In this document: positions 1 through 64,000 of the stretch, piece after piece
Layout: each line of letters starts with the position of its first letter
Numbering within the stretch: the first letter of the stretch is position 1
Assembly: GCF_040436365.1 (NCBI RefSeq)
Contig: NZ_AP026369.1
Span: 620,001 to 684,000 of the forward strand
DNA: 64,000 nt
Origin: Hydrogenimonas sp. SS33
GTDB lineage: Bacteria > Campylobacterota > Campylobacteria > Campylobacterales > Hydrogenimonadaceae
Reading direction: 5' to 3'
Translations under genes and position numbers: made by a program
The notes under the pieces: model-generated
Database searches by the model: none
Told to the model about the DNA's origin: nothing
The model's input: the letters and a program-made list of their open reading frames with translations, nothing else

Positions 1-1100
1 AGATCAACAACCTCTACGGCATCCAGATCGCCGACGAGATCCTGAAGCAGTTCTCCGCCTTCCTCGCCGAGATCGTGCCGCCCAAGATTTCCCTCTACCA
101 CTATATCGGCGACGAGTTCATCCTCCTGTTCGACCCCTCCTGCGAAAAGAACCGGATAGAAGAGGCGCTGGACAAAATCGTCAAAAAAATCGAAAGCCAT
201 ATATTCACCTACCGGGGTGTGGAGATCATGCTCTCCATCCGTATCGGCGTTTCACGCCTGGAAAACGCCCTCTCCCTCAGGGAGTGCCACATCGCTTTGC
301 GGGAGGCGAAAACCCGTCACAACCCGATTCAATGGTATACCCCCGATCTAAACATTCTGGTCAAGCAGGATATGCTTCAGACCTACCGTATCGTCAAAGA
401 TGCACTGGAAAAGGGTCGGGTCATCAACCACTACCAGGGAATCTTCTCCTTTGAAAAAAATGATTTCACCCATTACGAAGCACTGGCCCGCATCGAAAAA
501 GAGGATGGTACCATGCTTTACCCCGGGGAGTTCATCGACTTTACCAAACAGACGCGGCTCTACCCAAGGCTCTCTGCGGAAGTGGTCCAGCGGGCTCTCA
601 AAGATATAGAGAAACTGCACCGCTCCGTATCGGTCAACCTCTCCGTTCTGGACATTCTCAATGACCTTTTCTGCCGGGAGGTCTACCGGCTGCTCGAATC
701 GACTCCCCGCCAATGCCCCCTTGTCTTCGAAATTCTGGAGAGTGAAAACATCGAAAACTACGACAGAACTTCGGAATTCATCCAGAAAGTGAAAGAGTAC
801 GGGTGCAAAGTGGCCATCGACGATTTCGGCAGCGGCTATTCGAATTTCCGCCATATCGCCGAGCTGAAAGCCGATATGCTGAAGATCGACGGATCGCTCA
901 TCAAAAACGTCGTCCATGACGAACAGATCAGGGCGATCGTGAGAAACATCAACGCCATCGCCCATGACCTCGGCATGACCACCGTCGCCGAATTCGTCTC
1001 CAACGAAGAGATTTACGAAATGTGCAGGGAACTCGGCATCGACGCGGTCCAGGGCTTTTACAGACACAAGCCCTCTCCCATCGATAAAATTATCGGATAA
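1..1100 (+). CDS. GGDEF-EAL protein, C-terminal part (5' end outside window)
   Basis: This is a cyclic-di-GMP turnover protein whose start lies outside the window: the frame is open from base 3, so no internal start is used. The end of a GGDEF domain is visible, but its signature reads IGDEF instead of GGDEF, so cyclase activity is doubtful. The EAL domain looks intact. It has EALAR, the glutamate of EILES, DDFGSGYSNF, the lysine of MLKIDGS and AEF, which are the metal and catalytic positions of active phosphodiesterases. It probably hydrolyses c-di-GMP. It closely resembles the EAL half of the protein at 18061-20085. The next gene is convergent and ends 9 bases away. Confidence 0.9.
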   Translation, partial: INNLYGIQIADEILKQFSAFLAEIVPPKISLYHYIGDEFILLFDPSCEKNRIEEALDKIVKKIESHIFTYRGVEIMLSIRIGVSRLENALSLRECHIALREAKTRHNPIQWYTPDLNILVKQDMLQTYRIVKDALEKGRVINHYQGIFSFEKNDFTHYEALARIEKEDGTMLYPGEFIDFTKQTRLYPRLSAEVVQRALKDIEKLHRSVSVNLSVLDILNDLFCREVYRLLESTPRQCPLVFEILESENIENYDRTSEFIQKVKEYGCKVAIDDFGSGYSNFRHIAELKADMLKIDGSLIKNVVHDEQIRAIVRNINAIAHDLGMTTVAEFVSNEEIYEMCRELGIDAVQGFYRHKPSPIDKIIG

Positions 1101-1109
1101 ACAGGTTTT

Positions 1110-2045
1110 TTATTCTCCGAAAATTTCCAGCAGATTCTTCGCGTTTTTATAGATCGGTTCGTCCACGAATCCAAGGGCTTCGTCGACGAAACCGCTTCGG
1201 TGCGGGTCCGACTCGAAGAGTTCCACGACCCGCCGCGCCCATTCCAGCTCCTCTGGCTCCGGCGAGAAGATGCGGTTGGCGACCTCGACCTGCGCCGGAG
1301 AGATACACCCTTTGGCGTGGTACCCCATCTTCTTCTCCAAAAGGCACCAGTTTTCGAACATCTCCAGATCACGATACTCCTGATAGACGAAAGAGACCGG
1401 CAGGACCCCTTCGCTCTGGCATGCCAGCAGAAAGCGGGTCATCACGGCATGCATCGTCGGGTTGTGCAGATGGACGATCCGCTGCGGAAGGCGCAAAGAG
1501 GCCGTCAGATCCAGCGCGCCCAGGTAGAAGGCTTCGACCCTCCCCTCCACCCTCAGGCTCTCCAGGTTTCTGTACGCCTCCTTCGTCTCGACGGAGAGGT
1601 GCACCCTGATGGATTCGTCGATGAGGCCCAGAGCCCTCTTGACATCCTCCGGCGTCCTGACCTTGGGAATGCGTATGGCATCGGGCCGGACATCGTTGAG
1701 ATAGGCGATCTCCTGCTCTCCCCCCTCCCCGAGGGGATTGATGCGCACCACCGTCATGCTCCCAAGCTTTTCGGCCTCGGCCAGAAAGAGCCCCGTCAGC
1801 CGCAGTGCGAGCGGCTTCAGGGAGGGGGCGACCCCGTCTTCCAGATTGAGCACCGCCACATCCGCTTCCAGTTCGTCCAGTTTGTTCAGGTGCCTGACAT
1901 TGTGGGCCGAAAGCATCAGGGCGCTTCTGATATAGGGCGGGTGGGCCCGGGCCCGCTGGCCTCTGCCGCCCCGCAAGGCTTCGATCGCCTCGAGGTCGCC
2001 CCTCTCCGCCAGCTCCTCTACTGTTTTAATATTTTTAAATATCAA
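1110..2045 (-). CDS. HpcH/HpaI aldolase / citrate lyase (CitE-like) family protein
   Basis: A 311-residue TIM-barrel protein of the CitE/malyl-CoA lyase superfamily. Seen are the LNLEDGVAP segment (Mg-binding acidic pair), VRINPLG (substrate arginine) and the RIPKV and SVETKEA strands. Family members cleave or form C-C bonds in CoA thioesters of malate or citramalate; the true substrate here is unknown. No citrate lyase alpha or gamma subunit is nearby, so it is not a classical citrate lyase. The TTG start is supported by GGAG five bases upstream, and that site overlaps the stop codon of the preceding cytochrome gene, suggesting translational coupling. Confidence 0.8.
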   Translation of the reverse strand: MIFKNIKTVEELAERGDLEAIEALRGGRGQRARAHPPYIRSALMLSAHNVRHLNKLDELEADVAVLNLEDGVAPSLKPLALRLTGLFLAEAEKLGSMTVVRINPLGEGGEQEIAYLNDVRPDAIRIPKVRTPEDVKRALGLIDESIRVHLSVETKEAYRNLESLRVEGRVEAFYLGALDLTASLRLPQRIVHLHNPTMHAVMTRFLLACQSEGVLPVSFVYQEYRDLEMFENWCLLEKKMGYHAKGCISPAQVEVANRIFSPEPEELEWARRVVELFESDPHRSGFVDEALGFVDEPIYKNAKNLLEIFGE

Positions 2046-2048
2046 TTC

Positions 2049-2381
2049 TCACTCCGGTTTGTGGGTCAGAAAATAGTGCAGCGCCTCTGTTTCGGAACGG
2101 GTCAGGAAATAGGTGGGCATGACGCGGTGGCGTTTCTCCAGACTCTCCCTCAGAGCCGCGATGGAGAGATGGCGGATGTCGGGCCCCTTCAGCTCGACCG
2201 GTTTCCCATCTTCCTTGTACCGGGCGATGACCGCCCCTTCGCCGTGGCGGCCGTGACAGCGGTCGCACCCGATGCCGCGGGGATTTTTGTAGAGCATTTC
2301 GCCATATTCGTACTGGGTGATGAAAGAGTCGTCGGCTGCCAAGCAGACGCAGACCAGGGCCAATCCCGTAAGCGTTTTCAC
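2049..2381 (-). CDS. small periplasmic c-type cytochrome
   Basis: A short monoheme class I cytochrome c. After a signal peptide (KTLTGLALVCVCLA) comes a single CDRCH heme site followed by HGRHGEG, and a candidate distal Met ligand in RVMPTYF near the C-terminus. It should act as a periplasmic electron carrier. I chose the GTG start because AAGG lies eight bases before it; a TTG six codons upstream has no ribosome site. The gene is divergent from folD and couples to the CitE-like gene behind it. Its redox partner is not identifiable from the neighbours. Confidence 0.75.
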   Translation of the reverse strand: MKTLTGLALVCVCLAADDSFITQYEYGEMLYKNPRGIGCDRCHGRHGEGAVIARYKEDGKPVELKGPDIRHLSIAALRESLEKRHRVMPTYFLTRSETEALHYFLTHKPE

Positions 2382-2447
2382 TAACCGTGCCTTAATCAAG
2401 TTTTGGTTAGTATTCTAACCTATCAAGCCCCAAAACAAGGTTACACG

Positions 2448-3293
2448 ATGCAGATCATCGACGGCAAAAGACTGGCCAAGGAGATACGCGAGGAGATCGC
2501 CAAAGAGGTGGAGACGCTCAAGAAAGAGCGGGACATCACCCCCGGCCTGGCGGTCATTCTGGTGGGCGACGACCCGGCCAGCCACGCCTACGTCAAAATG
2601 AAAGCGAAAGCCTGCAAAGAGGCAGGCATCTACTCCATCACCCACGAAATGCCAGAAAGCATCAGCCAGAGCGAGATCGAAGAGACGATTCTGATGATGA
2701 ACAAAAACCCCAACATCGACGGCATTCTGGTGCAGCTCCCGCTGCCTTCGCATATCGACACGACGAAGATCCTGGAGCTCATCGACCCCAAAAAGGATGT
2801 AGACGGTTTCCACGCCTACAATTTCGGCCGCCTGATGACGGGGCTGGACGGCTTCGTCCCCTGCACACCGCTGGGTGTCATGGAGATGCTTGAGGCCTAC
2901 GGCATCGATCCCAAGGGCAAAGACGCCTGCGTCGTGGGGGCCAGCAACATCGTCGGCAAACCGATGGCGGCCCTGCTGCTCAACGCCTTCGCCACCGTCG
3001 ACATCTGCCACATCTACACCAAAGATCTCGCCGCCCATACGAAACGGGCCGACATTCTCGTCGTGGGGGTAGGCAAAGCGGGCCTCATCACCGAAGAGAT
3101 GGTCAAAGAGGGCGCCGTCGTCATCGACATCGGCATCAACCGTCTCGAAGACGGCTCCCTGGTCGGCGACGTCGACTATGAAAACGTGGCGCCCAAATGC
3201 AGCTACATCACCCCCGTCCCCGGCGGCGTCGGCCCCATGACTATCGCCATGCTTCTCAAAAACACCCTCAAAGCGGCGAAAGAGCGGGCATGA
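2448..3293 (+). CDS. folD: bifunctional methylenetetrahydrofolate dehydrogenase/cyclohydrolase
   Basis: FolD converts 5,10-methylene-THF to 10-formyl-THF in one-carbon metabolism. The 281-residue protein has the catalytic lysine region YVKMKAKACKEAGI, the cyclohydrolase stretch VQLPLPSHID, the NADP-binding motif VVGASNIVGKP and the C-terminal PVPGGVGPMT. The ATG is preceded by AAGG at a seven-base spacing; an in-frame GTG 15 codons upstream has no ribosome site and would add residues foreign to the family. It heads an operon: its TGA overlaps the ATG of lepB. Confidence 0.97.
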   Translation: MQIIDGKRLAKEIREEIAKEVETLKKERDITPGLAVILVGDDPASHAYVKMKAKACKEAGIYSITHEMPESISQSEIEETILMMNKNPNIDGILVQLPLPSHIDTTKILELIDPKKDVDGFHAYNFGRLMTGLDGFVPCTPLGVMEMLEAYGIDPKGKDACVVGASNIVGKPMAALLLNAFATVDICHIYTKDLAAHTKRADILVVGVGKAGLITEEMVKEGAVVIDIGINRLEDGSLVGDVDYENVAPKCSYITPVPGGVGPMTIAMLLKNTLKAAKERA

Positions 3294-4108
3294 GCGAAAC
3301 AGAGAACCTTCAAAAACCCCAAAGCGGTGCACCGCAGAAAAAGCCCCACTGGGCGATCCGCCTCTACCACTGGTCCAACACCTGGACCGGCACCGTCGTC
3401 ATCGTCCTGCTGGTCATCTTCTTCGTGGCACAGGCATTCGTCATCCCCAGCGGCTCTATGAAGAACACGCTGCTCATCGGCGACCACCTCTTCGTCAAGA
3501 AGTTCGCCTACGGCGTGCCCGTCCCCCACATCCCGTGGCTGGAGGTGCCCGTCTGGCCCGACACCGACGGTGACGGCCACATCATCCGGGGCGAAGGGCC
3601 CAAGCGCGGCGACATCGTCATCTTCCGCTACCCCCGCAACCCCAAGATCCACTACGTCAAACGCTGCGTCGCCGTCGGTGGCGACATCCTCTTCGTCCAC
3701 GACAAGGCGCTCTACCTCCACCCCCACGAAGGCAACGACTACATCGTCGCCCACTATCCGAAAGAGAAGATCGTCGACATCGAAGGAACCTATTTCGTCA
3801 AAAACCCCTACCGGGACGAATTTCCCGGCATCCACAACGACCCCGACGTCGTCGAGGACGGCTACGAACCCATCGAGATCTTCGAATTCGGCCCCGTCAA
3901 GGTGGCGAAGGACCAGTGGTTCATGATGGGAGACAACCGGGACCACTCCAACGACAGCCGCTTCTGGGGGACGGTGCCTTACAAACTGATCGTCGGCAAA
4001 CCCTGGTTCATCTACTTCAGCTGGGACAAGAACTACACGATCCGCTGGGACCGCATCGGCCGCAACGTGGAGACACTGGAGAGAGAGAAACCCGCCTATG
4101 TCGAATGA
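3290..4108 (+). CDS. lepB: signal peptidase I
   Basis: Inner-membrane type I signal peptidase that removes signal peptides from exported proteins. In 272 residues there is one clear transmembrane segment (about 33-51), the catalytic serine in PSGSM (Ser56), the catalytic lysine region HYVKRCVAVGGD and the conserved MGDNRDHSNDSRFWG box. An acidic insertion (WPDTDGDGHI) lies between boxes. The ATG overlaps the folD stop (ATGA), and the 3' end overlaps the M50 protease gene by 11 bases, so the three are cotranslated. Confidence 0.96.
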   Translation: MSETENLQKPQSGAPQKKPHWAIRLYHWSNTWTGTVVIVLLVIFFVAQAFVIPSGSMKNTLLIGDHLFVKKFAYGVPVPHIPWLEVPVWPDTDGDGHIIRGEGPKRGDIVIFRYPRNPKIHYVKRCVAVGGDILFVHDKALYLHPHEGNDYIVAHYPKEKIVDIEGTYFVKNPYRDEFPGIHNDPDVVEDGYEPIEIFEFGPVKVAKDQWFMMGDNRDHSNDSRFWGTVPYKLIVGKPWFIYFSWDKNYTIRWDRIGRNVETLEREKPAYVE

Positions 4109-4748
4109 CCTCGAAATCGTCAAGGTCGCAGCGATCGTCCTCTCGCTGATGGTCGCCATCATCGGCCACGAGATCATGCACGGCTACATCGCCTACAAAT
4201 TCGGCGACCCTACCGCCAAAGCGGCAGGGCGGCTCAGCATCAACCCCATCGTCCATATCGACCCCATCGGCACTATCGCCGTTCCCGTACTGCTCTATGT
4301 CAGCGGCGCCCCCTTCCTCTTCGGCTGGGCGAAACCGGTGCCGGTGGACATCTACACCGTCATCCGAAACGGCGGCTACAAGGCGGCAGTGGCCGTAGCG
4401 CTGGCGGGCGTGACCTGGAACTTCGCCCTCGCCTTCGTCAGCGCCGGCCTCTTTCCCATGTTCGACCGCCCCGACTCCCTCTTCACCGCCTTCATCGGCT
4501 TTTTCCTGATGTATTCGGTCATCTACAACGTGGTCCTGGGCGTCTTCAACCTCTGGCCCTTCCCGCCCCTGGACGGCGCCAACGCCCTGCGCTACCTTGC
4601 CATGGAGTACCGGTGGAAAGGCGTCATCGACATTCTCAACAAGATCGAGCCGGTGGGGATGGTGCTGCTCATCATCGTCATCGCCACCCCTCTGGCGGAC
4701 TGGTTTTTCCTGCCCGCCGAGTGGCTTATCAAGCTTTTGTTGGGTTAA
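4098..4748 (+). CDS. site-2 protease family (M50) membrane metalloprotease
   Basis: A 216-residue, almost entirely hydrophobic protein with the zinc motif HEIMH in the first transmembrane segment and the second signature FNLWPFPPLDGANAL containing the Asp ligand. Small M50 proteases of this type lack PDZ domains and are widespread; the substrate is unknown. It may process membrane-embedded peptides left by the adjacent signal peptidase, but that is inference from the neighbour. The start overlaps the lepB 3' end by 11 bases. Confidence 0.9.
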   Translation: MSNDLEIVKVAAIVLSLMVAIIGHEIMHGYIAYKFGDPTAKAAGRLSINPIVHIDPIGTIAVPVLLYVSGAPFLFGWAKPVPVDIYTVIRNGGYKAAVAVALAGVTWNFALAFVSAGLFPMFDRPDSLFTAFIGFFLMYSVIYNVVLGVFNLWPFPPLDGANALRYLAMEYRWKGVIDILNKIEPVGMVLLIIVIATPLADWFFLPAEWLIKLLLG

Positions 4749-4755
4749 ATTGACT

Positions 4756-4761
4756 ATAATC
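4756..4761 (+). promoter_or_regulatory. -10 box (TATAAT) before rpiB
   Basis: TATAAT followed by CGC lies 30 bases before the rpiB ATG in the short gap after the M50 gene, with AGGAG before the start. It suggests that rpiB and the genes after it have their own promoter in addition to readthrough from folD. Confidence 0.6.
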
Positions 4762-4790
4762 GCAACATCATACATTTCAGGAGAAAGAGA

Positions 4791-5234
4791 ATGAAATACT
4801 ATGTCGGAAGCGACCACGCCGGATTCGCCGTCAAAGGGCTGGTCGTCGAGATGCTCAAAAGCCGCGGCCACGAAGTGGAAGACCTTGGAACCGACAGCGA
4901 CGAACGGGTCGACTACCCCGACTTCGCGGAGAAGGTGGCCCGCGCCGTCGTCGCCGACAAGGGAAGCCGCGGCGTCCTCATCTGCGGCACGGGCATCGGC
5001 ATGAGTATCGCCGCCAACAAGATCGACGGCATCCGCGCCGCCCACTGTCACGACTACTACACGGCCCAGATGGCACGGGCACACAACGACGCCAACATCC
5101 TCTGCTTCGGCGAACGGGTCAGCGGCCCCGGCGTCATCGAAAGCATGATCGACGCCTTCACCACCACCCCCTTCGAGGGCGGCCGCCACGAAGGGCGCGT
5201 CGAAAAGATCATGGCACTGGAGCGCACCCACTGA
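4791..5234 (+). CDS. rpiB: ribose-5-phosphate isomerase B
   Basis: RpiB interconverts ribose 5-phosphate and ribulose 5-phosphate in the pentose phosphate pathway. The 147 residues begin VGSDHAGF (substrate loop) and contain the CGTGIGMSIAANK active-site segment with the catalytic cysteine, then RAAHCHDYYTA and HNDANIL. The length is normal. AGGAG sits before the ATG, and the stop codon overlaps the start of the following small gene (TGATG). Confidence 0.96.
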   Translation: MKYYVGSDHAGFAVKGLVVEMLKSRGHEVEDLGTDSDERVDYPDFAEKVARAVVADKGSRGVLICGTGIGMSIAANKIDGIRAAHCHDYYTAQMARAHNDANILCFGERVSGPGVIESMIDAFTTTPFEGGRHEGRVEKIMALERTH

Positions 5235-5566
5235 TGCTGCTGGAGTGGTCGCTGGTCACCTTTTCGCTACTGCTGGTCATCTTCGTCGTGGTCAAGATGT
5301 TCTATTTCAAGAGCCTGACCCTCAAGGAGCAGCGCAACAACGACGTGATGAAACTGACCCTCAAGGAGGCGGAGGTGCTGATCCGCAAGTACCAGATCCA
5401 GCTCCAGCGGGCTCTGGGCAACATCGACATTCTCAACGAACAGATGAACAAACTGCGGCGGGAGACCAAAGCGGTTAAGCAGCGCAACAGCCAATACCGC
5501 ATTGAAAACGAAAAACTGAAAAGCCGTATCAAAGAGCTCGAATCGCGCATCGAATCGCTCATTTGA
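5234..5566 (+). CDS. small membrane-anchored coiled-coil protein, function unknown
   Basis: A 110-residue protein with one N-terminal transmembrane segment (about residues 5-24, [18 protein letters not shown]) followed by a charged heptad-patterned helix to the C-terminus. It resembles small FtsB/FtsL-like or scaffold proteins in architecture only; I do not recognise a family. It is coupled to rpiB through a TGATG overlap and precedes apt by 46 bases. Confidence 0.75.
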
Positions 5567-5612
5567 CGGTATTGCAAACACGAAAACCATATTTCCGGCT
5601 ACGAGGACGACC

Positions 5613-6164
5613 ATGAAAACCATGACCGACGAACAGAAAAAACGACTGCTTTCCGCCATCCGCGACATTCCCGACTTTCCCAAACCGGGGATTCTCTTCA
5701 AGGACATCACCACGCTTCTCAACGACGCCGAAGCTTTCAAGCTCCTGATGGACCATCTGCAGGCGCGTTATGAAGCGATGGACCTCGACTTCGTCGCAGG
5801 CATCGAGAGCCGGGGCTTCATCTTCGGCGCCGCCCTCGCGACGCGACTTGGCATCGGCTTCGTGCCGATTCGGAAGAAAGGGAAGCTCCCGGGTGCGACC
5901 ATTTCCGAAAAGTACGCCCTGGAGTACGGTTTCGACGAAGTGGAGATCCATATCGACGCCTTCCGTGACAAAGAGGGGGCGAAGGTCCTGCTCATCGACG
6001 ACCTCATCGCCACCGGCGGGACCGCCGAAGCGGCGGTCAAACTGATCCGCGACGCCAAGGGGGAGTGCGTGGAAGCCTGTTTCCTGATCGACCTGACCTT
6101 CCTGGAGGGCACGCGCAAAATCACGCCGCTCACCTCCGTTTACACCGTTCTGGAGGTGGCGTGA
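5613..6164 (+). CDS. apt: adenine phosphoribosyltransferase
   Basis: Apt makes AMP from adenine and PRPP in purine salvage. The 183-residue protein shows the adenine-binding region [14 protein letters not shown], the flexible loop RKKGKLPG and the PRPP-binding motif [18 protein letters not shown] lies upstream of the ATG; a second ATG three codons on is an alternative. The stop overlaps the trpB start (TGATG). Confidence 0.96.
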
Positions 6165-7369
6165 TGTACATTCCCAAACCCCTCAAATTCGACCCGGACG
6201 AGCTGGGGCACTTCGGCATCTTCGGAGGGCGCTACGTCCCCGAAACCCTGATGCCCATCCTCCAGGAGCTTGACGAGGCCTACGCCAAAATCCGCTTCGA
6301 CGAAACCTTCTGGGAAGAGGCGCACTACTACCTCGAGCACTATGTGGGGCGCCCCAGCCCCCTCTACTACGCCAGGAACATCTCCGACGACGTGGGCGCT
6401 ACCGTCTATCTCAAGCGGGAAGACCTGAACCATACGGGGGCCCACAAGGTCAACAACACGATCCTCCAGGGGCTCATCGCCAAACGCCTCGGCAAGAAGA
6501 AAGTCATCGCAGAAACGGGGGCGGGCCAGCACGGCGTCGCCACCGCCACCGTCGCCGCCCTTCTGGGGTTGGAGTGCGAAATCTTCATGGGGGCCAAGGA
6601 TGTGGCGCGCCAGGAGCTCAACGTCTTTCGCATGAAACTGCTGGGGGCGAAGGTCCACGCCGTCGAAAGCGGTTCCAAAACCCTCAAGGACGCCATGAAC
6701 GACGCCATCCGCTACTGGGTCACCAACGCCCGGGACACCTTCTACATCATCGGCACCGTCGCGGGCCCCCACCCCTACCCGATGATGGTAAGGGACTTCC
6801 AGGCGATCATCGGCTACGAAGCGAAAGCGCAGATTCTCAAAGCCCAGAACCGGCTCCCCGACTATGTCATCGCCTGCATCGGCGGCGGAAGCAACGCCAT
6901 GGGGATCTTCGCCCACTTCCTGGATGAGCCCGAAACCACCTGCATCGGCATCGAAGCGGGCGGGCTGGGGCTCGAAACCGACAAGCACGGTGCCAGCCTT
7001 GCCAAAGGGAGTCCCGGCGTTCTGCACGGGCAGATGAGCTACCTGCTTCAGGACGACGACGGCCAGATTCTCGAAGCCCACTCCATCAGCGCCGGCCTCG
7101 ACTACCCGGGCATCGGCCCCGAACACGCCTACCTCAAGGAGATCGGCGCCGCAGAATACGACAGCATCACCGACGCCGAGGCGCTGGACGCCTTCGTGTG
7201 GCTGAGCCGGCGGGAGGGGATCATCCCCGCCTTCGAGAGCTCCCATGCCGTCGCCTACCTGAAGAAAATGGACCCCGAACGGCTCAAAAACCGGCTGGTC
7301 ATCGTCAACCTTTCCGGCCGGGGCGACAAAGATATGATCCAGGCCAAAGACCTGCTGCACTTCGACTAA
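6164..7369 (+). CDS. trpB: tryptophan synthase beta chain
   Basis: TrpB condenses indole and serine to tryptophan using PLP. The 401-residue protein opens with [15 protein letters not shown], typical of TrpB1, and has the PLP lysine in HTGAHKVNN, the GAGQHG loop and the phosphate-binding GGGSNAMG. It stands without trpA or other trp genes, lodged between apt and dedA; the alpha subunit must be encoded elsewhere. The ATG overlaps the apt stop, so an upstream start is excluded by coupling and family length. Confidence 0.96.
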
Positions 7370-7378
7370 GGGGAAGGG

Positions 7379-7996
7379 TTGGAACAGTTTCTTCTGGACG
7401 CCCTCGTCCATTACGGCTACATCATCCTCTTCATCTGGAGTATCATGGAGGGGGAGCTGGGGCTCATCATGGCCGGGACGATGGTCCATACGGGCCACAT
7501 GAACATGCCCACCGCCATCCTCGTCGCCGGGCTGGGCGGATTCACGGGAGACCAGATCTACTTCTGGATCGGCCGCTACAACAAAAAGTGGATCCAGAAC
7601 TACCTCCACAAACACCGCCGCAAATTTGCCCTTGCCCACCTGCTTCTGAAAAAATACGGCTGGCCCGTCATCTTCGTGCAGCGCTACCTCTACGGGCTGC
7701 GAACCGTCATTCCCATCAGCATCGGCCTGACACGCTACAGCGCGAAGAAATTCGCCATCATCAACTTTATCAGTGCCCAGGTCTGGGCGGCCATCACGAT
7801 CGTACTCGCCTACATCTTCGGCGAGCAGATCATCCGGGTGCTCGAATACGCCAAACACCACTGGTATTTCGCCCTGCCCCTGGCCGCCCTCTTCCTGGGG
7901 GGCATCAGCTATATGTTCCATCGCATCGAAAACAATATACTCGAGAGGAGAAAGCAACGACATGCAAATCGAAATCGTCAACAAAAAGCGGCATGA
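7379..7996 (+). CDS. DedA family membrane protein
   Basis: A 205-residue member of the DedA family, some members of which flip undecaprenyl phosphate or phosphatidylethanolamine. Characteristic segments are MEGELGLIMAGT near the N-terminus, GDQIYFWIGRY, the R-containing FVQRYLYGLRTVIPISIG loop and AQVWAAI. Several transmembrane helices are evident and the tail is very basic. The start is TTG behind a purine-rich GGGGAAGGG. The 3' end overlaps pepA by 35 bases, a longer overlap than elsewhere in this operon. Confidence 0.9.
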   Translation: MEQFLLDALVHYGYIILFIWSIMEGELGLIMAGTMVHTGHMNMPTAILVAGLGGFTGDQIYFWIGRYNKKWIQNYLHKHRRKFALAHLLLKKYGWPVIFVQRYLYGLRTVIPISIGLTRYSAKKFAIINFISAQVWAAITIVLAYIFGEQIIRVLEYAKHHWYFALPLAALFLGGISYMFHRIENNILERRKQRHANRNRQQKAA

Positions 7997-9446
7997 GATC
8001 GACGCCGACGCGGAGATCGTCTGTGTCATAGAGAAGAATCTGGACCATCCCTGGGTCGAAGAGAAAGAGCTGCTGCAACTGGCGGGCTTCGAGGGGGGAC
8101 AGGACGAAACCTGCTTCCTTCCCGAAAAACGGCGCCTCTACGTGGGCAGCGACTCGCTCCACCACGACGACATCCGCAGCGCCTACGCCGCCGCCCTCCG
8201 CGCCCTGCGAAAAACGGGGGCGAAGAGTGTGAAGACGGGACTCTATCTCGGAAAATGTTCGGCCCAGAACGTCAAAGCGATGGCGGAGGGGATGGTCTTC
8301 GGCGACTACGACTACGACGCCTACAAGAGCGAAAAAGCCAAACATCCCGTCACCCGTGTCACCATCGCCTGCGAGGATTTCAACGGCAAAGAGATCGACT
8401 GCGGCAAGGCGGCCGGCTACGTTCAAAACGCCGTCACCGTCGCCCGCGCCGTCAACTACACCCGCAATATCGTCAACACCCCGCCGGACGATATGACCCC
8501 CGAAATCCTCGCCCTCAAGGCGGTCGCCCTGGCGGAAGAGAACGGCCTGGAGTGCATCGTCCTGGACGAAAAGGGGCTGGAAGCGGAAAACATGGGCGCT
8601 TTCCTGGCCGTCAGCCGCGCCAGCGACCACCCGCCCAGACTGGTCCATCTGAGCTACAAGCCCGAAAACCCCAGATTCAAAGTGGCATTGGTGGGCAAGG
8701 GGCTCACCTACGACAGCGGTGGGCTGAGCCTCAAACCCTCCGACTACATGGTGACGATGAAATCCGACAAGGCGGGCGCCTGCGCCGTTCTTGGCATTCT
8801 CAAAGCGGTCAGCGAACTGGGGCTGCCCATCGAAGTCCACGGCATCATCGGGGCGACGGAAAACATGATCGGCGGCAACGCCTACAAACCCGACGATGTC
8901 CTCAAAGCCAAAAACGGCAAAACCATCGAAGTGCGCAACACCGACGCGGAGGGGCGCCTGGTACTGGCCGACTGCCTCTGCTACGCCCAGGAGAAGGTGG
9001 CACCCGACTACCTACTCGACTTCGCCACCCTCACCGGCGCCTGCGTCGTGGCGCTGGGCGAATACACCACAGGCCTGATGGGGCACGACCGCGCGCTCAA
9101 GCACAGCTTCTCCAAAGCCGCCACCAACGCGGGAGAGCTGACCGGCACGCTGCCGTTTAACCGCTACCTGAAAAAGCTGCTCAAAAGCGACATCGCCGAC
9201 GTCTGCAACATCAGTTCCTCCCGCTACGGCGGCGCCATCACCGCCGCCCTCTTCCTCGACCACTTCATCGAGAAAGAGTACAAACACAAATGGCTCCACC
9301 TCGACATCGCCGGCCCGGCCTACGTGGAGAAACCCTGGGGCTACAACCCCGCCGGCGCCAGCGGTGCAGGCGTGCGCATGACCGTCAAATGGTTCGAACA
9401 GACGATCAAACAGCTAAACAGAGAGGAAAAGCACGCTTCGCATTAA
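7962..9446 (+). CDS. pepA: leucyl aminopeptidase (M17 family)
   Basis: Cytosolic two-metal aminopeptidase, 494 residues. Visible are the metal and active-site stretches GKGLTYDSGGLSLKP, MKSDKAGACAVLG (Lys and Asp ligands) and the hallmark NTDAEGRLVLADCL, plus the C-terminal NPAGASGAGVRM. I placed the start at the ATG after AGGAGAAAGCAACGAC because residues upstream of it are only the reverse-frame DedA tail. In other bacteria PepA also binds DNA at recombination sites; whether this one does cannot be told. It closes the folD operon. Confidence 0.96.
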   Translation: MQIEIVNKKRHEIDADAEIVCVIEKNLDHPWVEEKELLQLAGFEGGQDETCFLPEKRRLYVGSDSLHHDDIRSAYAAALRALRKTGAKSVKTGLYLGKCSAQNVKAMAEGMVFGDYDYDAYKSEKAKHPVTRVTIACEDFNGKEIDCGKAAGYVQNAVTVARAVNYTRNIVNTPPDDMTPEILALKAVALAEENGLECIVLDEKGLEAENMGAFLAVSRASDHPPRLVHLSYKPENPRFKVALVGKGLTYDSGGLSLKPSDYMVTMKSDKAGACAVLGILKAVSELGLPIEVHGIIGATENMIGGNAYKPDDVLKAKNGKTIEVRNTDAEGRLVLADCLCYAQEKVAPDYLLDFATLTGACVVALGEYTTGLMGHDRALKHSFSKAATNAGELTGTLPFNRYLKKLLKSDIADVCNISSSRYGGAITAALFLDHFIEKEYKHKWLHLDIAGPAYVEKPWGYNPAGASGAGVRMTVKWFEQTIKQLNREEKHASH

Positions 9447-9452
9447 GAAACC

Positions 9453-9590
9453 GACTGATATTACGCAACGCATGATCAAAGCCCATGCGTTGGCGGGGAT
9501 TGACCGTCCCAAAAGATTTTATGGTCTCCTCCTAAAGCTTCGAAGTCGAAGATTCCGAGAGGACGTTACGCCTTTTGCGTAACGTCTGAC
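9453..9590. repeat. structured intergenic element, copy A
   Basis: This 138-base segment shares several short blocks with 63405-63509, in the same order: GAYYGATATTA at the left, CGAAGATTCCGAGA in the centre (identical 14-mer), then TTTTGCGT and TCTGAC at the right. It can form a 9-bp hairpin (CAACGCATG / CATGCGTTG), a CTTCG-AAGT-CGAAG hairpin and a perfect 10-bp hairpin (GACGTTACGC, loop CTTTT). No poly-T follows. Both copies lie directly after a plus-strand gene. It could be a small RNA, a 3' UTR structure or a dispersed repeat; I recognise no Rfam family. Confidence 0.5.
9562..9586. terminator. perfect 10-bp inverted repeat after pepA
   Basis: GACGTTACGC and GCGTAACGTC flank a five-base loop. 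The stem is strong enough to act as a transcription stop for the pepA operon or, read the other way, for the small minus-strand gene, but there is no T-run on either side, so it is not a canonical intrinsic terminator. Confidence 0.4.
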
Positions 9591-9631
9591 ATTCAGACCC
9601 CTCTCTTCATTTTCACGCACACACCCGTTTT

Positions 9632-9727
9632 TCAATCTTTTTTCTTCTTTTTCGGTGTCTTCAATATGATAAACATGACAACCGCGATGGCCAGCAGCAG
9701 ACCCATTCGGACCCATTCGTCGCTCAT
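9632..9727 (-). CDS. 31-residue single-span membrane protein
   Basis: A very short gene read on the minus strand between pepA and ychF. It encodes MSDEWVRMG, a hydrophobic span (LLLAIAVVMFIIL) and a lysine-rich tail KTPKKKKKD. A strong GGGAGGG site lies five to six bases before the ATG, which is the main support. Topology should be N-out or N-in with the polylysine tail cytoplasmic by the positive-inside rule. I know of no family; it resembles the many tiny membrane proteins missed by annotation. Its promoter would lie in the ychF upstream region, making the two divergent. Confidence 0.6.
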   Translation of the reverse strand: MSDEWVRMGLLLAIAVVMFIILKTPKKKKKD

Positions 9728-9793
9728 CTTTTCCCTCCCGGATGGAATTGGGGCATTATACTACGTCATGTTGATGGCATGCGCCGATTCTGA

Positions 9794-9799
9794 TATACT
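9794..9799 (+). promoter_or_regulatory. -10 box (TATACT) before ychF
   Basis: TGATATACT lies 46 bases before the ychF ATG and is followed by CGC, the local promoter style. No clear -35 box is seen. Confidence 0.5.
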
Positions 9800-9844
9800 T
9801 CGCTTCAAAAAACGAGTCTTTCGTTACCTTCCCAAGGAGTCTTC

Positions 9845-10948
9845 ATGGGTCTTCCCGTAGGCATCGTCGGCCTGCCCAACGTGGGCAAATCGACCACTTT
9901 CAACGCCCTGACCAAAGCGCAGAACGCCGAGTCGGCCAACTACCCTTTCTGCACCATCGAACCCAACAAGGCTGTCGTGCCCGTTCCCGACCCGCGCCTG
10001 GAGGAGCTGGCCAAAATCGTCCATCCCGAACGTATCCAGCACAGCACCATCGACTTCGTCGACATCGCCGGGCTGGTCAAAGGGGCCAGCAAGGGCGAGG
10101 GGCTGGGCAACCAGTTTTTGAGCAACATCCGCGAAACAGAAATGATTTTGCATATGGTCCGCTGTTTTGATGACGGCAACATCACCCACGTGGAGGGTTC
10201 CGTCGACCCCCTGCGGGACATCGAGATCATTGAGAGCGAACTGATCTTCGCCGACATCCAGCAGCTGGAGAAGAAGATCGACCGTCTGGCGCGCCAGGCG
10301 AAAACGGGGGACAAGAAGGTCCGTGCCCTGCTGGAAGTCGCCCAGGAGCTCATGAAACATCTTGAGGAGATCAAACCGGTCAGCACCTTCGAAAAGCGTG
10401 ACGACGAGAACTTCCTGCAGCTCGACAAGGAGCTGCGTTTCCTGAGCAACAAACCCGTCATCTACGGCGCCAACGTGGACGAAGAGGGGCTGCTGGAAGA
10501 CAACGACTATGTCAAAGCGGTCAAAAAGCATGCCGAAGAGGTGGGTGCGGATGTCATCAAGCTCTGCGCCAAGATAGAGGAGGAGCTGGTGCAGCTCGAC
10601 GAAGAGGAGGCCAAAGAGTTCCTCCAGGAGCTGGGCATCGAAGAGTCGGGCCTGGACAAGATCATCCGTACCGCGTTCGAGCGCCTGGGGCTCATCAGCT
10701 ACTTCACCGCCGGCGTCAAGGAGGTGAGGGCCTGGACGATCCACCGGGGATGGAAAGCCCCCAAAGCCGCCAGTGTCATCCACAACGACTTCGAAAAGGG
10801 CTTCATCCGCGCCGAAGTGATCGCCTACGAGGATTTCATAAAATACGGTGGCGAACAGGGGGCCAAAGAGGCGGGCAAGATGCGCCTGGAGGGGAAGGAT
10901 TACGTCGTCCAGGACGGCGACGTCATGCACTTCAGATTCAACGTCTGA
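9845..10948 (+). CDS. ychF: redox-regulated ATPase YchF (Obg-like)
   Basis: A universally conserved P-loop ATPase of the Obg superfamily that associates with ribosomes. The 367 residues start GIVGLPNVGKSTTFNAL (P-loop), then NYPFCTIEPN, DIAGLVKGASKGEGLGN (G3) and a C-terminal TGS domain ending DYVVQDGDVMHFRFNV. G4 is NVDEE rather than NKxD, as expected for this ATP-preferring family. AAGGAG precedes the ATG. It appears monocistronic. Confidence 0.97.
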   Translation: MGLPVGIVGLPNVGKSTTFNALTKAQNAESANYPFCTIEPNKAVVPVPDPRLEELAKIVHPERIQHSTIDFVDIAGLVKGASKGEGLGNQFLSNIRETEMILHMVRCFDDGNITHVEGSVDPLRDIEIIESELIFADIQQLEKKIDRLARQAKTGDKKVRALLEVAQELMKHLEEIKPVSTFEKRDDENFLQLDKELRFLSNKPVIYGANVDEEGLLEDNDYVKAVKKHAEEVGADVIKLCAKIEEELVQLDEEEAKEFLQELGIEESGLDKIIRTAFERLGLISYFTAGVKEVRAWTIHRGWKAPKAASVIHNDFEKGFIRAEVIAYEDFIKYGGEQGAKEAGKMRLEGKDYVVQDGDVMHFRFNV

Positions 10949-11031
10949 CACTGCTGCGGCGATAGCGGGACGACCCGTACCCCGCTGCTCTCACCGCTAC
11001 ACAGGTCGCAAAACTTTTTCTCTTTGTGGAG

Positions 11032-11037
11032 TATAAT
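11032..11037 (+). promoter_or_regulatory. -10 box (TATAAT) now separated from its gene by a MITE
   Basis: GGAGTATAATCAC is a good -10 box. The MITE starts eight bases after it, so the presumed leader of the 11340 operon now contains the whole element and is about 300 bases long. Without the insertion the box would lie about 30 bases before the start, the spacing seen for rpiB and aspS. Confidence 0.6.
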
Positions 11038-11045
11038 CACATAAA

Positions 11046-11312
11046 GGGCACCTCCAAAAACCCATCCCCGCCATGGCTATGCGAGCTTTTGCGCAGACAA
11101 GGCGCCGCGAAGCAGAAGTGGCCAAAGCCAATTCAAGGAGCGGCAACGCAGGCTGCGTGAAAACTCGCATAGCCCGAAGGGAAGGCAAAGTGAGCACCGT
11201 CTTTCGCAGAAGCTCTCCTCGAGTTACCTTCGGGTAGCCCAACGCCCGCCTTTCACGAAATCCGACGCTCTCTTTGCCTTCTATGGCTGGGCATGGGTTT
11301 TCAGAGGTGCCC
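11046..11312. mobile_element. MITE family 1, copy 1 (267 bp, TAAA target duplication)
   Basis: A non-autonomous element with terminal inverted repeats beginning GGGCACCTC and running AAAACCCAT inward at both ends. It is flanked by a perfect TAAA duplication (11042-11045 and 11313-11316). A second copy, inverted and clearly homologous along its whole length, lies at 32373-32641. It carries no transposase. The frame that is open in copy 2 is also open here throughout. It sits between the -10 box and the ribosome site of the next gene. Confidence 0.88.
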
Positions 11313-11339
11313 TAAAGAGAAACACCAAAAGGAGTGAAG

Positions 11340-12041
11340 ATGGCATTCAAACTGCATATCGAAGCGGAAGGCAGGAGAATCGGTTTCTACCGGGTCAACC
11401 GCCTGGAGTTCGAAGGGGTCGAAATCGACCCGGACATGGAATTCGACAGGGAAAACATCCAGGAGCTTTTCGAAAACATCAACGCCTACATCGAAAGCGG
11501 TGAGCTGGAGGAGCTCGACAGCGGCCTCGACTTCACCACGTTCGACCCGGATACGGCACGCATCACCCTCGATGCCGACAACCAGGAAGAGGTCGAAGTG
11601 GAAATCGCCGATCTGACGCTCGACAATATCGATGTGGACAAAAAACTGGACCTGCTGGAAAAGGCCAGGATCGGCGACGTCATCTTCATCCGCACCGAAA
11701 CGGGCGATGCCTACTGGGACCTGAGCGGGGAAGGCGAAGCAAGCTTCAATCTCGAAAAAGTGCGCCTCGGCTACCTCGACTGCACCAAATCCCATGACCA
11801 GTACGACGTCCTTCGGGAAGCCTACTGCGACTACCTATGCGACCTGGTTCTTCCCGAACACGCCTACTACGGCGACGAAAAGCTCGAACTGGACGAGCAT
11901 GTGCTTCGCACCAACCAGGTATGGGGCGAACTCTACATCGTCAGGGAAAACCTCCCCGACCACCGCAAAGAGTATGAACGGGTCGATATGGACGGGCCGA
12001 TCCTGCTCGATACCACCTACACAACCGAAGAGTTTTCGTAA
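11340..12041 (+). CDS. acidic protein of unknown function at head of MoxR operon
   Basis: A 233-residue, strongly acidic protein without transmembrane segments or a signal peptide. The N-terminus (MAFKLHIEAEGRRIGFYRVNRLEFEG) looks like a beta-rich domain; the middle is repetitive in Asp and Glu, and a Cys-containing stretch (DCTKSHDQYDVLREAYCDYLCDL, given here in part: YCDYLCDL) follows. I do not recognise a family. AAGGAG lies five bases before the chosen ATG; a GTG two codons earlier overlaps that site and is unlikely. Position before moxR suggests a role with that ATPase system. Confidence 0.75.
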   Translation: MAFKLHIEAEGRRIGFYRVNRLEFEGVEIDPDMEFDRENIQELFENINAYIESGELEELDSGLDFTTFDPDTARITLDADNQEEVEVEIADLTLDNIDVDKKLDLLEKARIGDVIFIRTETGDAYWDLSGEGEASFNLEKVRLGYLDCTKSHDQYDVLREAYCDYLCDLVLPEHAYYGDEKLELDEHVLRTNQVWGELYIVRENLPDHRKEYERVDMDGPILLDTTYTTEEFS

Positions 12042-12046
12042 GCGGC

Positions 12047-12970
12047 ATGCACGATCCGCTCGCCAAACCTTTCAAGCCGATCGTCGATGCGGTGGAAGCG
12101 CACCTCATCGGCAAACGGCATGCCATCGAACTGACCCTGGCCGCCTTCCTGGCGCGGGGGCACCTTCTGCTCGAAGACATCCCGGGGGTGGGCAAAACCA
12201 CCCTGGCCAAGAGCTTCGCCCGGGTTCTCGGGCTGGAGTTCGGGCGCATCCAGTTCACCAGTGACCTTCTTCCTTCCGACATTCTCGGCATCAGTTACTA
12301 CGACACGGAAACGGGAAAATTCAGGCTCAAGAAGGGGCCGGTCTTCACCCCGTTCCTCCTGGCCGACGAAATCAACCGCGCCATGCCCAAAACCCAGTCC
12401 GCCCTGCTGGAGGCGATGGAGGAGCGCCAGGTGACCATCGACGGTGTCACCTATCCGCTGCCCGAACCCTTTTTCGTCATCGCCACCCAGAATCCTCACG
12501 AAGAGGTCGGCACCTTTCCCCTCCCCCTCTCCCAACTGGACCGTTTCATCTGCTCGTTCGGCATCGGCTACCCCGATGAAACGGCAGAAAGAAGGGTCCT
12601 CACAGGGGAGGCGAAACGCCACCCCTTTCCCGAAAAGCCTTTGATGACGAAAGAGACGATGGAACGCCTTTTTCAGCAGGCAGAGGAGGTCCGGCTCAAC
12701 GATGCGATGCTCGACTACCTGCAGGCGATCGTCGCCTATACACGGCGAAGCGGCCGTTTCAGAACCGGCCTCTCCACCCGCGGCGCCCTGGCGCTCGCTT
12801 CCATGACGCGGGCCTGGGCACTGCTGAGAGGACGGGAGTACGCCATCCCCGACGACCTCCGTGCGGTCGCGGCCGAAACCTGCATCCACCGCCTCCGGTT
12901 CCTGCAGGGGGAGACCACCGCAGAACGCATACGCCATGAACTCTTTTCGCACATTCCTCTCCCTGCGTAG
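12047..12970 (+). CDS. MoxR-family AAA+ ATPase
   Basis: A 307-residue MoxR ATPase, a chaperone-like AAA+ protein usually working with DUF58 and von Willebrand or transglutaminase partners. Walker A is GVGKTTLAKS, the MoxR signature QFTSDLLPSDILG follows, Walker B is LLADEINRAMPKTQ, sensor 1 lies in FVIATQNP, and the arginine region FRTGLSTRGALAL is in the lid. It begins six bases after the previous gene and overlaps the DUF58 gene by 35 bases. Confidence 0.95.
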   Translation: MHDPLAKPFKPIVDAVEAHLIGKRHAIELTLAAFLARGHLLLEDIPGVGKTTLAKSFARVLGLEFGRIQFTSDLLPSDILGISYYDTETGKFRLKKGPVFTPFLLADEINRAMPKTQSALLEAMEERQVTIDGVTYPLPEPFFVIATQNPHEEVGTFPLPLSQLDRFICSFGIGYPDETAERRVLTGEAKRHPFPEKPLMTKETMERLFQQAEEVRLNDAMLDYLQAIVAYTRRSGRFRTGLSTRGALALASMTRAWALLRGREYAIPDDLRAVAAETCIHRLRFLQGETTAERIRHELFSHIPLPA

Positions 12971-13805
12971 GAAGATCAGGCAGCGCCCCACCCTCGGCTC
13001 CCTCATCCTTCTTCTGCTCCTACTGGGCCTCTTTCTCGAAGCCTATATGCACAATTTCAACCTGGTCTACATCACCCTCTTTTTCCTCTTCGCCTTCGCC
13101 CTGGTCGCGGCACCGGTGGGGATCCTCAACATCGGAGGCGTGGAGGCGCAATGGGAAGGGTGCGGCCGTCTCTTCGCCCACAGAAAGGGAAAGTGCCGCC
13201 TCCTCTTCAAAAACCCGGGCTCCTCCGACGCATACGGCCTCGACCTTCTCTGCTGCGAACGACGCTTTCCCCTGCCCCCGCTTCCCGCCGGAAAATGTGA
13301 ATCCTTCGGCGCGGAAATTTCTCCCCGGAGGCGCGGCCTCCACGAAACGGGGCCCATAGCGCTGGAATCCCGCTATCCCCTCGGAACCGTACGCTTCAAA
13401 AGGGATCTGCTGCCCTCGCAAAACTACGTCGTCTACCCCGAACCGGCGGGCAAACCGCTGGAGTATTACCTGCGGGAGCGCACCTCCTCTTTCGGGCATG
13501 AAAGCGACTTCGAGGGCCTCAAGGGCTACAGCGGTTCCGAGAGTGCTTCGCGCATCCACTGGCCTTCGGTCGCCAGGGGCGAAGCGATGGTCAAACGCTT
13601 CGAAACGCAACACTCCTCCGAAACCCTGGAGTTCGATTTCCTCGCCTGCGGCCCCGACACGGAAACGCGCCTGTCGCAGCTGACCCTATGGGTGCTGGAG
13701 TGCGAAAAACGGGGGCTTCCGTTTCGCATAAAGATCAAAAACAGGCTGCTAGAAAGCCCGAAAGAGTCGATCGATGAGATTCTCAAAACCCTCGCGACCT
13801 ACTGA
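12936..13805 (+). CDS. DUF58 protein
   Basis: A 289-residue protein with one or two N-terminal transmembrane segments (about residues 18-60) and a cytoplasmic or periplasmic domain holding the DUF58 hallmark GLKGYSGSESASRIHWPSVAR. DUF58 proteins accompany MoxR ATPases in nearly all bacteria, and the following transglutaminase completes the usual trio. The molecular role is not established. Starts inside moxR by a 35-base overlap; its end overlaps the next gene by 32 bases. Confidence 0.9.
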   Translation: MNSFRTFLSLRRKIRQRPTLGSLILLLLLLGLFLEAYMHNFNLVYITLFFLFAFALVAAPVGILNIGGVEAQWEGCGRLFAHRKGKCRLLFKNPGSSDAYGLDLLCCERRFPLPPLPAGKCESFGAEISPRRRGLHETGPIALESRYPLGTVRFKRDLLPSQNYVVYPEPAGKPLEYYLRERTSSFGHESDFEGLKGYSGSESASRIHWPSVARGEAMVKRFETQHSSETLEFDFLACGPDTETRLSQLTLWVLECEKRGLPFRIKIKNRLLESPKESIDEILKTLATY

Positions 13806-15756
13806 CACCTCTTCCTTGGAAGAGAAGCGGGCCCTCCGGCTCGTCGACATCGCTCTCCTCTCCCTTCTGCCCGCCCTCGTTCCGGTTTTGAAGCTACCCA
13901 TGCTTCTCTTTCTGCTCCTGGTAACGCTCGCGCTCCTCGCGGGAAAGGGTCAAAGTGCCGGAGCGCAGCTCCTTATCGCCATGCTGGGCATCGTCGCCAT
14001 CTTCCTCTCCCTCTACGGCTACCTCAATATGCCGGGGCTTTCCCGCCTGAAACTCTTTGTGGAGCTGATGCTCTATCTGCTCGTTCTCGCCGTCTCGCTT
14101 CAGAGGATGACCCGCCGGCCCAACCTCTACCTCGTCGCATCCCCCATGCTCTTTCTCGCCCTGCTGCTCTTCTTCTACACCTCCATCCCCATGCTCCTCT
14201 ACGTCGCCGCGGAACTCTTTCTGCTGCTTTGGCTGCTTCTGGCATGGTATATGCGCCGGCCGCTTCGCGAAGCGTTGAAAACGGCGCTCCTCTTCTATCT
14301 GGCCGCCCTCCCCCTGGTGGTGCTGCTCTTCATCTTCTTTCCCCGCATCTCCTTCGGCCATGCCTCCATCGGTTTCCGGGGCGAATCGGCCAAACGGACC
14401 GGGCTGGACGGGACCATGCGCCTCGACGCCGGCGCCCTGCATCTGAGCGACCGTATCGTGATGGAGGTCGCTTTCGAAAAGCGCATCCCACCCGAAAGCG
14501 CCCTCTATTTTCGCGGAAGCGTCCTCTATTTCGACCGGGGAGAGCGGTGGACCCATCTTCCCGCCGGCTTTCCCCGCCGCTTCGTGCCCGTCAGGTATGT
14601 CACCGCACCCCTTGTAGAGGAGGCGTCGAAGATCACCATCTACAAAGTGACCCTCTACCCCACCTACAAACGGTGGCTCTATATGCTCGATCTGCCCATC
14701 GAAGCCGCCGAAGGGGCATCCATCGACGCCGATTTCGAAACGACGCTGAAGAGGCCGGTCACGGAACCGCAGATCTACTCAGCCGCTTCCGCCCTTCGCT
14801 ACCGGTACGGCCGGGCGACGGAAAAGCGGATCCTCCGCATCGCCCTCGACGCCGACGCCGCGCGCAACCCGAAAACGGCCGGGGCGGCCGAAGCGATACG
14901 CAACACCACCCCGGATGAAGAGAAGCGTCTCGAAGCGATCCTCCGCTTTTTCCGTGACGCGAACCTCACCTACACCCTCCGTCCGCCCGAGTTCGACATG
15001 GGCCACCCCGTCGACTCCTTTCTCTTCGACAAAAAGCGGGGCTACTGCGTCCACTTCGCCGCCGCTTTCGCCACGATGGCGCGGCTGGCCGGCCTGCCCG
15101 CCCGCATCGTCACCGGTTACAAAGGGTCGCTCGAAAACAGCGTGCGCAACTATCTGGTCGTCCGGGAGAAAGATGCCCACGCCTGGGTGGAGGTCTACAT
15201 GAACCGAAGCTGGCACCGGGTGGAGACGACCGCGACGGCCACACGTGTGGCTGCCGATGCACAGACGGCCGTCGTCGCGCAAAGCGGCAGCCGTCGGGAA
15301 GGGTCGAAAGCGCGCACGGGTACCGGCCGGCTGGACCTCTACCTCCTCTATGCCAAATACCGGATCGAAACCTGGATTTTGCACTACAGCCGTTTCAGGC
15401 AGATGCAACTGCTGGATTTGGCGAAAAAAGAGAAGGGGTTTCTGCTTCGCTTTGCCGGAAGCCTGATAGTGCTGGTTCTAGTTGTGGCATCGCTGCTTTG
15501 GCTCGTCCGCAGGCCCCGATGCGGGACAAAAGCCGATTGCATCCTGAAACCCCTGATGAAAAGGCTCCAAAGATCGGGATGCGCGAGAGAAGCGGACGAA
15601 ACCCTGCACCTATGGTTCCGGCGCTGTGCGAAAAAGGACCCCGTATGGCAGGGGCTGGAAGAGGTCGACCGTCTCTACCACGAGATACGCTTTGGCGGCC
15701 GAAAGCGAAAAGAGAGGGAGCTGAAAAAGGCGGTGAAAAAACTGCTGCGCCGTTAG
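13774..15756 (+). CDS. TgpA-like membrane transglutaminase (DUF3488 + transglutaminase core)
   Basis: A 660-residue protein with about six N-terminal transmembrane helices (roughly residues 18-190), a large extracytoplasmic domain and a further helix near residue 560. The transglutaminase-like core is complete: catalytic Cys in KKRGYCVHFAAAFA, His in KDAHAWVEVYM and Asp-equivalent further on. This matches TgpA of Pseudomonas, which has periplasmic transglutaminase activity. It is the last gene of the MoxR operon. Confidence 0.92.
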   Translation: MRFSKPSRPTDTSSLEEKRALRLVDIALLSLLPALVPVLKLPMLLFLLLVTLALLAGKGQSAGAQLLIAMLGIVAIFLSLYGYLNMPGLSRLKLFVELMLYLLVLAVSLQRMTRRPNLYLVASPMLFLALLLFFYTSIPMLLYVAAELFLLLWLLLAWYMRRPLREALKTALLFYLAALPLVVLLFIFFPRISFGHASIGFRGESAKRTGLDGTMRLDAGALHLSDRIVMEVAFEKRIPPESALYFRGSVLYFDRGERWTHLPAGFPRRFVPVRYVTAPLVEEASKITIYKVTLYPTYKRWLYMLDLPIEAAEGASIDADFETTLKRPVTEPQIYSAASALRYRYGRATEKRILRIALDADAARNPKTAGAAEAIRNTTPDEEKRLEAILRFFRDANLTYTLRPPEFDMGHPVDSFLFDKKRGYCVHFAAAFATMARLAGLPARIVTGYKGSLENSVRNYLVVREKDAHAWVEVYMNRSWHRVETTATATRVAADAQTAVVAQSGSRREGSKARTGTGRLDLYLLYAKYRIETWILHYSRFRQMQLLDLAKKEKGFLLRFAGSLIVLVLVVASLLWLVRRPRCGTKADCILKPLMKRLQRSGCAREADETLHLWFRRCAKKDPVWQGLEEVDRLYHEIRFGGRKRKERELKKAVKKLLRR

Positions 15757-15828
15757 CTCAAGCGGCTTCTGGACTTTCCGGCAACCTCCCCAAAAGGGTG
15801 GCGTGAACGGGAATCTCTTTGCAAATCG

Positions 15829-16656
15829 TCACTCCTTGATGACGGCAACCCTTTCGCCGAATCGGACATGGGTCCGGTCGTTGGTCCGTACCTCCATGAG
15901 GCCCGGCTCGGCGAAGACGAGGACCGTCGAGCCCATCATGAACATGCCGAGCAGGTCTCCTTTATATATCCATACCGGCTTTTTGTCGTATCGGTATAAG
16001 GTGGGTTCGTACCTGTCGGCGTTGGTTTTGATGCGATGGTCGAAGGCGATCGTCATGCGTCCCACATTCAAAGCGCCCACCAGGACGATGAAGATGCGCC
16101 CCCCTTTTTCGGTAAAACACTCCAGTATGACCCGCTCGTTCTCCACGAAAAGCTCTCTGCGTTTCCTGAGGGAGGGGAAATTGACGGGGTAGAGCTTGCC
16201 CGGCTGATGCAAAATGGTGGCGATACGCAACTTGTAGGGCATATGGTAGCGGTGGTAGTCCCTCGGGGAGAGGTAGAAGTTGATGTAACTTCCGCCGTAG
16301 AGGGCTTTGGCCTCCCGGCCGTACTGCAGCGTCAGCAGGTCGTCGATGCTGTATGCCATCCCCTTGACCTGCAGCGCCTTGTCGTCTTGCAGCGTCCCGC
16401 ATTCGGTCACGTAGGCGTCCACGGGGGAGATGAAAGCCCCCGCACGCCGGTCGACGGGGCGCCTTTTGCGAAGGGCGCGGGTGAAGAGCTTGTTGAGGCT
16501 CGGGTAGGTCGAGGGCGGGGCGAATTCACTCATATCCAGGTCCAGAAGGTTCACATAGGCGTGGTTGATGAGATTCTGCACGGGCCTCGGAAATTCATGG
16601 TCGGCGAAGCGGCCGAACCACTGGGAGAGGGTGTTGGTGATATGTTTTTCAACCAT
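15829..16656 (-). CDS. psd: phosphatidylserine decarboxylase
   Basis: Psd makes phosphatidylethanolamine from phosphatidylserine. The 275-residue proenzyme has SPVDAYV (catalytic Asp), the YHRYHMP histidines and the pyruvoyl self-cleavage site MGST near the C-terminus, where Ser becomes the pyruvoyl group (the usual LGST with Met for Leu). The start overlaps the ferritin-like gene by eight bases, so the two are coupled. Confidence 0.95.
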   Translation of the reverse strand: MVEKHITNTLSQWFGRFADHEFPRPVQNLINHAYVNLLDLDMSEFAPPSTYPSLNKLFTRALRKRRPVDRRAGAFISPVDAYVTECGTLQDDKALQVKGMAYSIDDLLTLQYGREAKALYGGSYINFYLSPRDYHRYHMPYKLRIATILHQPGKLYPVNFPSLRKRRELFVENERVILECFTEKGGRIFIVLVGALNVGRMTIAFDHRIKTNADRYEPTLYRYDKKPVWIYKGDLLGMFMMGSTVLVFAEPGLMEVRTNDRTHVRFGERVAVIKE

Positions 16657-17479
16657 GGTCCGCCAACCGCTTCAGCGCCTCTTCCATCAGGGTGATGTGG
16701 TAATCCTCCTGATAGTTGATGAAGGTGAAGAACTTCTGGAAATCGTCGTTTTCCACCGCTTCGGCCAGGGCGCGGCACTGCTCCTTCGCCCCCTTCTCCT
16801 CCTCAATCCCCTCTTCCAGAAACTTTTTCAGGTCACTGAAGCGGTAAATCTCCTGCGTCACCATCCGCGGGACGGCGAGAATGCCCATTTTCGCCATCAT
16901 CCGCGCGAAGGATTTGAGGTGGAATTTCGATTCGTCGATGAGCACCTGGAATATCTCCGCCAGGCGTTTGTCCTCCACCTGCGTCTGGGCGTAGGAGTAG
17001 ACGACGATCAGTTCATACTCCTTGTAACTCTCCTCGAAAAGAAAGAGCATCAGCGCCGCCAGCGCCTCCTCCTTGAAGGCGACCCCGTCGATGGTCATGG
17101 AGCGGTCGAAGGCGGTGATCTTGGCGGTGCGGTCGAAATTTTTCTGCAACACGCCGCGGATGTAGGCGAGGTCGTGGAGCATGCGGGCCGCCAGCGGGTC
17201 CCCGTTGTCGGAGAGCTGCACCTCGATGCGCTCCAGCACTTCGTCGCAGAAACGGGCCGCCTCCCCTTCCGTGGTGAATGTCAGCTGAATGCCGGGGCGC
17301 TCGTAACTGTATTCGAGCCCTTTTTGGACATAGAGGTTCTCTACGAAACGCAGGTGTCGGTAGAGAATTTCGGAATAGTCGTAGAGCGTTTCGCCCCACT
17401 CCCTGTCCTCCGCCGAGAAAGAGGAGAAGAGGAGTTTGAGCCACCCCTCGTGAATCGTGGTAAAGAGTCGTTTCTGCAT
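16649..17479 (-). CDS. ferritin-like four-helix domain protein
   Basis: A 276-residue, helical protein. Two stretches resemble ferritin-like di-iron ligand motifs (FEESYKEYE...DESKFHLKSF and YQEDYHITLMEEA), with Glu and His at ExxH spacing. I therefore call it ferritin-like, without claiming an activity. The ATG chosen gives MQKRLFTTIHEGW; the upstream in-frame extension is proline-rich and overlaps the IscU-like gene. Linkage to an Fe-S scaffold on one side suggests iron handling, but psd on the other side makes this only suggestive. Confidence 0.6.
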   Translation of the reverse strand: MQKRLFTTIHEGWLKLLFSSFSAEDREWGETLYDYSEILYRHLRFVENLYVQKGLEYSYERPGIQLTFTTEGEAARFCDEVLERIEVQLSDNGDPLAARMLHDLAYIRGVLQKNFDRTAKITAFDRSMTIDGVAFKEEALAALMLFLFEESYKEYELIVVYSYAQTQVEDKRLAEIFQVLIDESKFHLKSFARMMAKMGILAVPRMVTQEIYRFSDLKKFLEEGIEEEKGAKEQCRALAEAVENDDFQKFFTFINYQEDYHITLMEEALKRLADHG

Positions 17480-17483
17480 GGCG

Positions 17484-17936
17484 TCATTCCTTCGTGGTGG
17501 TCTCTTCCGGTACCGCACAGGCCCGGGAGATGATGTGGGTGGGGACGATGGCGTCCGGATCATTCTTTTTAGCCTCAAACTGGTCCAGTGCCGCCAGGAA
17601 CGCTTCGGCCACCATCTCCGAACAGGCCGCCTCTTCCGGAGGCAGGCCGTCGAGTTTGTCCATCATGATTTTCGTCAGCTCCTTGGCTTCGTCGATGGTG
17701 ACACCCTTGACGGTCTCGGAAAAGACCGACCCGGCGATGACCGTCGTCATGCACGCCTTGGCCTGGAAGCGGATGTCGGTGATCCTGTCGCCGTCGATGG
17801 CGAGATAGACGATGACCATCTCTCCGTTTTCCGGGTTTTTCCCGATGCCGGCGGCGTCAGGACCCTCCAGTTTTCCGTAATTGCGCGGGTTCATCATGTG
17901 ATCGAGCGTCACATCGTAAAGTTCTTTCTGATCCAT
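17484..17936 (-). CDS. IscU/NifU-N-like Fe-S scaffold variant
   Basis: A 150-residue protein with the NifU N-terminal fold: MMNPRNYGKLEGP, then KACMTTVIAGSVFSE and ACSEMVAEAFLAAL. Canonical scaffolds have three cysteines; here the first (normally in CGD) is replaced in NPENGEMV, and the His of the HCS motif is Ala. Two of the three cysteines remain. It may be a specialised scaffold or carrier rather than the housekeeping one. GAGG lies five bases before the chosen ATG (MDQKEL); an ATG six codons upstream is less well placed. Confidence 0.8.
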   Translation of the reverse strand: MDQKELYDVTLDHMMNPRNYGKLEGPDAAGIGKNPENGEMVIVYLAIDGDRITDIRFQAKACMTTVIAGSVFSETVKGVTIDEAKELTKIMMDKLDGLPPEEAACSEMVAEAFLAALDQFEAKKNDPDAIVPTHIISRACAVPEETTTKE

Positions 17937-18060
17937 CCAATCCTCACTAAACATTCGGTCACATCGGCCGATATTGACTACGGCAAATTCCGGAATCTCT
18001 CGTAGTTGCTATTAGTTGCAGAGGGATTATATCATTTAAAAATAAGCAAGGGGAGAAAAA

Positions 18061-20085
18061 TTGCGGTCTGCCAAAAAAAATCGTGTCGTCATACTTTTTC
18101 TGGCAATCGCATCACTCGCTGTCCTCTACAACGGCATTTCGATATATGATCAACTGGAACGAATCCGCAAGCTCCAGCAGTTGATTTCCTACAATCAGTC
18201 AGATGCCCTTTCCAATTTCGTCAAAGCATTCCGTGCCACCTATCAGGAACGTTTTCTGCAGTTGCACATTCCCCTGAATGAAAGAAACATCAAACTTCTT
18301 CCGGTCTCTACCATGAGTGACATCTCACGTAAATTTTCGGATCTGGTCGCCCACAAAGCGATCGTCAAGACCGTTTCCGACAGGCCCAGAAACCCGGCCA
18401 ACAGAGCCGATTCCCTGGAGAAAGAGGCCCTGGACTATTTCAGAAGCCATCCGAAAGCGAAAGAGATGGAAACCATCTTTTCCAGAAACGGAGACGAAAT
18501 CTTTTTCTACGCTTCTCCGCTCTACATAGAAAAGCGCTGCCTGAAGTGCCACGGCAAAAGAGAGGATGCACCTCTTTACATCCGCACCCACTACGATACC
18601 GCCTACAACTACAAGCTCGGCGACCTTCGCGGTATCATCGCCATCTATCTTTCGGAAAATGAGCTGAAAAAAAGTATCAAATCTCTCGTTTACCGCAATA
18701 TCTACGTTACAGTCGCCATTACGGTACTCTTTCTCATTCTCTTCTTCTTTATTCTGAAAAAAGCGTACAGAAAAGAGATGGAATACACGGCAGACCTGGA
18801 AAAAGAGGTGGAGAAAAAGACCCAAGCGCTGGAAAAGAAATCGAAACAGCTCGAATATCAGCTCTACCACGACCTGCTGACCCGCCTTCCCAACCGCAAT
18901 GCGTTGATTCTCGACATCGCGAAGAAGAATGCCTCGGCGCTGATTCTCATCAATATCGACGATTTCAAGGAGATCAACGACTTCTACGGCCACGACACCG
19001 GTGACCGGCTCATCAAGGAGCTGTCGCAGCTGCTTGAGCGCAACTGCCCGCCCGTGGAGTGTTCTCTCTACCGTATGCCTTCCGACGAATTCGCCCTGCT
19101 GGTGCTGACCCCTATTGCCAAACCGGAGCTGGAACGGTTTATCAAGCATCTCATTCAGGTCATCAACGACCACAATTTCAAAATCGACGAAAATGCCGTG
19201 CACCTTCGTATCGCCGTCGGTGCCTCGCTGGATCGGGACGAACTGCTCATCACGGCGGACATGGCCATCAAGAAGGCGAAAGCGGAGAGAAAAGATTACG
19301 TCATTTTCGACAACAACATGGACCTGAGCCACAAATACAAGCAGAACATCGAGTGGGCCGAAAAGCTGAAAAAAGCGATCGAAGAAGATCGGATCATCCC
19401 CTACTACCAGCCTATCGTCTCCGCTCAGGACGGCAAAATCGTCAGCTACGAGGCGCTGATCCGCATCGTCGACGAAAACGGCACCGTCCACACCCCCTAC
19501 CAGTTCCTGGATATCGCCAAACGGACCAAATACTACGCCAGCCTGACGCACCGCATGGCGGACAAGATTTTCGACCGGTTCCAGAACCTCCCCTACGACG
19601 TCAGCCTCAACATCTCCTATCTTGATATCGTCAACAAAGAGACGATGGCCTACCTGCTCGGAAAATTTTCCGATTTCAGCGACCCGGGACGCATCCATTT
19701 CGAAATACTCGAAAGCGAAGGGATTGAGCGCTACGACGAAGTCTACGAATGCCTAAAAAAAATCAGGACATTGGGGGCGAACATCTCCCTCGACGACTTC
19801 GGCAGCGGCTACTCCAACTTCGAGCACATCCTCAAACTGGAAGTCGACATGCTCAAAATCGACGGCTCCCTCATCAAAAACATCGACACCGACATCGGCT
19901 CCCAGATCATCGTGGAAACGATCGTCGATTTCGCGAAAAAGCTCAATATCGACACATGCGCCGAATTCGTCTCTTCCAAAGCCATCTACGATACGGTCAG
20001 GGAGATGGGCGTCACCTACGTCCAGGGGTACTACATCAGCGAACCGAAGCCGGAGATTCCCGAGATCGACAGGTATGAGCTTTGA
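18061..20085 (+). CDS. membrane c-di-GMP phosphodiesterase with heme-binding periplasmic sensor
   Basis: A 674-residue signalling protein. Layout: transmembrane helix (about 9-26), periplasmic domain of DUF3365/Tll0287 type with one CLKCH heme motif (Cys160-His164), second helix (about 219-237), coiled coil, GGDEF domain, EAL domain. The cyclase signature is PSDEF (about 340-344), so it is probably inactive or regulatory. The EAL half retains EALIR (about 464), the FEILES glutamate, DDFGSG (about 578), MLKIDGS and AEF. It probably degrades c-di-GMP under control of a heme ligand or redox state. TTG start behind AAGGGGAG. Confidence 0.93.
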   Translation: MRSAKKNRVVILFLAIASLAVLYNGISIYDQLERIRKLQQLISYNQSDALSNFVKAFRATYQERFLQLHIPLNERNIKLLPVSTMSDISRKFSDLVAHKAIVKTVSDRPRNPANRADSLEKEALDYFRSHPKAKEMETIFSRNGDEIFFYASPLYIEKRCLKCHGKREDAPLYIRTHYDTAYNYKLGDLRGIIAIYLSENELKKSIKSLVYRNIYVTVAITVLFLILFFFILKKAYRKEMEYTADLEKEVEKKTQALEKKSKQLEYQLYHDLLTRLPNRNALILDIAKKNASALILINIDDFKEINDFYGHDTGDRLIKELSQLLERNCPPVECSLYRMPSDEFALLVLTPIAKPELERFIKHLIQVINDHNFKIDENAVHLRIAVGASLDRDELLITADMAIKKAKAERKDYVIFDNNMDLSHKYKQNIEWAEKLKKAIEEDRIIPYYQPIVSAQDGKIVSYEALIRIVDENGTVHTPYQFLDIAKRTKYYASLTHRMADKIFDRFQNLPYDVSLNISYLDIVNKETMAYLLGKFSDFSDPGRIHFEILESEGIERYDEVYECLKKIRTLGANISLDDFGSGYSNFEHILKLEVDMLKIDGSLIKNIDTDIGSQIIVETIVDFAKKLNIDTCAEFVSSKAIYDTVREMGVTYVQGYYISEPKPEIPEIDRYEL

Positions 20086-20087
20086 GC

Positions 20088-20256
20088 AGTGGGTAGTGGG
20101 TAGTACCAGCGAAGCTGATTCTTTCTCTACTTTCAACTCTTTGCGTCAATTTTTTGTGAGAATCATTATCAGTGCGCCAATGCCCAATGCCCAATGCCCA
20201 AAAACTGAAATCAAAGAGGGGCGAAGCCCCGTTCTAACGACCAACGACCAACAACC
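20088..20256. repeat. cluster of three different 7-bp tandem repeats
   Basis: The gap holds AGTGGGT repeated 2.4 times (20088-20104), CCAATGC repeated 3.4 times (20177-20200) and AACGACC-type units repeated three times (20236-20256). All have period seven but unrelated sequences. A GGGGC-GAA-GCCCC hairpin lies between the last two arrays. This resembles the heptamer STRR sequences known from cyanobacteria. No gene is present in this gap. Confidence 0.75.
20218..20230. repeat. GGGGC-GAA-GCCCC hairpin, shared motif with 49852
   Basis: A 5-bp GC stem directly followed by GTTCTA. The same arrangement (GGGGC, three bases, GCCCCGTTCTA) recurs at 49852-49870. Both copies stand just upstream of a plus-strand gene. 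Confidence 0.5.
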
Positions 20257-20268
20257 AATCTATTTTGG

Positions 20269-20274
20269 TATAAT
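20269..20274 (+). promoter_or_regulatory. -10 box (TATAAT) before the gltX-like gene
   Basis: TTTTGGTATAAT lies 26 bases before the ATG, and a purine-rich AAAGAGGGGA ribosome site follows. This should drive gltX-like, yggT and slt. Confidence 0.65.
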
Positions 20275-20299
20275 CCCTCTACTTTAAAGAGGGGATGCC

Positions 20300-21577
20300 A
20301 TGCTGCGTTTCACTACCGCTCCCGTGACCGATATGCCGCTCGATGCGCTGCGGATCGCCATCTTCAACTACCTTGTCGCAAAAAGGCGGGGCGAGCGTTT
20401 CGTTCTTCGCTTCGAAGACGATGGGCAGATGCCCGACCGGGAGAAGGGCGAGCGGGCCGTTTTGGAGGTCATGGCGCTTTTTGGCCTGAAACAGCACGAA
20501 ATCTACTACCAGAGCCACAATCTCACCCTACACCAGCATATGGCGGTCAAGCTTCTCGGCTCCCGTGACGCTTTCGCCTGTTTCTGCACCCCTAAAGAGC
20601 TGCAGGCCCAAAAAGAGGCGGCCATGAAAGCCGGCAGGCCCTACCGCTACAGCGGCGGGTGCGACCGACTCAGCGACGCGGAGGTGATCGACAACGAAAA
20701 GCCTTTCACGGTCCGCATCAAAAAACCTGCCACCCCCATCACCTTCGACGACCCGGTTTTGGGACGGGTCATCGTCACCCCCGAAGAGGTGGACAGTTTC
20801 GTCATCATGGAGGCCGACAAGCGTCCGACGCACCCCTTCGCCACCGCCGTCGACGACATGCTCCAGGATATCACCTTCGTTGTCCGTAGCGAAGAGGAGC
20901 TCACCGACACGCCCCGTGAGATCCATGTAAGAAACCGGCTCGGCTACGACAAGAAGGTCACCTACGCCCATCTGCCGCCCGTCCGCTTCAAAGAGCGACG
21001 CCCCCTCGGTGTGCGCGAACTCATCGAAGAGGGTTTTCTGCCCGAAGCGATCGCCAACTACCTGGTCGCCCTCGGCAACGAAACGCCCGAAAGGGTCTTC
21101 ACCCTCGACGAAGCGGCCGAATGGTTCGATGTCGCCAGCCTCTCCGACACGCCGCCAATCTTCGACCTGGAGGAGCTCCGCGCCCTCAACCGGGAACATA
21201 TGCGCCGCCATGACGCCAGGGAGCTCTCACGCGCCTTCGGTTTCGCGGACCCCGCCATCGGGGAGGCGGCCAAATGCTTCCTTGAAGAGGGAGGCACCAT
21301 TCGCGAAATCAAACCGAAGATCGACGCCATCTTCGCCCCCAAACCCTTCGGCCATGCCCACGGCGAAACGATGCGACGACTCCAAACGCTCGTCGCCGAA
21401 TCCCCCTACTTCGAGGACTTTGACGCCTTTGAAAGCCATCTGTGCCGCGAAACGGGCCTAACACGGGAGGCATTGGCCCTTCCCCTGCGCCTGTTGCTCA
21501 CCGGCGCCGAAACGGGTCCCGAGCTTCGCGACCTCTACCCCCATATCAAAACCTATCTGCAGGAGATTGTCCAATGA
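20300..21577 (+). CDS. glutamyl-tRNA synthetase paralogue lacking HIGH and KMSKS motifs
   Basis: The 425-residue protein matches Campylobacterota GltX2 along its whole length (IFNYLVAKRRGERFVLRFED, YQSHNL, TYAHLPPV, EGFLPEAIANYLVALGN, C-terminal anticodon-binding half). The first signature, normally APSPTGxxHIG, reads APVTDMPLDALR. The region that should hold KMSKR reads RFKERRPLGVRE and is about six residues shorter. RGEDH is also changed (RSEEE). The frame is intact with normal codon use, so this looks like an expressed pseudoenzyme, not a pseudogene. It lies where C. jejuni has a gltX gene; a functional GluRS must be elsewhere. Its stop overlaps yggT (ATGA). Confidence 0.88.
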   Translation: MLRFTTAPVTDMPLDALRIAIFNYLVAKRRGERFVLRFEDDGQMPDREKGERAVLEVMALFGLKQHEIYYQSHNLTLHQHMAVKLLGSRDAFACFCTPKELQAQKEAAMKAGRPYRYSGGCDRLSDAEVIDNEKPFTVRIKKPATPITFDDPVLGRVIVTPEEVDSFVIMEADKRPTHPFATAVDDMLQDITFVVRSEEELTDTPREIHVRNRLGYDKKVTYAHLPPVRFKERRPLGVRELIEEGFLPEAIANYLVALGNETPERVFTLDEAAEWFDVASLSDTPPIFDLEELRALNREHMRRHDARELSRAFGFADPAIGEAAKCFLEEGGTIREIKPKIDAIFAPKPFGHAHGETMRRLQTLVAESPYFEDFDAFESHLCRETGLTREALALPLRLLLTGAETGPELRDLYPHIKTYLQEIVQ

Positions 21578-21849
21578 TTAATGCTTTCATCTACGCCCTC
21601 GTCAATGTCATCCATACGGTCATCACCATCTACATCTGGGTCGTCATCATCGCCGCTCTGGTCAGCTGGGTGCGGCCCGACCCCTACAACCCCATCGTCC
21701 AGACCCTCTACCGGCTCACCGAACCGGTCTACGCCTGGATACGCCGCTACATTCCCACCGTGGTCGGCGGCATCGACCTGGCCCCGATCATCGTGATTCT
21801 GGGCCTCCAGTTCATCGACATCTTCATGATGCGGCTGGTCTTTGGCTAA
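21574..21849 (+). CDS. yggT: YggT family membrane protein
   Basis: A 91-residue YggT protein with two hydrophobic segments and the family signature SWVRPDPYNPIVQTLYRLTEP. YggT proteins are small inner-membrane proteins linked to osmotic tolerance and cell-envelope assembly. AGGAG precedes the ATG, which overlaps the preceding stop. Its 3' end overlaps slt by eight bases. Confidence 0.92.
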   Translation: MINAFIYALVNVIHTVITIYIWVVIIAALVSWVRPDPYNPIVQTLYRLTEPVYAWIRRYIPTVVGGIDLAPIIVILGLQFIDIFMMRLVFG

Positions 21850-23476
21850 AAAGAGGTACATAGCGGCGGGAGTGCTGCTCCTTCTTGCGGTTTCGGCAGC
21901 CGCCCGGCCCATCACCCTGGAGTGGCTCTCCTCCAAACCCCGAAGCTACGCCAAAGATTTCTACATCTGGCGCTACTTCGACCAGAACATTACGCCGGCC
22001 GAGGCGGACAGCGCCTTCTACCAGCTTCGCTCCGTCAACTGGAAGCTGATCCGCCGCTACGCCAAAAAGACGAAAAAACCGGGCTTCGCCTTCGCCGACC
22101 GCTGCCACCGCCTCACTCCCGACGAACTTCCCGCCAAAGAGGCGGCCTGCACCGAAATCGCCGTCACCCCCTACAAATACGGCAAACTCCCCCGCTACAA
22201 GCAGTTCTACCTTCTCAAACAGCTGCAGGGCTATCCCGACACGATGGCGTGGATGGAGGTGATGGCGGCGAAAGAGCCCTTCGCCCTGGTGCTGAAGCAG
22301 ACGCCGGACACCTTCTTCACCCTCTTCAACGGCTGCGGCAGGACCTGGCGGAAAGCGCACCTGAACCACCCCATCCCCACCTCCTACCTCGACACCCTCC
22401 GCCACGACCGTCGGTTCGCCCAGAGTGTCAAACTGATCGTTACCGACCCCGGCCTCGACCAGCTCCAGTACACGCTGCTGGGCATCTCCCCCGACGGCCT
22501 GGGCCATCAAACCCTCTTTTTTCTTGCCATGAACGCCCTGAGACACGGCCATCCGGCACTGGCGAAATTCTACCTGGAGGCAGCCCTGCAAAAGGCATGG
22601 TTCCGCTTCGACAAGGACAAGACCCTCTTCTGGCTCTACCAGATAGACAAGAACCCCAAAACTCTCGAAGCGCTTTCGAAGAGTTTCGACCTTAACATCT
22701 ACACCCTCTTCGCCCGGGAGTTGCTGGGCCGGCCCTGGCCGCCTGTGATAAGCCCCTCTTTCGAAAAAGGGCATTGCGGGTACGACATCTCCGACCCCTT
22801 CGCATGGCTGAAGGTGCTGGACGACATCGGGGACAAAAATACCACCTACCTCACCCGCTATGCCCGGAAATTCCGTTGCGCCGACACCCTGGGGCACTAC
22901 AGCTTCCTGATGGAGCGGGCCGCCAAATGGCGCACCCACTACTTCCCCATCCCCTACAGCGGCGCCCTCGAAGGGCTCACCACCGACCAGAAGGCGTTTC
23001 TCCTCGCCCTGGCGCGCCAGGAGAGCCGCTTCATCCCCTCCTCCATCTCCCCCTCCTACGCCCTGGGGATGATGCAGATCATGCCCTTTCTGGTCAAAGC
23101 CCTCGCCAAAGAGAGGGGGGAACCTTTCGACCTGGACGCCATGTTCGACCCCGAAACCAACATCGCCTACGCCCGGACCCACATGAAGTTTCTACAACGC
23201 CGGCTGCACCACCCCCTCTTCCTCTCCTACGCCTACAACGGGGGGATCGGTTTCACGAAACGGATGCTGGCGTCACGGGGACTCTTCAAAAAAGGGAAAT
23301 ACGAACCGTGGCTGAGTATGGAGTTGGTCTACTACGACGAGAGCCGACGTTACGGGAAGAAAGTGCTCGCCAACTACATCGTCTACAAGAAGCTGCTGGG
23401 AGAGCCGGTCACCGTCTCGTCGGTCGTTGAAAAGGCAGTTGCACCGAGCCGTAAGGGTCGACACCGAAGTCGATGA
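21842..23476 (+). CDS. slt: soluble lytic murein transglycosylase
   Basis: A 544-residue periplasmic enzyme that cleaves the MurNAc-GlcNAc bond with anhydro product formation. After a signal peptide (RYIAAGVLLLLAVSAAA) there is a long alpha-helical region, then the catalytic domain: glutamate in ARQESRFIP, GMMQIMP and AYNGGIGF. TTG start overlapping the yggT end. The 3' end runs 68 bases into the convergent lipoprotein gene. Confidence 0.94.
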   Translation: MAKKRYIAAGVLLLLAVSAAARPITLEWLSSKPRSYAKDFYIWRYFDQNITPAEADSAFYQLRSVNWKLIRRYAKKTKKPGFAFADRCHRLTPDELPAKEAACTEIAVTPYKYGKLPRYKQFYLLKQLQGYPDTMAWMEVMAAKEPFALVLKQTPDTFFTLFNGCGRTWRKAHLNHPIPTSYLDTLRHDRRFAQSVKLIVTDPGLDQLQYTLLGISPDGLGHQTLFFLAMNALRHGHPALAKFYLEAALQKAWFRFDKDKTLFWLYQIDKNPKTLEALSKSFDLNIYTLFARELLGRPWPPVISPSFEKGHCGYDISDPFAWLKVLDDIGDKNTTYLTRYARKFRCADTLGHYSFLMERAAKWRTHYFPIPYSGALEGLTTDQKAFLLALARQESRFIPSSISPSYALGMMQIMPFLVKALAKERGEPFDLDAMFDPETNIAYARTHMKFLQRRLHHPLFLSYAYNGGIGFTKRMLASRGLFKKGKYEPWLSMELVYYDESRRYGKKVLANYIVYKKLLGEPVTVSSVVEKAVAPSRKGRHRSR

Positions 23477-23921
23477 CCAGCTTTTTCGCCTCGGTGGGCG
23501 GGAAAGTGACGACGAAGTAGCGGCCCCAGCTGTTGACGTTGGGCATCAGCTTGTAGAGGTCGTCGCTCTCTTTCACCTTTTCGATCTTCACCGGCTTCAT
23601 GCCGTTGAGGGTAATGTGGTACCCCTTCTTGAAATCCTCTTTGTCCAGGTCGGTGACGATGCCCACGAAAAAGAAAACCCCTTTGTCGTAGGGATACTCC
23701 CGGGGAAAAACTTCATTGAGCAGCGTGGCGTCGATCGCCGCTTTTGTTTCCAGATCGCGGACGATCTGCTCCTGACGGGTGTAGACCAGCGCCTTTTCGT
23801 AGATCTTGTCGGGGGTGAAGAGTTCGGTCACTTCGTTTTTCGTACTGCAGCCGGTCGTCAGGAAAAGGGCCGCAAAAAGAAAAAATGCCACAGTCCGGAG
23901 GGAACTATTTTGATATTTCAT
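23409..23921 (-). CDS. lipoprotein, Cj0842 position, function unknown
   Basis: A 170-residue lipoprotein: signal peptide ending FLTTGC (acylated Cys25), then a globular part without a recognised domain (EKALVYTRQEQIVRDLETKAA, shortened here as YTRQEQIVRDLE). It is convergent with slt and overlaps its last 68 bases, so both 3' ends are translated from both strands. The lipoprotein in the same place in C. jejuni suggests a conserved gene. Confidence 0.8.
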   Translation of the reverse strand: MKYQNSSLRTVAFFLFAALFLTTGCSTKNEVTELFTPDKIYEKALVYTRQEQIVRDLETKAAIDATLLNEVFPREYPYDKGVFFFVGIVTDLDKEDFKKGYHITLNGMKPVKIEKVKESDDLYKLMPNVNSWGRYFVVTFPPTEAKKLVIDFGVDPYGSVQLPFQRPTRR

Positions 23922-23996
23922 AATATGTAAACCTTGTTGTCAAAATAAATTTGGAAACGATTTTATCACATAAACGATTTTTCAATCCTTTTTGGT

Positions 23997-24002
23997 TATA
24001 AT
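23997..24002 (+). promoter_or_regulatory. -10 box (TATAAT) before mobB
   Basis: TTTTGGTTATAAT lies 27 bases before the mobB ATG with AAAGGGAG following. It should drive mobB, fbp and the 67-residue gene. Confidence 0.65.
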
Positions 24003-24028
24003 TTCTGCTACTTTAAAGCAAAGGGAGC

Positions 24029-24529
24029 ATGGTGCACAAACGACTGGCAGTCGCCTTCACAGGGCCTTCGAACAGCGGGAAGACCACACTCATCGAGAAA
24101 GTGGCGCGTATTCTCATCGAAGAGTACAAAGTCGCCATCGTCAAGAACGACCCGAAGGACAAAGCGGTCTTCGACGTGGAGGGGAAGGACAGCTGGAAGT
24201 TCTACCAGACGGGTGCGGAAGTGGTCGTCACCTCCCCCACCCGCACCACCTACTTCTCCCACCGCAAAAAGGAGATCGAAGAGATCATCGCCATGGTGAA
24301 CGATTTCGACTATCTGCTCGTCGAGGGGCTCAAGACCCTGCCCCTGCCCCGTATCGCCGTCTTCCGCAACGCCATCGACGAAAGCTACTTCTCCTGTTCC
24401 GAGGCGATCGCCGTCGACGACTCCATCGACCTGAAGCGGTACGATATTCCCGGGACGATCGACATTCTCGACCTCAACGACACCCAAGCCGTCATCGACT
24501 GGATCAAATCCCACGCAAAGGCTGTATAG
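24029..24529 (+). CDS. mobB: molybdopterin-guanine dinucleotide biosynthesis protein B
   Basis: A 166-residue P-loop protein that assists attachment of GMP to molybdopterin. The P-loop is GPSNSGKTTLIEK, followed by VAIVKNDPKDKAVFDVEGKDS (KND region replacing the common KHD/HH) and LLVEGLK. It ends one base before fbp starts. Confidence 0.92.
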   Translation: MVHKRLAVAFTGPSNSGKTTLIEKVARILIEEYKVAIVKNDPKDKAVFDVEGKDSWKFYQTGAEVVVTSPTRTTYFSHRKKEIEEIIAMVNDFDYLLVEGLKTLPLPRIAVFRNAIDESYFSCSEAIAVDDSIDLKRYDIPGTIDILDLNDTQAVIDWIKSHAKAV

Positions 24530-25381
24530 ATGAAAACCCTCGCCCCCATTTTCGACGCCATCGAGCGCTCCGCCCACCGTATCCGGGAAGCGATCACCAA
24601 CGAGGACCTCTGCTACGGCGACAGTTGCAACGCCACCGGCGACATGCAGCTCAAACTCGACATCCAAAGCGACCTGATCATCGCAGAAGAGTTCAGCAAG
24701 ATCACCGCCATCAAGGAGATCGCCAGCGAAGAGAAGGAGGAGGCCCAGACGCTCCACGCCAAAGGGCGCTACTGCATCGCCTACGACCCGCTGGACGGTT
24801 CGAGCCTGATCGACGTGGACCTGAGCGTGGGGACCATCTACGGCATCTACGAAGGGGCCTTCCAGGCGCAGAACATGATCGCCGCCGTCTATGTGGTCCA
24901 CGGGCCGCGCCTTGAGATGGTCACCGCCTACAAAGGGGGCATTCGCCACTACATCTTCCGCCACGGACGCTTCCAGGAGCAGAAGATCATCCAGCTGGGC
25001 GAAAAAGGAAAACTCAACGCCCCCGGCGGCACCCAGCAGTATTGGCCTGCCCACCACAAACGGCTCATCGACGGGCTCTTCGCCGAAGGGTACCGCCTCC
25101 GCTACAGCGGCGGCATGGTTCCCGACCTGCACCAGATTCTTCTCAAAGGCGGCGGGCTCTTCAGCTATCCGGGCACGACCGACAAGCCCCAGGGCAAGCT
25201 TCGCAAGCTCTTTGAGGTCTTCCCTTTCGCCTTCGTCTACGAAACCGCAGGCGGCGAAGCGATCGACGACAAGGGGCGCAGACTGCTGGAGCTACCCTGC
25301 GACGACCCCCACGAAACAACCCCCTGCTTTTTCGGAAGCCGCTATGAGATCGCGAAGGTGAGGGAGGCCTATGGCGTCTGA
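24530..25381 (+). CDS. fbp: class I fructose-1,6-bisphosphatase
   Basis: Gluconeogenic phosphatase, 283 residues. Metal ligands and catalytic residues are in IASEEKEEA and the hallmark [19 protein letters not shown]; the substrate-binding [13 protein letters not shown] and the [14 protein letters not shown] tail follow. Immediately follows mobB. Its 3' end overlaps a 67-residue gene by 11 bases. Confidence 0.96.
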
Positions 25382-25574
25382 AAGCAAGAGCACCGACGAG
25401 TGGGTCCTCGCCCGCGACCGTGCGAAAGAGAAGCTCCTTGCATGCCAGCAGGAGCACAACGTCACCAGCTGCCTCAAATGCGAAAAGATCCTCGGCTGCG
25501 AAATCCGCGCCCAGTATGTGAAAAAGGTGTACGAAAGCATGAGCAAAGGCCAGGGAGGCGGATTCGAGTTTTAA
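25371..25574 (+). CDS. 67-residue Cys-containing protein (Cj0839c position)
   Basis: A small helical, charged protein with [10 protein letters not shown], a CxxC followed by a third Cys that might bind a metal. The same size of gene sits between fbp and metS in C. jejuni, so conservation of position supports that it is real. Function unknown. Starts inside fbp. Confidence 0.78.
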
Positions 25575-25657
25575 ACTAAAAGTTAAAAACTAAAAACTGA
25601 AAGTTTCGGTTTTATCACTTTTATCAAGTGTTAGTTTTTAGCTTTTAGTTTTTAGTT
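25574..25657. repeat. AT-rich 7-bp repeats forming a long inverted repeat before metG
   Basis: Left arm: four units of ACTAAAA type (25574-25603). Right arm: their complement, TAGTTTT-type units (25631-25657). The two arms can pair as an imperfect stem of about 28 bp with the CACTTTTATCAAGTG hairpin in its loop. Period is seven, as in the repeats at 20088-20256, but the sequence differs. It could act as a terminator of the mobB operon and leader of metG. Confidence 0.75.
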
Positions 25658-25671
25658 GAAAAAGAGGTTCC

Positions 25672-27645
25672 ATGAGCGAAAAATGTAAAAAAGTCTATAT
25701 CACCACCCCTATCTACTACGTCAACGACGTTCCCCACATCGGGCATGCCTACACGACGATCATCGCCGATACCCTGGCGCGCTATTCGCGCCTGGTCGGC
25801 TACGACGTCTTCTTCCTCACGGGCACCGACGAACACGGCCAGAAGATCGAGCAGGCGGCCAAAGCCCGGGGGAAGACGCCCCAGGAGTACGCCGACGAAA
25901 TCTCCGCCCGTTTCAAAAACCTCTGGGACGAATTTGAGATCAGCTACGACAAGTTCATCCGCACCACCGACGAGAACCATATGAAAGGGGTGCAGAAGGC
26001 CTTCGAGATCATGTACGACAACGGCGACATCTACAAGGATGTCTACCGCGGCCACTACTGCGTCAGCTGCGAAACCTTCTTCACCGACACCCAGCTCATC
26101 GACGAAGAGTTCTGCCCCGACTGCGGCAAATCGACGACGATCGTCGAAGAGGAGAGCTACTTCTTCCGCCTCAGCAACTACGAAACGAAACTTCTGGAGT
26201 GGTATGAGAGCGCACCGGAGTGCATCCTTCCCAAATCGAAGCGCAACGAAGTGATCAATTTCGTCAAAAACGGGCTGGAGGACCTCTCCATCACGAGAAC
26301 CAGCTTCGACTGGGGCGTCAAACTCCCCGAAAAACTGGGCGACCCCAAGCATGTCATGTATGTCTGGCTCGACGCCCTGATGAACTACGTCACCGCACTG
26401 GGATACGGCACCGACGAAGCGAAGATGGCCTACTGGCCCGCCAAAATCCACCTGATCGGAAAGGACATTCTCCGCTTCCATGCCATCTACTGGCCCGCTT
26501 TCCTGATGAGCCTGGGGCTGGAGCTTCCCCACCACGTGGCGGCGCACGGCTGGTGGACCCGCAACGGGGAGAAAATGAGCAAGTCCAAAGGCAATGTGGT
26601 CGACCCCAAAGAGATCGCCGATGCCTACGGGCTGGAGAACTTCCGTTACTTCATGCTCCGTGAGGTTCCTTTCGGCCAGGACGGAGACTTCAGCCAGCGC
26701 GCACTCATCGACCGTATCAACTCCGACCTGGGCAACGACCTGGGGAACCTGCTCAACCGCATCATCGGCATGAGCGGCAAATATTTCGACTACAACATCG
26801 ACAGCGGCGGCGTCAAAACGTACCACGCCGAAGAGCTGGCGGAGGCGGAAGCCGTTTTTGCCAGGGTGGAGCCCTATCTCTACGAAGTACAGACCAACCG
26901 CTATCTCGAAGAGCTCTGGAAGAGCCTGCGCATCGCCAACAAGGCCATCGACACCGCCATGCCCTGGGCGAAGATGAAAGAGGGCAAAAAGGAGGAGGCG
27001 ATGGCTACCATCGCCCTGGTCGCCAACATCCTGGCAAAAACGGCGGTCCTCCTGCACCCCTTCATGCCCAAAACCACAGACACCATCGCCAAAGCGCTGG
27101 GCTTTGTCATTTCGACGGAAAATTACCGGAAACTCGTCAAAGAGCAGGCCCTGCTTGAAGCCTTCACCATAGAGAAGATCCCGCCCCTCTTCCCCCGCAT
27201 CGAAGAGCCTCTGGTCGCCACGCCCCAGGAGAAGCGCGACGAGACGGCCAAAGCCGAAGAGAAAAAGGCGGCGGCGAAAAAGGAGAAAGAGCAAACTTCG
27301 AAAGAGGCCTCCGGCGCAAATCTCATCACCATCGACCAGTTCTTCCAGACCCAGCTGAAGGTCGGTACCGTCGTCGAGGCCGAAGAGGTCCCCAAAAGCA
27401 AGAAACTGCTGAAGCTCCGGGTGGACCTGGGCGAGGAGAAGCCCCGGCAGATCGTCGCCGGCATCAAGGAGTGGTACGGCCCCGCGGATCTTGTGGGCAC
27501 CCAGGTCTGCGTCGTCGCCAACCTCAAACCCGCCAAACTGATGGGGCTTCTGAGCGAAGGGATGATCCTCGCCGCCAAAGACGACGAAGGGCTCTGCCTG
27601 ATCCGTCCCGAAAAACCCAAAAAGCCCGGGAGCAGCATCGGCTGA
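25672..27645 (+). CDS. metG: methionyl-tRNA synthetase with C-terminal tRNA-binding domain
   Basis: A 657-residue class I synthetase. It has HIGH in VPHIGHAY, the zinc knuckle CVSCETFF...FCPDCGK, KMSKS in GEKMSKSKGN and, after a lysine- and alanine-rich linker (about 515-545), a Trbp111-like domain starting IDQFFQTQLKVGTV. All active-site motifs are present, in contrast to the gltX-like gene upstream. Confidence 0.97.
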   Translation: MSEKCKKVYITTPIYYVNDVPHIGHAYTTIIADTLARYSRLVGYDVFFLTGTDEHGQKIEQAAKARGKTPQEYADEISARFKNLWDEFEISYDKFIRTTDENHMKGVQKAFEIMYDNGDIYKDVYRGHYCVSCETFFTDTQLIDEEFCPDCGKSTTIVEEESYFFRLSNYETKLLEWYESAPECILPKSKRNEVINFVKNGLEDLSITRTSFDWGVKLPEKLGDPKHVMYVWLDALMNYVTALGYGTDEAKMAYWPAKIHLIGKDILRFHAIYWPAFLMSLGLELPHHVAAHGWWTRNGEKMSKSKGNVVDPKEIADAYGLENFRYFMLREVPFGQDGDFSQRALIDRINSDLGNDLGNLLNRIIGMSGKYFDYNIDSGGVKTYHAEELAEAEAVFARVEPYLYEVQTNRYLEELWKSLRIANKAIDTAMPWAKMKEGKKEEAMATIALVANILAKTAVLLHPFMPKTTDTIAKALGFVISTENYRKLVKEQALLEAFTIEKIPPLFPRIEEPLVATPQEKRDETAKAEEKKAAAKKEKEQTSKEASGANLITIDQFFQTQLKVGTVVEAEEVPKSKKLLKLRVDLGEEKPRQIVAGIKEWYGPADLVGTQVCVVANLKPAKLMGLLSEGMILAAKDDEGLCLIRPEKPKKPGSSIG

Positions 27646-27685
27646 TGCACCCTACCCATCCGGTTCTCCGCCGTTACGGTGACAA

Positions 27686-28696
27686 ATGCGCATAGAATCC
27701 CTTCTCGCCGTCACCGGCGGCACGCTTCTCAACACCCCTTTCGTCTCCCGTTTCGACAGTGTGGCCCTCTCGGCCAAAAAGGTGGAGCGGGGCACCCTCT
27801 TCATCGCCGGAAACCGCGAAGAGATCACCGATGCCGTCCTGCGTGGCGCCTACGGCATCGTCGCCGAGCCTCCCCTGCATGTGGCGGACGAAGAGATCGC
27901 CTGGATCGAAGTGGCCGACCTCCAAAAGGCCCTGCCCAAAATCCTCCGCCTCTGGCTTGTGGACAACCCCAGGGAGACCCTGCTGGTATCGCGCCCGGTT
28001 TTCGAATTTCTCCAAATGCTCCATCATGGCGGCGAACTGCTTTTCCTGGAGGGCAGCGAAGAGGCCATGAGCGAACGGGTGCTGCGAAGCAGGCCCGACC
28101 AGGCCATCGTCACCTTCGACACCCTCTTTCTGGAGCATGTCGGCATGCCCTACACACGCCCCGAAACCGGGAGGCCCGAAGCCCGGGTTCTCTCCCGAAC
28201 TCTTTTTGAAACCTCCCTGCTCCTGGAGGGAAGGTTCCACCCCCATCTGCCCCTCATGCCGTGCATGCTGCCTTATTTTCTGGGTGCCCTCGCCCTTTTG
28301 AAGGCGCGCAGCCTCCCCTGGCATCTTTCGAAGCTCGACTATCCCGGCAGCTGCCGCCCCCTCTTCGTCGACAGCCGCCTCCGCCCCCTCCCCTTCGGCG
28401 CCAGCGAAAAGGTACTGCTCTTTGTAAACCTGCCCGATCCCTGCCCCTGCATCGAAGCGTTCACGGAGGCGAAGTGGACCGGCCATACTCTCTTTTTGCC
28501 AACACACTTTAAGCCCCCGTGTGATATAACGTTTTCTCAAATCACGTACGAATCGGTACAGGAGCTCCTGCCCACACTTCGGGAAGCGGTGAAAGCGCCC
28601 GGCTACCGCATCGTGGCGGGCGTGCGCCCGGAAATCTTTCTGAATGCGGCGCTCCCGCCCTCCGACACCGAAAAAAAAGAGAAAGGATTGTTTTAA
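27686..28696 (+). CDS. protein with Mur-ligase N-domain-like region, function unknown
   Basis: 336 residues. The first 90 (TGGTLLN, SVALSAKKVERGTLFIAGNRE, GAYGIVAEP) look like the UDP-binding N-domain of MurE/MurF, including the DSR..GDLF-like segment. The central ATP-binding domain (GKT/GTN loop) is absent and the rest is unrecognised. It therefore cannot be an active Mur ligase as read. It follows metG as a similarly placed unknown gene does in C. jejuni (Cj0837c). Confidence 0.6.
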   Translation: MRIESLLAVTGGTLLNTPFVSRFDSVALSAKKVERGTLFIAGNREEITDAVLRGAYGIVAEPPLHVADEEIAWIEVADLQKALPKILRLWLVDNPRETLLVSRPVFEFLQMLHHGGELLFLEGSEEAMSERVLRSRPDQAIVTFDTLFLEHVGMPYTRPETGRPEARVLSRTLFETSLLLEGRFHPHLPLMPCMLPYFLGALALLKARSLPWHLSKLDYPGSCRPLFVDSRLRPLPFGASEKVLLFVNLPDPCPCIEAFTEAKWTGHTLFLPTHFKPPCDITFSQITYESVQELLPTLREAVKAPGYRIVAGVRPEIFLNAALPPSDTEKKEKGLF

Positions 28697-29866
28697 ATGA
28701 GCGACACCTCCGAACCTTCATCGGATTCGAAGATTCAGGAATTTCTGGAGGACTACTGGGACCTGCTCTCGGGTGTGGTTTTCGCCCTCGGCGCTTTCCT
28801 GTTCCATCACAGCGGCCACGGTTACCTCTCCACACTCTTCTCCGGCCTCGCCATCGCCTCCTTCTCCTTCACCGTCTCCGAAATCGCGGAGATTCTCGCA
28901 GAAAGGCTCCAGGAACCCTTCGCCAGTTTCGTTCTGACCTTCAGCGCCGTCGCGGTGGAGATATTGCTGCTTTTCATGATTCTGCTTGAAGGCAGTCACG
29001 GCGCCCATGCGCTGGAGACCGTCAAAGGGGGTATCATCTCCGCCGTCATCGTCGACCTGAACGTCCTGCTGGGCATCGCGGTCTTCGTCGGCGGCCTGCG
29101 TTTCAAGGAGCAGGAGCACAACGAAGACACCTCCAGCACCTACACGACGATCCTTCTGGTCGCTTCCGTCGCCCTGCTGGTCCCCAGCCTGCTGCACTAC
29201 TCGAAAAACAGCGGCGACTCCCTGATGACCGCCAGCTACATCATCGCGGCCCTGCTGGTCGTCTACTATGTCACCATCTTCATCTTCCAGACCAAAACCC
29301 ATATCCACTTCTTCAAAGCGACCGCCCGCAGCCGCATCTTCCGCCTGCGGCGCAAACGGGCTCAGGAGAGAAACGAAGAGGAGGAGGATGAAGACTACAT
29401 CTTCGAACGGCTCCCCAACATCGCCAACTTCTTCGCCATCTTCTTCCTCATCTTCCTCATCGGCATCATCGCCGAAATCTTCGCCAGCGACGGCATGAAG
29501 ATCGCCAACGACTACGGGATCTCCGCCGCCCTGGCGGGTCTGGTCATCGCCATCATCAGCGTCTCGCCCGAACTCTTCACTGCCGTCAAGGCGGCCAAGA
29601 GCGACCAGATCCAGCGGGTCGTTAACATCGCCATGGGCGCTTCGACCGTCTCGATTCTCCTGACGGTACCGATCCTGATGATCCTGGCCCCCTTCGCCGG
29701 CGTGCACCTCTCCCTCGATTTCAACAGCCTCCAGATCGGGGCGCTCATCCTGACGATCATCCTGGCGTGGAAAACCACGGACAACGGGGAGACCAACTAT
29801 GTCGAAGGGATCAGCCACCTGATGTTCTTCTTCGCCTATGCGGTGATTGCGGCGTTTTATCATTAG
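28697..29866 (+). CDS. CaCA-type cation exchanger (Ca2+/H+ antiporter-like)
   Basis: A 389-residue integral membrane protein with about eleven helices in two halves, separated by a charged cytosolic loop (RRKRAQERNEEEEDEDY). The alpha-repeat-like segments are VSEIAEILAERLQEPF with VIVDLNVLLGIAVFVGG, and SVSPELFTAVKAAKSDQIQ with NIAMGAST. It probably exchanges Ca2+ or Na+ for H+. It directly abuts the preceding gene's stop. Confidence 0.82.
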   Translation: MSDTSEPSSDSKIQEFLEDYWDLLSGVVFALGAFLFHHSGHGYLSTLFSGLAIASFSFTVSEIAEILAERLQEPFASFVLTFSAVAVEILLLFMILLEGSHGAHALETVKGGIISAVIVDLNVLLGIAVFVGGLRFKEQEHNEDTSSTYTTILLVASVALLVPSLLHYSKNSGDSLMTASYIIAALLVVYYVTIFIFQTKTHIHFFKATARSRIFRLRRKRAQERNEEEEDEDYIFERLPNIANFFAIFFLIFLIGIIAEIFASDGMKIANDYGISAALAGLVIAIISVSPELFTAVKAAKSDQIQRVVNIAMGASTVSILLTVPILMILAPFAGVHLSLDFNSLQIGALILTIILAWKTTDNGETNYVEGISHLMFFFAYAVIAAFYH

Positions 29867-29869
29867 ATC

Positions 29870-29965
29870 TTGGCTTCGCCAAATACGGATGTCGGGCCAA
29901 GCCCGACATCCTGCGTTGACACTGGGTCCGCTTCGGCAGCGGGCCCACGCGCAGCTAAACCGCGC
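29870..29965. terminator. array of hairpins after the exchanger gene
   Basis: Three consecutive stems: TTGGC-TTC-GCCAA, GGATGTCGGGC-CAA-GCCCGACATCC (11 bp, perfect) and GGGTCCGC-N7-GCGGGCCC (one G-U). None has a poly-T tail. The gap up to dctP (29867-30074) has no gene; apart from these hairpins and the promoter I see nothing in it. Confidence 0.5.
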
Positions 29966-30023
29966 TTATGGTCTCGGTTTGCCTGATAGTTTTAACCGAT
30001 TTTATATCTGAATGCATATTGAG

Positions 30024-30029
30024 TATAAT
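30024..30029 (+). promoter_or_regulatory. -10 box (TATAAT) before dctP
   Basis: TTGAGTATAATCTGCC lies 46 bases before the TTG start of the TRAP binding protein, which has AAAAGGAG in front. Confidence 0.6.
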
Positions 30030-30074
30030 CTGCCATATTATGGTTGACCATTCCCGAAGTGAAAAGGAGTATAG

Positions 30075-31165
<1,091 letters not shown>

Positions 31166-31169
<4 letters not shown>

Positions 31170-32176
31170 AAGAACCCCTCTTTCTCCAGACGCCTGCGGA
31201 ACTTCTCCGCAGCCGCTTCCAGCGCCATCGGCCCGCTTTCGCCGCTCTCGCCCTCCACACGGTACCGTTTCGTCAGAAAAGGGTCCTGATAGGGGCGGTG
31301 AAACTTCAAGGTGATGTCGGCCGTAAGAGTGTGGAGGCTCCCCTTTTCCCGATGTACCAGCCTTGCCGACACGTCGACGCAAACGGTGCCGCTGCGCCGC
31401 TGTGAGGGTGGGACGGTTCGGTACCCCTTCGTATGAAGCGCCCTGCCCAGGGCGCGGCTGAAGAGAGTATACGCCGGAATCCTGGGGTGCTCGACACAGA
31501 AAACCAACTCTTTGAGCACGTTTTTCTGTATCGACTGGAAATAAGGTATGGCCCGGAGGACCCGCATTCTCATCGTTTTGCCGTAGGGAAGGATGGCATC
31601 GGCCAGGATGAAATCAGGAAGCAGCACCTTGAGATCCTCCTCCGAACGCCTGGCGGCCTGGTAGCGCTGCAAAGGGGAGGCTTTCGAGACGGAGTGCCAC
31701 CGCTCCTCGATGGGCACCAGCCTTTGCAACACCCTTTTTCGCAGGGGTCCGGCCAATGTTTTCCTCTCCGCTCCGACCAGAAGATACCATCTTCCGCTCT
31801 CACTCTTCTCTTTTTTCAGTACTTTCGTCACCGGACCGAGGGCAGCGACCCGCTTTACCATCTCCTGACGCTGCCTCTTCGTCAACCATGCGCACCCGCT
31901 TCTCTTTTTTTCACAGTGGCGCCCGACACTCTCGGCGATCTGCTGTTTCAACGCCGCCGCGGCACTGCGGTTGGCGTCGTCAATGCTCTTCCCCTCTCCG
32001 GCACCGTAAAAATAGCGCTCATCTTCCCGTAAAGCCTTCGAAAACCAGGTAGGTACTTTCTGCGTCGTGGCGTTCGACTCTTCGTGCACGACGATCTGGG
32101 GATGGGTGCTTGTGGAGACGCACCCCTGAAAGAGAGGAAGAAGCGCGAGCAGAAGCAGTAAGGCTGACTTTTTCAT
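31166..32176 (-). CDS. LPP20-like lipoprotein
   Basis: A 336-residue lipoprotein with signal peptide ending FQGC (Cys19). The first third (FYGAGEGKSIDDANRSAAAA) matches the LPP20 family pattern seen in Helicobacter outer-membrane lipoproteins; the remainder has no recognised domain. The ATG of MKKSALL is chosen since it begins a classical signal peptide; the upstream in-frame ATG would overlap the next gene. Stop codon overlaps that of dctP. Confidence 0.78.
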
Positions 32177-32207
32177 ATACGATATATCGGCAAAAAAAGG
32201 ATTTGGC

Positions 32208-32729
32208 TCACCGTTTTTTCGGAAAAAATCGTTTGATGACGTATCCGCCGTCACGAATCTCTCCGTCCGTGTCGGTTTGGTAATCGTCGAAATGTTCGTT
32301 GAGGATGGTGGCGAGGTACTTGAGCCTCTCCTCGACGGTTAAATGCGGAAAGTGTCCTTTCAGCCAACTGTAGGGCACCTCTAAAAACCCATGCCCAGTC
32401 ATAGAAGGCAAAGAGAGCGTCGGATTTCGTAGTAAGGCGGGCGTTGGGCTACTTGGAAAGTAACTCGAGGAGAGCTCCTGCGAAAGACGATGCTCACTTT
32501 GCCTTCCCTTCGGGCTTTGCGAGCTTTCACGCAACCTGCGTTGCCGCTCCTTGAATTGGCTTTGGCCAGTCCTGCGTCGCGGCGCCTTGTCTGCGCAAAA
32601 GCTTGCAAAGCTATGGCGGGGATGGGGTTTTAGAGGTGCCCTGTGGATATCTTCACCGCTTTCGGCGATGCCTTCGTGCAACGTGCGTATATACGCTTCG
32701 CTCAGATCGAGGCGGTTTTCAGGCATCAA
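32208..32729 (-). CDS. small unknown protein extended by an in-frame MITE
   Basis: As read, 173 residues. Residues 30-119 are encoded by the MITE (32373-32641), leaving an ancestral protein of about 82 residues joining SEAYIRTLHEGIAESGEDI to YSWLKGHFPH. The MITE plus its 4-base duplication is 273 bases, exactly 91 codons, and has no stop in this frame. The inserted part is rich in Arg, Ser and Pro. The native part is charged and helical and I do not recognise it. The start overlaps queC's stop by 11 bases, suggesting coupled translation. Whether the extended protein works is unknown. Confidence 0.65.
   Translation of the reverse strand: MMPENRLDLSEAYIRTLHEGIAESGEDIHRAPLKPHPRHSFASFCADKAPRRRTGQSQFKERQRRLRESSQSPKGRQSEHRLSQELSSSYFPSSPTPALLRNPTLSLPSMTGHGFLEVPYSWLKGHFPHLTVEERLKYLATILNEHFDDYQTDTDGEIRDGGYVIKRFFPKKR
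32373..32641. mobile_element. MITE family 1, copy 2 (269 bp), inside a gene
   Basis: Inverted relative to copy 1 and homologous end to end. Terminal inverted repeats begin GGGCACCTCTAAAA. The flanks are TGTA (32369-32372) and TGTG (32642-32645), a 4-base duplication with one difference. Relative to copy 1 it has small indels in the second half that shift the frame, and its length is the one that keeps the host gene in frame. Confidence 0.88.
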
Positions 32730-33399
32730 CGTTTTTGTAGGGGATGGGGTCTTTCAGCCCCGCTTTTTCGAAGCCTTTGAGGCGAAGGCGGCAGCTGTCG
32801 CAGACACCGCACGCTTCCTCTTCGTTCTGGTAGCAGCTCCAGGTCAGCTCCAGCGGGACGCCGACTTCCACGGCCGTTTTGACGATATCCTCCTTCTTCA
32901 GGTGCACCAGCGGTGTTTCGATGGTGATGCGGGTTTCGTCCTTCGTACCGAGGTTGATCGCCTTTTCCATGGCTTCGATGAAAGATTCCCTGCAGTCGGG
33001 GTAGCCGCTGCTGTCCTCTTCCACCACACCTATAAAGAGTGCTTCCGCCCCCTCCTTTTCCGCCACCGCCGCGGCAATGGAGAGGAAGATACCGTTGCGG
33101 AAAGGGACATAGGTGACGGGGATCCCCTCCTCTATGCCCCCCGTCGGCACATCGATGGAGCGGTCCACCAGGGCGGAGGCGCCGATGCGCTCGAAAAAAG
33201 GGAGGTCGATGACATACCGTGCCGATTTGTCGATCTCCAGCGCGTCGCAGATCGCTTCGAAAGCTTTCCTCTCACGCTGCTGCGTCCGCTGACGATAATC
33301 GAAATGGAGCGCAACCAGCCCATACCCTTTTTTCCTGGCGATGTAGGCCGCCGTCGTCGAATCCATCCCGCCGCTTAGAATCACTACCGCTTTTTTCAA
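32719..33399 (-). CDS. queC: 7-cyano-7-deazaguanine synthase
   Basis: QueC makes preQ0 from CDG with ATP and ammonia, for queuosine. It has the PP-loop SGGMDSTTA, the segment VPFRNGIFLS and the zinc site CGVCDSCRLR. I set the start at TTG, 226 residues, since GAGGTG lies six bases before it. The in-frame ATG 11 codons upstream is inside a MITE (33421-33582) and would add MKYRNN, which is element sequence. No other queuosine gene is next to it. Confidence 0.93.
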   Translation of the reverse strand: MKKAVVILSGGMDSTTAAYIARKKGYGLVALHFDYRQRTQQRERKAFEAICDALEIDKSARYVIDLPFFERIGASALVDRSIDVPTGGIEEGIPVTYVPFRNGIFLSIAAAVAEKEGAEALFIGVVEEDSSGYPDCRESFIEAMEKAINLGTKDETRITIETPLVHLKKEDIVKTAVEVGVPLELTWSCYQNEEEACGVCDSCRLRLKGFEKAGLKDPIPYKNVDA

Positions 33400-33420
33400 A
33401 TGTCTCACCTCAATGTTATT

Positions 33421-33582
33421 ACGGTACTTCAAGATTAAGGTTCATTTCGGTTTTAGGCGGATTTTATGGCGGCCGTTTGGCATAGGATGTGCCAAACAGC
33501 CCTCAACCTCGGAGAAATCCCGGGGAGGGGATTTCGAGAATGAGCGCAAAACTGAAAGAAACCTTGAATTTGAAGTACCCTG
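33421..33582. mobile_element. MITE family 2, copy 1 (162 bp)
   Basis: A second non-autonomous family. Terminal inverted repeats are GGTACTTCAAGATTAAGGTT and its complement at the other end. Homologous, inverted, to 45716-45878. Imperfect flanking direct repeats CAATGTTATT (33411-33420) and CAATGCTATC (33583-33592) suggest a 10-11 bp duplication. It occupies the divergent gap between queC and ybeY, its edge touching the queC ribosome site. Confidence 0.85.
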
Positions 33583-33635
33583 CAATGCTATCTCTTCTCC
33601 CGGAATTTTATCGAACTTTGGATAAAATCGCTTCC

Positions 33636-34061
33636 ATGATCACGATACACAACGAAACCGATTACCGGCCCAACGAAAACCTGCTCGAACAGATCGCCAC
33701 GGAACTGACCGACCGGGATGTGGAACTCACCTTCACCGACAATGCGACGATACGCGAGATAAACCGGCAGCAGAGAAACGTGGACGCCCCGACGGATGTC
33801 CTCAGCTTTCCGCTGGAGAAGGTTCCCTTCGCCCCCCTGGGAGAGATCGTCATCAGCGTCGAATACGCCGCCGACAAGGCGAGCCAGTACGGAAACTCCC
33901 TCGACGACGAGATCGCCCTGCTCTTCATCCACGGCCTGCTCCATCTGCTGGGGTACGACCACGAGACGGACGACGGGCAGATGCGCCAAAAAGAGGAGGA
34001 ACTCATCCGCCGCTTCGGGCTCCCCGAAAGCCTTATCATCCGCACGGAGAGCGGCCAATGA
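33636..34061 (+). CDS. ybeY: endoribonuclease YbeY (rRNA maturation)
   Basis: A 141-residue metal-dependent RNase for 16S rRNA processing and ribosome quality control. The zinc triad is in HGLLHLLGYDH (H-x3-H-x5-H). I chose MITIHNETDY as start; the frame is open upstream but runs through the MITE. GGATAAAATCG just ahead of the ATG looks like a -10 box (33623-33628), leaving a very short or no leader. Its stop overlaps the next ATG. Confidence 0.93.
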   Translation: MITIHNETDYRPNENLLEQIATELTDRDVELTFTDNATIREINRQQRNVDAPTDVLSFPLEKVPFAPLGEIVISVEYAADKASQYGNSLDDEIALLFIHGLLHLLGYDHETDDGQMRQKEEELIRRFGLPESLIIRTESGQ

Positions 34062-34990
34062 TCGATTTCGTCATCTTCGTCGTCAGTATGGGAGCCCTGA
34101 TATGGGGGGCCGAATTCATCATCAAAGAATCAGAGCGCATCGCCCTGCACTACGGCATCAGCGAATTCATCATCGGCGCCACCCTCATCGCCCTGGGCAC
34201 CAGCCTACCGGAGATGGCCGCCAGCATTTCGGCCAGTATCAAGGCCCAGAGCGACATGGCGGTCGCCAACGTCATCGGCTCCAATATCATGAACATCTCC
34301 CTCGTACTCGGTGCCGTCTTCCTCATCGCCAGCCGCGTCACCCCCCACAGGGACCTCTTCTTCAAAGACAGCGCCTGGCTTCTTTTTCCCGTCATCATCT
34401 TCCCCCTGATGATTCTCGACGGCAGCCTCTCCCGAGTCGACGGCTTTTTGCTGATGGCGATGATGGTCGCCTATGTCCTCTTTCTTATCCAGTCGGGCGC
34501 CGAGGAGGAGATCGCCGAAGTGGACGAGGAGCTGAAGCGTGAACCTTTCCGATGGTCCAGAACCCTGGCCCTGCTCGTCATCGGTTTCGTTCTTGTCGTG
34601 GGCGGGGCGGACTACGCCATCGACAGCGCCGCCAACATCGCCCGAAGCTTCGGTATCAGCGAATGGATCATCGGCCTGCTGCTCATCGCTTTCGGCACCA
34701 GCCTTCCGGAACTGGTCGTCAGCATCAAGGCGGCCCGCGCCGGCAAAGCCGACATGAGCATCGGCAACATCATCGGCTCCAACATGGCCAACACCTCCGT
34801 CGTCCTCGGCTCCGCCGCCCTGACACGCCCCCTGAGCGTCGACCTGGCGAGCAGCTCTTTCGACATCCTCCTGATGATGGGCGTCACCCTGATGCTCGTC
34901 TTCATCACCGCCAACCGCCTCTATGCCAGAGCCAGCGGCGTCATGCTGCTCATCGTCCTGGCCATCTTCCTGGAACATGCTCTGGGTTGA
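34058..34990 (+). CDS. Na+/Ca2+ exchanger, CaCA family (YrbG-like)
   Basis: A 310-residue membrane protein with two alpha repeats: GATLIALGTSLPEMAASISA with NVIGSNIMNISLVLG, and LIAFGTSLPELVVSIKA with NIIGSNMANTSVVLG. It should exchange Na+ or K+ against Ca2+. The ATGA overlap couples it to ybeY. Convergent with mrdA, nine bases apart. Confidence 0.93.
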   Translation: MIDFVIFVVSMGALIWGAEFIIKESERIALHYGISEFIIGATLIALGTSLPEMAASISASIKAQSDMAVANVIGSNIMNISLVLGAVFLIASRVTPHRDLFFKDSAWLLFPVIIFPLMILDGSLSRVDGFLLMAMMVAYVLFLIQSGAEEEIAEVDEELKREPFRWSRTLALLVIGFVLVVGGADYAIDSAANIARSFGISEWIIGLLLIAFGTSLPELVVSIKAARAGKADMSIGNIIGSNMANTSVVLGSAALTRPLSVDLASSSFDILLMMGVTLMLVFITANRLYARASGVMLLIVLAIFLEHALG

Positions 34991-34999
34991 GAAACCCTT

Positions 35000-36805
35000 T
35001 TACCGTGTAATGTACCCGCGGTCGACCAGCCAGTCATAGATCGCTTTGGTGACGGGCCCTGCGGCGCTGCCGCCGTGGCCGCCGTGTTCGATGAGTACGG
35101 TAACGACAAACTTGGGCCTTCGGTAGGGGCCGTAGGTGGTCAGCCAGGCGTGGGAGCGGTGGTAGTAGGCCAGTTCGCTCTCTTTCATCCGCTTTTTCTC
35201 CTCCTGGGGAATGCCGATGACCTGGGCGGTACCCGTCTTGCCCGCCACTTTGACCTTGCAGTCGTGCAGCGTACTGTAGGCGGTCCCTTTGGGGTGGTTG
35301 CACACTTCGTACATGGCGCGGCGGATCAGCGGCAGGGCCCGTTTTTCCCGTTCACTCAGGACATCTTCCAGTTCCGCAGGAAGGGGTTTGCCCGCAAGGA
35401 TTTTTGCCAGCCTTGGCCGGGGCAGCCTGCCGGTGGCCAGCAGCGCCGTATAGCGCGCGACCTGCATCGGCGTCACCAGCACATACCCCTGCCCGATGGC
35501 CGAGTTGAGGGTCTCCCCCATATACCAGGGCTGCCCGTACTTGGTCACTTTCCAGTTTTTGTCCGGCACAACACCGATAAATTCGTTGGGAAGGTCGATC
35601 CCCGTCTTTTTGCCGAATCCCATCTTTCTCAACTCTTCGGCGATTTTGTTGATGCCCGTCAGCAGGCTCCCTTTGTAGAAGTAGACGTCGCAGCTCTCCC
35701 GGATTGCCTTGATCATGTCGGTCTCTTTGTGGCCCCAGCTCTTCCAGCAGCGGAATTTGTGCTTGACCGTCTTGCCCAGTTCGATGGCGCCGTTGCAGTA
35801 GAATTTGGTATAAGGGGAGACCTTTCTCGAATCGATGAAGGCGAGGGCGACCCCCGGCTTGATGATGGAGCCCGGCGGATAGAGGCCGTGAATCAGTTTG
35901 TTGGTGAAAGGGTGGTTCAGGTTTTCTATGATCTTTTTCCAGAGCCGGCGGCTGATGCCGCTGACGAAAGCGTTGGGATCGTAGGCGGGAAAGCTTCCCG
36001 CCGCCAGGACGGCTCCGTCGGTACGCATGACGATGGCGACGCCGGAGAGCCCGTGCTTTTTGAACCAGTCGGCGATGAAAGCCTGCAGATCCATATCCAG
36101 ATGCAGGGTGATGTCGTTCTCCTCTTTGGGCATCACCGTCTTCAGAGTCGCCACCTTCTCGTTGAAAGCGCTCACTTTTACCATCCGATATCCCGGCTCC
36201 CCCTCCAGAAAGCGGTTGTAGTAGCGCTCCAGGCCGCTCTTACCCGTGATCATCGTCAATTTCGCCACCCTGTCCCGGCTCATCTCCCGTTCGTTGGCCT
36301 TACCGACATAGCCGATGACATGGGCGGTCATGTCGCCGTAGGGGTAGTACCGCTTCGTCGTCGGTTCTATTTTGACATGGGGCTTCCTGGAGAGTTCCGT
36401 GTAGTGGGGCAGCACCGCTTCATACGGGAGAAATTTGACGACGACAATGGGATCATGCCGGTAGGGGGAGTCGATGCGTAAATAACGTTTGCGCAGCTTC
36501 GTTGCATTGAGATCGGGGAAGTCGCGGACGATCTCTTTGATGGCCCTCTCCAGTTCCGGTTTCCTTCGTTTGGGGGAGAGGTGGGCATCGACAAGAAGTT
36601 TGAAACCGATTTTGTTGATCGCCAGCGGTTTGCCGTGGCGGTCGAGAATTTCGCCGCGCACGGGAAGGATCCACTCTTTCTTGACAATGTTCTGCTTCGC
36701 CAGCGATTCGTAATAGGTGTTGGATTTGATCGTCAACTGATAGATCCTCGCCAGAAGGATCAGCCAGACGACGGCGAATACGGCGATGACGATTTTGATT
36801 TTCAA
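35000..36805 (-). CDS. mrdA: penicillin-binding protein 2 (rod-shape transpeptidase)
   Basis: A 601-residue class B PBP that cross-links lateral-wall peptidoglycan with the Rod complex. One N-terminal helix (about 5-22), the pedestal motif RGEILDRHGKPLA, the transpeptidase SIIK motif in PPGSIIKPG, the SxN equivalent SCD, and KTG in VAGKTGTAQV. It is the last gene of the envelope operon and overlaps the MreD-like gene by four bases. Confidence 0.95.
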   Translation of the reverse strand: MKIKIVIAVFAVVWLILLARIYQLTIKSNTYYESLAKQNIVKKEWILPVRGEILDRHGKPLAINKIGFKLLVDAHLSPKRRKPELERAIKEIVRDFPDLNATKLRKRYLRIDSPYRHDPIVVVKFLPYEAVLPHYTELSRKPHVKIEPTTKRYYPYGDMTAHVIGYVGKANEREMSRDRVAKLTMITGKSGLERYYNRFLEGEPGYRMVKVSAFNEKVATLKTVMPKEENDITLHLDMDLQAFIADWFKKHGLSGVAIVMRTDGAVLAAGSFPAYDPNAFVSGISRRLWKKIIENLNHPFTNKLIHGLYPPGSIIKPGVALAFIDSRKVSPYTKFYCNGAIELGKTVKHKFRCWKSWGHKETDMIKAIRESCDVYFYKGSLLTGINKIAEELRKMGFGKKTGIDLPNEFIGVVPDKNWKVTKYGQPWYMGETLNSAIGQGYVLVTPMQVARYTALLATGRLPRPRLAKILAGKPLPAELEDVLSEREKRALPLIRRAMYEVCNHPKGTAYSTLHDCKVKVAGKTGTAQVIGIPQEEKKRMKESELAYYHRSHAWLTTYGPYRRPKFVVTVLIEHGGHGGSAAGPVTKAIYDWLVDRGYITR

Positions 36806-37275
36806 AAGAGCAGTACCCCCACGATATCGGCCGCGAAATAGGCCAACAGGACCGGGTCATAGCCGAAAAAGGCGGTATGGAGGATCGACCCGTAGATCTG
36901 GAGAAAGAGCAGATAGAGCAGGTCGAAAACCGTGACACTGACGACGGCGATAAGCGTCCGGTTCCGTAGCAGATAGCTGATTTTTGGGTCGAAAAGGGTA
37001 TAGGTGACGATCATGGCGCTCCAGATGCCGTAGAGCGGAAGGTTCCAGACCGACTCGAAAACGACGGCATAGAGCATCCAGGCGAAGACCCCATAGAAAT
37101 CCCTCTTCTCGAGCGCCTCACGCCATTTGACATAGGCGAAGCCCAGAAGCGGCGGCAGCAGCGGATAGAGTGACATCAGCGTCGGGTAGAGGAGCAGGAG
37201 CCCCGTCCACCCCAGCGCGGATGTCAGAGTTTTCTGATGAGAGAGATTTCGTTGCAGATCGGAAAATGTATGCAT
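36802..37275 (-). CDS. MreD-like integral membrane protein
   Basis: 157 residues with about five hydrophobic helices. It has the size and position of MreD, directly ahead of PBP2, and corresponds to a membrane protein in the same place in C. jejuni (Cj0651). Sequence identity to MreD is not obvious by eye, so the call rests on context. The start lies 52 bases inside the acetyltransferase gene; no later start gives a full first helix. Confidence 0.68.
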   Translation of the reverse strand: MHTFSDLQRNLSHQKTLTSALGWTGLLLLYPTLMSLYPLLPPLLGFAYVKWREALEKRDFYGVFAWMLYAVVFESVWNLPLYGIWSAMIVTYTLFDPKISYLLRNRTLIAVVSVTVFDLLYLLFLQIYGSILHTAFFGYDPVLLAYFAADIVGVLLF

Positions 37276-37691
37276 TTGATGCAGTCCGCCCAGATTTTGT
37301 GTTCGGGAATCGACTCTTTGGGAATCTCCCGAAATCCGAGACGCTCGAAAAAAGTTCCCATATAGGTGAGTGTCAGAATTTCGCGCAGCCCCAGGGCTTT
37401 TCCTTCCCTGATCGTCTCCTCCACCAGGCGGCTGCCGATGCGGTGGTGCCTGAACCCCTCCCGGACAATGAGGCTTCTTACCTCTCCCAGCCGCACGGAA
37501 TGGATATGCAGCGCCACATACCCGACGATGGCGCCCTCCTCCTTCTCACGCGCAATGGTGTAGGAGCGTATGTTGGTGGCCAGTTCGTCGTCGCTTCGCG
37601 GCAGGATGATCCCCTCTTCCACCTCTTTTCGGACGATGGCCTGCATTTCGGGAATGTCGGTCAGAAGCGGCTTTTCGTAGATTACGGGCAC
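37224..37691 (-). CDS. GNAT N-acetyltransferase, ArgA-like
   Basis: A 155-residue single-domain acetyltransferase with the acetyl-CoA loop EGFRHHRIGSRLVEE and LTLTYMGTFFERLGFREI. The C-terminal Cys residues (ADCIKCIHFPICNE) are typical of short N-acetylglutamate synthases, giving the first step of arginine synthesis. The substrate is inferred. It overlaps engB by ten bases. Confidence 0.82.
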   Translation of the reverse strand: MPVIYEKPLLTDIPEMQAIVRKEVEEGIILPRSDDELATNIRSYTIAREKEEGAIVGYVALHIHSVRLGEVRSLIVREGFRHHRIGSRLVEETIREGKALGLREILTLTYMGTFFERLGFREIPKESIPEHKIWADCIKCIHFPICNEISLIRKL

Positions 37692-38299
37692 GGTGCCCCC
37701 TTGATGACGATATCAAAGATTAGCCGCTCCAGCCGTTCGACCCCTTTTCGCTTCAGATTCGAAACGACGATCGCCCCCGGATGGTCCCGAAGAAGGTGTC
37801 CCATCTCCTTCTGGTTCAGTTTGTCCGACTTGGTGAAGACTTCCAGATAACATTGGTCGGGCCCGATGAATCCGGCAATATAGTCTTTCACTTCGTTGTC
37901 GATCTGCTCGTCGGGATGGCGCGCGTCGCGCAGATGGATGAAGAGCCGGATCGTCCGGCGGTTCTTGATGAATTCGTTGAGGCTCTTCTGCCATTCGAAT
38001 TTCATGCTTTTGGAGACTTTCGCATATCCGAAACCGGGGAGGTCGACGAAATGGAGGCGGTATTTCTCACCGGTCTCATCCTCTTTGTAAACGATGTCGA
38101 AATAGTTGATCAGACGGGTCTTGCCCGGTGTGGAAGAGCTTTTGGCCAGATTTTTGCGGTGGGTCAGCGCATTGAGAAGCGAACTTTTGCCCACGTTGCT
38201 TCGTCCAAGAAAGACGACCTCGCCGATCCCTTCGGCCGGTGCCTCCTGGATCTTGCTGGCACTGGTGATGAAGGAGGCGTCAACGATTCTTGCCGGCAT
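37682..38299 (-). CDS. engB: ribosome biogenesis GTPase EngB/YsxC
   Basis: A 205-residue TRAFAC GTPase needed for large-subunit assembly. G1 is GRSNVGKSSLLNAL, G2 STPGKTR, G3 DLPGFGYAKVS, G4 TKSDKLNQ. Starts within the lptA 3' end. Confidence 0.96.
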   Translation of the reverse strand: MPARIVDASFITSASKIQEAPAEGIGEVVFLGRSNVGKSSLLNALTHRKNLAKSSSTPGKTRLINYFDIVYKEDETGEKYRLHFVDLPGFGYAKVSKSMKFEWQKSLNEFIKNRRTIRLFIHLRDARHPDEQIDNEVKDYIAGFIGPDQCYLEVFTKSDKLNQKEMGHLLRDHPGAIVVSNLKRKGVERLERLIFDIVIKGAPCP

Positions 38300-38777
38300 C
38301 TTTCTCTTCTACCTTGAAAATGAATTTGACGGGTTTGTGGGCACCCCCTTCGACTGTCGCCCTGCCGCTCTGTTTCTCGACGACGACCTTCTCTCCGGTG
38401 ACGGTTCTGTCGAGTGCCGGCTCTTTCAGCACCACATGGCCGTAGAGTTCGTAGATCTCACCGGCAGGTCTGTAGACCAACCGGTCCGCTTTGCCGCTAT
38501 ACCATTTTGGATCCTCTTTCATATGGATGACGAAGGAGACCTTTCCGAGCGCTTCGTACTTCAAAGGTTTACGTTTGGCATTGAAATAGACATTCACTTT
38601 CGTGGCATTGAGCTCGTCGGTGCCCTTTTTCATATGGACATGGCCCAGAAACTTCGTCACCCGGCTCTGTTCGTCGGCTTCGAACCGGTCGGAGGTGATC
38701 GTCACCTCTTCCGCCGTCGCGGCAAGCCCCATACAAAGCAGGAGAACAGCCGCCGTCCACCTCGTTTTATTTTTCAC
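38280..38777 (-). CDS. lptA: LptA periplasmic LPS-transport protein
   Basis: Bridges inner and outer membrane in lipopolysaccharide export. 165 residues: signal peptide KNKTRWTAAVLLLCMGLAATA, then OstA-type beta strands (TITSDRFEADEQ, FLGHVHMKKGTDEL, GKADRLVYRPAGEIYELYGHV). I chose a GTG start with AAGGATAT upstream; the in-frame ATG 49 codons earlier would bury the signal peptide and overlap lptC deeply. Confidence 0.88.
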   Translation of the reverse strand: MKNKTRWTAAVLLLCMGLAATAEEVTITSDRFEADEQSRVTKFLGHVHMKKGTDELNATKVNVYFNAKRKPLKYEALGKVSFVIHMKEDPKWYSGKADRLVYRPAGEIYELYGHVVLKEPALDRTVTGEKVVVEKQSGRATVEGGAHKPVKFIFKVEEKDAGKNR

Positions 38778-39306
38778 CCGGTATATCCTTTTCGTTGATT
38801 CTCGCCCGTATGGATCTGGCTCTGATTTTACCACTTTTTCGGTTATAGCGCAGAGCCCGTCCATGCACCACGCTTTCGCCGTAGGTAAGAATAAAGGGAA
38901 GGTTTCCTGTGGTGTAAAGGTCACGTTTCGCGAAATAGTCGAGATGGTCGGTCTTCATCCGCCATCCGTCGCTGCGGGCAAGCCGCACGTGCTTTCTTAG
39001 CTGCACATCCCTGTTGTCCCGGACGATCGCCCGTCCCGCGCGGAGGGATTCGCTTCCCATGGGGGCCAGCCGGGTCAGGTTCACCTCTTCCACAATCACC
39101 GTATGGGCAAACTTTTTGCCGATATGGCCGGAGAGGATGCTTTCTACCCCTTTGGGGGTGATTTCGTAACTTTTGAAATCTTCGAAAACGATGCCGGGAA
39201 TCCCTTTCTTCTCCACGATGCCCACATGGTAGGGCTGCAGCGTGAAGATGGCGGCGAGGGTAAGAAGAAAAAGCCCCCAGACAAAAAAACGGATGCCTAG
39301 GTCCAT
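38767..39306 (-). CDS. lptC: LptC-like LPS export protein
   Basis: 179 residues with one N-terminal helix (FFVWGLFLLTLAAIFTL) and a single LptC/OstA-like beta domain (SYEITPKGVES, ARSDGWRMKTDHLDYF, LRYNRKSGKI). Its place between kdsC and lptA is the usual one. The start overlaps the kdsC end by ten bases. Confidence 0.85.
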   Translation of the reverse strand: MDLGIRFFVWGLFLLTLAAIFTLQPYHVGIVEKKGIPGIVFEDFKSYEITPKGVESILSGHIGKKFAHTVIVEEVNLTRLAPMGSESLRAGRAIVRDNRDVQLRKHVRLARSDGWRMKTDHLDYFAKRDLYTTGNLPFILTYGESVVHGRALRYNRKSGKIRARSIRARINEKDIPGEK

Positions 39307-39791
39307 CGGGCGAGGTACTCCTCTTCCAGACCCTCCTGCCGGATCAGAAGCTCCAGCATCTCCCTGACGGCACCGTCACCCCCTTTGCGGCTGAGCACCA
39401 CATCGGCGATATCCATGACATAGTGGTTGGCGTCGCTGGGAACGAAAGAGATGGCGCATGCCTTGAGTATGCGGTAGTCATTCAGATCGTCCCCGATCAT
39501 CGCCACATTTTCCATGCCGATACCCAACTTTTCACAAAGCTCTTCGAGTTTGGCGTATTTGTCCCTGACCCCCTGATAGAGGTGGTGCACTCCCAGTTCC
39601 TTCGCCCTCCTCTCCACGATTTTGGAGCGCCGGCCGGTGATGATGGCCACATCCCGTCCCATGGCGATCCAGTTGGCTATGGCGAAACCGTCCTTGACGT
39701 TAAAGGCTTTGATCTCGTCCCCTTCGTCGGTGTAGACGATGCGGCCGTCGGTCATGCAGCCGTCCACATCCAGCACCACGAGACGGATCAC
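39297..39791 (-). CDS. kdsC: 3-deoxy-D-manno-octulosonate 8-phosphate phosphatase
   Basis: HAD phosphatase of Kdo synthesis, 164 residues. The HAD motif I is LDVDGCMTDG, motif II TGRRS, motif III with K in RDKYAKL and motif IV GDDLNDYRIL. The GTG start overlaps the hisB TGA (GTGA), so the long upstream frame is not used. Genes for Kdo and LPS transport (lptC, lptA) follow directly. Confidence 0.93.
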   Translation of the reverse strand: MIRLVVLDVDGCMTDGRIVYTDEGDEIKAFNVKDGFAIANWIAMGRDVAIITGRRSKIVERRAKELGVHHLYQGVRDKYAKLEELCEKLGIGMENVAMIGDDLNDYRILKACAISFVPSDANHYVMDIADVVLSRKGGDGAVREMLELLIRQEGLEEEYLARWT

Positions 39792-40363
39792 AGAATCCCT
39801 TTGGTACTGGGGATGCCGGCTTTGGCGTTGGGGGCCAGGGCCCTGCGCAGCGCGACGGCGGACGCTTTGAAGGCCGCCTCGATGATGTGGTGGCGGTTGT
39901 GTCCCCGCTGCCGGACAATATGCAGCGTGATTCCCGCATTGAAGGCGAAAGCCTTGAAGAACTCTTCCGCAAGCTCCGTGTCGAACCGCCCGACCTTGCC
40001 GTCCACGTCCGTTTCGTAGACCAGGTAGGGGCGGTTGCTCAGATCCAGCGCGCACTCCACCGCCGCTTCGTCCATCACGATGACGGCATTACCGAAACGC
40101 TCCACCCCTTCGATGGGGTAGACCGCTTCGTTGAGCGCCTGCCCCAGAACGATCCCCACATCCTCCACGGTGTGGTGGTCATCCACATGCACATCCCCTT
40201 CGCAGGAGACCGTCAGGTCGAACTGGGCATGCTTGGCGAAACTCTCCAGCATATGGTCGAAAAATCCCACTCCCGTCGAAATTTTGGAACGGCCGCTGCC
40301 GTCGACGTCCAGGCTCAATTCGATTTTCGTCTCTTTCGTCTCTCTTCGTTTCTCTATAACCAC
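39788..40363 (-). CDS. hisB: imidazoleglycerol-phosphate dehydratase
   Basis: Sixth step of histidine biosynthesis, 191 residues, monofunctional form. Mn-binding motifs: GFFDHMLESFAKH, DVHVDDHHTVED and, near the C-terminus, RRGHNRHHIIEAAFKA-like (QRGHNRHHIIEA). GTG start. It is the only his gene in this operon. Confidence 0.95.
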   Translation of the reverse strand: MVIEKRRETKETKIELSLDVDGSGRSKISTGVGFFDHMLESFAKHAQFDLTVSCEGDVHVDDHHTVEDVGIVLGQALNEAVYPIEGVERFGNAVIVMDEAAVECALDLSNRPYLVYETDVDGKVGRFDTELAEEFFKAFAFNAGITLHIVRQRGHNRHHIIEAAFKASAVALRRALAPNAKAGIPSTKGIL

Positions 40364-40364
40364 G

Positions 40365-41165
40365 TCAACCCCTTACTATGAATGCACCCGGAATGCTCCA
40401 GGCTTTGATGAAATCTCTCGCTTCCGCTTCGGAGCGGAAGCCGGTCAGCCATACCCGGTAGAGCGGCGCCCCTCCCACCATAAAACGCTTGATGACCGTA
40501 TGGTAACGCCCCTCGAAATTGTCGTAACTCTTTTTGTACTTCATCGCCCCCTCGTAGCGGCGGAAGGAGCCCACCTGCACCGCAAATCCGCTCAGGACTA
40601 CACGGTCGCGCACCGCATGGCCGCTCCGTTTCGCCATCGAGGCGATGATATTGTCAAAACCGAGTACTTTGAGGCACACCGGTGCCGTCCCGGTCCGGTC
40701 GATGCCGATCTTCTTTCCCGCCGCGTAGGAGAGGTCGATGATGCGCCCGCTCACGAAGGGCCCCCGGTCGTTGATGCGCACCACCACCGATTTTCCGTTT
40801 CGTTTGTTGGTGACCTTCACCATCGTGTTCATCGGCAGCGTCTTGTGTGCCGCCGTCATCGCGTACATATTGTAAATCTCCCCGTTGGAGGTGCGGCCTC
40901 CGTGGAAGTTGGGACCGTACCAGCTGGCGATACCCTCCTGGGTCCACCCCACATGGACCACCGTCGGATAGTAGGTCCTTCCGTTGATCGTATAGGGACG
41001 CAGCGTCGCCCGGTGGATCGCTTTGGAAGAGCGCGGTTTGGAGGGCCCCGGTCCGAAGACGGGAACCCCCAGTGTTGTATTGCGGGCACCGCACCCGTCC
41101 AGCCAGAGAAGCAGCGGAAGCGACGTCAGGCAGCCAAGCAGAAACGTCCTAATTGGGAATGACAA
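40365..41165 (-). CDS. rlpA: RlpA-like septal lytic transglycosylase, SPOR domain lipoprotein
   Basis: 266 residues. Signal peptide with lipobox LDGC (Cys25), double-psi beta-barrel domain ([35 protein letters not shown], holding the catalytic Asp) and a C-terminal SPOR domain (GFAVQVGSF) that binds denuded septal glycan. TTG start with AGGGGACAG upstream, within the mltD end by 17 bases. Confidence 0.93.
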
Positions 41166-42369
41166 GTCTGTCCCCTACATGGATGATGTCGCTCTTGAGG
41201 GCGTTGCGTGTCTTGATGGTCGCCACTTTCACCCCGAAACGCCGGGCGATCTTGTAGATGGAGTCTCCAGGCTTCACTTTGTAGCGGTGGATGGAGCCTT
41301 TGGGAATCGGAATGACCAGCTCCTGTTTGGGGTAGATGATCCCTCTGCGTATTTTGTTGAAGGAGGCGATCACTTTGTAGTGAATGCCGTACCGGTAGGC
41401 GATCTGGCTCAGCGTCTCCCCCTTTTTGACCCGGTGCACCAGATACATGCTCTTCTGCCGGCCCGGTTTGTAGGAGGTACGGAAAATCCTGACCTTGCTG
41501 AGTGGGATGTTGATGAAGGAGCTCTTCTGCGGCGGGGTGAAACCGTATTTGAATTGGGGATTGAGCTCTTTCAGCGCTTTGGTGCTCATGCCGATCTGCC
41601 GGGCGATATGCTCCATGGACTCTCCCCCATTGACACGCACGCGCACCAGCCGTTCCGAATCGGAGGGGTTGAAGAGTTTCAGTTCCGCTTTGGTGAAGGA
41701 GAGCTGGGCGTTGTTGGCCACCAGCGCCAGGGAGAGGATTTTCCGAAGGTAGTTCCTGCTCTCCCTGGGCAGATAGCGCTTCTTCTCGTCCAGCAGGGTG
41801 TGAAGGTCGTCGCTTCCCGCTTTTTTGATGGCCTGAAGCACCCTCCCCTCGCCGCAGTTGTAGGCCAGCGCGGCCAGATACCATTTGCCGAACATGCCGT
41901 AGAGCCGCTTCAGGTAGGCGATGGCCGCTTCGGTAGAGCGCACCGGATCCTTCCGTTCGTCGACATATCGGTCGATTTTCAGGCCGTAAAGTCGGGCCGT
42001 TTTGGGCATGAACTGCCAAAGCCCCACCGCTTTGGCCGAGGACCTGGCATGGGCGTCGAAGTGGGATTCCGCCATCGCCATATAGAGAAAGACCTGGGGC
42101 ACATCCTCTTTGGCGAGCATTTTTCGGAGGGTGGGAATGTAGCTCTGCCCTCTGCGCAGCATACGCAGGTAATAGTTGCGTTTGCGTGTCGTCAGGTCGT
42201 TTTTGAACCGGCGGAAAAGCGGGTCTCTAAGAAAACCGGAGGGGATGTCGAGCGTTTCGAGCACCTTCGCATCGTCAATATAGACCGGATCCGTCATCAG
42301 CGACGCATGCAGTGTTCCGGCAATCAGGAATGCGGACAAAAGCACGCCCCTCAACCATCGCATCACCAT
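41149..42369 (-). CDS. mltD: membrane-bound lytic murein transglycosylase D with LysM domains
   Basis: 406 residues. Signal peptide, transglycosylase domain with glutamate in [18 protein letters not shown] and ALAYNCGEG, then a degenerate LysM (about 236-275) and two clear ones ([37 protein letters not shown]). Family 1D pattern. No lipobox is seen. First gene of the envelope operon. Confidence 0.94.
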
Positions 42370-42423
42370 AAAACTTCCTCTTTCACTAACGTTGCCCGAG
42401 CCAAAATCATAGAAAATCCGGTC

Positions 42424-42429
42424 ATTATA
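42424..42429 (-). promoter_or_regulatory. -10 box (TATAAT) before mltD operon
   Basis: On the minus strand GGTATAATGACC lies 55 bases before the mltD ATG, at the very 3' end of tatD. It is the best candidate promoter for the ten-gene mltD to mrdA operon. Confidence 0.55.
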
Positions 42430-43219
42430 CCATTTGAAGGGTTTTTAACGGCTGAAAGAGGCGCATCGCGTTGCGGGTCGTCTCCTCGGCGATCGTCTCG
42501 GCATCGCTTTGCAGAAGCTCCGCCATCTTCTCCACCACGAGGGTCGTATAGGCCGGTTCGTTCCGTTTTCCCCTGAAAGGGTGCGGCGTCAGGTAGGGCG
42601 CGTCGGTTTCGACCACCAGACGCTCACGGGGGATTTTGGGCAGCACATGGGGAAGTTTTTTGGCGTTTTTGAATGTCAGTACCCCGCCGATGCCGTAGTA
42701 GAATCCCGCCTCGGCCAGTTTCAGCAGCTGCTCGTCGGCATTGTAGCAGTGAAGCACGCCCCCGACCGCTTCGGCCCCGTGCTCCAGCAGCATCTCCATC
42801 GCATCGGCGCTCGCATCGCGGATATGGACGATGAGGGGCTTGCCCACCGCTTTGGCCAGTTCGATCTGGGCACCGAAGACCCTCTTCTGCTCGGCGATCT
42901 CTTCATGCCGCTCCCCTTCATTTTCGGGAAGGCGGAAATAGTCGAGCCCGCATTCGCCGACGGCGACGCACTTTTCATCTTCCAGAAAGGTCCGCAAAAG
43001 CGCCTCGTCGTACCCCTCCTTGTCGTAGGGGTGGACCCCCGCGGCATAGAAGACGTCGTCGTACCGGTGGGCGATATCGCGGGCTTTGGGGAGCGTGGCG
43101 ATGTTGGCGCCGGGAATGACGAACCCCCGCACCCCCTTCTCTCTCGCCCTCGCCAGCACCTCGTCAAGATCCCCGTCGAAACGGGCATCGTCGAGATGGC
43201 AGTGGGTGTCGATGATCAT
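42425..43219 (-). CDS. tatD: TatD-family metal-dependent DNase
   Basis: 264-residue TIM-barrel hydrolase. Metal ligands: IDTHCHLDD at the N-terminus, GECGLDYF, the His of VHIRDA, LHCYN and ETDAPYLTPHP. Overlaps recN by four bases. Confidence 0.95.
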   Translation of the reverse strand: MIIDTHCHLDDARFDGDLDEVLARAREKGVRGFVIPGANIATLPKARDIAHRYDDVFYAAGVHPYDKEGYDEALLRTFLEDEKCVAVGECGLDYFRLPENEGERHEEIAEQKRVFGAQIELAKAVGKPLIVHIRDASADAMEMLLEHGAEAVGGVLHCYNADEQLLKLAEAGFYYGIGGVLTFKNAKKLPHVLPKIPRERLVVETDAPYLTPHPFRGKRNEPAYTTLVVEKMAELLQSDAETIAEETTRNAMRLFQPLKTLQMV

Positions 43220-44757
43220 TCGGCAAACTCCTGAAGCAGATTTTTCGCCAGCGACCTGGCCTCCTCCCCGCCCCTTTCGCCTGCGATCATCCGGGCGATC
43301 TCACCGACCCGCTCCTTCGCATCGAGGCGCTTCGCCCGGCTGCGTCCTCCCTCTTTGGTCACCAGAATGTGCTCCTTCGCGGCGGCGGTGAGATGGGGCT
43401 GGTGGGAGATGGCGACGATCTGGTAGTTTTTGGAGAGGGTTTTGAGCAGTTTCGCGATGGCGATGCTCTCGTCGCCGCTGACATTGGCGTCGATCTCGTC
43501 GATCAGCAAAATCCCCTCGCCGCCCGCCAGCTCGCTCTTGCAAAGCATCAGCGCCAGGCGTATGCGGTTGAACTCCCCGCCGCTGAGGGTTTTGACCGAG
43601 GAGCCCTCCAGGTCGATGTCCACCGCGTCGATTCCCGTGCTGTCCAGGGGTTTGGTCTGTACTCTGAAGTGCAGGGGCGGCATCCGAAGCTCGGAAAGGT
43701 ACCTGTTGATGAAGTGCTCCACCTTCCCCGCCGCCGCCCTGCGGTCGGTGCTGATGTTCTGCGCCTCTTTTTCCAGAATCAACGCCAGCTTCTCCACCTC
43801 TTCGGCCAGGCTTCCCAGCTCATGGTCGATGTTGCGAAGATATTCGAGCTCCCTGACCTTCTCGTCCCGGTACGCCAGCGCCTCTTCGATGGAGCCGTAG
43901 CGCCGTTTCAGGTCGGCCAGGGTCTCGATGCGGTCGAGCACCTGCTCCACGTCGATGCCGTCGAGCTCCTCGAGCATCTCTTCGCCCCGCTCGAACTCGG
44001 CACGCAGCGTATTCATCGCTTCGGTAAAAAGAGTCGTATCGGCATCGATCATCCCCAGCGCTTCGATAACGTCGTCTTCGCTTTCGAAAATGCGCGACGC
44101 TTTGGCGATCGCCTCGCCGATCTTCTCTTTTTTGGAGAGTTTGCGCTTGATCGCCATCAACTCTTCGTCCTCTCCTGCGCGGGGAGCCGCCTCGTCGATC
44201 TTCTTTATCTCGAACTCGGCGAACTCGATCAACTCCCTGACCCGCTTCTCATCTTCCCTCATCTTTTCCAGGCGGCCGCTTTTGTCCCTGAACTCGGCGT
44301 AATGCTCCCTGAACCGCGAAAGTTTGCGCGGGTATCCGGCATCTTCCACCGCCGCCATCGCATCGAGCAGCTCCACCAGCAGCTGGGAAGAGAGCTCGTT
44401 GTTGCTTCGCTGGCTGATGTGCCGCACCAGAGGCGAAAGGATCTCCCTGAGCCGCTTTTTGGAGATGGTCAGATCGTTGAGGAAGTAGCGCACCTTCTCC
44501 CGCTTCACGGCACGCACCGTCATCTCGTCCTCTTCCTGGGCCGCGTAACTCTCCAACGAGACGAGGTCGCTGCGTTTGAGCAGGGCTTCGGAGACTTCCG
44601 CCGTCGCGTCCGCCAGCCCGAAAAGGGCCAACAGCGCCTGCATGAAGACCGACTTGCCGGCCCCGCTGGGGCCCGTGACAGCGATGAGTCCCGGCACGAA
44701 CTCCAGTTCCAGGGTTTCGAACCCCACCAGGTTTTTGGCGTAGAAGCGTTCGATCAT
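43216..44757 (-). CDS. recN: DNA repair protein RecN
   Basis: SMC-like ATPase of double-strand break repair. Walker A in GPSGAGKSVF, long coiled coil (about 150-330), signature LSGGEFNRIRLAL, Walker B LLIDEIDANVSG and the ISHQPHL switch. At 513 residues it is about 40 shorter than E. coli RecN, mostly in the coiled coil, as is usual in Campylobacterota. Confidence 0.93.
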   Translation of the reverse strand: MIERFYAKNLVGFETLELEFVPGLIAVTGPSGAGKSVFMQALLALFGLADATAEVSEALLKRSDLVSLESYAAQEEDEMTVRAVKREKVRYFLNDLTISKKRLREILSPLVRHISQRSNNELSSQLLVELLDAMAAVEDAGYPRKLSRFREHYAEFRDKSGRLEKMREDEKRVRELIEFAEFEIKKIDEAAPRAGEDEELMAIKRKLSKKEKIGEAIAKASRIFESEDDVIEALGMIDADTTLFTEAMNTLRAEFERGEEMLEELDGIDVEQVLDRIETLADLKRRYGSIEEALAYRDEKVRELEYLRNIDHELGSLAEEVEKLALILEKEAQNISTDRRAAAGKVEHFINRYLSELRMPPLHFRVQTKPLDSTGIDAVDIDLEGSSVKTLSGGEFNRIRLALMLCKSELAGGEGILLIDEIDANVSGDESIAIAKLLKTLSKNYQIVAISHQPHLTAAAKEHILVTKEGGRSRAKRLDAKERVGEIARMIAGERGGEEARSLAKNLLQEFAE

Positions 44758-45617
44758 CGCATCTGCCCCCAGGAGAGCTTCTCGCGCAGGACGTCGAAAT
44801 AGTTGCGTTCCAGCCGGTGGATGAGGCGTGCGCCGATGGCCGCCTTGCGGATAAGCAGACGGTCGTCGGGGGTGAAATCGTACTGCTCCTGTCCGTCGAC
44901 GATGGCCAGGGACTCCTTCTCCGGCGTCTTCAGCTCTATCTCGAAATCGGCGGGGATGACCAGAGGGCGCTGGGTCAGCGAGTGGGGGCAGATGGGAGTC
45001 AGAATGAAGGCGTCGGTCAACGGGAAGGTGACGGGGCCGCCGGCGGCGAGGTTGTAGGCGGTCGACCCGGTGGGCGTGGAGACGATGAGGCCGTCACCGA
45101 AATAGGTGTTGAACCATTTGTTGTCGATATAGGCGTCCACCTTCACCATTTTGGAGATGGAGGGGCGGCTGATGACCAGGTCGTTGAAAGCATAGAAGGT
45201 TTTCGACTCATCCCCGCGCACCAGCTCCGCTTCGATCATCATCCGCTCGTCGATGCGGTACTCGCCCCGGTAGAGCTTTTCAATGAAGCCTTCGATCTCG
45301 GAGGGGTTGATGTCGGCCAGGAATCCGAGGGTCCCGGCATTGATGCCCAGAATCGGTTTGTGGAAACGGTAGCTGCGCCGCGCCAGCGATATGAGCGTCC
45401 CGTCTCCGCCGATGCAAACCAGAATATCCGCGGCGCGGCACATGGCCTCAAACGCCTGCCCCAGCACCCCGATCATCCCGGCGCTGATGGCATCCACCAG
45501 CACCTCCGCCCCATGCGCCTCGAAAACTTGCTTCACCCGGTAAAAGAGGGTTTTGAGCTCCGGGGTCGAAGGCCTCAGGACAATGCCGACCCGCCGGATC
45601 TGCGGTTTTTTCTCCAA
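44754..45617 (-). CDS. nadK: NAD kinase
   Basis: Makes NADP from NAD. 287 residues with GGDGTLI, GINAGTLGFL, the TPTGSTAYNLAAGGP motif and the substrate-binding FNDLVI. The chosen TTG start (MEKKPQIRRVG) has AAAGGA six bases upstream; an in-frame ATG nine codons earlier (to 45644) has a poorer site. Overlaps recN by four bases, forming the group nadK-recN-tatD. Confidence 0.92.
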   Translation of the reverse strand: MEKKPQIRRVGIVLRPSTPELKTLFYRVKQVFEAHGAEVLVDAISAGMIGVLGQAFEAMCRAADILVCIGGDGTLISLARRSYRFHKPILGINAGTLGFLADINPSEIEGFIEKLYRGEYRIDERMMIEAELVRGDESKTFYAFNDLVISRPSISKMVKVDAYIDNKWFNTYFGDGLIVSTPTGSTAYNLAAGGPVTFPLTDAFILTPICPHSLTQRPLVIPADFEIELKTPEKESLAIVDGQEQYDFTPDDRLLIRKAAIGARLIHRLERNYFDVLREKLSWGQMR

Positions 45618-46057
45618 ACGACTTCCTTTTTGAATTCCCGGCAAACATGCACCTGTGGGAACTATTTATGAACACGTTTATTTTACCGCATTCCTTTCAA
45701 AACCGGATATTTATGCAGGGTACTTCAAGTTCAAGGTTTCTTTCAGTTTTTCGCTCATTCTCGAAATCCCCTCCATAGGATTTCTCCGGGGTTGAGGACT
45801 GTTTGTCACATCCTATGCCAAACGGCCGCCCTCAAAGCCGCTTAAAACCGACAAGTAACCTTAAACTTGAAATACCGTGGATATTTATGAGAAACTATGG
45901 AGCCGCAGGGCACCGGAATAGACATTGAAAACATTCCGGACCACCGCCCACTTCCAAACAGCGTATCGGAAAAAGAGTTTGCAGTTACATCGCCGATTCA
46001 AAACCACCCCGCCCAGTGGGGCTTCACAGGGACCTATGAATGAATGAGCCGGCCTCT
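45618..46057. other. intergenic region with MITE; no gene recognised
   Basis: The left third is the MITE at 45716-45878 with its duplications. The right part (45890-46057) contains the inverted pair CCGCCCA...TGGGCGG-like fragments near ACCCCGCCCAGTGGGGCT, but no convincing gene, RNA or terminator with T-run. An 81-codon minus frame there has no ribosome site and no recognisable sequence. Confidence 0.55.
45716..45878. mobile_element. MITE family 2, copy 2 (163 bp, GGATATTTATG duplication)
   Basis: Inverted relative to 33421-33582. The ends are CAGGGTACTTCAAG and CTTGAAATACCGT. A perfect 11-base direct repeat GGATATTTATG (45705-45715 and 45879-45889) borders it, the clearest target duplication in the window. 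It lies about 90 bases upstream of nadK, possibly within or beyond its promoter. Confidence 0.88.
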
Positions 46058-46639
46058 CTAGTTTGACAGTGGGCGGGTATCGGTATTTTCGGAAAAGAGG
46101 ATCAGTCGCCCTGTCGGTTCCACCCGGCAAAATTTTCCTCCCAGCGCCGCGACAAAGCTTCGGTGAACCGTTTGTGCGGGGATGCTTTCGCCTCCGAAAT
46201 GCATCTCCTTGGTAGCACAGGCATCATGGGCCAGCGTAATCACGTATCCCAGGTCATACCCCGCACGCACGGTGGTATCGATGCACATATGGGTCATGGC
46301 GCCGCAGACCAGAATCCGATTGTGGCCCCTCTCCTTGAGGTAGGCATCCAGACCGGTCCCGCGAAAACTGTTGGGATAGGCTTTCACGACAATCCGATCC
46401 TCCTTTTGTACGGGCAGTTCCCCGTGAAGTTCGGAGCCTTCACTCCCCCGGGCGAAAAACGGGGCATCCCCGCCGGCGATATGCCGCACATAGATACGCT
46501 CGACACCCTCTTCTTCGGCCCGGCGGATCAGGCGCAAGGTATTGGTATGGGCCGGGAGGATCCCTTCGAGTTCGCAACGGCCTCCGGGGTAGTAATCATT
46601 TTGCATATCGATGATCAGCATCGCATCGATCTCGTTCAT
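46058..46639 (-). CDS. cysteine hydrolase, isochorismatase/nicotinamidase family
   Basis: 193 residues. Catalytic triad: Asp in LIIDMQNDY, Lys in VVKAYPNSF, Cys in GAMTHMCIDTTVRAG, with the cis-peptide before it. The substrate is unknown. GGGAG lies six bases before the chosen ATG. It is divergent from an HxlR regulator, a common pairing in which the regulator controls the hydrolase. Confidence 0.9.
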   Translation of the reverse strand: MNEIDAMLIIDMQNDYYPGGRCELEGILPAHTNTLRLIRRAEEEGVERIYVRHIAGGDAPFFARGSEGSELHGELPVQKEDRIVVKAYPNSFRGTGLDAYLKERGHNRILVCGAMTHMCIDTTVRAGYDLGYVITLAHDACATKEMHFGGESIPAQTVHRSFVAALGGKFCRVEPTGRLILFSENTDTRPLSN

Positions 46640-46683
46640 TTGCGGCTCCCAGAAAAAAAAGTTTGCCGACAGTCTATAGATAA

Positions 46684-46722
46684 GGTATACTTTTGTCAAG
46701 AACATACTGAAAAGTATTATAC
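46684..46722. promoter_or_regulatory. probable HxlR operator in divergent promoter
   Basis: GGTATACTTTT (46684-46694) and AAAAGTATTATAC (46710-46722) form an imperfect inverted repeat with a 15-base spacer. The right arm overlaps a TATTAT -10 box for the regulator. AAGTAT/ATACTT half-sites recur again before the ATG (GGATACTT). This fits autoregulation and control of the hydrolase. Confidence 0.5.
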
Positions 46723-46739
46723 ATACCAAAAGGATACTT

Positions 46740-47072
46740 ATGTGTGAGAAAAAAGAGTTTGGCTGCCCCTTTGAATACGCCCTTGATATCCTCGGCGGCA
46801 AATGGAAGGGCCTGGTGATTTTTTATCTGGGGCGCCGCGGTACCCTGCGCTACTCCGAATTGCGGCGCGAACTCAAAGGCATCACCCAAAAGATGCTTAC
46901 CCAGACCCTTCGCCGTCTCGAAGAGGGAGGACTGATTCACCGGGAGGTCTACCCCGTCGTCCCGCCAAAAGTGGAATACTCCCTCACTGAAAAAGGCAAA
47001 AGCCTGCTGCCTATTCTGGATGCATTGCAAAAGTGGGGAGAAAGAGAGACAAACATGAGGAGAGAGTCATAA
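46740..47072 (+). CDS. HxlR-family transcriptional regulator
   Basis: A 110-residue winged-helix regulator: [20 protein letters not shown] with the N-terminal Cys often used for redox or electrophile sensing, the recognition helix region [18 protein letters not shown], and the wing [16 protein letters not shown]. Homologues such as YodB and HypR sense quinones, aldehydes or hypochlorite. Confidence 0.93.
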
Positions 47073-47130
47073 TGGCCAAAGCGATATTTGTTCATCATCG
47101 TATTTCATCGAAAGACAAGGGGGGTTTGGC

Positions 47131-47136
47131 TATAAT
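47131..47136 (+). promoter_or_regulatory. -10 box (TATAAT) before aspS
   Basis: TTTGGCTATAATCGCG lies 31 bases before the TTG start of aspS, with GGAG close to the start. Confidence 0.65.
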
Positions 47137-47166
47137 CGCGTCAATTTTCTGCAAACGGAGTCAATT

Positions 47167-48936
47167 TTGCGTACACACTACAATACCGAACTCAACGAAC
47201 ACAATGTCGGCGAAGAGGTGACGCTGGCGGGGTGGGTCAACAGTTACCGCGACCACGGCGGCGTCATTTTTATCGACCTGCGGGACAAAACGGGGCTCAT
47301 CCAGCTCGTCTGCGACCCAGCCGACAATGCCGAGGCCCACAAGGTGGCCAGCCAGGTAAGGGACGAATTCGTTCTGATCGCCAAAGGCAAAGTGCGCATG
47401 CGCGGCGAGGGGCTCGAAAACCCCCGCCTCAAAACGGGTAAAATCGAAGTGGTCGTCGACGAGCTGGTCATCGAAAACCGCAGCGAACCGATGCCCTTCA
47501 CTCTCGGCGACCCCAACGTGGGCGAGGATATCCGGCTCAAATACCGCTATCTCGACCTGCGCCAGAAAGAGATGTTCGACCTCTTCAAACTCCGCTCCAA
47601 AGCGGCCATCGCGGCGCGGAACACCCTCGACAGGCTGGGCTTTCTGGAAGTGGAGACGCCTGTACTGACCAAGTCGACCCCCGAAGGGGCGCGGGACTAC
47701 CTGGTTCCCAGCCGGGTCCATCCCGGTGAGTTCTATGCCCTTCCCCAGTCTCCCCAGCTCTTCAAACAGCTGCTGATGGTCGCCGGATTCGACCGCTACT
47801 TCCAGATCGCCAAATGTTTCCGGGACGAAGACCTCCGGGCCGACCGCCAGCCCGAATTCACCCAGATCGACGTGGAGATGAGCTTCTGCACCCAGGAAGA
47901 TGTGATGCAAGTGGCCGAAGAGCTTCTTGAGTCCATCTTCTCGGCCTGCGGCTACGAGATAGAGACCCCCTTCCCACGCATCACCTGGCGCGAATCGATG
48001 GAGAAGTACGGCAACGACCGGCCCGACCTCCGTTTCGGCCTGGAACTGGTCGACGTCATCGACCTCTTCGAAAACTGCGACTCCCCCATCTTCGCCGAAA
48101 TCGCCCAGTACAAGAAGATAAACCGTATCAAAGCCCTCAAGGTTCCCGGCGGCGACAACGCGTTTTCTCGCAAGATCATCAAGGAGCTGGAGAGTTTCGT
48201 CACCAAATTCGGTGCCAAGGGCCTCGCCTACATCCAGGTCAAGGAGGAGGGCCTCAAGGGGCCCATTCTCAAATTCCTCAGCGAGGAGGCCATTAAAACG
48301 ATGAAGGAGCGCCTGGCGCTGGAGGTGGGCGATATCGTCTTTTTCGGTGCGGGCGACAGGAAAGTGGTCTGGGACTACATGGGGCGCCTGCGGGTGGAGG
48401 TCGCCAGACGCCTCGGCCTCATCGACGAAGATCGGTTCGAATTCGTCTGGGTCGTCGATTTCCCGATGTTCGAGCTGGAGGAAGGTTCCCTTCACCTCAA
48501 AGCGCTCCACCACCCCTTCACGATGCCCAGGAATATCGACGAAGAGGATGCAGAGGCGATGGAGTCGATCGCCTACGACGTGGTTCTCAACGGCATCGAA
48601 CTGGGAGGCGGCTCCATCCGTATCCACAAACCGGAGATTCAGAAGCGGGTCTTCGAACTGCTGGGAATCGGCGAAGAGGAGGCCCAGGAGAAGTTCGGTT
48701 TCCTCCTCGACGCCCTCAAATTCGGTGCGCCTCCCCACGGCGGTTTCGCCATGGGATTCGACCGCATCATGATGCTGCTGGGCAAACGGGAGAGCATCCG
48801 CGACGTCATCGCTTTCCCGAAAACCCAAAGCGCCACCTGCCTGCTGACCCACGCCCCCGGCCCCGTGGACGAAGCGCAGCTCAAAGAGCTTGGAATCCGC
48901 ATCAGGAAGCAGCCGAAGATCGATGCGTCTGAGTGA
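47167..48936 (+). CDS. aspS: aspartyl-tRNA synthetase
   Basis: A 589-residue class II synthetase of bacterial type with an anticodon OB fold ([19 protein letters not shown]), motif 2 ([21 protein letters not shown]), the GAD insertion domain and motif 3 ([14 protein letters not shown]). TTG start behind CGGAG. Overlaps feoA by 14 bases. Confidence 0.97.
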
Positions 48937-49165
48937 AGCCCATAAGGGAGATCTCGTCAAAATCAAAGGCTTCGAAGGGGGCTGCGACAATTTCAAATGC
49001 CGTCTCGACGCCCTGGGCATCCGCATCGGCGACATCGTGGAAGTCAAGAACAAAGCTTTTCTCGGCCCCATCGAGATCAAAAACGACGATCTGGACATCG
49101 CCCTCTGCCGGGGCCAGGCCGAGAAAATCATCGTCAAACCGATCAAAGCCCGCAAAGTAGGCTAA
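48923..49165 (+). CDS. feoA: FeoA domain protein
   Basis: 80 residues forming one SH3-like FeoA domain ([47 protein letters not shown]). FeoA assists the FeoB ferrous iron transporter, but no feoB is close. The arrangement after aspS suggests cotranscription rather than iron regulation. Confidence 0.85.
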
Positions 49166-49168
49166 AAT

Positions 49169-49174
49169 TATAGT
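49169..49174 (+). promoter_or_regulatory. possible -10 box before adk
   Basis: TAAAATTATAGTGAC lies about 30 bases before the adk ATG and offers TAAAAT or TATAGT as a -10 box. CAAAGGAG is the ribosome site. Confidence 0.4.
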
Positions 49175-49201
49175 GACTAACATCCAAAGGAGACTCGATT
49201 C

Positions 49202-49774
49202 ATGAAAAAACTGTTCCTCATCATCGGCGCCCCCGGAAGCGGGAAAACGACCGACGCGGAGATCATCGCCGCCAACAACCCCGACACCATCGCCCACTTT
49301 TCGACGGGTGACCTGCTTCGTGCGGAAGTGGCCAGCGGTTCGCCCCTGGGCGCGACGATCGACAGCTATATCTCCAAAGGGAACCTGGTTCCGCTCGAAA
49401 TCGTCATCGACACCATCGTCAGCGCCATCAAAAAGAGTGACAAACCGGTCATCCTCATCGACGGCTTCCCCCGCAGCGTCGAGCAGATGAAAGCCCTGGA
49501 CGAAATCCTGGCCAAAGAGCCCGATGTGAAGCTCGAAGCGGTCATCGAAGTGGATGTCAGCGAAGAGGTAGCCAGAGAGCGGGTCCTCGGACGCGCCCGG
49601 GGCGCCGACGACAACGAAGAGGTCTTCAAAAACCGCATGAAGGTCTACCGTGAACCCATCGAGGCGATCCGCAAATTCTACAAGGAGAAGGGACTCCTTC
49701 ACGTTATCAACGGCGAGCGCAGCATCGAAGAGATCGTCGACGAGATGGAGAAATTCATCAAGAGCAAGATATAG
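49202..49774 (+). CDS. adk: adenylate kinase
   Basis: 190 residues. P-loop [19 protein letters not shown] (AMP binding), [10 protein letters not shown], and arginines of the lid in [12 protein letters not shown]. The lid is short and has no zinc Cys. Normal length for the short form. Confidence 0.95.
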
Positions 49775-49775
49775 C

Positions 49776-49796
49776 GGAAGCGGCCAAGCCGCTTCC
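49776..49796. terminator. 9-bp hairpin after adk
   Basis: GGAAGCGGC and GCCGCTTCC pair around CAA two bases after the adk stop. No T-run follows, so termination is likely but not certain. Confidence 0.5.
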
Positions 49797-49851
49797 CTCA
49801 TGGGAGTTATTGCAATCTCTAAAGTCAATATGCCTGAAAGGGCGTTCAACA

Positions 49852-49864
49852 GGGGCACAGCCCC
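49852..49864. repeat. GGGGC-ACA-GCCCC hairpin, shared motif with 20218
   Basis: Same layout as at 20218-20230: a 5-bp GC stem followed by GTTCTAC. Stands 25 bases before the CinA-like gene. Confidence 0.5.
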
Positions 49865-49888
49865 GTTCTACCCACCTACGGAAACAGT

Positions 49889-50659
49889 ATGCACTTCTAC
49901 CAGGTCATCATCGGAACCGAAATTCTCAACCGGCGCAGAAAAGACAGGCATTTCGACTTTCTGACGGAGGAGCTGCTCAGGCGTGGGGAGACCCTCTACG
50001 CCTCGTTCGTCATCGAGGACGACAAGCCGCTCATTGAAAAGGTATTCCAACTCGTCAAGAGCGACCCGGAAAGCGTACTCTTCAGTTTCGGGGGCATCGG
50101 ATCCACGCCCGACGACCTGACCAGGGAGATTGCGGCGAAAGTCTTTACGGGCGCTCCTCTAAAACTCCACGGAGAGGCGAAACGCCGCATTCTGCAGCAG
50201 TTCGGAGAGGAGGCCTACCCCCACCGCATCCACATGGCGGAGCTTCCCCAAAATGCCGGTCTGCTCGACAATCCGGTCAACAATGTCCCCGGTTTCAGCA
50301 TCGACAACCGCTTCTTTTTCACGCCGGGTTTTCCGAGCATGGCCCACCCGATGGTCCGGGAGGCGCTGGACAGGCTCCTGCCCCACGCCCGCCCGCTCGT
50401 TCGCAGAACCTTCACGGCGCTCAGAAGCGAAAACGACCTGATCGAAATGATGCAGAAGGTCCCGGGCAACGTCAGCCTCTCTTCCCTGCCCGCCTTCTGC
50501 GGCGACAAACGCATCGCCGTCATCAGCCTCAGCGGCAAAGAGGAGGAGAGTGTCGAAAAGTGGTACAAAGCTTTCATCGATTTCATGAAAGAACGGAACA
50601 TCCCCTGGGTCGAAGGAGACCGCCACGATGACCCTGACCTATGCCACGCTGACGATTGA
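49889..50659 (+). CDS. molybdopterin-binding (MoaB/CinA-like) domain protein
   Basis: 256 residues. The N-terminal two thirds is a MoCF-type domain: IIGTEILNRRRKDRHF, FSFGGIGSTPDDLTREIAAK and the GFPSMAHPM loop, as in CinA and related proteins. No CinA amidase domain follows. Function uncertain; may be a nucleotide or cofactor hydrolase. Overlaps the DUF503 gene by 32 bases. Confidence 0.85.
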   Translation: MHFYQVIIGTEILNRRRKDRHFDFLTEELLRRGETLYASFVIEDDKPLIEKVFQLVKSDPESVLFSFGGIGSTPDDLTREIAAKVFTGAPLKLHGEAKRRILQQFGEEAYPHRIHMAELPQNAGLLDNPVNNVPGFSIDNRFFFTPGFPSMAHPMVREALDRLLPHARPLVRRTFTALRSENDLIEMMQKVPGNVSLSSLPAFCGDKRIAVISLSGKEEESVEKWYKAFIDFMKERNIPWVEGDRHDDPDLCHADD

Positions 50660-50903
50660 CCTGCCCTACGTCTCTTCAAAAAAAGGACGGCGCGCCCTGC
50701 TCAATGCCATCAAGGAGCGCCTTTCGAGAATGAACTGCTCTGTGCTCGACCTCTCCGGCGAATACCCCAAAGAGGCCGTTGTCGCCGTCGCCTTTCTCAC
50801 TCCGACCGGCCAGGATGCCGACGCCAAAATCGAAGCCATCGAGCAGATGCTCGCCTCCCGTTTTCCCGACCTGGAAGTGACGATCGACTACGAAGCGCTC
50901 TGA
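50628..50903 (+). CDS. DUF503 family protein
   Basis: 91 residues, ferredoxin-like alpha/beta pattern: LTIDLPYVSSKKGRRALLNAIKERL and the FNVSV-like MNCSVLDLSGEYPKEAVVAVAFL. DUF503 proteins are often near ribosome or tRNA maturation genes; the role is unknown. Converges with the next gene with a 16-base overlap. Confidence 0.75.
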   Translation: MTLTYATLTIDLPYVSSKKGRRALLNAIKERLSRMNCSVLDLSGEYPKEAVVAVAFLTPTGQDADAKIEAIEQMLASRFPDLEVTIDYEAL

Positions 50904-51202
50904 GGCGCCATCGTCGCGACCCAGAACCAGAAGACCCCTACAAGGGAGACGACGGCATAGAGGGCGTTGCCCCAGAGTCCGATACGCCCGGCCGGTTCCC
51001 CCTTCTGATACTCCAACGCCCCGAGCACCGCCGCGATGGATGCGGGAATGAAAGAGATGAAAGTGTATCCGTAGAAGGGGTAGAAGATGAGTTTGACCGT
51101 CAAAGAGGCGTGGGTCGTGGCATGCAGAAGGTAGGAGACGACGGCGATGACCGCGACGACAATATTGAAGATCAGCAGTTTGATGGACCAGGTTGTTTTC
51201 AT
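50888..51202 (-). CDS. small integral membrane protein, function unknown
   Basis: 104 residues with about three helices (LLIFNIVVAVIAVVSYLL, FYGYTFISFIPASIAAVLG, ALYAVVSLVGVFWFWVA). I recognise no family. ATGA overlap with the preceding FAD oxidoreductase gene supports the start and cotranslation. Confidence 0.75.
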   Translation of the reverse strand: MKTTWSIKLLIFNIVVAVIAVVSYLLHATTHASLTVKLIFYPFYGYTFISFIPASIAAVLGALEYQKGEPAGRIGLWGNALYAVVSLVGVFWFWVATMAPQSAS

Positions 51203-52665
51203 GCAGTTTCCTCCGTTGAATACGCCGTTTGCAGGCAGGTTTGGCAGGGAACGAGAATCTCGCCCATCCGTGCCGGGTAGCCGCGCATTACCGCGATGCG
51301 TTCGGCACGTTGATCGATCTCGCTTTCCGGCAGATGCGCCATAGGGTTCTCCATCTCCAAAACCGGCACCGCTTCTAAAAGCAGGCCATGTTTCACCAGG
51401 TCCTCCTGGATCGCTTCGACCATATCGATAACCGACGAAACTTTGACGATTTCGCACCGGACATACCCCTCTTTCTCGAACGAGACATCCGCCGCCCGCA
51501 GGGAGATGTCCTCCCCGGGCACCTGCTGGGCCCCGTAGAGGGGGGCCGATGCGGTTTCGGCACTTCTGAAGGCGGGCAGGAAGCGGGCCACGTAATCGAT
51601 GGCGGCCCGGGTCCTCTCCCTTACGATCCTTTCGGGCCATCCCCGTTCGATCTTCTCGATGAAAGGGGCGGGAAGCGGCGGCTGGGCGCTGTTCCCGGTA
51701 CTGGCGGCCAACCCCTCCCTGAAGAGGGTGATGTGGGGCGTCATGCCGTGAAGCTGGAAATGGCCGCCGGCGTAAGGGGTGAACTGGGCCATCCCCCGTG
51801 GCGTATTCCTCTCTCCGTGAAAGACAATCTCCGGCCACTGCTCGCCGGGAGCCTCCCATCGGCAGACATAGGCCGCCTTGAACTCCACCAAGCGTTTGCG
51901 CCGGTACCCGGCCATGTCGTCGATGAGGCCGCTGCGAAAGCCCGCGGCGTTGACCAGATAGGCGCCTTCGATCCTCTCCCTTTTGCCATCGCGCTCGAAA
52001 ACGATCTGCCAGCCCCCCTCTTCACGCCGATGGATACCGGTCACGAGCGCTCCGTAGCACACATCCACACCGGCAAGCCCCTTGAGTCCCAGCGCGAGGC
52101 CGGCGGAGACCCTGAAGAGGTTGATGCCGTATTCACGTACCAGGGCGAGAGGAAATTTGAGCCGCTCCAGGTCCAGCTGTTTCGAAACGGCCAAAAGCCA
52201 CCGCTGCGCCTCGTCGAGAGGTTCGCCGCCTCTTCTTTCGCGCAACGCAAGCAGCTCCGATTTGTCGAAAAGCCTGAAGTACGCGTCGGGTGGGCCGAGC
52301 ACCCCGTTGGTGGGATCCTCTTCCACCATTTTCCGGTAGGCCTCCCGGAGCGTTTCGAGCCGCCGAACCATCGTCTCCACGCTTCCGGGGTCCTCTTTGG
52401 GTATGGCAAAAAGTGTCGGCCGCGCGTCGATGGCGAAGGGGAAGAGCCGGGCGAAGCCGATCGACTGCCTCAGCAGCGTCAGGCACTGGGCATCCGGAAT
52501 CTCCCGGTAAAGGTTGCCGCCGGCATGCAGGTGGCAGAAGGGCGGGCCGTTGACCGGCATCTTCTCCCGCTCCAGCAGTGTCACCTTCATACCCAGCGCC
52601 CCCAGAACCAGCGCCGTCGTGGCGCCTGCCACACCCCCTCCCACGATGACGACGCGCCCGCTCAC
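51199..52665 (-). CDS. FAD-dependent oxidoreductase
   Basis: 488 residues with the dinucleotide fold VVIVGGGVAGATTALVLGALG and ERE as ribose-binding acid, a DAO-like substrate half (LVNAAGFRSGLIDDMAGYR) and a C-terminal tail with CQTCLQT, which might bind a metal. The substrate is unknown; malate:quinone or amino-acid oxidase-like folds are compatible. GTG start overlapping the gph stop (GTGA). Confidence 0.85.
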   Translation of the reverse strand: MSGRVVIVGGGVAGATTALVLGALGMKVTLLEREKMPVNGPPFCHLHAGGNLYREIPDAQCLTLLRQSIGFARLFPFAIDARPTLFAIPKEDPGSVETMVRRLETLREAYRKMVEEDPTNGVLGPPDAYFRLFDKSELLALRERRGGEPLDEAQRWLLAVSKQLDLERLKFPLALVREYGINLFRVSAGLALGLKGLAGVDVCYGALVTGIHRREEGGWQIVFERDGKRERIEGAYLVNAAGFRSGLIDDMAGYRRKRLVEFKAAYVCRWEAPGEQWPEIVFHGERNTPRGMAQFTPYAGGHFQLHGMTPHITLFREGLAASTGNSAQPPLPAPFIEKIERGWPERIVRERTRAAIDYVARFLPAFRSAETASAPLYGAQQVPGEDISLRAADVSFEKEGYVRCEIVKVSSVIDMVEAIQEDLVKHGLLLEAVPVLEMENPMAHLPESEIDQRAERIAVMRGYPARMGEILVPCQTCLQTAYSTEETA

Positions 52666-53327
52666 AGCACGATCTCCAACAGCTTATCCAGTCGGTCGAT
52701 CGTCGCATCCGGCGCTTCCGCCTCGATCGATTCGCCGTAGTTGTATCCGTAGCAGACCCCCACGCAGGGCATGCCGGCCGCCTTGGCGGCACGGATGTCG
52801 TTGGAGGAGTCTCCCACCATCAAAGCCTTTTGCGGCTCCGTCCCCAGCATCCGTGCCCCTTCCACCAAAGGCGCAGGGTCCGGCTTCTTCTGAGGCAGGG
52901 AATCGCCGCCCAGAACCGCACCAAAACAGCTTTCGATGCCCAGATGCTCCAGTATGGGCGGCACGAAACGGTAGGGTTTGTTGGTGACGATGCCCAGACG
53001 TTTCCCTCTCTCCTTGAGGCTTTGCAGCGTTTCAGCCACGCCGTCGAAACAGCGGGTCCTGTCGCACATCCGCTCCCGATAGGCTTCCATGAATCGGGCA
53101 AGCGCCTCTTCCAGAGAGACACGCTCCCCCGCGCCGCACTTTTGCAGCGCCCGCGTCACCAGTACGGTCGCCCCGTTACCCACCATCATCCTCACCTCCT
53201 CTTCGCCAAGCGGCGGCAGGGCATAGTAGGCCAGCATGGCATTCACACCCGCCGCAAGGTCGGGAACACTGTCGATAAGGGTGCCGTCCAGGTCGAACAG
53301 GACGGCTTGGACTCGAAACTGTTTCAT
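52662..53327 (-). CDS. gph: phosphoglycolate phosphatase-like HAD hydrolase
   Basis: 221 residues: HAD motif I LFDLDGTLIDS, motif II VTNKPYRF, motif III KKPDP, motif IV MVGDSSNDIRAAKAAG. Family length is right for Gph, which removes 2-phosphoglycolate. First gene of the three-gene minus operon. ATG of MKQFRV is chosen; an ATG 12 codons upstream is less likely. Confidence 0.88.
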   Translation of the reverse strand: MKQFRVQAVLFDLDGTLIDSVPDLAAGVNAMLAYYALPPLGEEEVRMMVGNGATVLVTRALQKCGAGERVSLEEALARFMEAYRERMCDRTRCFDGVAETLQSLKERGKRLGIVTNKPYRFVPPILEHLGIESCFGAVLGGDSLPQKKPDPAPLVEGARMLGTEPQKALMVGDSSNDIRAAKAAGMPCVGVCYGYNYGESIEAEAPDATIDRLDKLLEIVL

Positions 53328-53474
53328 GGTGCGTACTTTAGCAAAAAGTGGCCCTGAATTCATAAAAAGTTGTGGTTAAATCGAAATACTTTAAATTTAG
53401 ATCTTTCAATGACGCTTTTTTAGAGCAACTGTCACTTTTATGATCATTTGAGCCAAAATTCATGGGGGGTTGGG

Positions 53475-53480
53475 TAAAAT
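53475..53480 (+). promoter_or_regulatory. -10 box (TAAAAT) before ppa
   Basis: TTGGGTAAAATTGCGCC lies 31 bases before the ppa ATG with AAGGAGAG following. Confidence 0.6.
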
Positions 53481-53510
53481 TGCGCCATCACTTTGCAAGG
53501 AGAGCGCATT

Positions 53511-54029
53511 ATGGATATTTCAAAAATCGGCAGCGGCGAGTGCCCCGACAAGGTACACGCCCTCATCGAGATCCCCTACGGGTCCAACATCAAATACGAA
53601 ATCGAGAAGGAGAGCGGCGCGATCTTCGTCGACCGTGTGCTCTATTCGGCCATGTTCTATCCGGCCAACTACGGCTTCGTGCCTAACACCCTCGCCGACG
53701 ACGGTGACCCGATCGATATTCTGGTCCTCAACGACTACCCCGTTCAGGCGGGTTCGGTCATCAAGTGCCGGCTGATCGGGGTCTTGATGATGGAAGACGA
53801 AGCGGGCATGGACGAAAAGCTCCTGGCGGTTCCCGTCTCCAAAATCGACCCCTCCTACGACAGTGTCGAAACCTTCGAAGACCTGCCCCAGGCGACCCTC
53901 AACAAAATCAAGAACTTCTTCGAAACCTACAAGATGCTCGAACCCAACAAATGGGTCAAGGTCAAAGAGTTCCGCGGTAAAGAGGAAGCCGCCAAACTTC
54001 TGGAAGCGGCGATCAAAAACTACAAGTAA
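53511..54029 (+). CDS. ppa: inorganic pyrophosphatase (class A)
   Basis: 172 residues. Active-site segments EIPYGSNIKYEIEKESG, NYGFVPNTLADDGDPIDILVL (metal ligands) and KVKEFRGKEEA. Starts at ATG behind AAGGAG; the GTG/ATG-like codons upstream lie in the leader. Confidence 0.97.
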   Translation: MDISKIGSGECPDKVHALIEIPYGSNIKYEIEKESGAIFVDRVLYSAMFYPANYGFVPNTLADDGDPIDILVLNDYPVQAGSVIKCRLIGVLMMEDEAGMDEKLLAVPVSKIDPSYDSVETFEDLPQATLNKIKNFFETYKMLEPNKWVKVKEFRGKEEAAKLLEAAIKNYK

Positions 54030-54050
54030 AAAGAGCTTCTTCTCACAACG

Positions 54051-54070
54051 CGCGCCCCTGTTGGGGCGCG
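54051..54070. terminator. GC-rich hairpin between ppa and META gene
   Basis: CGCGCCCC and GGGGCGCG pair around TGTT, 21 bases after the ppa stop. On the plus strand it is followed by TTCTC; on the minus strand by TTGTGAG. It probably serves both convergent genes. Confidence 0.6.
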
Positions 54071-54082
54071 TTCTCAACACAA

Positions 54083-54514
54083 CTATTTTTCTTCACTCTC
54101 TCGGGGCAGAAAAACCAGCAATACCTTTTTCCCGCCGTAGAGTTTCAGCATCCCGCTTCCTATTTTGAACCGGTCGCTTTCGAGCAGCCGTTTTCTGAAA
54201 AGCGTCTCCCCTTTCATGTCGGGGCACGCCGGCATCGTCGAGGGGTCCATCGTGAAGGAGATTTTGTTCCCGTCGAGCTTATAGCTTCCCGACAGGCCGT
54301 TGCAGCCGGCGAATCCGACGTATCTGCCCTTTTCAAGTCTCATCCACGCCTTCTGCGGAACCGTCACGGCATGGTCCGAAAAGCCGGTCAGCTGCCAGCG
54401 CACCCCCTCCAGAGGGGCCGACGCGCCCTGCGTCGGGAGAGAGGGTTGGGTCTTCGCCGTACAGCCGGCAAACGCAAGGAGGGCCGTCACAGCGATAAGG
54501 AGTTGTCGTTTCAT
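54083..54514 (-). CDS. META-domain lipoprotein (HslJ-like)
   Basis: 143 residues. Lipobox AFAGC (Cys18), then a META domain: LEGVRWQLTGF, GFAGCNGLSGSYKLDGNKISF, MDPSTMPAC. Related HslJ of E. coli affects novobiocin resistance. Follows the amidase gene by eight bases and may be in its operon. Confidence 0.88.
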   Translation of the reverse strand: MKRQLLIAVTALLAFAGCTAKTQPSLPTQGASAPLEGVRWQLTGFSDHAVTVPQKAWMRLEKGRYVGFAGCNGLSGSYKLDGNKISFTMDPSTMPACPDMKGETLFRKRLLESDRFKIGSGMLKLYGGKKVLLVFLPRESEEK

Positions 54515-54522
54515 CGGTCATC

Positions 54523-56043
54523 CTATTGGTTGTGGATGATGTAGCTTTCCAGGCCGTTGGCGATGCCTTCGGCCAGAAGCCTCTGGTAGGTCGAATTGAA
54601 GAGGTGCGGCCCCTCCACCGGATGGGTGATGTAGCCTATTTCGATGAGCACCGCAGGCATCTGGGCGCCGACGAGCACCCAGAAGGGGGCTTTGCGCACG
54701 CCGTTGTCGACGACCTTGTATCTGCTTCGAAGGGAGGTGAGCATCTGCCGCTGAAGGTCGATGGCGAGTTTGTTGGACTCGATGATCTTCGCCCGGTTGA
54801 GCATGCTCAGGTAGGCCTCTTTCGTGTAGCGGTCGATATTTTTGATTTCGGCGCTGTTCTCGATGGCGGCGACCCGCTTCGCCCGCGCACTCCTGGCAGG
54901 AGAGAGGAAGTAGGTCTCCAGGCCGTGATGTTTGGTGGCGCTTCTTCGGTTGGGGGCGGCGTTGGCGTGGATGGAGATGAAGAAGTCGGCCCCTTTGCGG
55001 TTGGCATAGCGCGTCCTGCGTTTGAGGGGGATGAAGATATCGGTGCTGCGCGTCATGTAGACACGAAATCCCCGCTTCTGCAGTATCGTTCTCAGCCGCT
55101 TCGCCACCGCCAGCACCGCATTTTTCTCTTTGCGGTGGTTGAAACCCACCGCGCCCGAATCCTTCCCGCCGTGGCCCGGGTCGATGACCACGGTATAGCG
55201 TCGAAGCGGGATGGGCGGCAAAGACGAAGAGGGTTTGGCAGCGGCTTTGGGCAAGACGGCTTTGGGCTTTTCCGGTTTGGGCGCAGCGGCTTTGGCAGGG
55301 GTGGGCCGATGCCCTTTCGGCACCGGTTTTGCCGGCACATAGCCGGGCAGTGTCACACTGAAGCGCCCTTTGCCAATTTCATAGACCGGTTTGTACCGTT
55401 TCATCGTTTCGATGACGACCCGCACCTTTCGCGGGTCGTACTGGGCGATGCGGATCTCTTTGAACCCTGCCCCCTTGATGCGCTTGATGGAGTAGGGAAG
55501 CTTCGTCGGCTTCAGGTCGAAGACGTAGAGGTAGTTGAGGCGCTTTTTCAGCACAAAGTGCCTCACGGCCCCTTCGGGCAACGCTTCGCCGAAGGTCAGA
55601 ACGAGCTTCCCGCCCTTGACGCCCGCCGTGCGGATGGTGACGGGCTTTGCCCCGGCCGGGACTTTTTCGATGGAGGCTTTCGCCTTTCCGGCAGGTGGTC
55701 TTGGCGTGGCGGCAGGCGTGGTAGATGATTTGGCGGCAGATCTTTTTACGGCAGTGCTTTCAGGCTGCAGGATACGCAGGGCGTTTCGGTAGCGTGTCGG
55801 GTCGAGCCCCAGTTTTTGGGAAGCCTGAATGAGCCCCTGCAGGGATTTCAGCTGAAGTGCCTTGTCCCCGTCCAGCAGTCCCTTCATATAGAGAGACTGG
55901 TATTCGTGGTACCCTTTCCAGACCGTCGATTTGGAGGTGGAAGCGACCTCCTTCTGCGCTTTCTCCAGTCGCAGGCCGATATCGCCGGCATAGAGAAAAA
56001 GTGCCGCAAAGAGGACGAGATAAAGGCGTGCCGCCGCTTTTAT
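54523..56043 (-). CDS. N-acetylmuramoyl-L-alanine amidase, apparent ATA start
   Basis: Septal peptidoglycan amidase. The Zn domain is complete: VIDPGHGGKDSGAVG, the Glu of HRKEKNAVL, SIHANA and IEIGYITH. An AMIN-like beta domain (about 140-240) precedes a Pro/Lys/Ala linker. In frame upstream of the first ATG (55887) lies a perfect signal peptide KAAARLYLVLFAALFLYAGD, yet there is no ATG, GTG or TTG before the stop at 56047. The only fitting codon is ATA at 56041-56043, with GGAG eight bases ahead. ATG changed to ATA, or a sequencing error, explains it. 506 residues so counted. Confidence 0.85.
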   Translation of the reverse strand: MKAAARLYLVLFAALFLYAGDIGLRLEKAQKEVASTSKSTVWKGYHEYQSLYMKGLLDGDKALQLKSLQGLIQASQKLGLDPTRYRNALRILQPESTAVKRSAAKSSTTPAATPRPPAGKAKASIEKVPAGAKPVTIRTAGVKGGKLVLTFGEALPEGAVRHFVLKKRLNYLYVFDLKPTKLPYSIKRIKGAGFKEIRIAQYDPRKVRVVIETMKRYKPVYEIGKGRFSVTLPGYVPAKPVPKGHRPTPAKAAAPKPEKPKAVLPKAAAKPSSSLPPIPLRRYTVVIDPGHGGKDSGAVGFNHRKEKNAVLAVAKRLRTILQKRGFRVYMTRSTDIFIPLKRRTRYANRKGADFFISIHANAAPNRRSATKHHGLETYFLSPARSARAKRVAAIENSAEIKNIDRYTKEAYLSMLNRAKIIESNKLAIDLQRQMLTSLRSRYKVVDNGVRKAPFWVLVGAQMPAVLIEIGYITHPVEGPHLFNSTYQRLLAEGIANGLESYIIHNQ

Positions 56044-56046
56044 AGC

Positions 56047-57138
56047 TTACTCTCCGTGAACCAGTTTGTGCATCAGCTCTTTGACGCTGATCAGCTCGTT
56101 GAGGCGGTAGCCGTTGGCGCCGGAGAAGTAGAGCCCCAGCTCTTTGTCTCCCATGTAGGCGTCGCTGAGGCGGTCGGCGATACAGTAGCCCACCTCTTTC
56201 GCCTCGACCCCCCGTTTGCAGGGGGCGACACAGTTGCTGATGCATTTGATGGCGGGGCCCTCCCGCTTCTCCACCAGGTCGATCAGGTTGGTCCGCACGC
56301 CGCGTGCAGGGTATCCTACCGGCGACTTGAGCAGGAGAATATCCTCCTTTTTCGCCTTCAGGAGAATCTCTTTGAAATTGTCGTTGGCGTCACACTCGTG
56401 GGTTCCGATGAAACGGGTTCCCATCTGCACGCCCGCCGCCCCCAGTCCGATGCAGCGGACGATGTCGTTTTTGTCCCAGACGCCGCCGGCGGCGAAGACG
56501 GGGATCTCTCCCCACCGGTTCGCCTCCTCCACGACGGAGGGAATCAGGTTTTCGAGCTGGTACTCCTCCATGAAGCACTGTTCATAGGTGAATCCCTGAT
56601 GACCGCCGCTGAGGGGCCCTTCCAGGATCACGGCGTCGGGAAGCCGGTTGTAACGCTTCTCCCAGCGCCGGCAGATGAGCCGCAGCGCCTTGGCGGAGCT
56701 GACGATGGGCACCAGGGCGACATCGGGGAAATCGGCGGTGAATTCGGGCATGTTGGTGGGAAGGCCGGCACCGGTGATGATGATGTCCGCCCCCGCTTCG
56801 CAGGAGTCGGTGACGACCCGTCCATAGTCGTTGATGGCGTAGAGCACGTTGCTCGCCAGAGGCGCGTCCCCGCAGATTTTGCGGGCGTTTTCGAAGATCT
56901 TGAAGAGCGCTTTTTTGGAGTAGAAGTTGTCCGTCTCCAGCGGCCGTCCCGCCACCAGTTTGTCGGCATAGGCCTTGTTCTGATAGTAGCCGGTCCCGAC
57001 GCTGCTGATGACACCTAGCCCCCCTTCGAGGCTCACATGCCCGGCCAGCCGGTCCCAGCTGATGCCGACCCCCATGCCCCCCTGGATGATGGGGTATTTG
57101 AGCTCGTATTTGCCGATTTTGACGGGTTTGAGTTCCAC
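56047..57138 (-). CDS. nitronate monooxygenase / NPD family FMN protein
   Basis: 363 residues, FMN TIM barrel: PIIQGGMGVGIS, ITGAGLPTNMPEF, LEGPLSGGHQG and FAAGGVWDKND with QMGTRF for the phosphate. The C-terminal half carries a Cys cluster (CISNCVAPCKRGVEAKEVGYC, in part SNCVAPCKRG) unlike classical enzymes. The activity is inferred from family. GTG start sharing one base with the tyrS stop. Confidence 0.86.
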   Translation of the reverse strand: MELKPVKIGKYELKYPIIQGGMGVGISWDRLAGHVSLEGGLGVISSVGTGYYQNKAYADKLVAGRPLETDNFYSKKALFKIFENARKICGDAPLASNVLYAINDYGRVVTDSCEAGADIIITGAGLPTNMPEFTADFPDVALVPIVSSAKALRLICRRWEKRYNRLPDAVILEGPLSGGHQGFTYEQCFMEEYQLENLIPSVVEEANRWGEIPVFAAGGVWDKNDIVRCIGLGAAGVQMGTRFIGTHECDANDNFKEILLKAKKEDILLLKSPVGYPARGVRTNLIDLVEKREGPAIKCISNCVAPCKRGVEAKEVGYCIADRLSDAYMGDKELGLYFSGANGYRLNELISVKELMHKLVHGE

Positions 57139-58358
57139 TACACGACCTTCACTTTCGCAAATTTCTTTTTTCCTACCTGAAGTATATACTCTCCGGCTTC
57201 CAATTGCAAGTCTTTGTCACTCACCTTCTCCTGATCGATCCGCACGGCGCCCGCCTGCAGGTCGCGCCTCGCCTGGGAGGTGGAGGGCTCCAGTTTCGCT
57301 TCCACCAGCGCCTTGGCGATCCAAATGGGCCCTTCGATCTCGTATTCGGGCATATCGGTGGGCAGGTTTTTCTGTTTGAAGACCTTGTTGAACTCTTCGC
57401 AGGCCGCTTTCGCCGCCGCTTCGTCGTGGTAGCGGGCGACGATCTCCTCGGCCAGCATCTCCTTGGCCCGCTTGGGATGGATCGCGCCGCTTTCGACATC
57501 TGCTTTCATCCGCTCTATCTCGCCCAGAGATCGGCCGCTCAGCAGTTCGTAGTAGCGCCACATCAGCTCGTCGCTGATGCTCATGAGCTTGGCGAACATG
57601 ACGTTGGGCTCTTCGGTGACGCCGATGAAATTGCCCAGGGATTTGCTCATCTTCTGCACCCCGTCGAGCCCTTCGAGAATCGGCATCATGAGCACCACCT
57701 GCTCCTTGCCCACATCGTAGGCACGCTGCAGGTGCCGCCCCATCAGCAGGTTGAACTTCTGGTCGGTGCCGCCGATCTCGATGTCGCTTTTGAGCACCAC
57801 GCTGTCGTACCCCTGAAAAAGCGGATAGAAAAACTCGTAGAGGGAGATGTCCTGGCCGCTCTTGAAACGTTTTTCGAAGTCGTCCCTCTCCAGCATCCGC
57901 GCCACGGTCCGCTTGGAGGCCAGTTCGATCATTTCGTAGCTGCTCAGTTTTCCCAGCCACTCGGAGTTGAAGACAACGACGGTCTTTTCCGGGTCGAGGA
58001 TCTTGAAGACCTGGGCTTCGTAGCTTTTGGCGTTCTCCTGCACCTCTTCTCGTGTCAGTTTCTTGCGCGTCTGGCTCTTGCCCGTCGGGTCGCCGATCAT
58101 CCCCGTGAAATCGCCGATGAGAAACTGGACGATGCCGCCGTACTTCTGAAAGGCGGCGAGTTTCTGCAGCAGCACCGTGTGGCCCAGGTGCAGGTCGGGG
58201 GCCGTGGGGTCGAAACCGGCCTTGACGTAGTAGGGCTCGCCCGTTTCGTAATAGCGTGTCACCAGCTTCTCTATCTGGTCGTCGGTGATGATCTCCGCGG
58301 CTCCCCGCTTGATCTCGTTCAAAGCTTCTTCGATTTTCTCTTTTTGGGACATTGGCAT
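57138..58358 (-). CDS. tyrS: tyrosyl-tRNA synthetase
   Basis: 406 residues. HIGH-type motif [29 protein letters not shown] in QKMSKSLGN, and a C-terminal S4 domain ([21 protein letters not shown], given in part). Long form of bacterial TyrRS (TyrZ-like). Follows spoT by three bases. Confidence 0.96.
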
Positions 58359-58361
58359 TCC

Positions 58362-60527
58362 TTATGGGTGTTGTTTGTAGGCATCGCTGAGGCTGACCAT
58401 TTCGATCACCTTGTAGCGCCGCTCCAGCAGCGACCGGAGCCTTGTGAGGCTCGACTCGCCGCTCTCGATCACCATTTCGCAGTAGTTGCTTTGGGCCGTC
58501 CCCTCCCCCAGTTTGATGGAGAGGAGGTTGGTGTCGATCTTGGCCAGGAAGGCGAGCAGCTTCGCCAGCGCCCCCTTCTCGTCCTTGAGCGAAAAGAGGA
58601 TGCGGTAGCGGTAGAGGCGGTTTTCGTTCCACTCCACGAAAAGCATCGGCGTGTGCTTCTCGATGAGCCCGTAGGCCTTTTCGCAGAATTTGTGGTGGAC
58701 CACAGCCTTGTGACCGAAACGGAAGGCGACGATGGGGTCGTTGCGCTTGGGATGGCAGCAGTAGTCGAACTCCACGTTGGAGATATGCTCCGCGGCGTGA
58801 ATGACGAAGTTTTCGAATTTGAACTTCCTGAGGCTTTTCATCGGGCGGGGCAGGAAGTTGGGGATGAAGGAGCGCGCCTTTCGCTGCTGGTTGAAGCGGT
58901 TGACCATCTCCCGGTAGAAGGTGACATCCCTCGCGACGCGGTAGATCTGCTCTTCAACCCCCTGTTCGGCGATCCACGCCTCCGTCTCCGCGGCACTGAT
59001 TCCGAAGGTCGCCATCAGAATGTTGACGGCGCTCATGCGGTCGATCTCTTTTCTTCGCTGGTTGCAGCGCATCCGCATGTGGCTCTTGGCCCGGGAGGTT
59101 TTGACCGCGTCGATCCAGGTGCAGTGGTAGATGGGCTCGTCAGCGGTGATGATGCGCACCAGGTCGCCGTTTTTCAGCTCCGTCAGCAGCGTCGCCGCCT
59201 TCTTGTTGACCAGTGCCGCCGTCGCCCGCTCCCCGACCTGCGTATGGACGGCGTAGGCGAAATCAAGCACCGTCGCCCCCCGCGGCAGGGAGATCTGGTC
59301 CCCTGCGGGGGTGAAGACGGAGATATCTTCGCTGTAGAGGTCGTTCTTGACCAGTTCGTAGAACTCTTCGATCGATTCGTTCTGGTACTGCAGGTTCCTG
59401 AGCCACTCCACGTTGACGTGGCTCTCTTCGTCCAGTTTGTACTTCCAGTGGGCGGCGATGCCGAACTCCGCCGTTTTGTGCATCTCGAAGGTGCGGATCT
59501 GCGCTTCGATGATGGAGGTGTCGTCGAAAACCGTCGTATGCAGCGTCTGGTAGCCGTTCTCCTTGGGCAGGGCCACATAGTCCTTGAAGCGGGCGATGAG
59601 GGGTTTAAAATGCAGATGCAAAATCCCCAGAGAGCGGTAGCAGTCGATGGGTTGGGGCACGAGAATCCGAATGGCCAGCAGGTCGAGGATCTCGTCGATG
59701 GAGATCCCCTTGCGCTGCATCTTCAGGTAGATCGAGTAGTAGTGCTTCACCCGGCCGAAGACTTCGAAGCTGTCCTTCTTGAAGCCGTTGTGGACCATCA
59801 GCCTCTTGACCTTGGCGATGAAGTCGTTGAGCTTGATCTGGAAGTCCTGGGCGTGGGAGGTGACGAAGTCGTCGATTTTGGCGTACTCTCTGGGGAAGAG
59901 GTAGTAGAAGCTCAGATCCTCCAGCTTGTTCTTGAGTGCCGCGATGCCGAGCCTGTGGGCGATGGGGGCGTAGACCACCAGTGTCTCCTCGGCGATGCGG
60001 TGCTGCTTTTTGGGCGGCAGGGCGTCGAGGGTCAGCATGTTGTGGAGGCGGTCGCAGAGTTTGATGACCAGGACGCGGACATCGTCGATGGAGCAGACCA
60101 GCATCTTCCGGAACGTAAGGGCGGAGGTGACCAGCTTTTCGTCGGAACCGGAGGGGATCAGCTCGTTTTCTCTGATCTCCACGATCTTCGTGAGCCCTTC
60201 GACCAGGCGGGCCACATCCTCGCCGAACCGGGAACGGATTTCGTCGATGGTGCAGGCGGTGTCTTCCACCACATCGTGCAGCAGTGCCGCCACGACCATC
60301 GTCTCGTCGGAGCTGATCGTCGCCGTGATGGCCCCCACCAGGATCGGATGGATGATATAGGGCTCCCCGCTTTTGCGAAACTGGCCCTCATGCGCCTTCC
60401 GGGCAAAAGAGAGCGCCTCTTTGACGTGCTCCGTGGGTTCGATGGCATCGAAGAGCAGGGTTTCGGCCTCGTCGACCGTTTTGACCGCCTTGACGATGTT
60501 GATAAAAGGCTCAAGGGCCGGGTTCAT
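58362..60527 (-). CDS. spoT: bifunctional (p)ppGpp synthetase/hydrolase
   Basis: 721 residues. HD hydrolase domain with HPILVGAI and LLHDVVEDT, synthetase domain with ALPKENGYQTLHT, a TGS domain (VFTPAGDQISLPRGATVLDF) and a C-terminal ACT domain. Both catalytic domains look complete, as for the single Rel/Spo protein of Campylobacterota. Confidence 0.96.
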   Translation of the reverse strand: MNPALEPFINIVKAVKTVDEAETLLFDAIEPTEHVKEALSFARKAHEGQFRKSGEPYIIHPILVGAITATISSDETMVVAALLHDVVEDTACTIDEIRSRFGEDVARLVEGLTKIVEIRENELIPSGSDEKLVTSALTFRKMLVCSIDDVRVLVIKLCDRLHNMLTLDALPPKKQHRIAEETLVVYAPIAHRLGIAALKNKLEDLSFYYLFPREYAKIDDFVTSHAQDFQIKLNDFIAKVKRLMVHNGFKKDSFEVFGRVKHYYSIYLKMQRKGISIDEILDLLAIRILVPQPIDCYRSLGILHLHFKPLIARFKDYVALPKENGYQTLHTTVFDDTSIIEAQIRTFEMHKTAEFGIAAHWKYKLDEESHVNVEWLRNLQYQNESIEEFYELVKNDLYSEDISVFTPAGDQISLPRGATVLDFAYAVHTQVGERATAALVNKKAATLLTELKNGDLVRIITADEPIYHCTWIDAVKTSRAKSHMRMRCNQRRKEIDRMSAVNILMATFGISAAETEAWIAEQGVEEQIYRVARDVTFYREMVNRFNQQRKARSFIPNFLPRPMKSLRKFKFENFVIHAAEHISNVEFDYCCHPKRNDPIVAFRFGHKAVVHHKFCEKAYGLIEKHTPMLFVEWNENRLYRYRILFSLKDEKGALAKLLAFLAKIDTNLLSIKLGEGTAQSNYCEMVIESGESSLTRLRSLLERRYKVIEMVSLSDAYKQHP

Positions 60528-60535
60528 CGAAGCGC

Positions 60536-60748
60536 TCAGCCCTCTTCCAGACCCTCGATCTTCACGGCTCCTTCCGCGATCTCTCTGATAGCGATGTCGG
60601 TGTATTTGAATTTCTTGGGGTCCATCTCCACGAGCGGCGCCGCGCCTGCGGCCAGTTCGTTGGCACGTTTGGAGACGGCCGCGGAGAGGAGGTATCGGTT
60701 GTATTTCGCTTTTTCAAGTGCCTTGGCGGCGGTTTTTTCGAGTCTCAT
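60536..60748 (-). CDS. rpoZ: RNA polymerase omega subunit
   Basis: 70 residues: RLEKTAAKALEKAKYNRYLL, AAVSKRANELAAGA and the tail KYTDIAIREIAEG. The order pyrH-rpoZ-spoT is usual for this phylum. AGGAG (GGAGAAAAATT) lies before the ATG. Confidence 0.93.
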   Translation of the reverse strand: MRLEKTAAKALEKAKYNRYLLSAAVSKRANELAAGAAPLVEMDPKKFKYTDIAIREIAEGAVKIEGLEEG

Positions 60749-60795
60749 AAATTTTTCTCCTTGCTCAATGTTTGGTTGGTTTTAAAGGCAGATCG

Positions 60796-61518
<723 letters not shown>

Positions 61519-61533
61519 TCAAAAATATGGGCG

Positions 61534-61539
61534 ATTTTA
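61534..61539 (-). promoter_or_regulatory. -10 box (TAAAAT) before pyrH operon
   Basis: On the minus strand TTTGGATAAAATCGCCC stands 28 bases before the pyrH ATG with AAAGGACGGG following. Confidence 0.6.
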
Positions 61540-61719
61540 TCCAAATTTTACTTTGAAAAAGATATGACATGCCATCTACCCCGTCACTCCGTTACGATTC
61601 ATCTTGGTTCACAGAAACCGGCCGCTCAATCCGTCAAAAAAAAGAGATTAACGCCGATCTTTCATTATGAATACGGCTTCTTCATCTACGGAATGCCGTA
61701 ATGTTCTGCATCATGCCGA

Positions 61720-61805
61720 GTAAATGCCAAACCTGTCGTGAGGCAGGGACGGAAAGCCACGGGTCTTCACCGGTTTTCGGGGAAGAGAGCCGGGTTGCCG
61801 CTTTC
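61720..61805 (+). ncRNA. cyclic-di-GMP-I (GEMM) riboswitch
   Basis: The aptamer fits GEMM-I: TGCCAAACC, then a stem CCTGTC-GTGA-GGCAGG (61732-61747) closed by a GNRA tetraloop, GGGACGGAAAGCCACGGG, a second stem TCTTC-A-CCG-GTTTT-CGG-G-GAAGA (61764-61786), and the 3' GAGAGCCGGGTTGCCG. It lies about 145 bases upstream of the beta-propeller lipoprotein gene. GTAAATGCCAAA (61720-61731) is perfectly complementary to TTTGGCATTTAC (61855-61866), a possible expression platform. A weak -10 (TATGAAT near 61668) might drive it. Confidence 0.9.
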
Positions 61806-61884
61806 GCGTATATTCATCACGGAAGACTCTCTTTCAACCTGTTTCATTCCGATTTTTGGCATTTACAATCGTTAATTTCTGTCT

Positions 61885-61910
61885 TACCTGTGATTTATAA
61901 TGAACAGGTA
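61885..61910 (+). promoter_or_regulatory. TATAAT promoter inside a 7-bp dyad
   Basis: TACCTGT and ACAGGTA form an inverted repeat with a 12-base spacer, and TATAAT (61896-61901) lies within the spacer. This is placed as an operator overlapping a promoter 50 bases before the lipoprotein gene. If used, this promoter would bypass the riboswitch. Confidence 0.5.
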
Positions 61911-61949
61911 TACTTATGCAACTCATAACATAAATGAAAGGAAACACAC

Positions 61950-63308
61950 ATGAAAAAAGTGCTCTTCATGGCGCTTCTGTCGACTGCAGTCCTCTTCTTC
62001 ACAGGATGTGGCAGCGACAATGCGGATTCGGTTGTAGATACCAGGTCCGTCGAGATCCCGATCGACACCAATCTTGCGTATGCCTACAAGACCGAGCCCC
62101 AAGGGGAAAAGTATGTCCTCTACTATGCGGACCCCAGGCCCGAAGAACACGGTCTCAACAGGGTCATCCGCATCGATTACCGGGACTGGAACTGGACTGC
62201 GATTGACTGCAATGGAAGCAACCCCCACAGTATCGACCGGGCGGGATGGTCCAACAAATTCTATGTCCGTACCCAGAACTCCTACTCTTTCGACGTGGTC
62301 GATTTCGATACCGGCAAGGTCAAAACCGTCGACATGAACCACACCAAAGCGGCGGACGGCACGGAACTCTATCACAGACCGCGGGCTATCGGTGCCTATA
62401 ACGACAAATACAAAATCCAGCTTCTTTCGGTCAAAAACCGCCCCGCGGTGGATGTGATCGACGTCAAAACCGATACGATCCTCACCGTTCTGGGAGACAA
62501 CCAGACAGACAGTCAATCGACGGCGACCGGTCATGCCCTCTGGTTCGACGAAGACCATTGCGGCGTCATCGACAGGGTCCATCCCCAGGTCTGGCTCTAC
62601 CGGGTCGAAAGAGACGGCAATGGAACACTCCGCTTCACTCTGACCCAGAAATTCAAACTTCGCGGAACCATTCACGCCCTCGAGCGCGTCGACCATCCGG
62701 TCAAAGAGGAAGACAAATATCTCTTCTACGCCACCTATGAGGGCAATGCGAAAGCGAATCCTGCTGTCGCTCCCGCCGTCGCGGAAATCCGTTTCGACCC
62801 CTTCGGGGAAACCCTGGAGGAGACCCGTTATGTCTCATTCCCCGATAGCACGCATATCATCGACAATGTTCCTCCGATTACCCACCATCTTGGCGTTTCT
62901 CCCGACGGACGCTATGTCGTCGTTCCCGATTTCGACGGCAGTGTCTATTTCGTTGACCGCAGGACTTTCAAAATCGTCAAAAAGCTGAAAGCGGGGCTGG
63001 GAGCGGCCCATATCAACTTCGCACCCAAATATGATGTCGCGATTATCACAAGTCACTTTGACCAGTATGTCACCATCATCGACCTGAAGACCCTGACGGT
63101 CAAAGACGATGTCTATATCACGGACCATACTTTCGATCCCAACGACAAGCACCTGTTGCAGCCTCACTTCAGTTACGTCGATCCCGACGGACGCTACTTC
63201 TACACATTCGCCACGCAGGATGGAGATTTCGTCCGTATCGACCTGCAAAGAGACGAAGTCGACAAACGGCTCCATACCGGCGGGGCACCCGAACAGGCCC
63301 ACTCCTGA
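61950..63308 (+). CDS. beta-propeller lipoprotein downstream of c-di-GMP riboswitch
   Basis: 452 residues. Lipobox LFFTGC (Cys20) after a good signal peptide. The rest is a repetitive beta-strand protein with YncE/cytochrome d1-like propeller blades (HLGVSPDGRYVVVPDFDGS, VYFVDRRTFKIVKKLKAG, VTIIDLKTLTVKDDVYI). No heme CxxCH. Not recognised beyond the fold; surface or periplasmic binding role likely. AAAGGAAA precedes the ATG. Regulation by c-di-GMP hints at biofilm or attachment. Confidence 0.82.
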   Translation: MKKVLFMALLSTAVLFFTGCGSDNADSVVDTRSVEIPIDTNLAYAYKTEPQGEKYVLYYADPRPEEHGLNRVIRIDYRDWNWTAIDCNGSNPHSIDRAGWSNKFYVRTQNSYSFDVVDFDTGKVKTVDMNHTKAADGTELYHRPRAIGAYNDKYKIQLLSVKNRPAVDVIDVKTDTILTVLGDNQTDSQSTATGHALWFDEDHCGVIDRVHPQVWLYRVERDGNGTLRFTLTQKFKLRGTIHALERVDHPVKEEDKYLFYATYEGNAKANPAVAPAVAEIRFDPFGETLEETRYVSFPDSTHIIDNVPPITHHLGVSPDGRYVVVPDFDGSVYFVDRRTFKIVKKLKAGLGAAHINFAPKYDVAIITSHFDQYVTIIDLKTLTVKDDVYITDHTFDPNDKHLLQPHFSYVDPDGRYFYTFATQDGDFVRIDLQRDEVDKRLHTGGAPEQAHS

Positions 63309-63404
63309 TCTCTCTTCTCACGAACCGGAATGGCTGAAGCCCTCCGGTTCACTTTCATCTTCCAACTCTCAAACATCCTGACAATCATCCGCCTGTCACA
63401 TGCT

Positions 63405-63509
63405 GACCGATATTAGGCAAAGCAGAGGAAAAGCCTACATTAACGCTTTCCCCCAGGTTTCGGAAACGAAGATTCCGAGAAGAGGCGACGTTTTTGCGTC
63501 CGCTCTGAC
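63405..63509. repeat. structured intergenic element, copy B
   Basis: Related to 9453-9590: GACCGATATTA at left, the identical CGAAGATTCCGAGA (63467-63480), then TTTTTGCGT and TCTGAC. The hairpins are TTTCG-GAAA-CGAAG and an interrupted AGAG..GACG / CGTC..CTCT stem. It follows the beta-propeller gene by 96 bases. The 245-base gap holds no other feature that I see. Confidence 0.5.
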
Positions 63510-63553
63510 GCCGACTCTCCCGGGAAAATCACCAAGAGAATTTTTGAGCGGTT

Positions 63554-64000
63554 TCAGCGGAGGCGGATCAGTTCGAGAGGATTGATATGGCGGTTTTTCT
63601 GGGTCACTTCAAACATTAGCTCTTTTTCGACCCGGCCGATGACATAGCCCCTGCGGATCTTCTTCCCTTCCCGGATGGTCGGCGCGATCTTGTCCATCTT
63701 GGCATAGACGGTATGGAGGTGGTTTTTGTGCTCGACGATGACCACTTTCCCCAGCATCGGCGTCTTTTTCGCGAAAACCACTTTGCCGTTGAGGACGTTT
63801 TTCACTTTGGCATTTTTGCGGTAGGGCTTGAGGGTAATCGATTCGTTGAAGATACGGATTTTGTAGATGGGGTCGATGTAGGAGCCGAACCGCTTCACGA
63901 CTTTCGCTCTTCCCACGGGGGAGATGGTTTTGGGGCCGCGGTAGTGGCCCACCGCCTGGCGCTGGTAGGAAGAGCCGATGGTGCGGACCTTGAGTTTGTC
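63554..64000 (-). CDS. LytM (M23)-domain protein, 3' part; N-terminus beyond window
   Basis: The frame is open to the window edge, so the start lies outside. Visible is an M23-like domain: LNGKVVFAKKTPMLGKVVIVEHKNHLHTVYAKMD and GYVIGRVEKELMFEVTQK, in parts. The zinc ligands look lost: the first-ligand HxGxD region reads IFNESI and the HxH after Y reads YAK. That is the pattern of EnvC/NlpD-type amidase activators, not active endopeptidases. It could activate the amidase at 54523-56043. Confidence 0.75.
   Translation of the reverse strand, partial: DKLKVRTIGSSYQRQAVGHYRGPKTISPVGRAKVVKRFGSYIDPIYKIRIFNESITLKPYRKNAKVKNVLNGKVVFAKKTPMLGKVVIVEHKNHLHTVYAKMDKIAPTIREGKKIRRGYVIGRVEKELMFEVTQKNRHINPLELIRLR

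Follow-up and report, generated by a model that had tools for sequence, protein, structure and literature searches.

Why should a bacterium keep a full-length glutamyl-tRNA synthetase (GluRS) gene whose catalytic motifs are gone? The question is raised by gltX2 in a 64,000-nucleotide stretch of the genome of Hydrogenimonas sp. SS33 (the window; all its features described here lie on the forward strand). The gene (20300..21577) runs from an ATG through 425 codons to its stop, with no internal stop and no frameshift. It aligns end to end with its orthologues and has a predicted GluRS fold, in agreement with a first-pass annotation that had described it as full-length and devoid of both the HIGH and the KMSKR motif. 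Alignment with the active Hydrogenimonas orthologues bears out both losses. In the HIGH region, the window protein has TTAPVTDMPLDALR where active copies have APSPTGDMHIGNLR, with PLDA instead of HIGN at residues 13-16 (20336..20347), and in the same alignment it has RFTTAPVTDMPLDALR in place of RFAPSPTGDMHIGNLR. The RGEDH position (residues 196-200; 20885..20899) reads RSEEE, a change that had also been noticed. The KMSKR loop region (20981..21007) is VRFKERRPL as against ILNxEGKKMSKRDxAS in active copies; a loop deletion had been rightly recognised there, but it spans seven alignment columns and not the roughly six residues given. Also missing are T41, R45, Y178, N179, K385, K395, and K397, positions that vary little or not at all among active relatives. 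The three lysines, which correspond to E378, T388, and E390 in the numbering of the window protein (21431..21469), would contact the anticodon by homology with GluRS. A putative zinc-binding motif of the acceptor domain is kept (C94-x-C96 ... Y117 ... C121; 20579..20662), and the same homology makes its residues candidate zinc ligands. The roles assigned to GluRS residues (Thermus numbering) are those we take them to have.

Outside the lesions, the protein is 53-60% identical to most orthologues of the genus and 49-51% identical to two others, both of which are also dead, i.e., stripped of their motifs. Its AlphaFold model is a confident GluRS fold (mean pLDDT 94.4), its best structural matches in the PDB are GluRS (query TM 0.84-0.87 for most top matches), and it has the class I Glu/Gln catalytic fold (PF00749, 149 bits). 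The profile of bacterial GltX (TIGR00464 gltX_bact) gives it 266.1 bits, below the curated cut-off of 289.95, and gives an active sister 467. Of the marks of a functional GltX, it therefore has the fold but not HIGH, KMSKR or KLSKR, or a TIGR00464 score above cut-off. It resembles the tRNA-Gln-specific GluRS2 of Campylobacterota in its full-length fold, its place in the GltX2 tree, where it groups with its own genus (f1, one side of a branch with support 100), and its gltX2-yggT-slt operon. It differs from it by the absence of HIGH, KMSKR, and the anticodon-domain lysines, and judging from these motifs it is not expected to aminoacylate. Sequencing error or contamination was rejected as an explanation, given a complete single-contig genome and the same pattern in about 110 genomes. 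Searches of genome contigs yielded 0 loci with the single protein and 16 with an alignment, mostly from Hydrogenimonas or other Campylobacterales; a plasmid search gave distant matches only, with ordinary gltX at the top.

The complete 2.25 Mb genome encodes a normal GluRS1 (motifs HIGG and KLSKR), the second gltX that the first-pass annotation had proposed to look for, and a normal GlnRS of 755 aa (HIGH and MSKRK, with a YqeY tail), so that gltX2 is not its only GluRS gene, the first of the two findings that the annotation would have counted against a pseudoenzyme. GatB is present, and glnS lies ~956 kb from gltX2. The presence of GlnRS, which the annotation had not named as a driver, accompanies motif loss throughout the genus. 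Five of the 18 genomes carry GlnRS (G000, G067, G093, G117 and, partially, G140), and all five have a broken GltX2. Both HIGH and KMSKR are intact in the remaining genomes that have a GltX2, with the exception of G105, a draft 88% complete in which GlnRS was not found, the motifs are partly broken (HIGD, KISER), and GltX2 is sister to that of the GlnRS-positive G067.

We surveyed this association in 397 genomes drawn evenly from the Campylobacterales with a completeness filter of 90%. GlnRS scored over the curated cut-off in 140 of them, one of which (G251) is probably a contaminant: its glnS-like frame (contig C171:7988-9214) contains 4 TAG and 11 TAA codons and perhaps comes from a contaminating organism, ciliate-like, that reads TAA and TAG as Gln. 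The GltX2 motifs were scored at H13/G15 and K235/S237/K238 in 119 GlnRS-positive and 52 GlnRS-negative genomes. Both motifs are intact in 51 of the 52 GlnRS-negative genomes; the 119 GlnRS-positive ones comprise 94 with neither motif, 16 with HIGH only (KMSK lost), and 9 with both. The two motif states coexist within families f1, f5, f6, f8, f10, f16, and f20. A normal GluRS2, mostly in the same operon position, is encoded by the two f10 genomes without GlnRS that were sampled and by controls representing 12 further families. The GltX2 tree, inferred with FastTree after leaving out the lesion columns and with long branches flagged, tracks the families apart from f6, which indicates mainly vertical descent of the genes; on the same grounds we rejected the transfer of dead gltX2 between families along with glnS. 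Among 16 independent pairs differing in GlnRS, the motif state was concordant in ~14 and discordant in none (sign test, p about 1e-4). Loss of GatCAB was also rejected as the driver, since GatB is kept. In a set of 80 genomes, GatB was found in 78 and AsnRS over cut-off in none. GatCAB must therefore still make Asn-tRNA, and its presence is no proof that indirect Gln-tRNA synthesis persists. One GatB match, in G366 (contig C7:160214-161071), has a single in-frame TGA.

Most dead forms lack P6, G10, H13, G15, N16, T41, R45, Y178, N179, G197, D199, KMSKR, K385, K395, and K397, which are invariant or nearly so in active forms. They keep R3 (98%), R18, D40, the putative zinc ligands C94 (96%), C96, and C121 (94%), R139, D185, D186 (98%), N260, N304 (99%), Y420, and E429. 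Their net charge is more negative. Parsimony places 55 changes to Glu/Asp and 3 to Arg at K385, K395, and K397, sites that were chosen post hoc, whereas other lysines show 88 and 138, respectively; K397 alone underwent 19 separate K-to-E changes. Five of the nine GlnRS-positive genomes that retain both catalytic motifs (G262, G314, G220, G380, and G350) are already changed at these lysines, so the grip on the tRNA can go first. The pattern suggests selection against binding of tRNA-Gln. The first-pass annotation had proposed a protein that binds tRNA; this role is disfavoured by the parallel loss or reversal of the lysines, and by the three forms (G267, G150, and G037) that have lost the C-terminal domain.

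Are the dead copies under selection? We estimated dN/dS by NG86 with bootstrap 95% intervals. Across 24 disjoint dead-dead pairs the median is 0.19 and every interval lies below 1, with dS partly saturated in wide pairs, some of which need not share a dead ancestor. Close dead pairs (dS < 0.65) have values of 0.10-0.36, and active controls 0.08-0.41. In the sister clade of the window copy, the pair G093-G140 gives 0.21 [0.14-0.34]; dS is saturated or high in the nearest comparisons of the window copy itself, so selection on it is deduced from its group. Of the signs of a pseudogene, disabling stops or frameshifts are absent from the window gene and dN/dS near 1 is not seen among the dead pairs, and a recent pseudogene was rejected from the dN/dS of the latter. 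The annotation had held that sister copies with both motifs, together with relaxed selection here, would speak against a pseudoenzyme: the sisters do keep the motifs, but the group of the window copy shows no relaxation.

The surroundings of the gene are conserved as well. A promoter-like element, TTTGGTATAATC (20264..20275, with TATAAT at 20269-20274), which would be expected to drive gltX2, stands upstream of the gene in 16 of 16 Hydrogenimonas loci, active and dead alike. Between this element and an upstream GGDEF/EAL-type gene, positions 20180-20262 contain short direct repeats (caatgcccaatgccc and acgaccaacgaccaacaacc). No Rfam element was found near the window gltX2. Downstream, the gltX2 stop and the next start overlap in ATGA (21574..21577), an arrangement that may couple their translation and that recurs in 82 of 94 dead and 40 of 52 control loci. 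The conserved partners are a membrane protein that we take, by homology, to be of the yggT family (21574..21849) and a lytic transglycosylase-like gene, presumably slt on the same basis (21842..23476). The order gltX2-yggT-slt is kept in active and dead lineages, and glnS adjoins gltX2 in 43 of 119 loci, on the upstream side in all but one, in tandem or divergently. No match to gltX2 was found in 17 of the GlnRS-positive genomes, and about 11 of these still have yggT-slt; in G183 the gene is cleanly deleted and glnS immediately precedes yggT. Hence, coupling within the operon does not force the retention of gltX2, and whatever second role the gene may have, some lineages can do without it. At one locus (L291, in G044), positions about 3432-3509 just upstream of yggT hold a possible gltX2 remnant (55% over 29 aa, E 0.04), which hints that the gene decayed in situ.

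These observations amount to the repeated conversion of a resident synthetase into a maintained pseudoenzyme in GlnRS-positive lineages, visible in the association with GlnRS, the loss of motifs, the purifying selection, and the operon. The window protein, with its catalytic residues gone and purifying selection evident at the level of its group, belongs among synthetase-derived pseudoenzymes. Of the reading in the first-pass annotation, an expressed pseudoenzyme, the part that stands is selective maintenance, strongly supported by dN/dS, reading frames open in many lineages, the promoter element, and the operon; the functions proposed there fare less well.

In Campylobacterota, the usual task of GluRS2 is to supply GatCAB with Glu-tRNA(Gln). 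We think it probable that takeover by GlnRS made this activity redundant and that GluRS2 was disarmed while a second, non-aminoacylating role was kept. GlnRS would have been acquired horizontally and would have taken over the charging of tRNA-Gln. If GluRS2 already had a second role, one requiring the folded protein and not aminoacylation, selection after the takeover may have stripped it of tRNA-Gln charging and of its grip on the tRNA, ending competition with GlnRS, while the other role was preserved. That role is most likely one of a protein partner or scaffold, the two leading candidates being GatCAB, still needed for Asn-tRNA, and an envelope process tied to yggT/slt. The motif damage in G105, where no GlnRS was found in the 88% complete draft, counts against this explanation, as does the absence of a gltX2 match from 17 GlnRS-positive genomes. 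We give about even chances to the broader proposition that GluRS2 is bifunctional across Campylobacterota, with an unrecognised role outside translation, and that GlnRS takeovers strip away the synthetase half (~14 contrasts), exposing this role and its residues. The case is a natural replicated experiment, in which a housekeeping enzyme repeatedly lost its catalytic motifs after a probable foreign takeover and was nevertheless retained. This outcome points to a second function of GluRS2, hidden until now, and names candidate residues. For many such genes, annotation as glutamate--tRNA ligase would be a misnomer.

The best of the alternatives is a specific form of the same explanation, in which the dead GluRS2 serves the Asn-tRNA transamidosome (AspRS-GatCAB), either as a structural subunit or as a factor in its assembly. 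A partnership with GatCAB, one of the first-pass suggestions, is possible, as the distribution of GatB and AsnRS leaves GatCAB necessary for Asn, and the GluRS2 of Helicobacter pylori reportedly interacts weakly with GatCAB. Against the scaffold, which we hold only tentatively, nearly all genomes without gltX2 still have GatB, and three forms do without the C-terminal domain. Next comes the idea that the gene is a translational relic, its frame kept only for ATGA coupling to yggT-slt, with purifying selection merely avoiding misfolding. The frequency of the overlap and the conservation of the operon fit it; the fact that many dead pairs have a dN/dS of 0.10-0.16, near that of active enzymes, the conservation of many polar residues, and the survival of yggT-slt after loss of gltX2, cleanly so in G183, make it improbable. 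A role on tRNA-Gln itself, as a chaperone delivering it to GlnRS or as a deacylase clearing mischarged Glu-tRNA(Gln), is more doubtful again. The retained putative zinc acceptor-stem domain and the loci where glnS adjoins gltX2 speak for it, and H. pylori GluRS2 is said to hydrolyse excess Glu-tRNA(Gln), as has been proposed. The reversal of anticodon-domain lysines to Glu/Asp, parallel and sometimes early, argues against such a role, as do the more negative net charge and the distance between glnS and gltX2 in the window genome.

It is very unlikely that the protein remains catalytically active by means of non-canonical motifs, or that it is the glutamate sensor that the first-pass annotation had also suggested: Arg3 is nearly always retained and an acid at 39 is kept in 94% of dead forms, but the pocket residues Tyr178 (kept in 45%) and Arg196 (59%) are often lost, and the KMSKR positions fall within loop deletions in about 70-79% of dead forms. 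Least likely of all is slow decay under relaxed selection, for although motif loss is repeated, some copies have only about 380 or 300 aa left, and some lineages eventually lose the gene, the dN/dS intervals all lie below 1, no stops occur inside the copies examined, and the promoter element is conserved.

An earlier study (PMC3927822, BMC Evol Biol 2014), in the excerpt available, found GluRS2 and GlnRS together in 6 of 10 epsilon genomes and suggested that the epsilon-proteobacterial GlnRS may be non-functional. Our data point the reverse way: GlnRS is full-length, its motifs are present in the window genome, and it is GluRS2 that has been dismantled, so the motifs indicate that GlnRS is probably the working enzyme. 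That excerpt, within the open-access PMC literature, does not report motif loss in GluRS2; an earlier report elsewhere is possible. GluQRS (YadB, PMC9437257) is likewise a GluRS-derived paralogue with a non-canonical role, charging queuosine, and it matches the window protein in structure; the latter differs in keeping its C-terminal domain at full length and lacking the catalytic motifs, and scores 108.9 bits against the GluQRS cut-off of 276.7. HisZ, the HisRS-like regulatory subunit of ATP phosphoribosyltransferase, is a synthetase-derived partner that does not aminoacylate; it comes from another synthetase, and here the resident gene itself appears to have been converted many times in parallel after the takeover.

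Two further observations concern the synthetase complement. G162 has two copies of gltX1 with equal scores (C1:1139008 and C1:1250025), in a genome listed with 5% contamination. Genomes of genus g10 in f10 (e.g., G133 and G155), in which GlnRS is absent, have at least three GluRS-like matches and thus an extra gltX-like gene.
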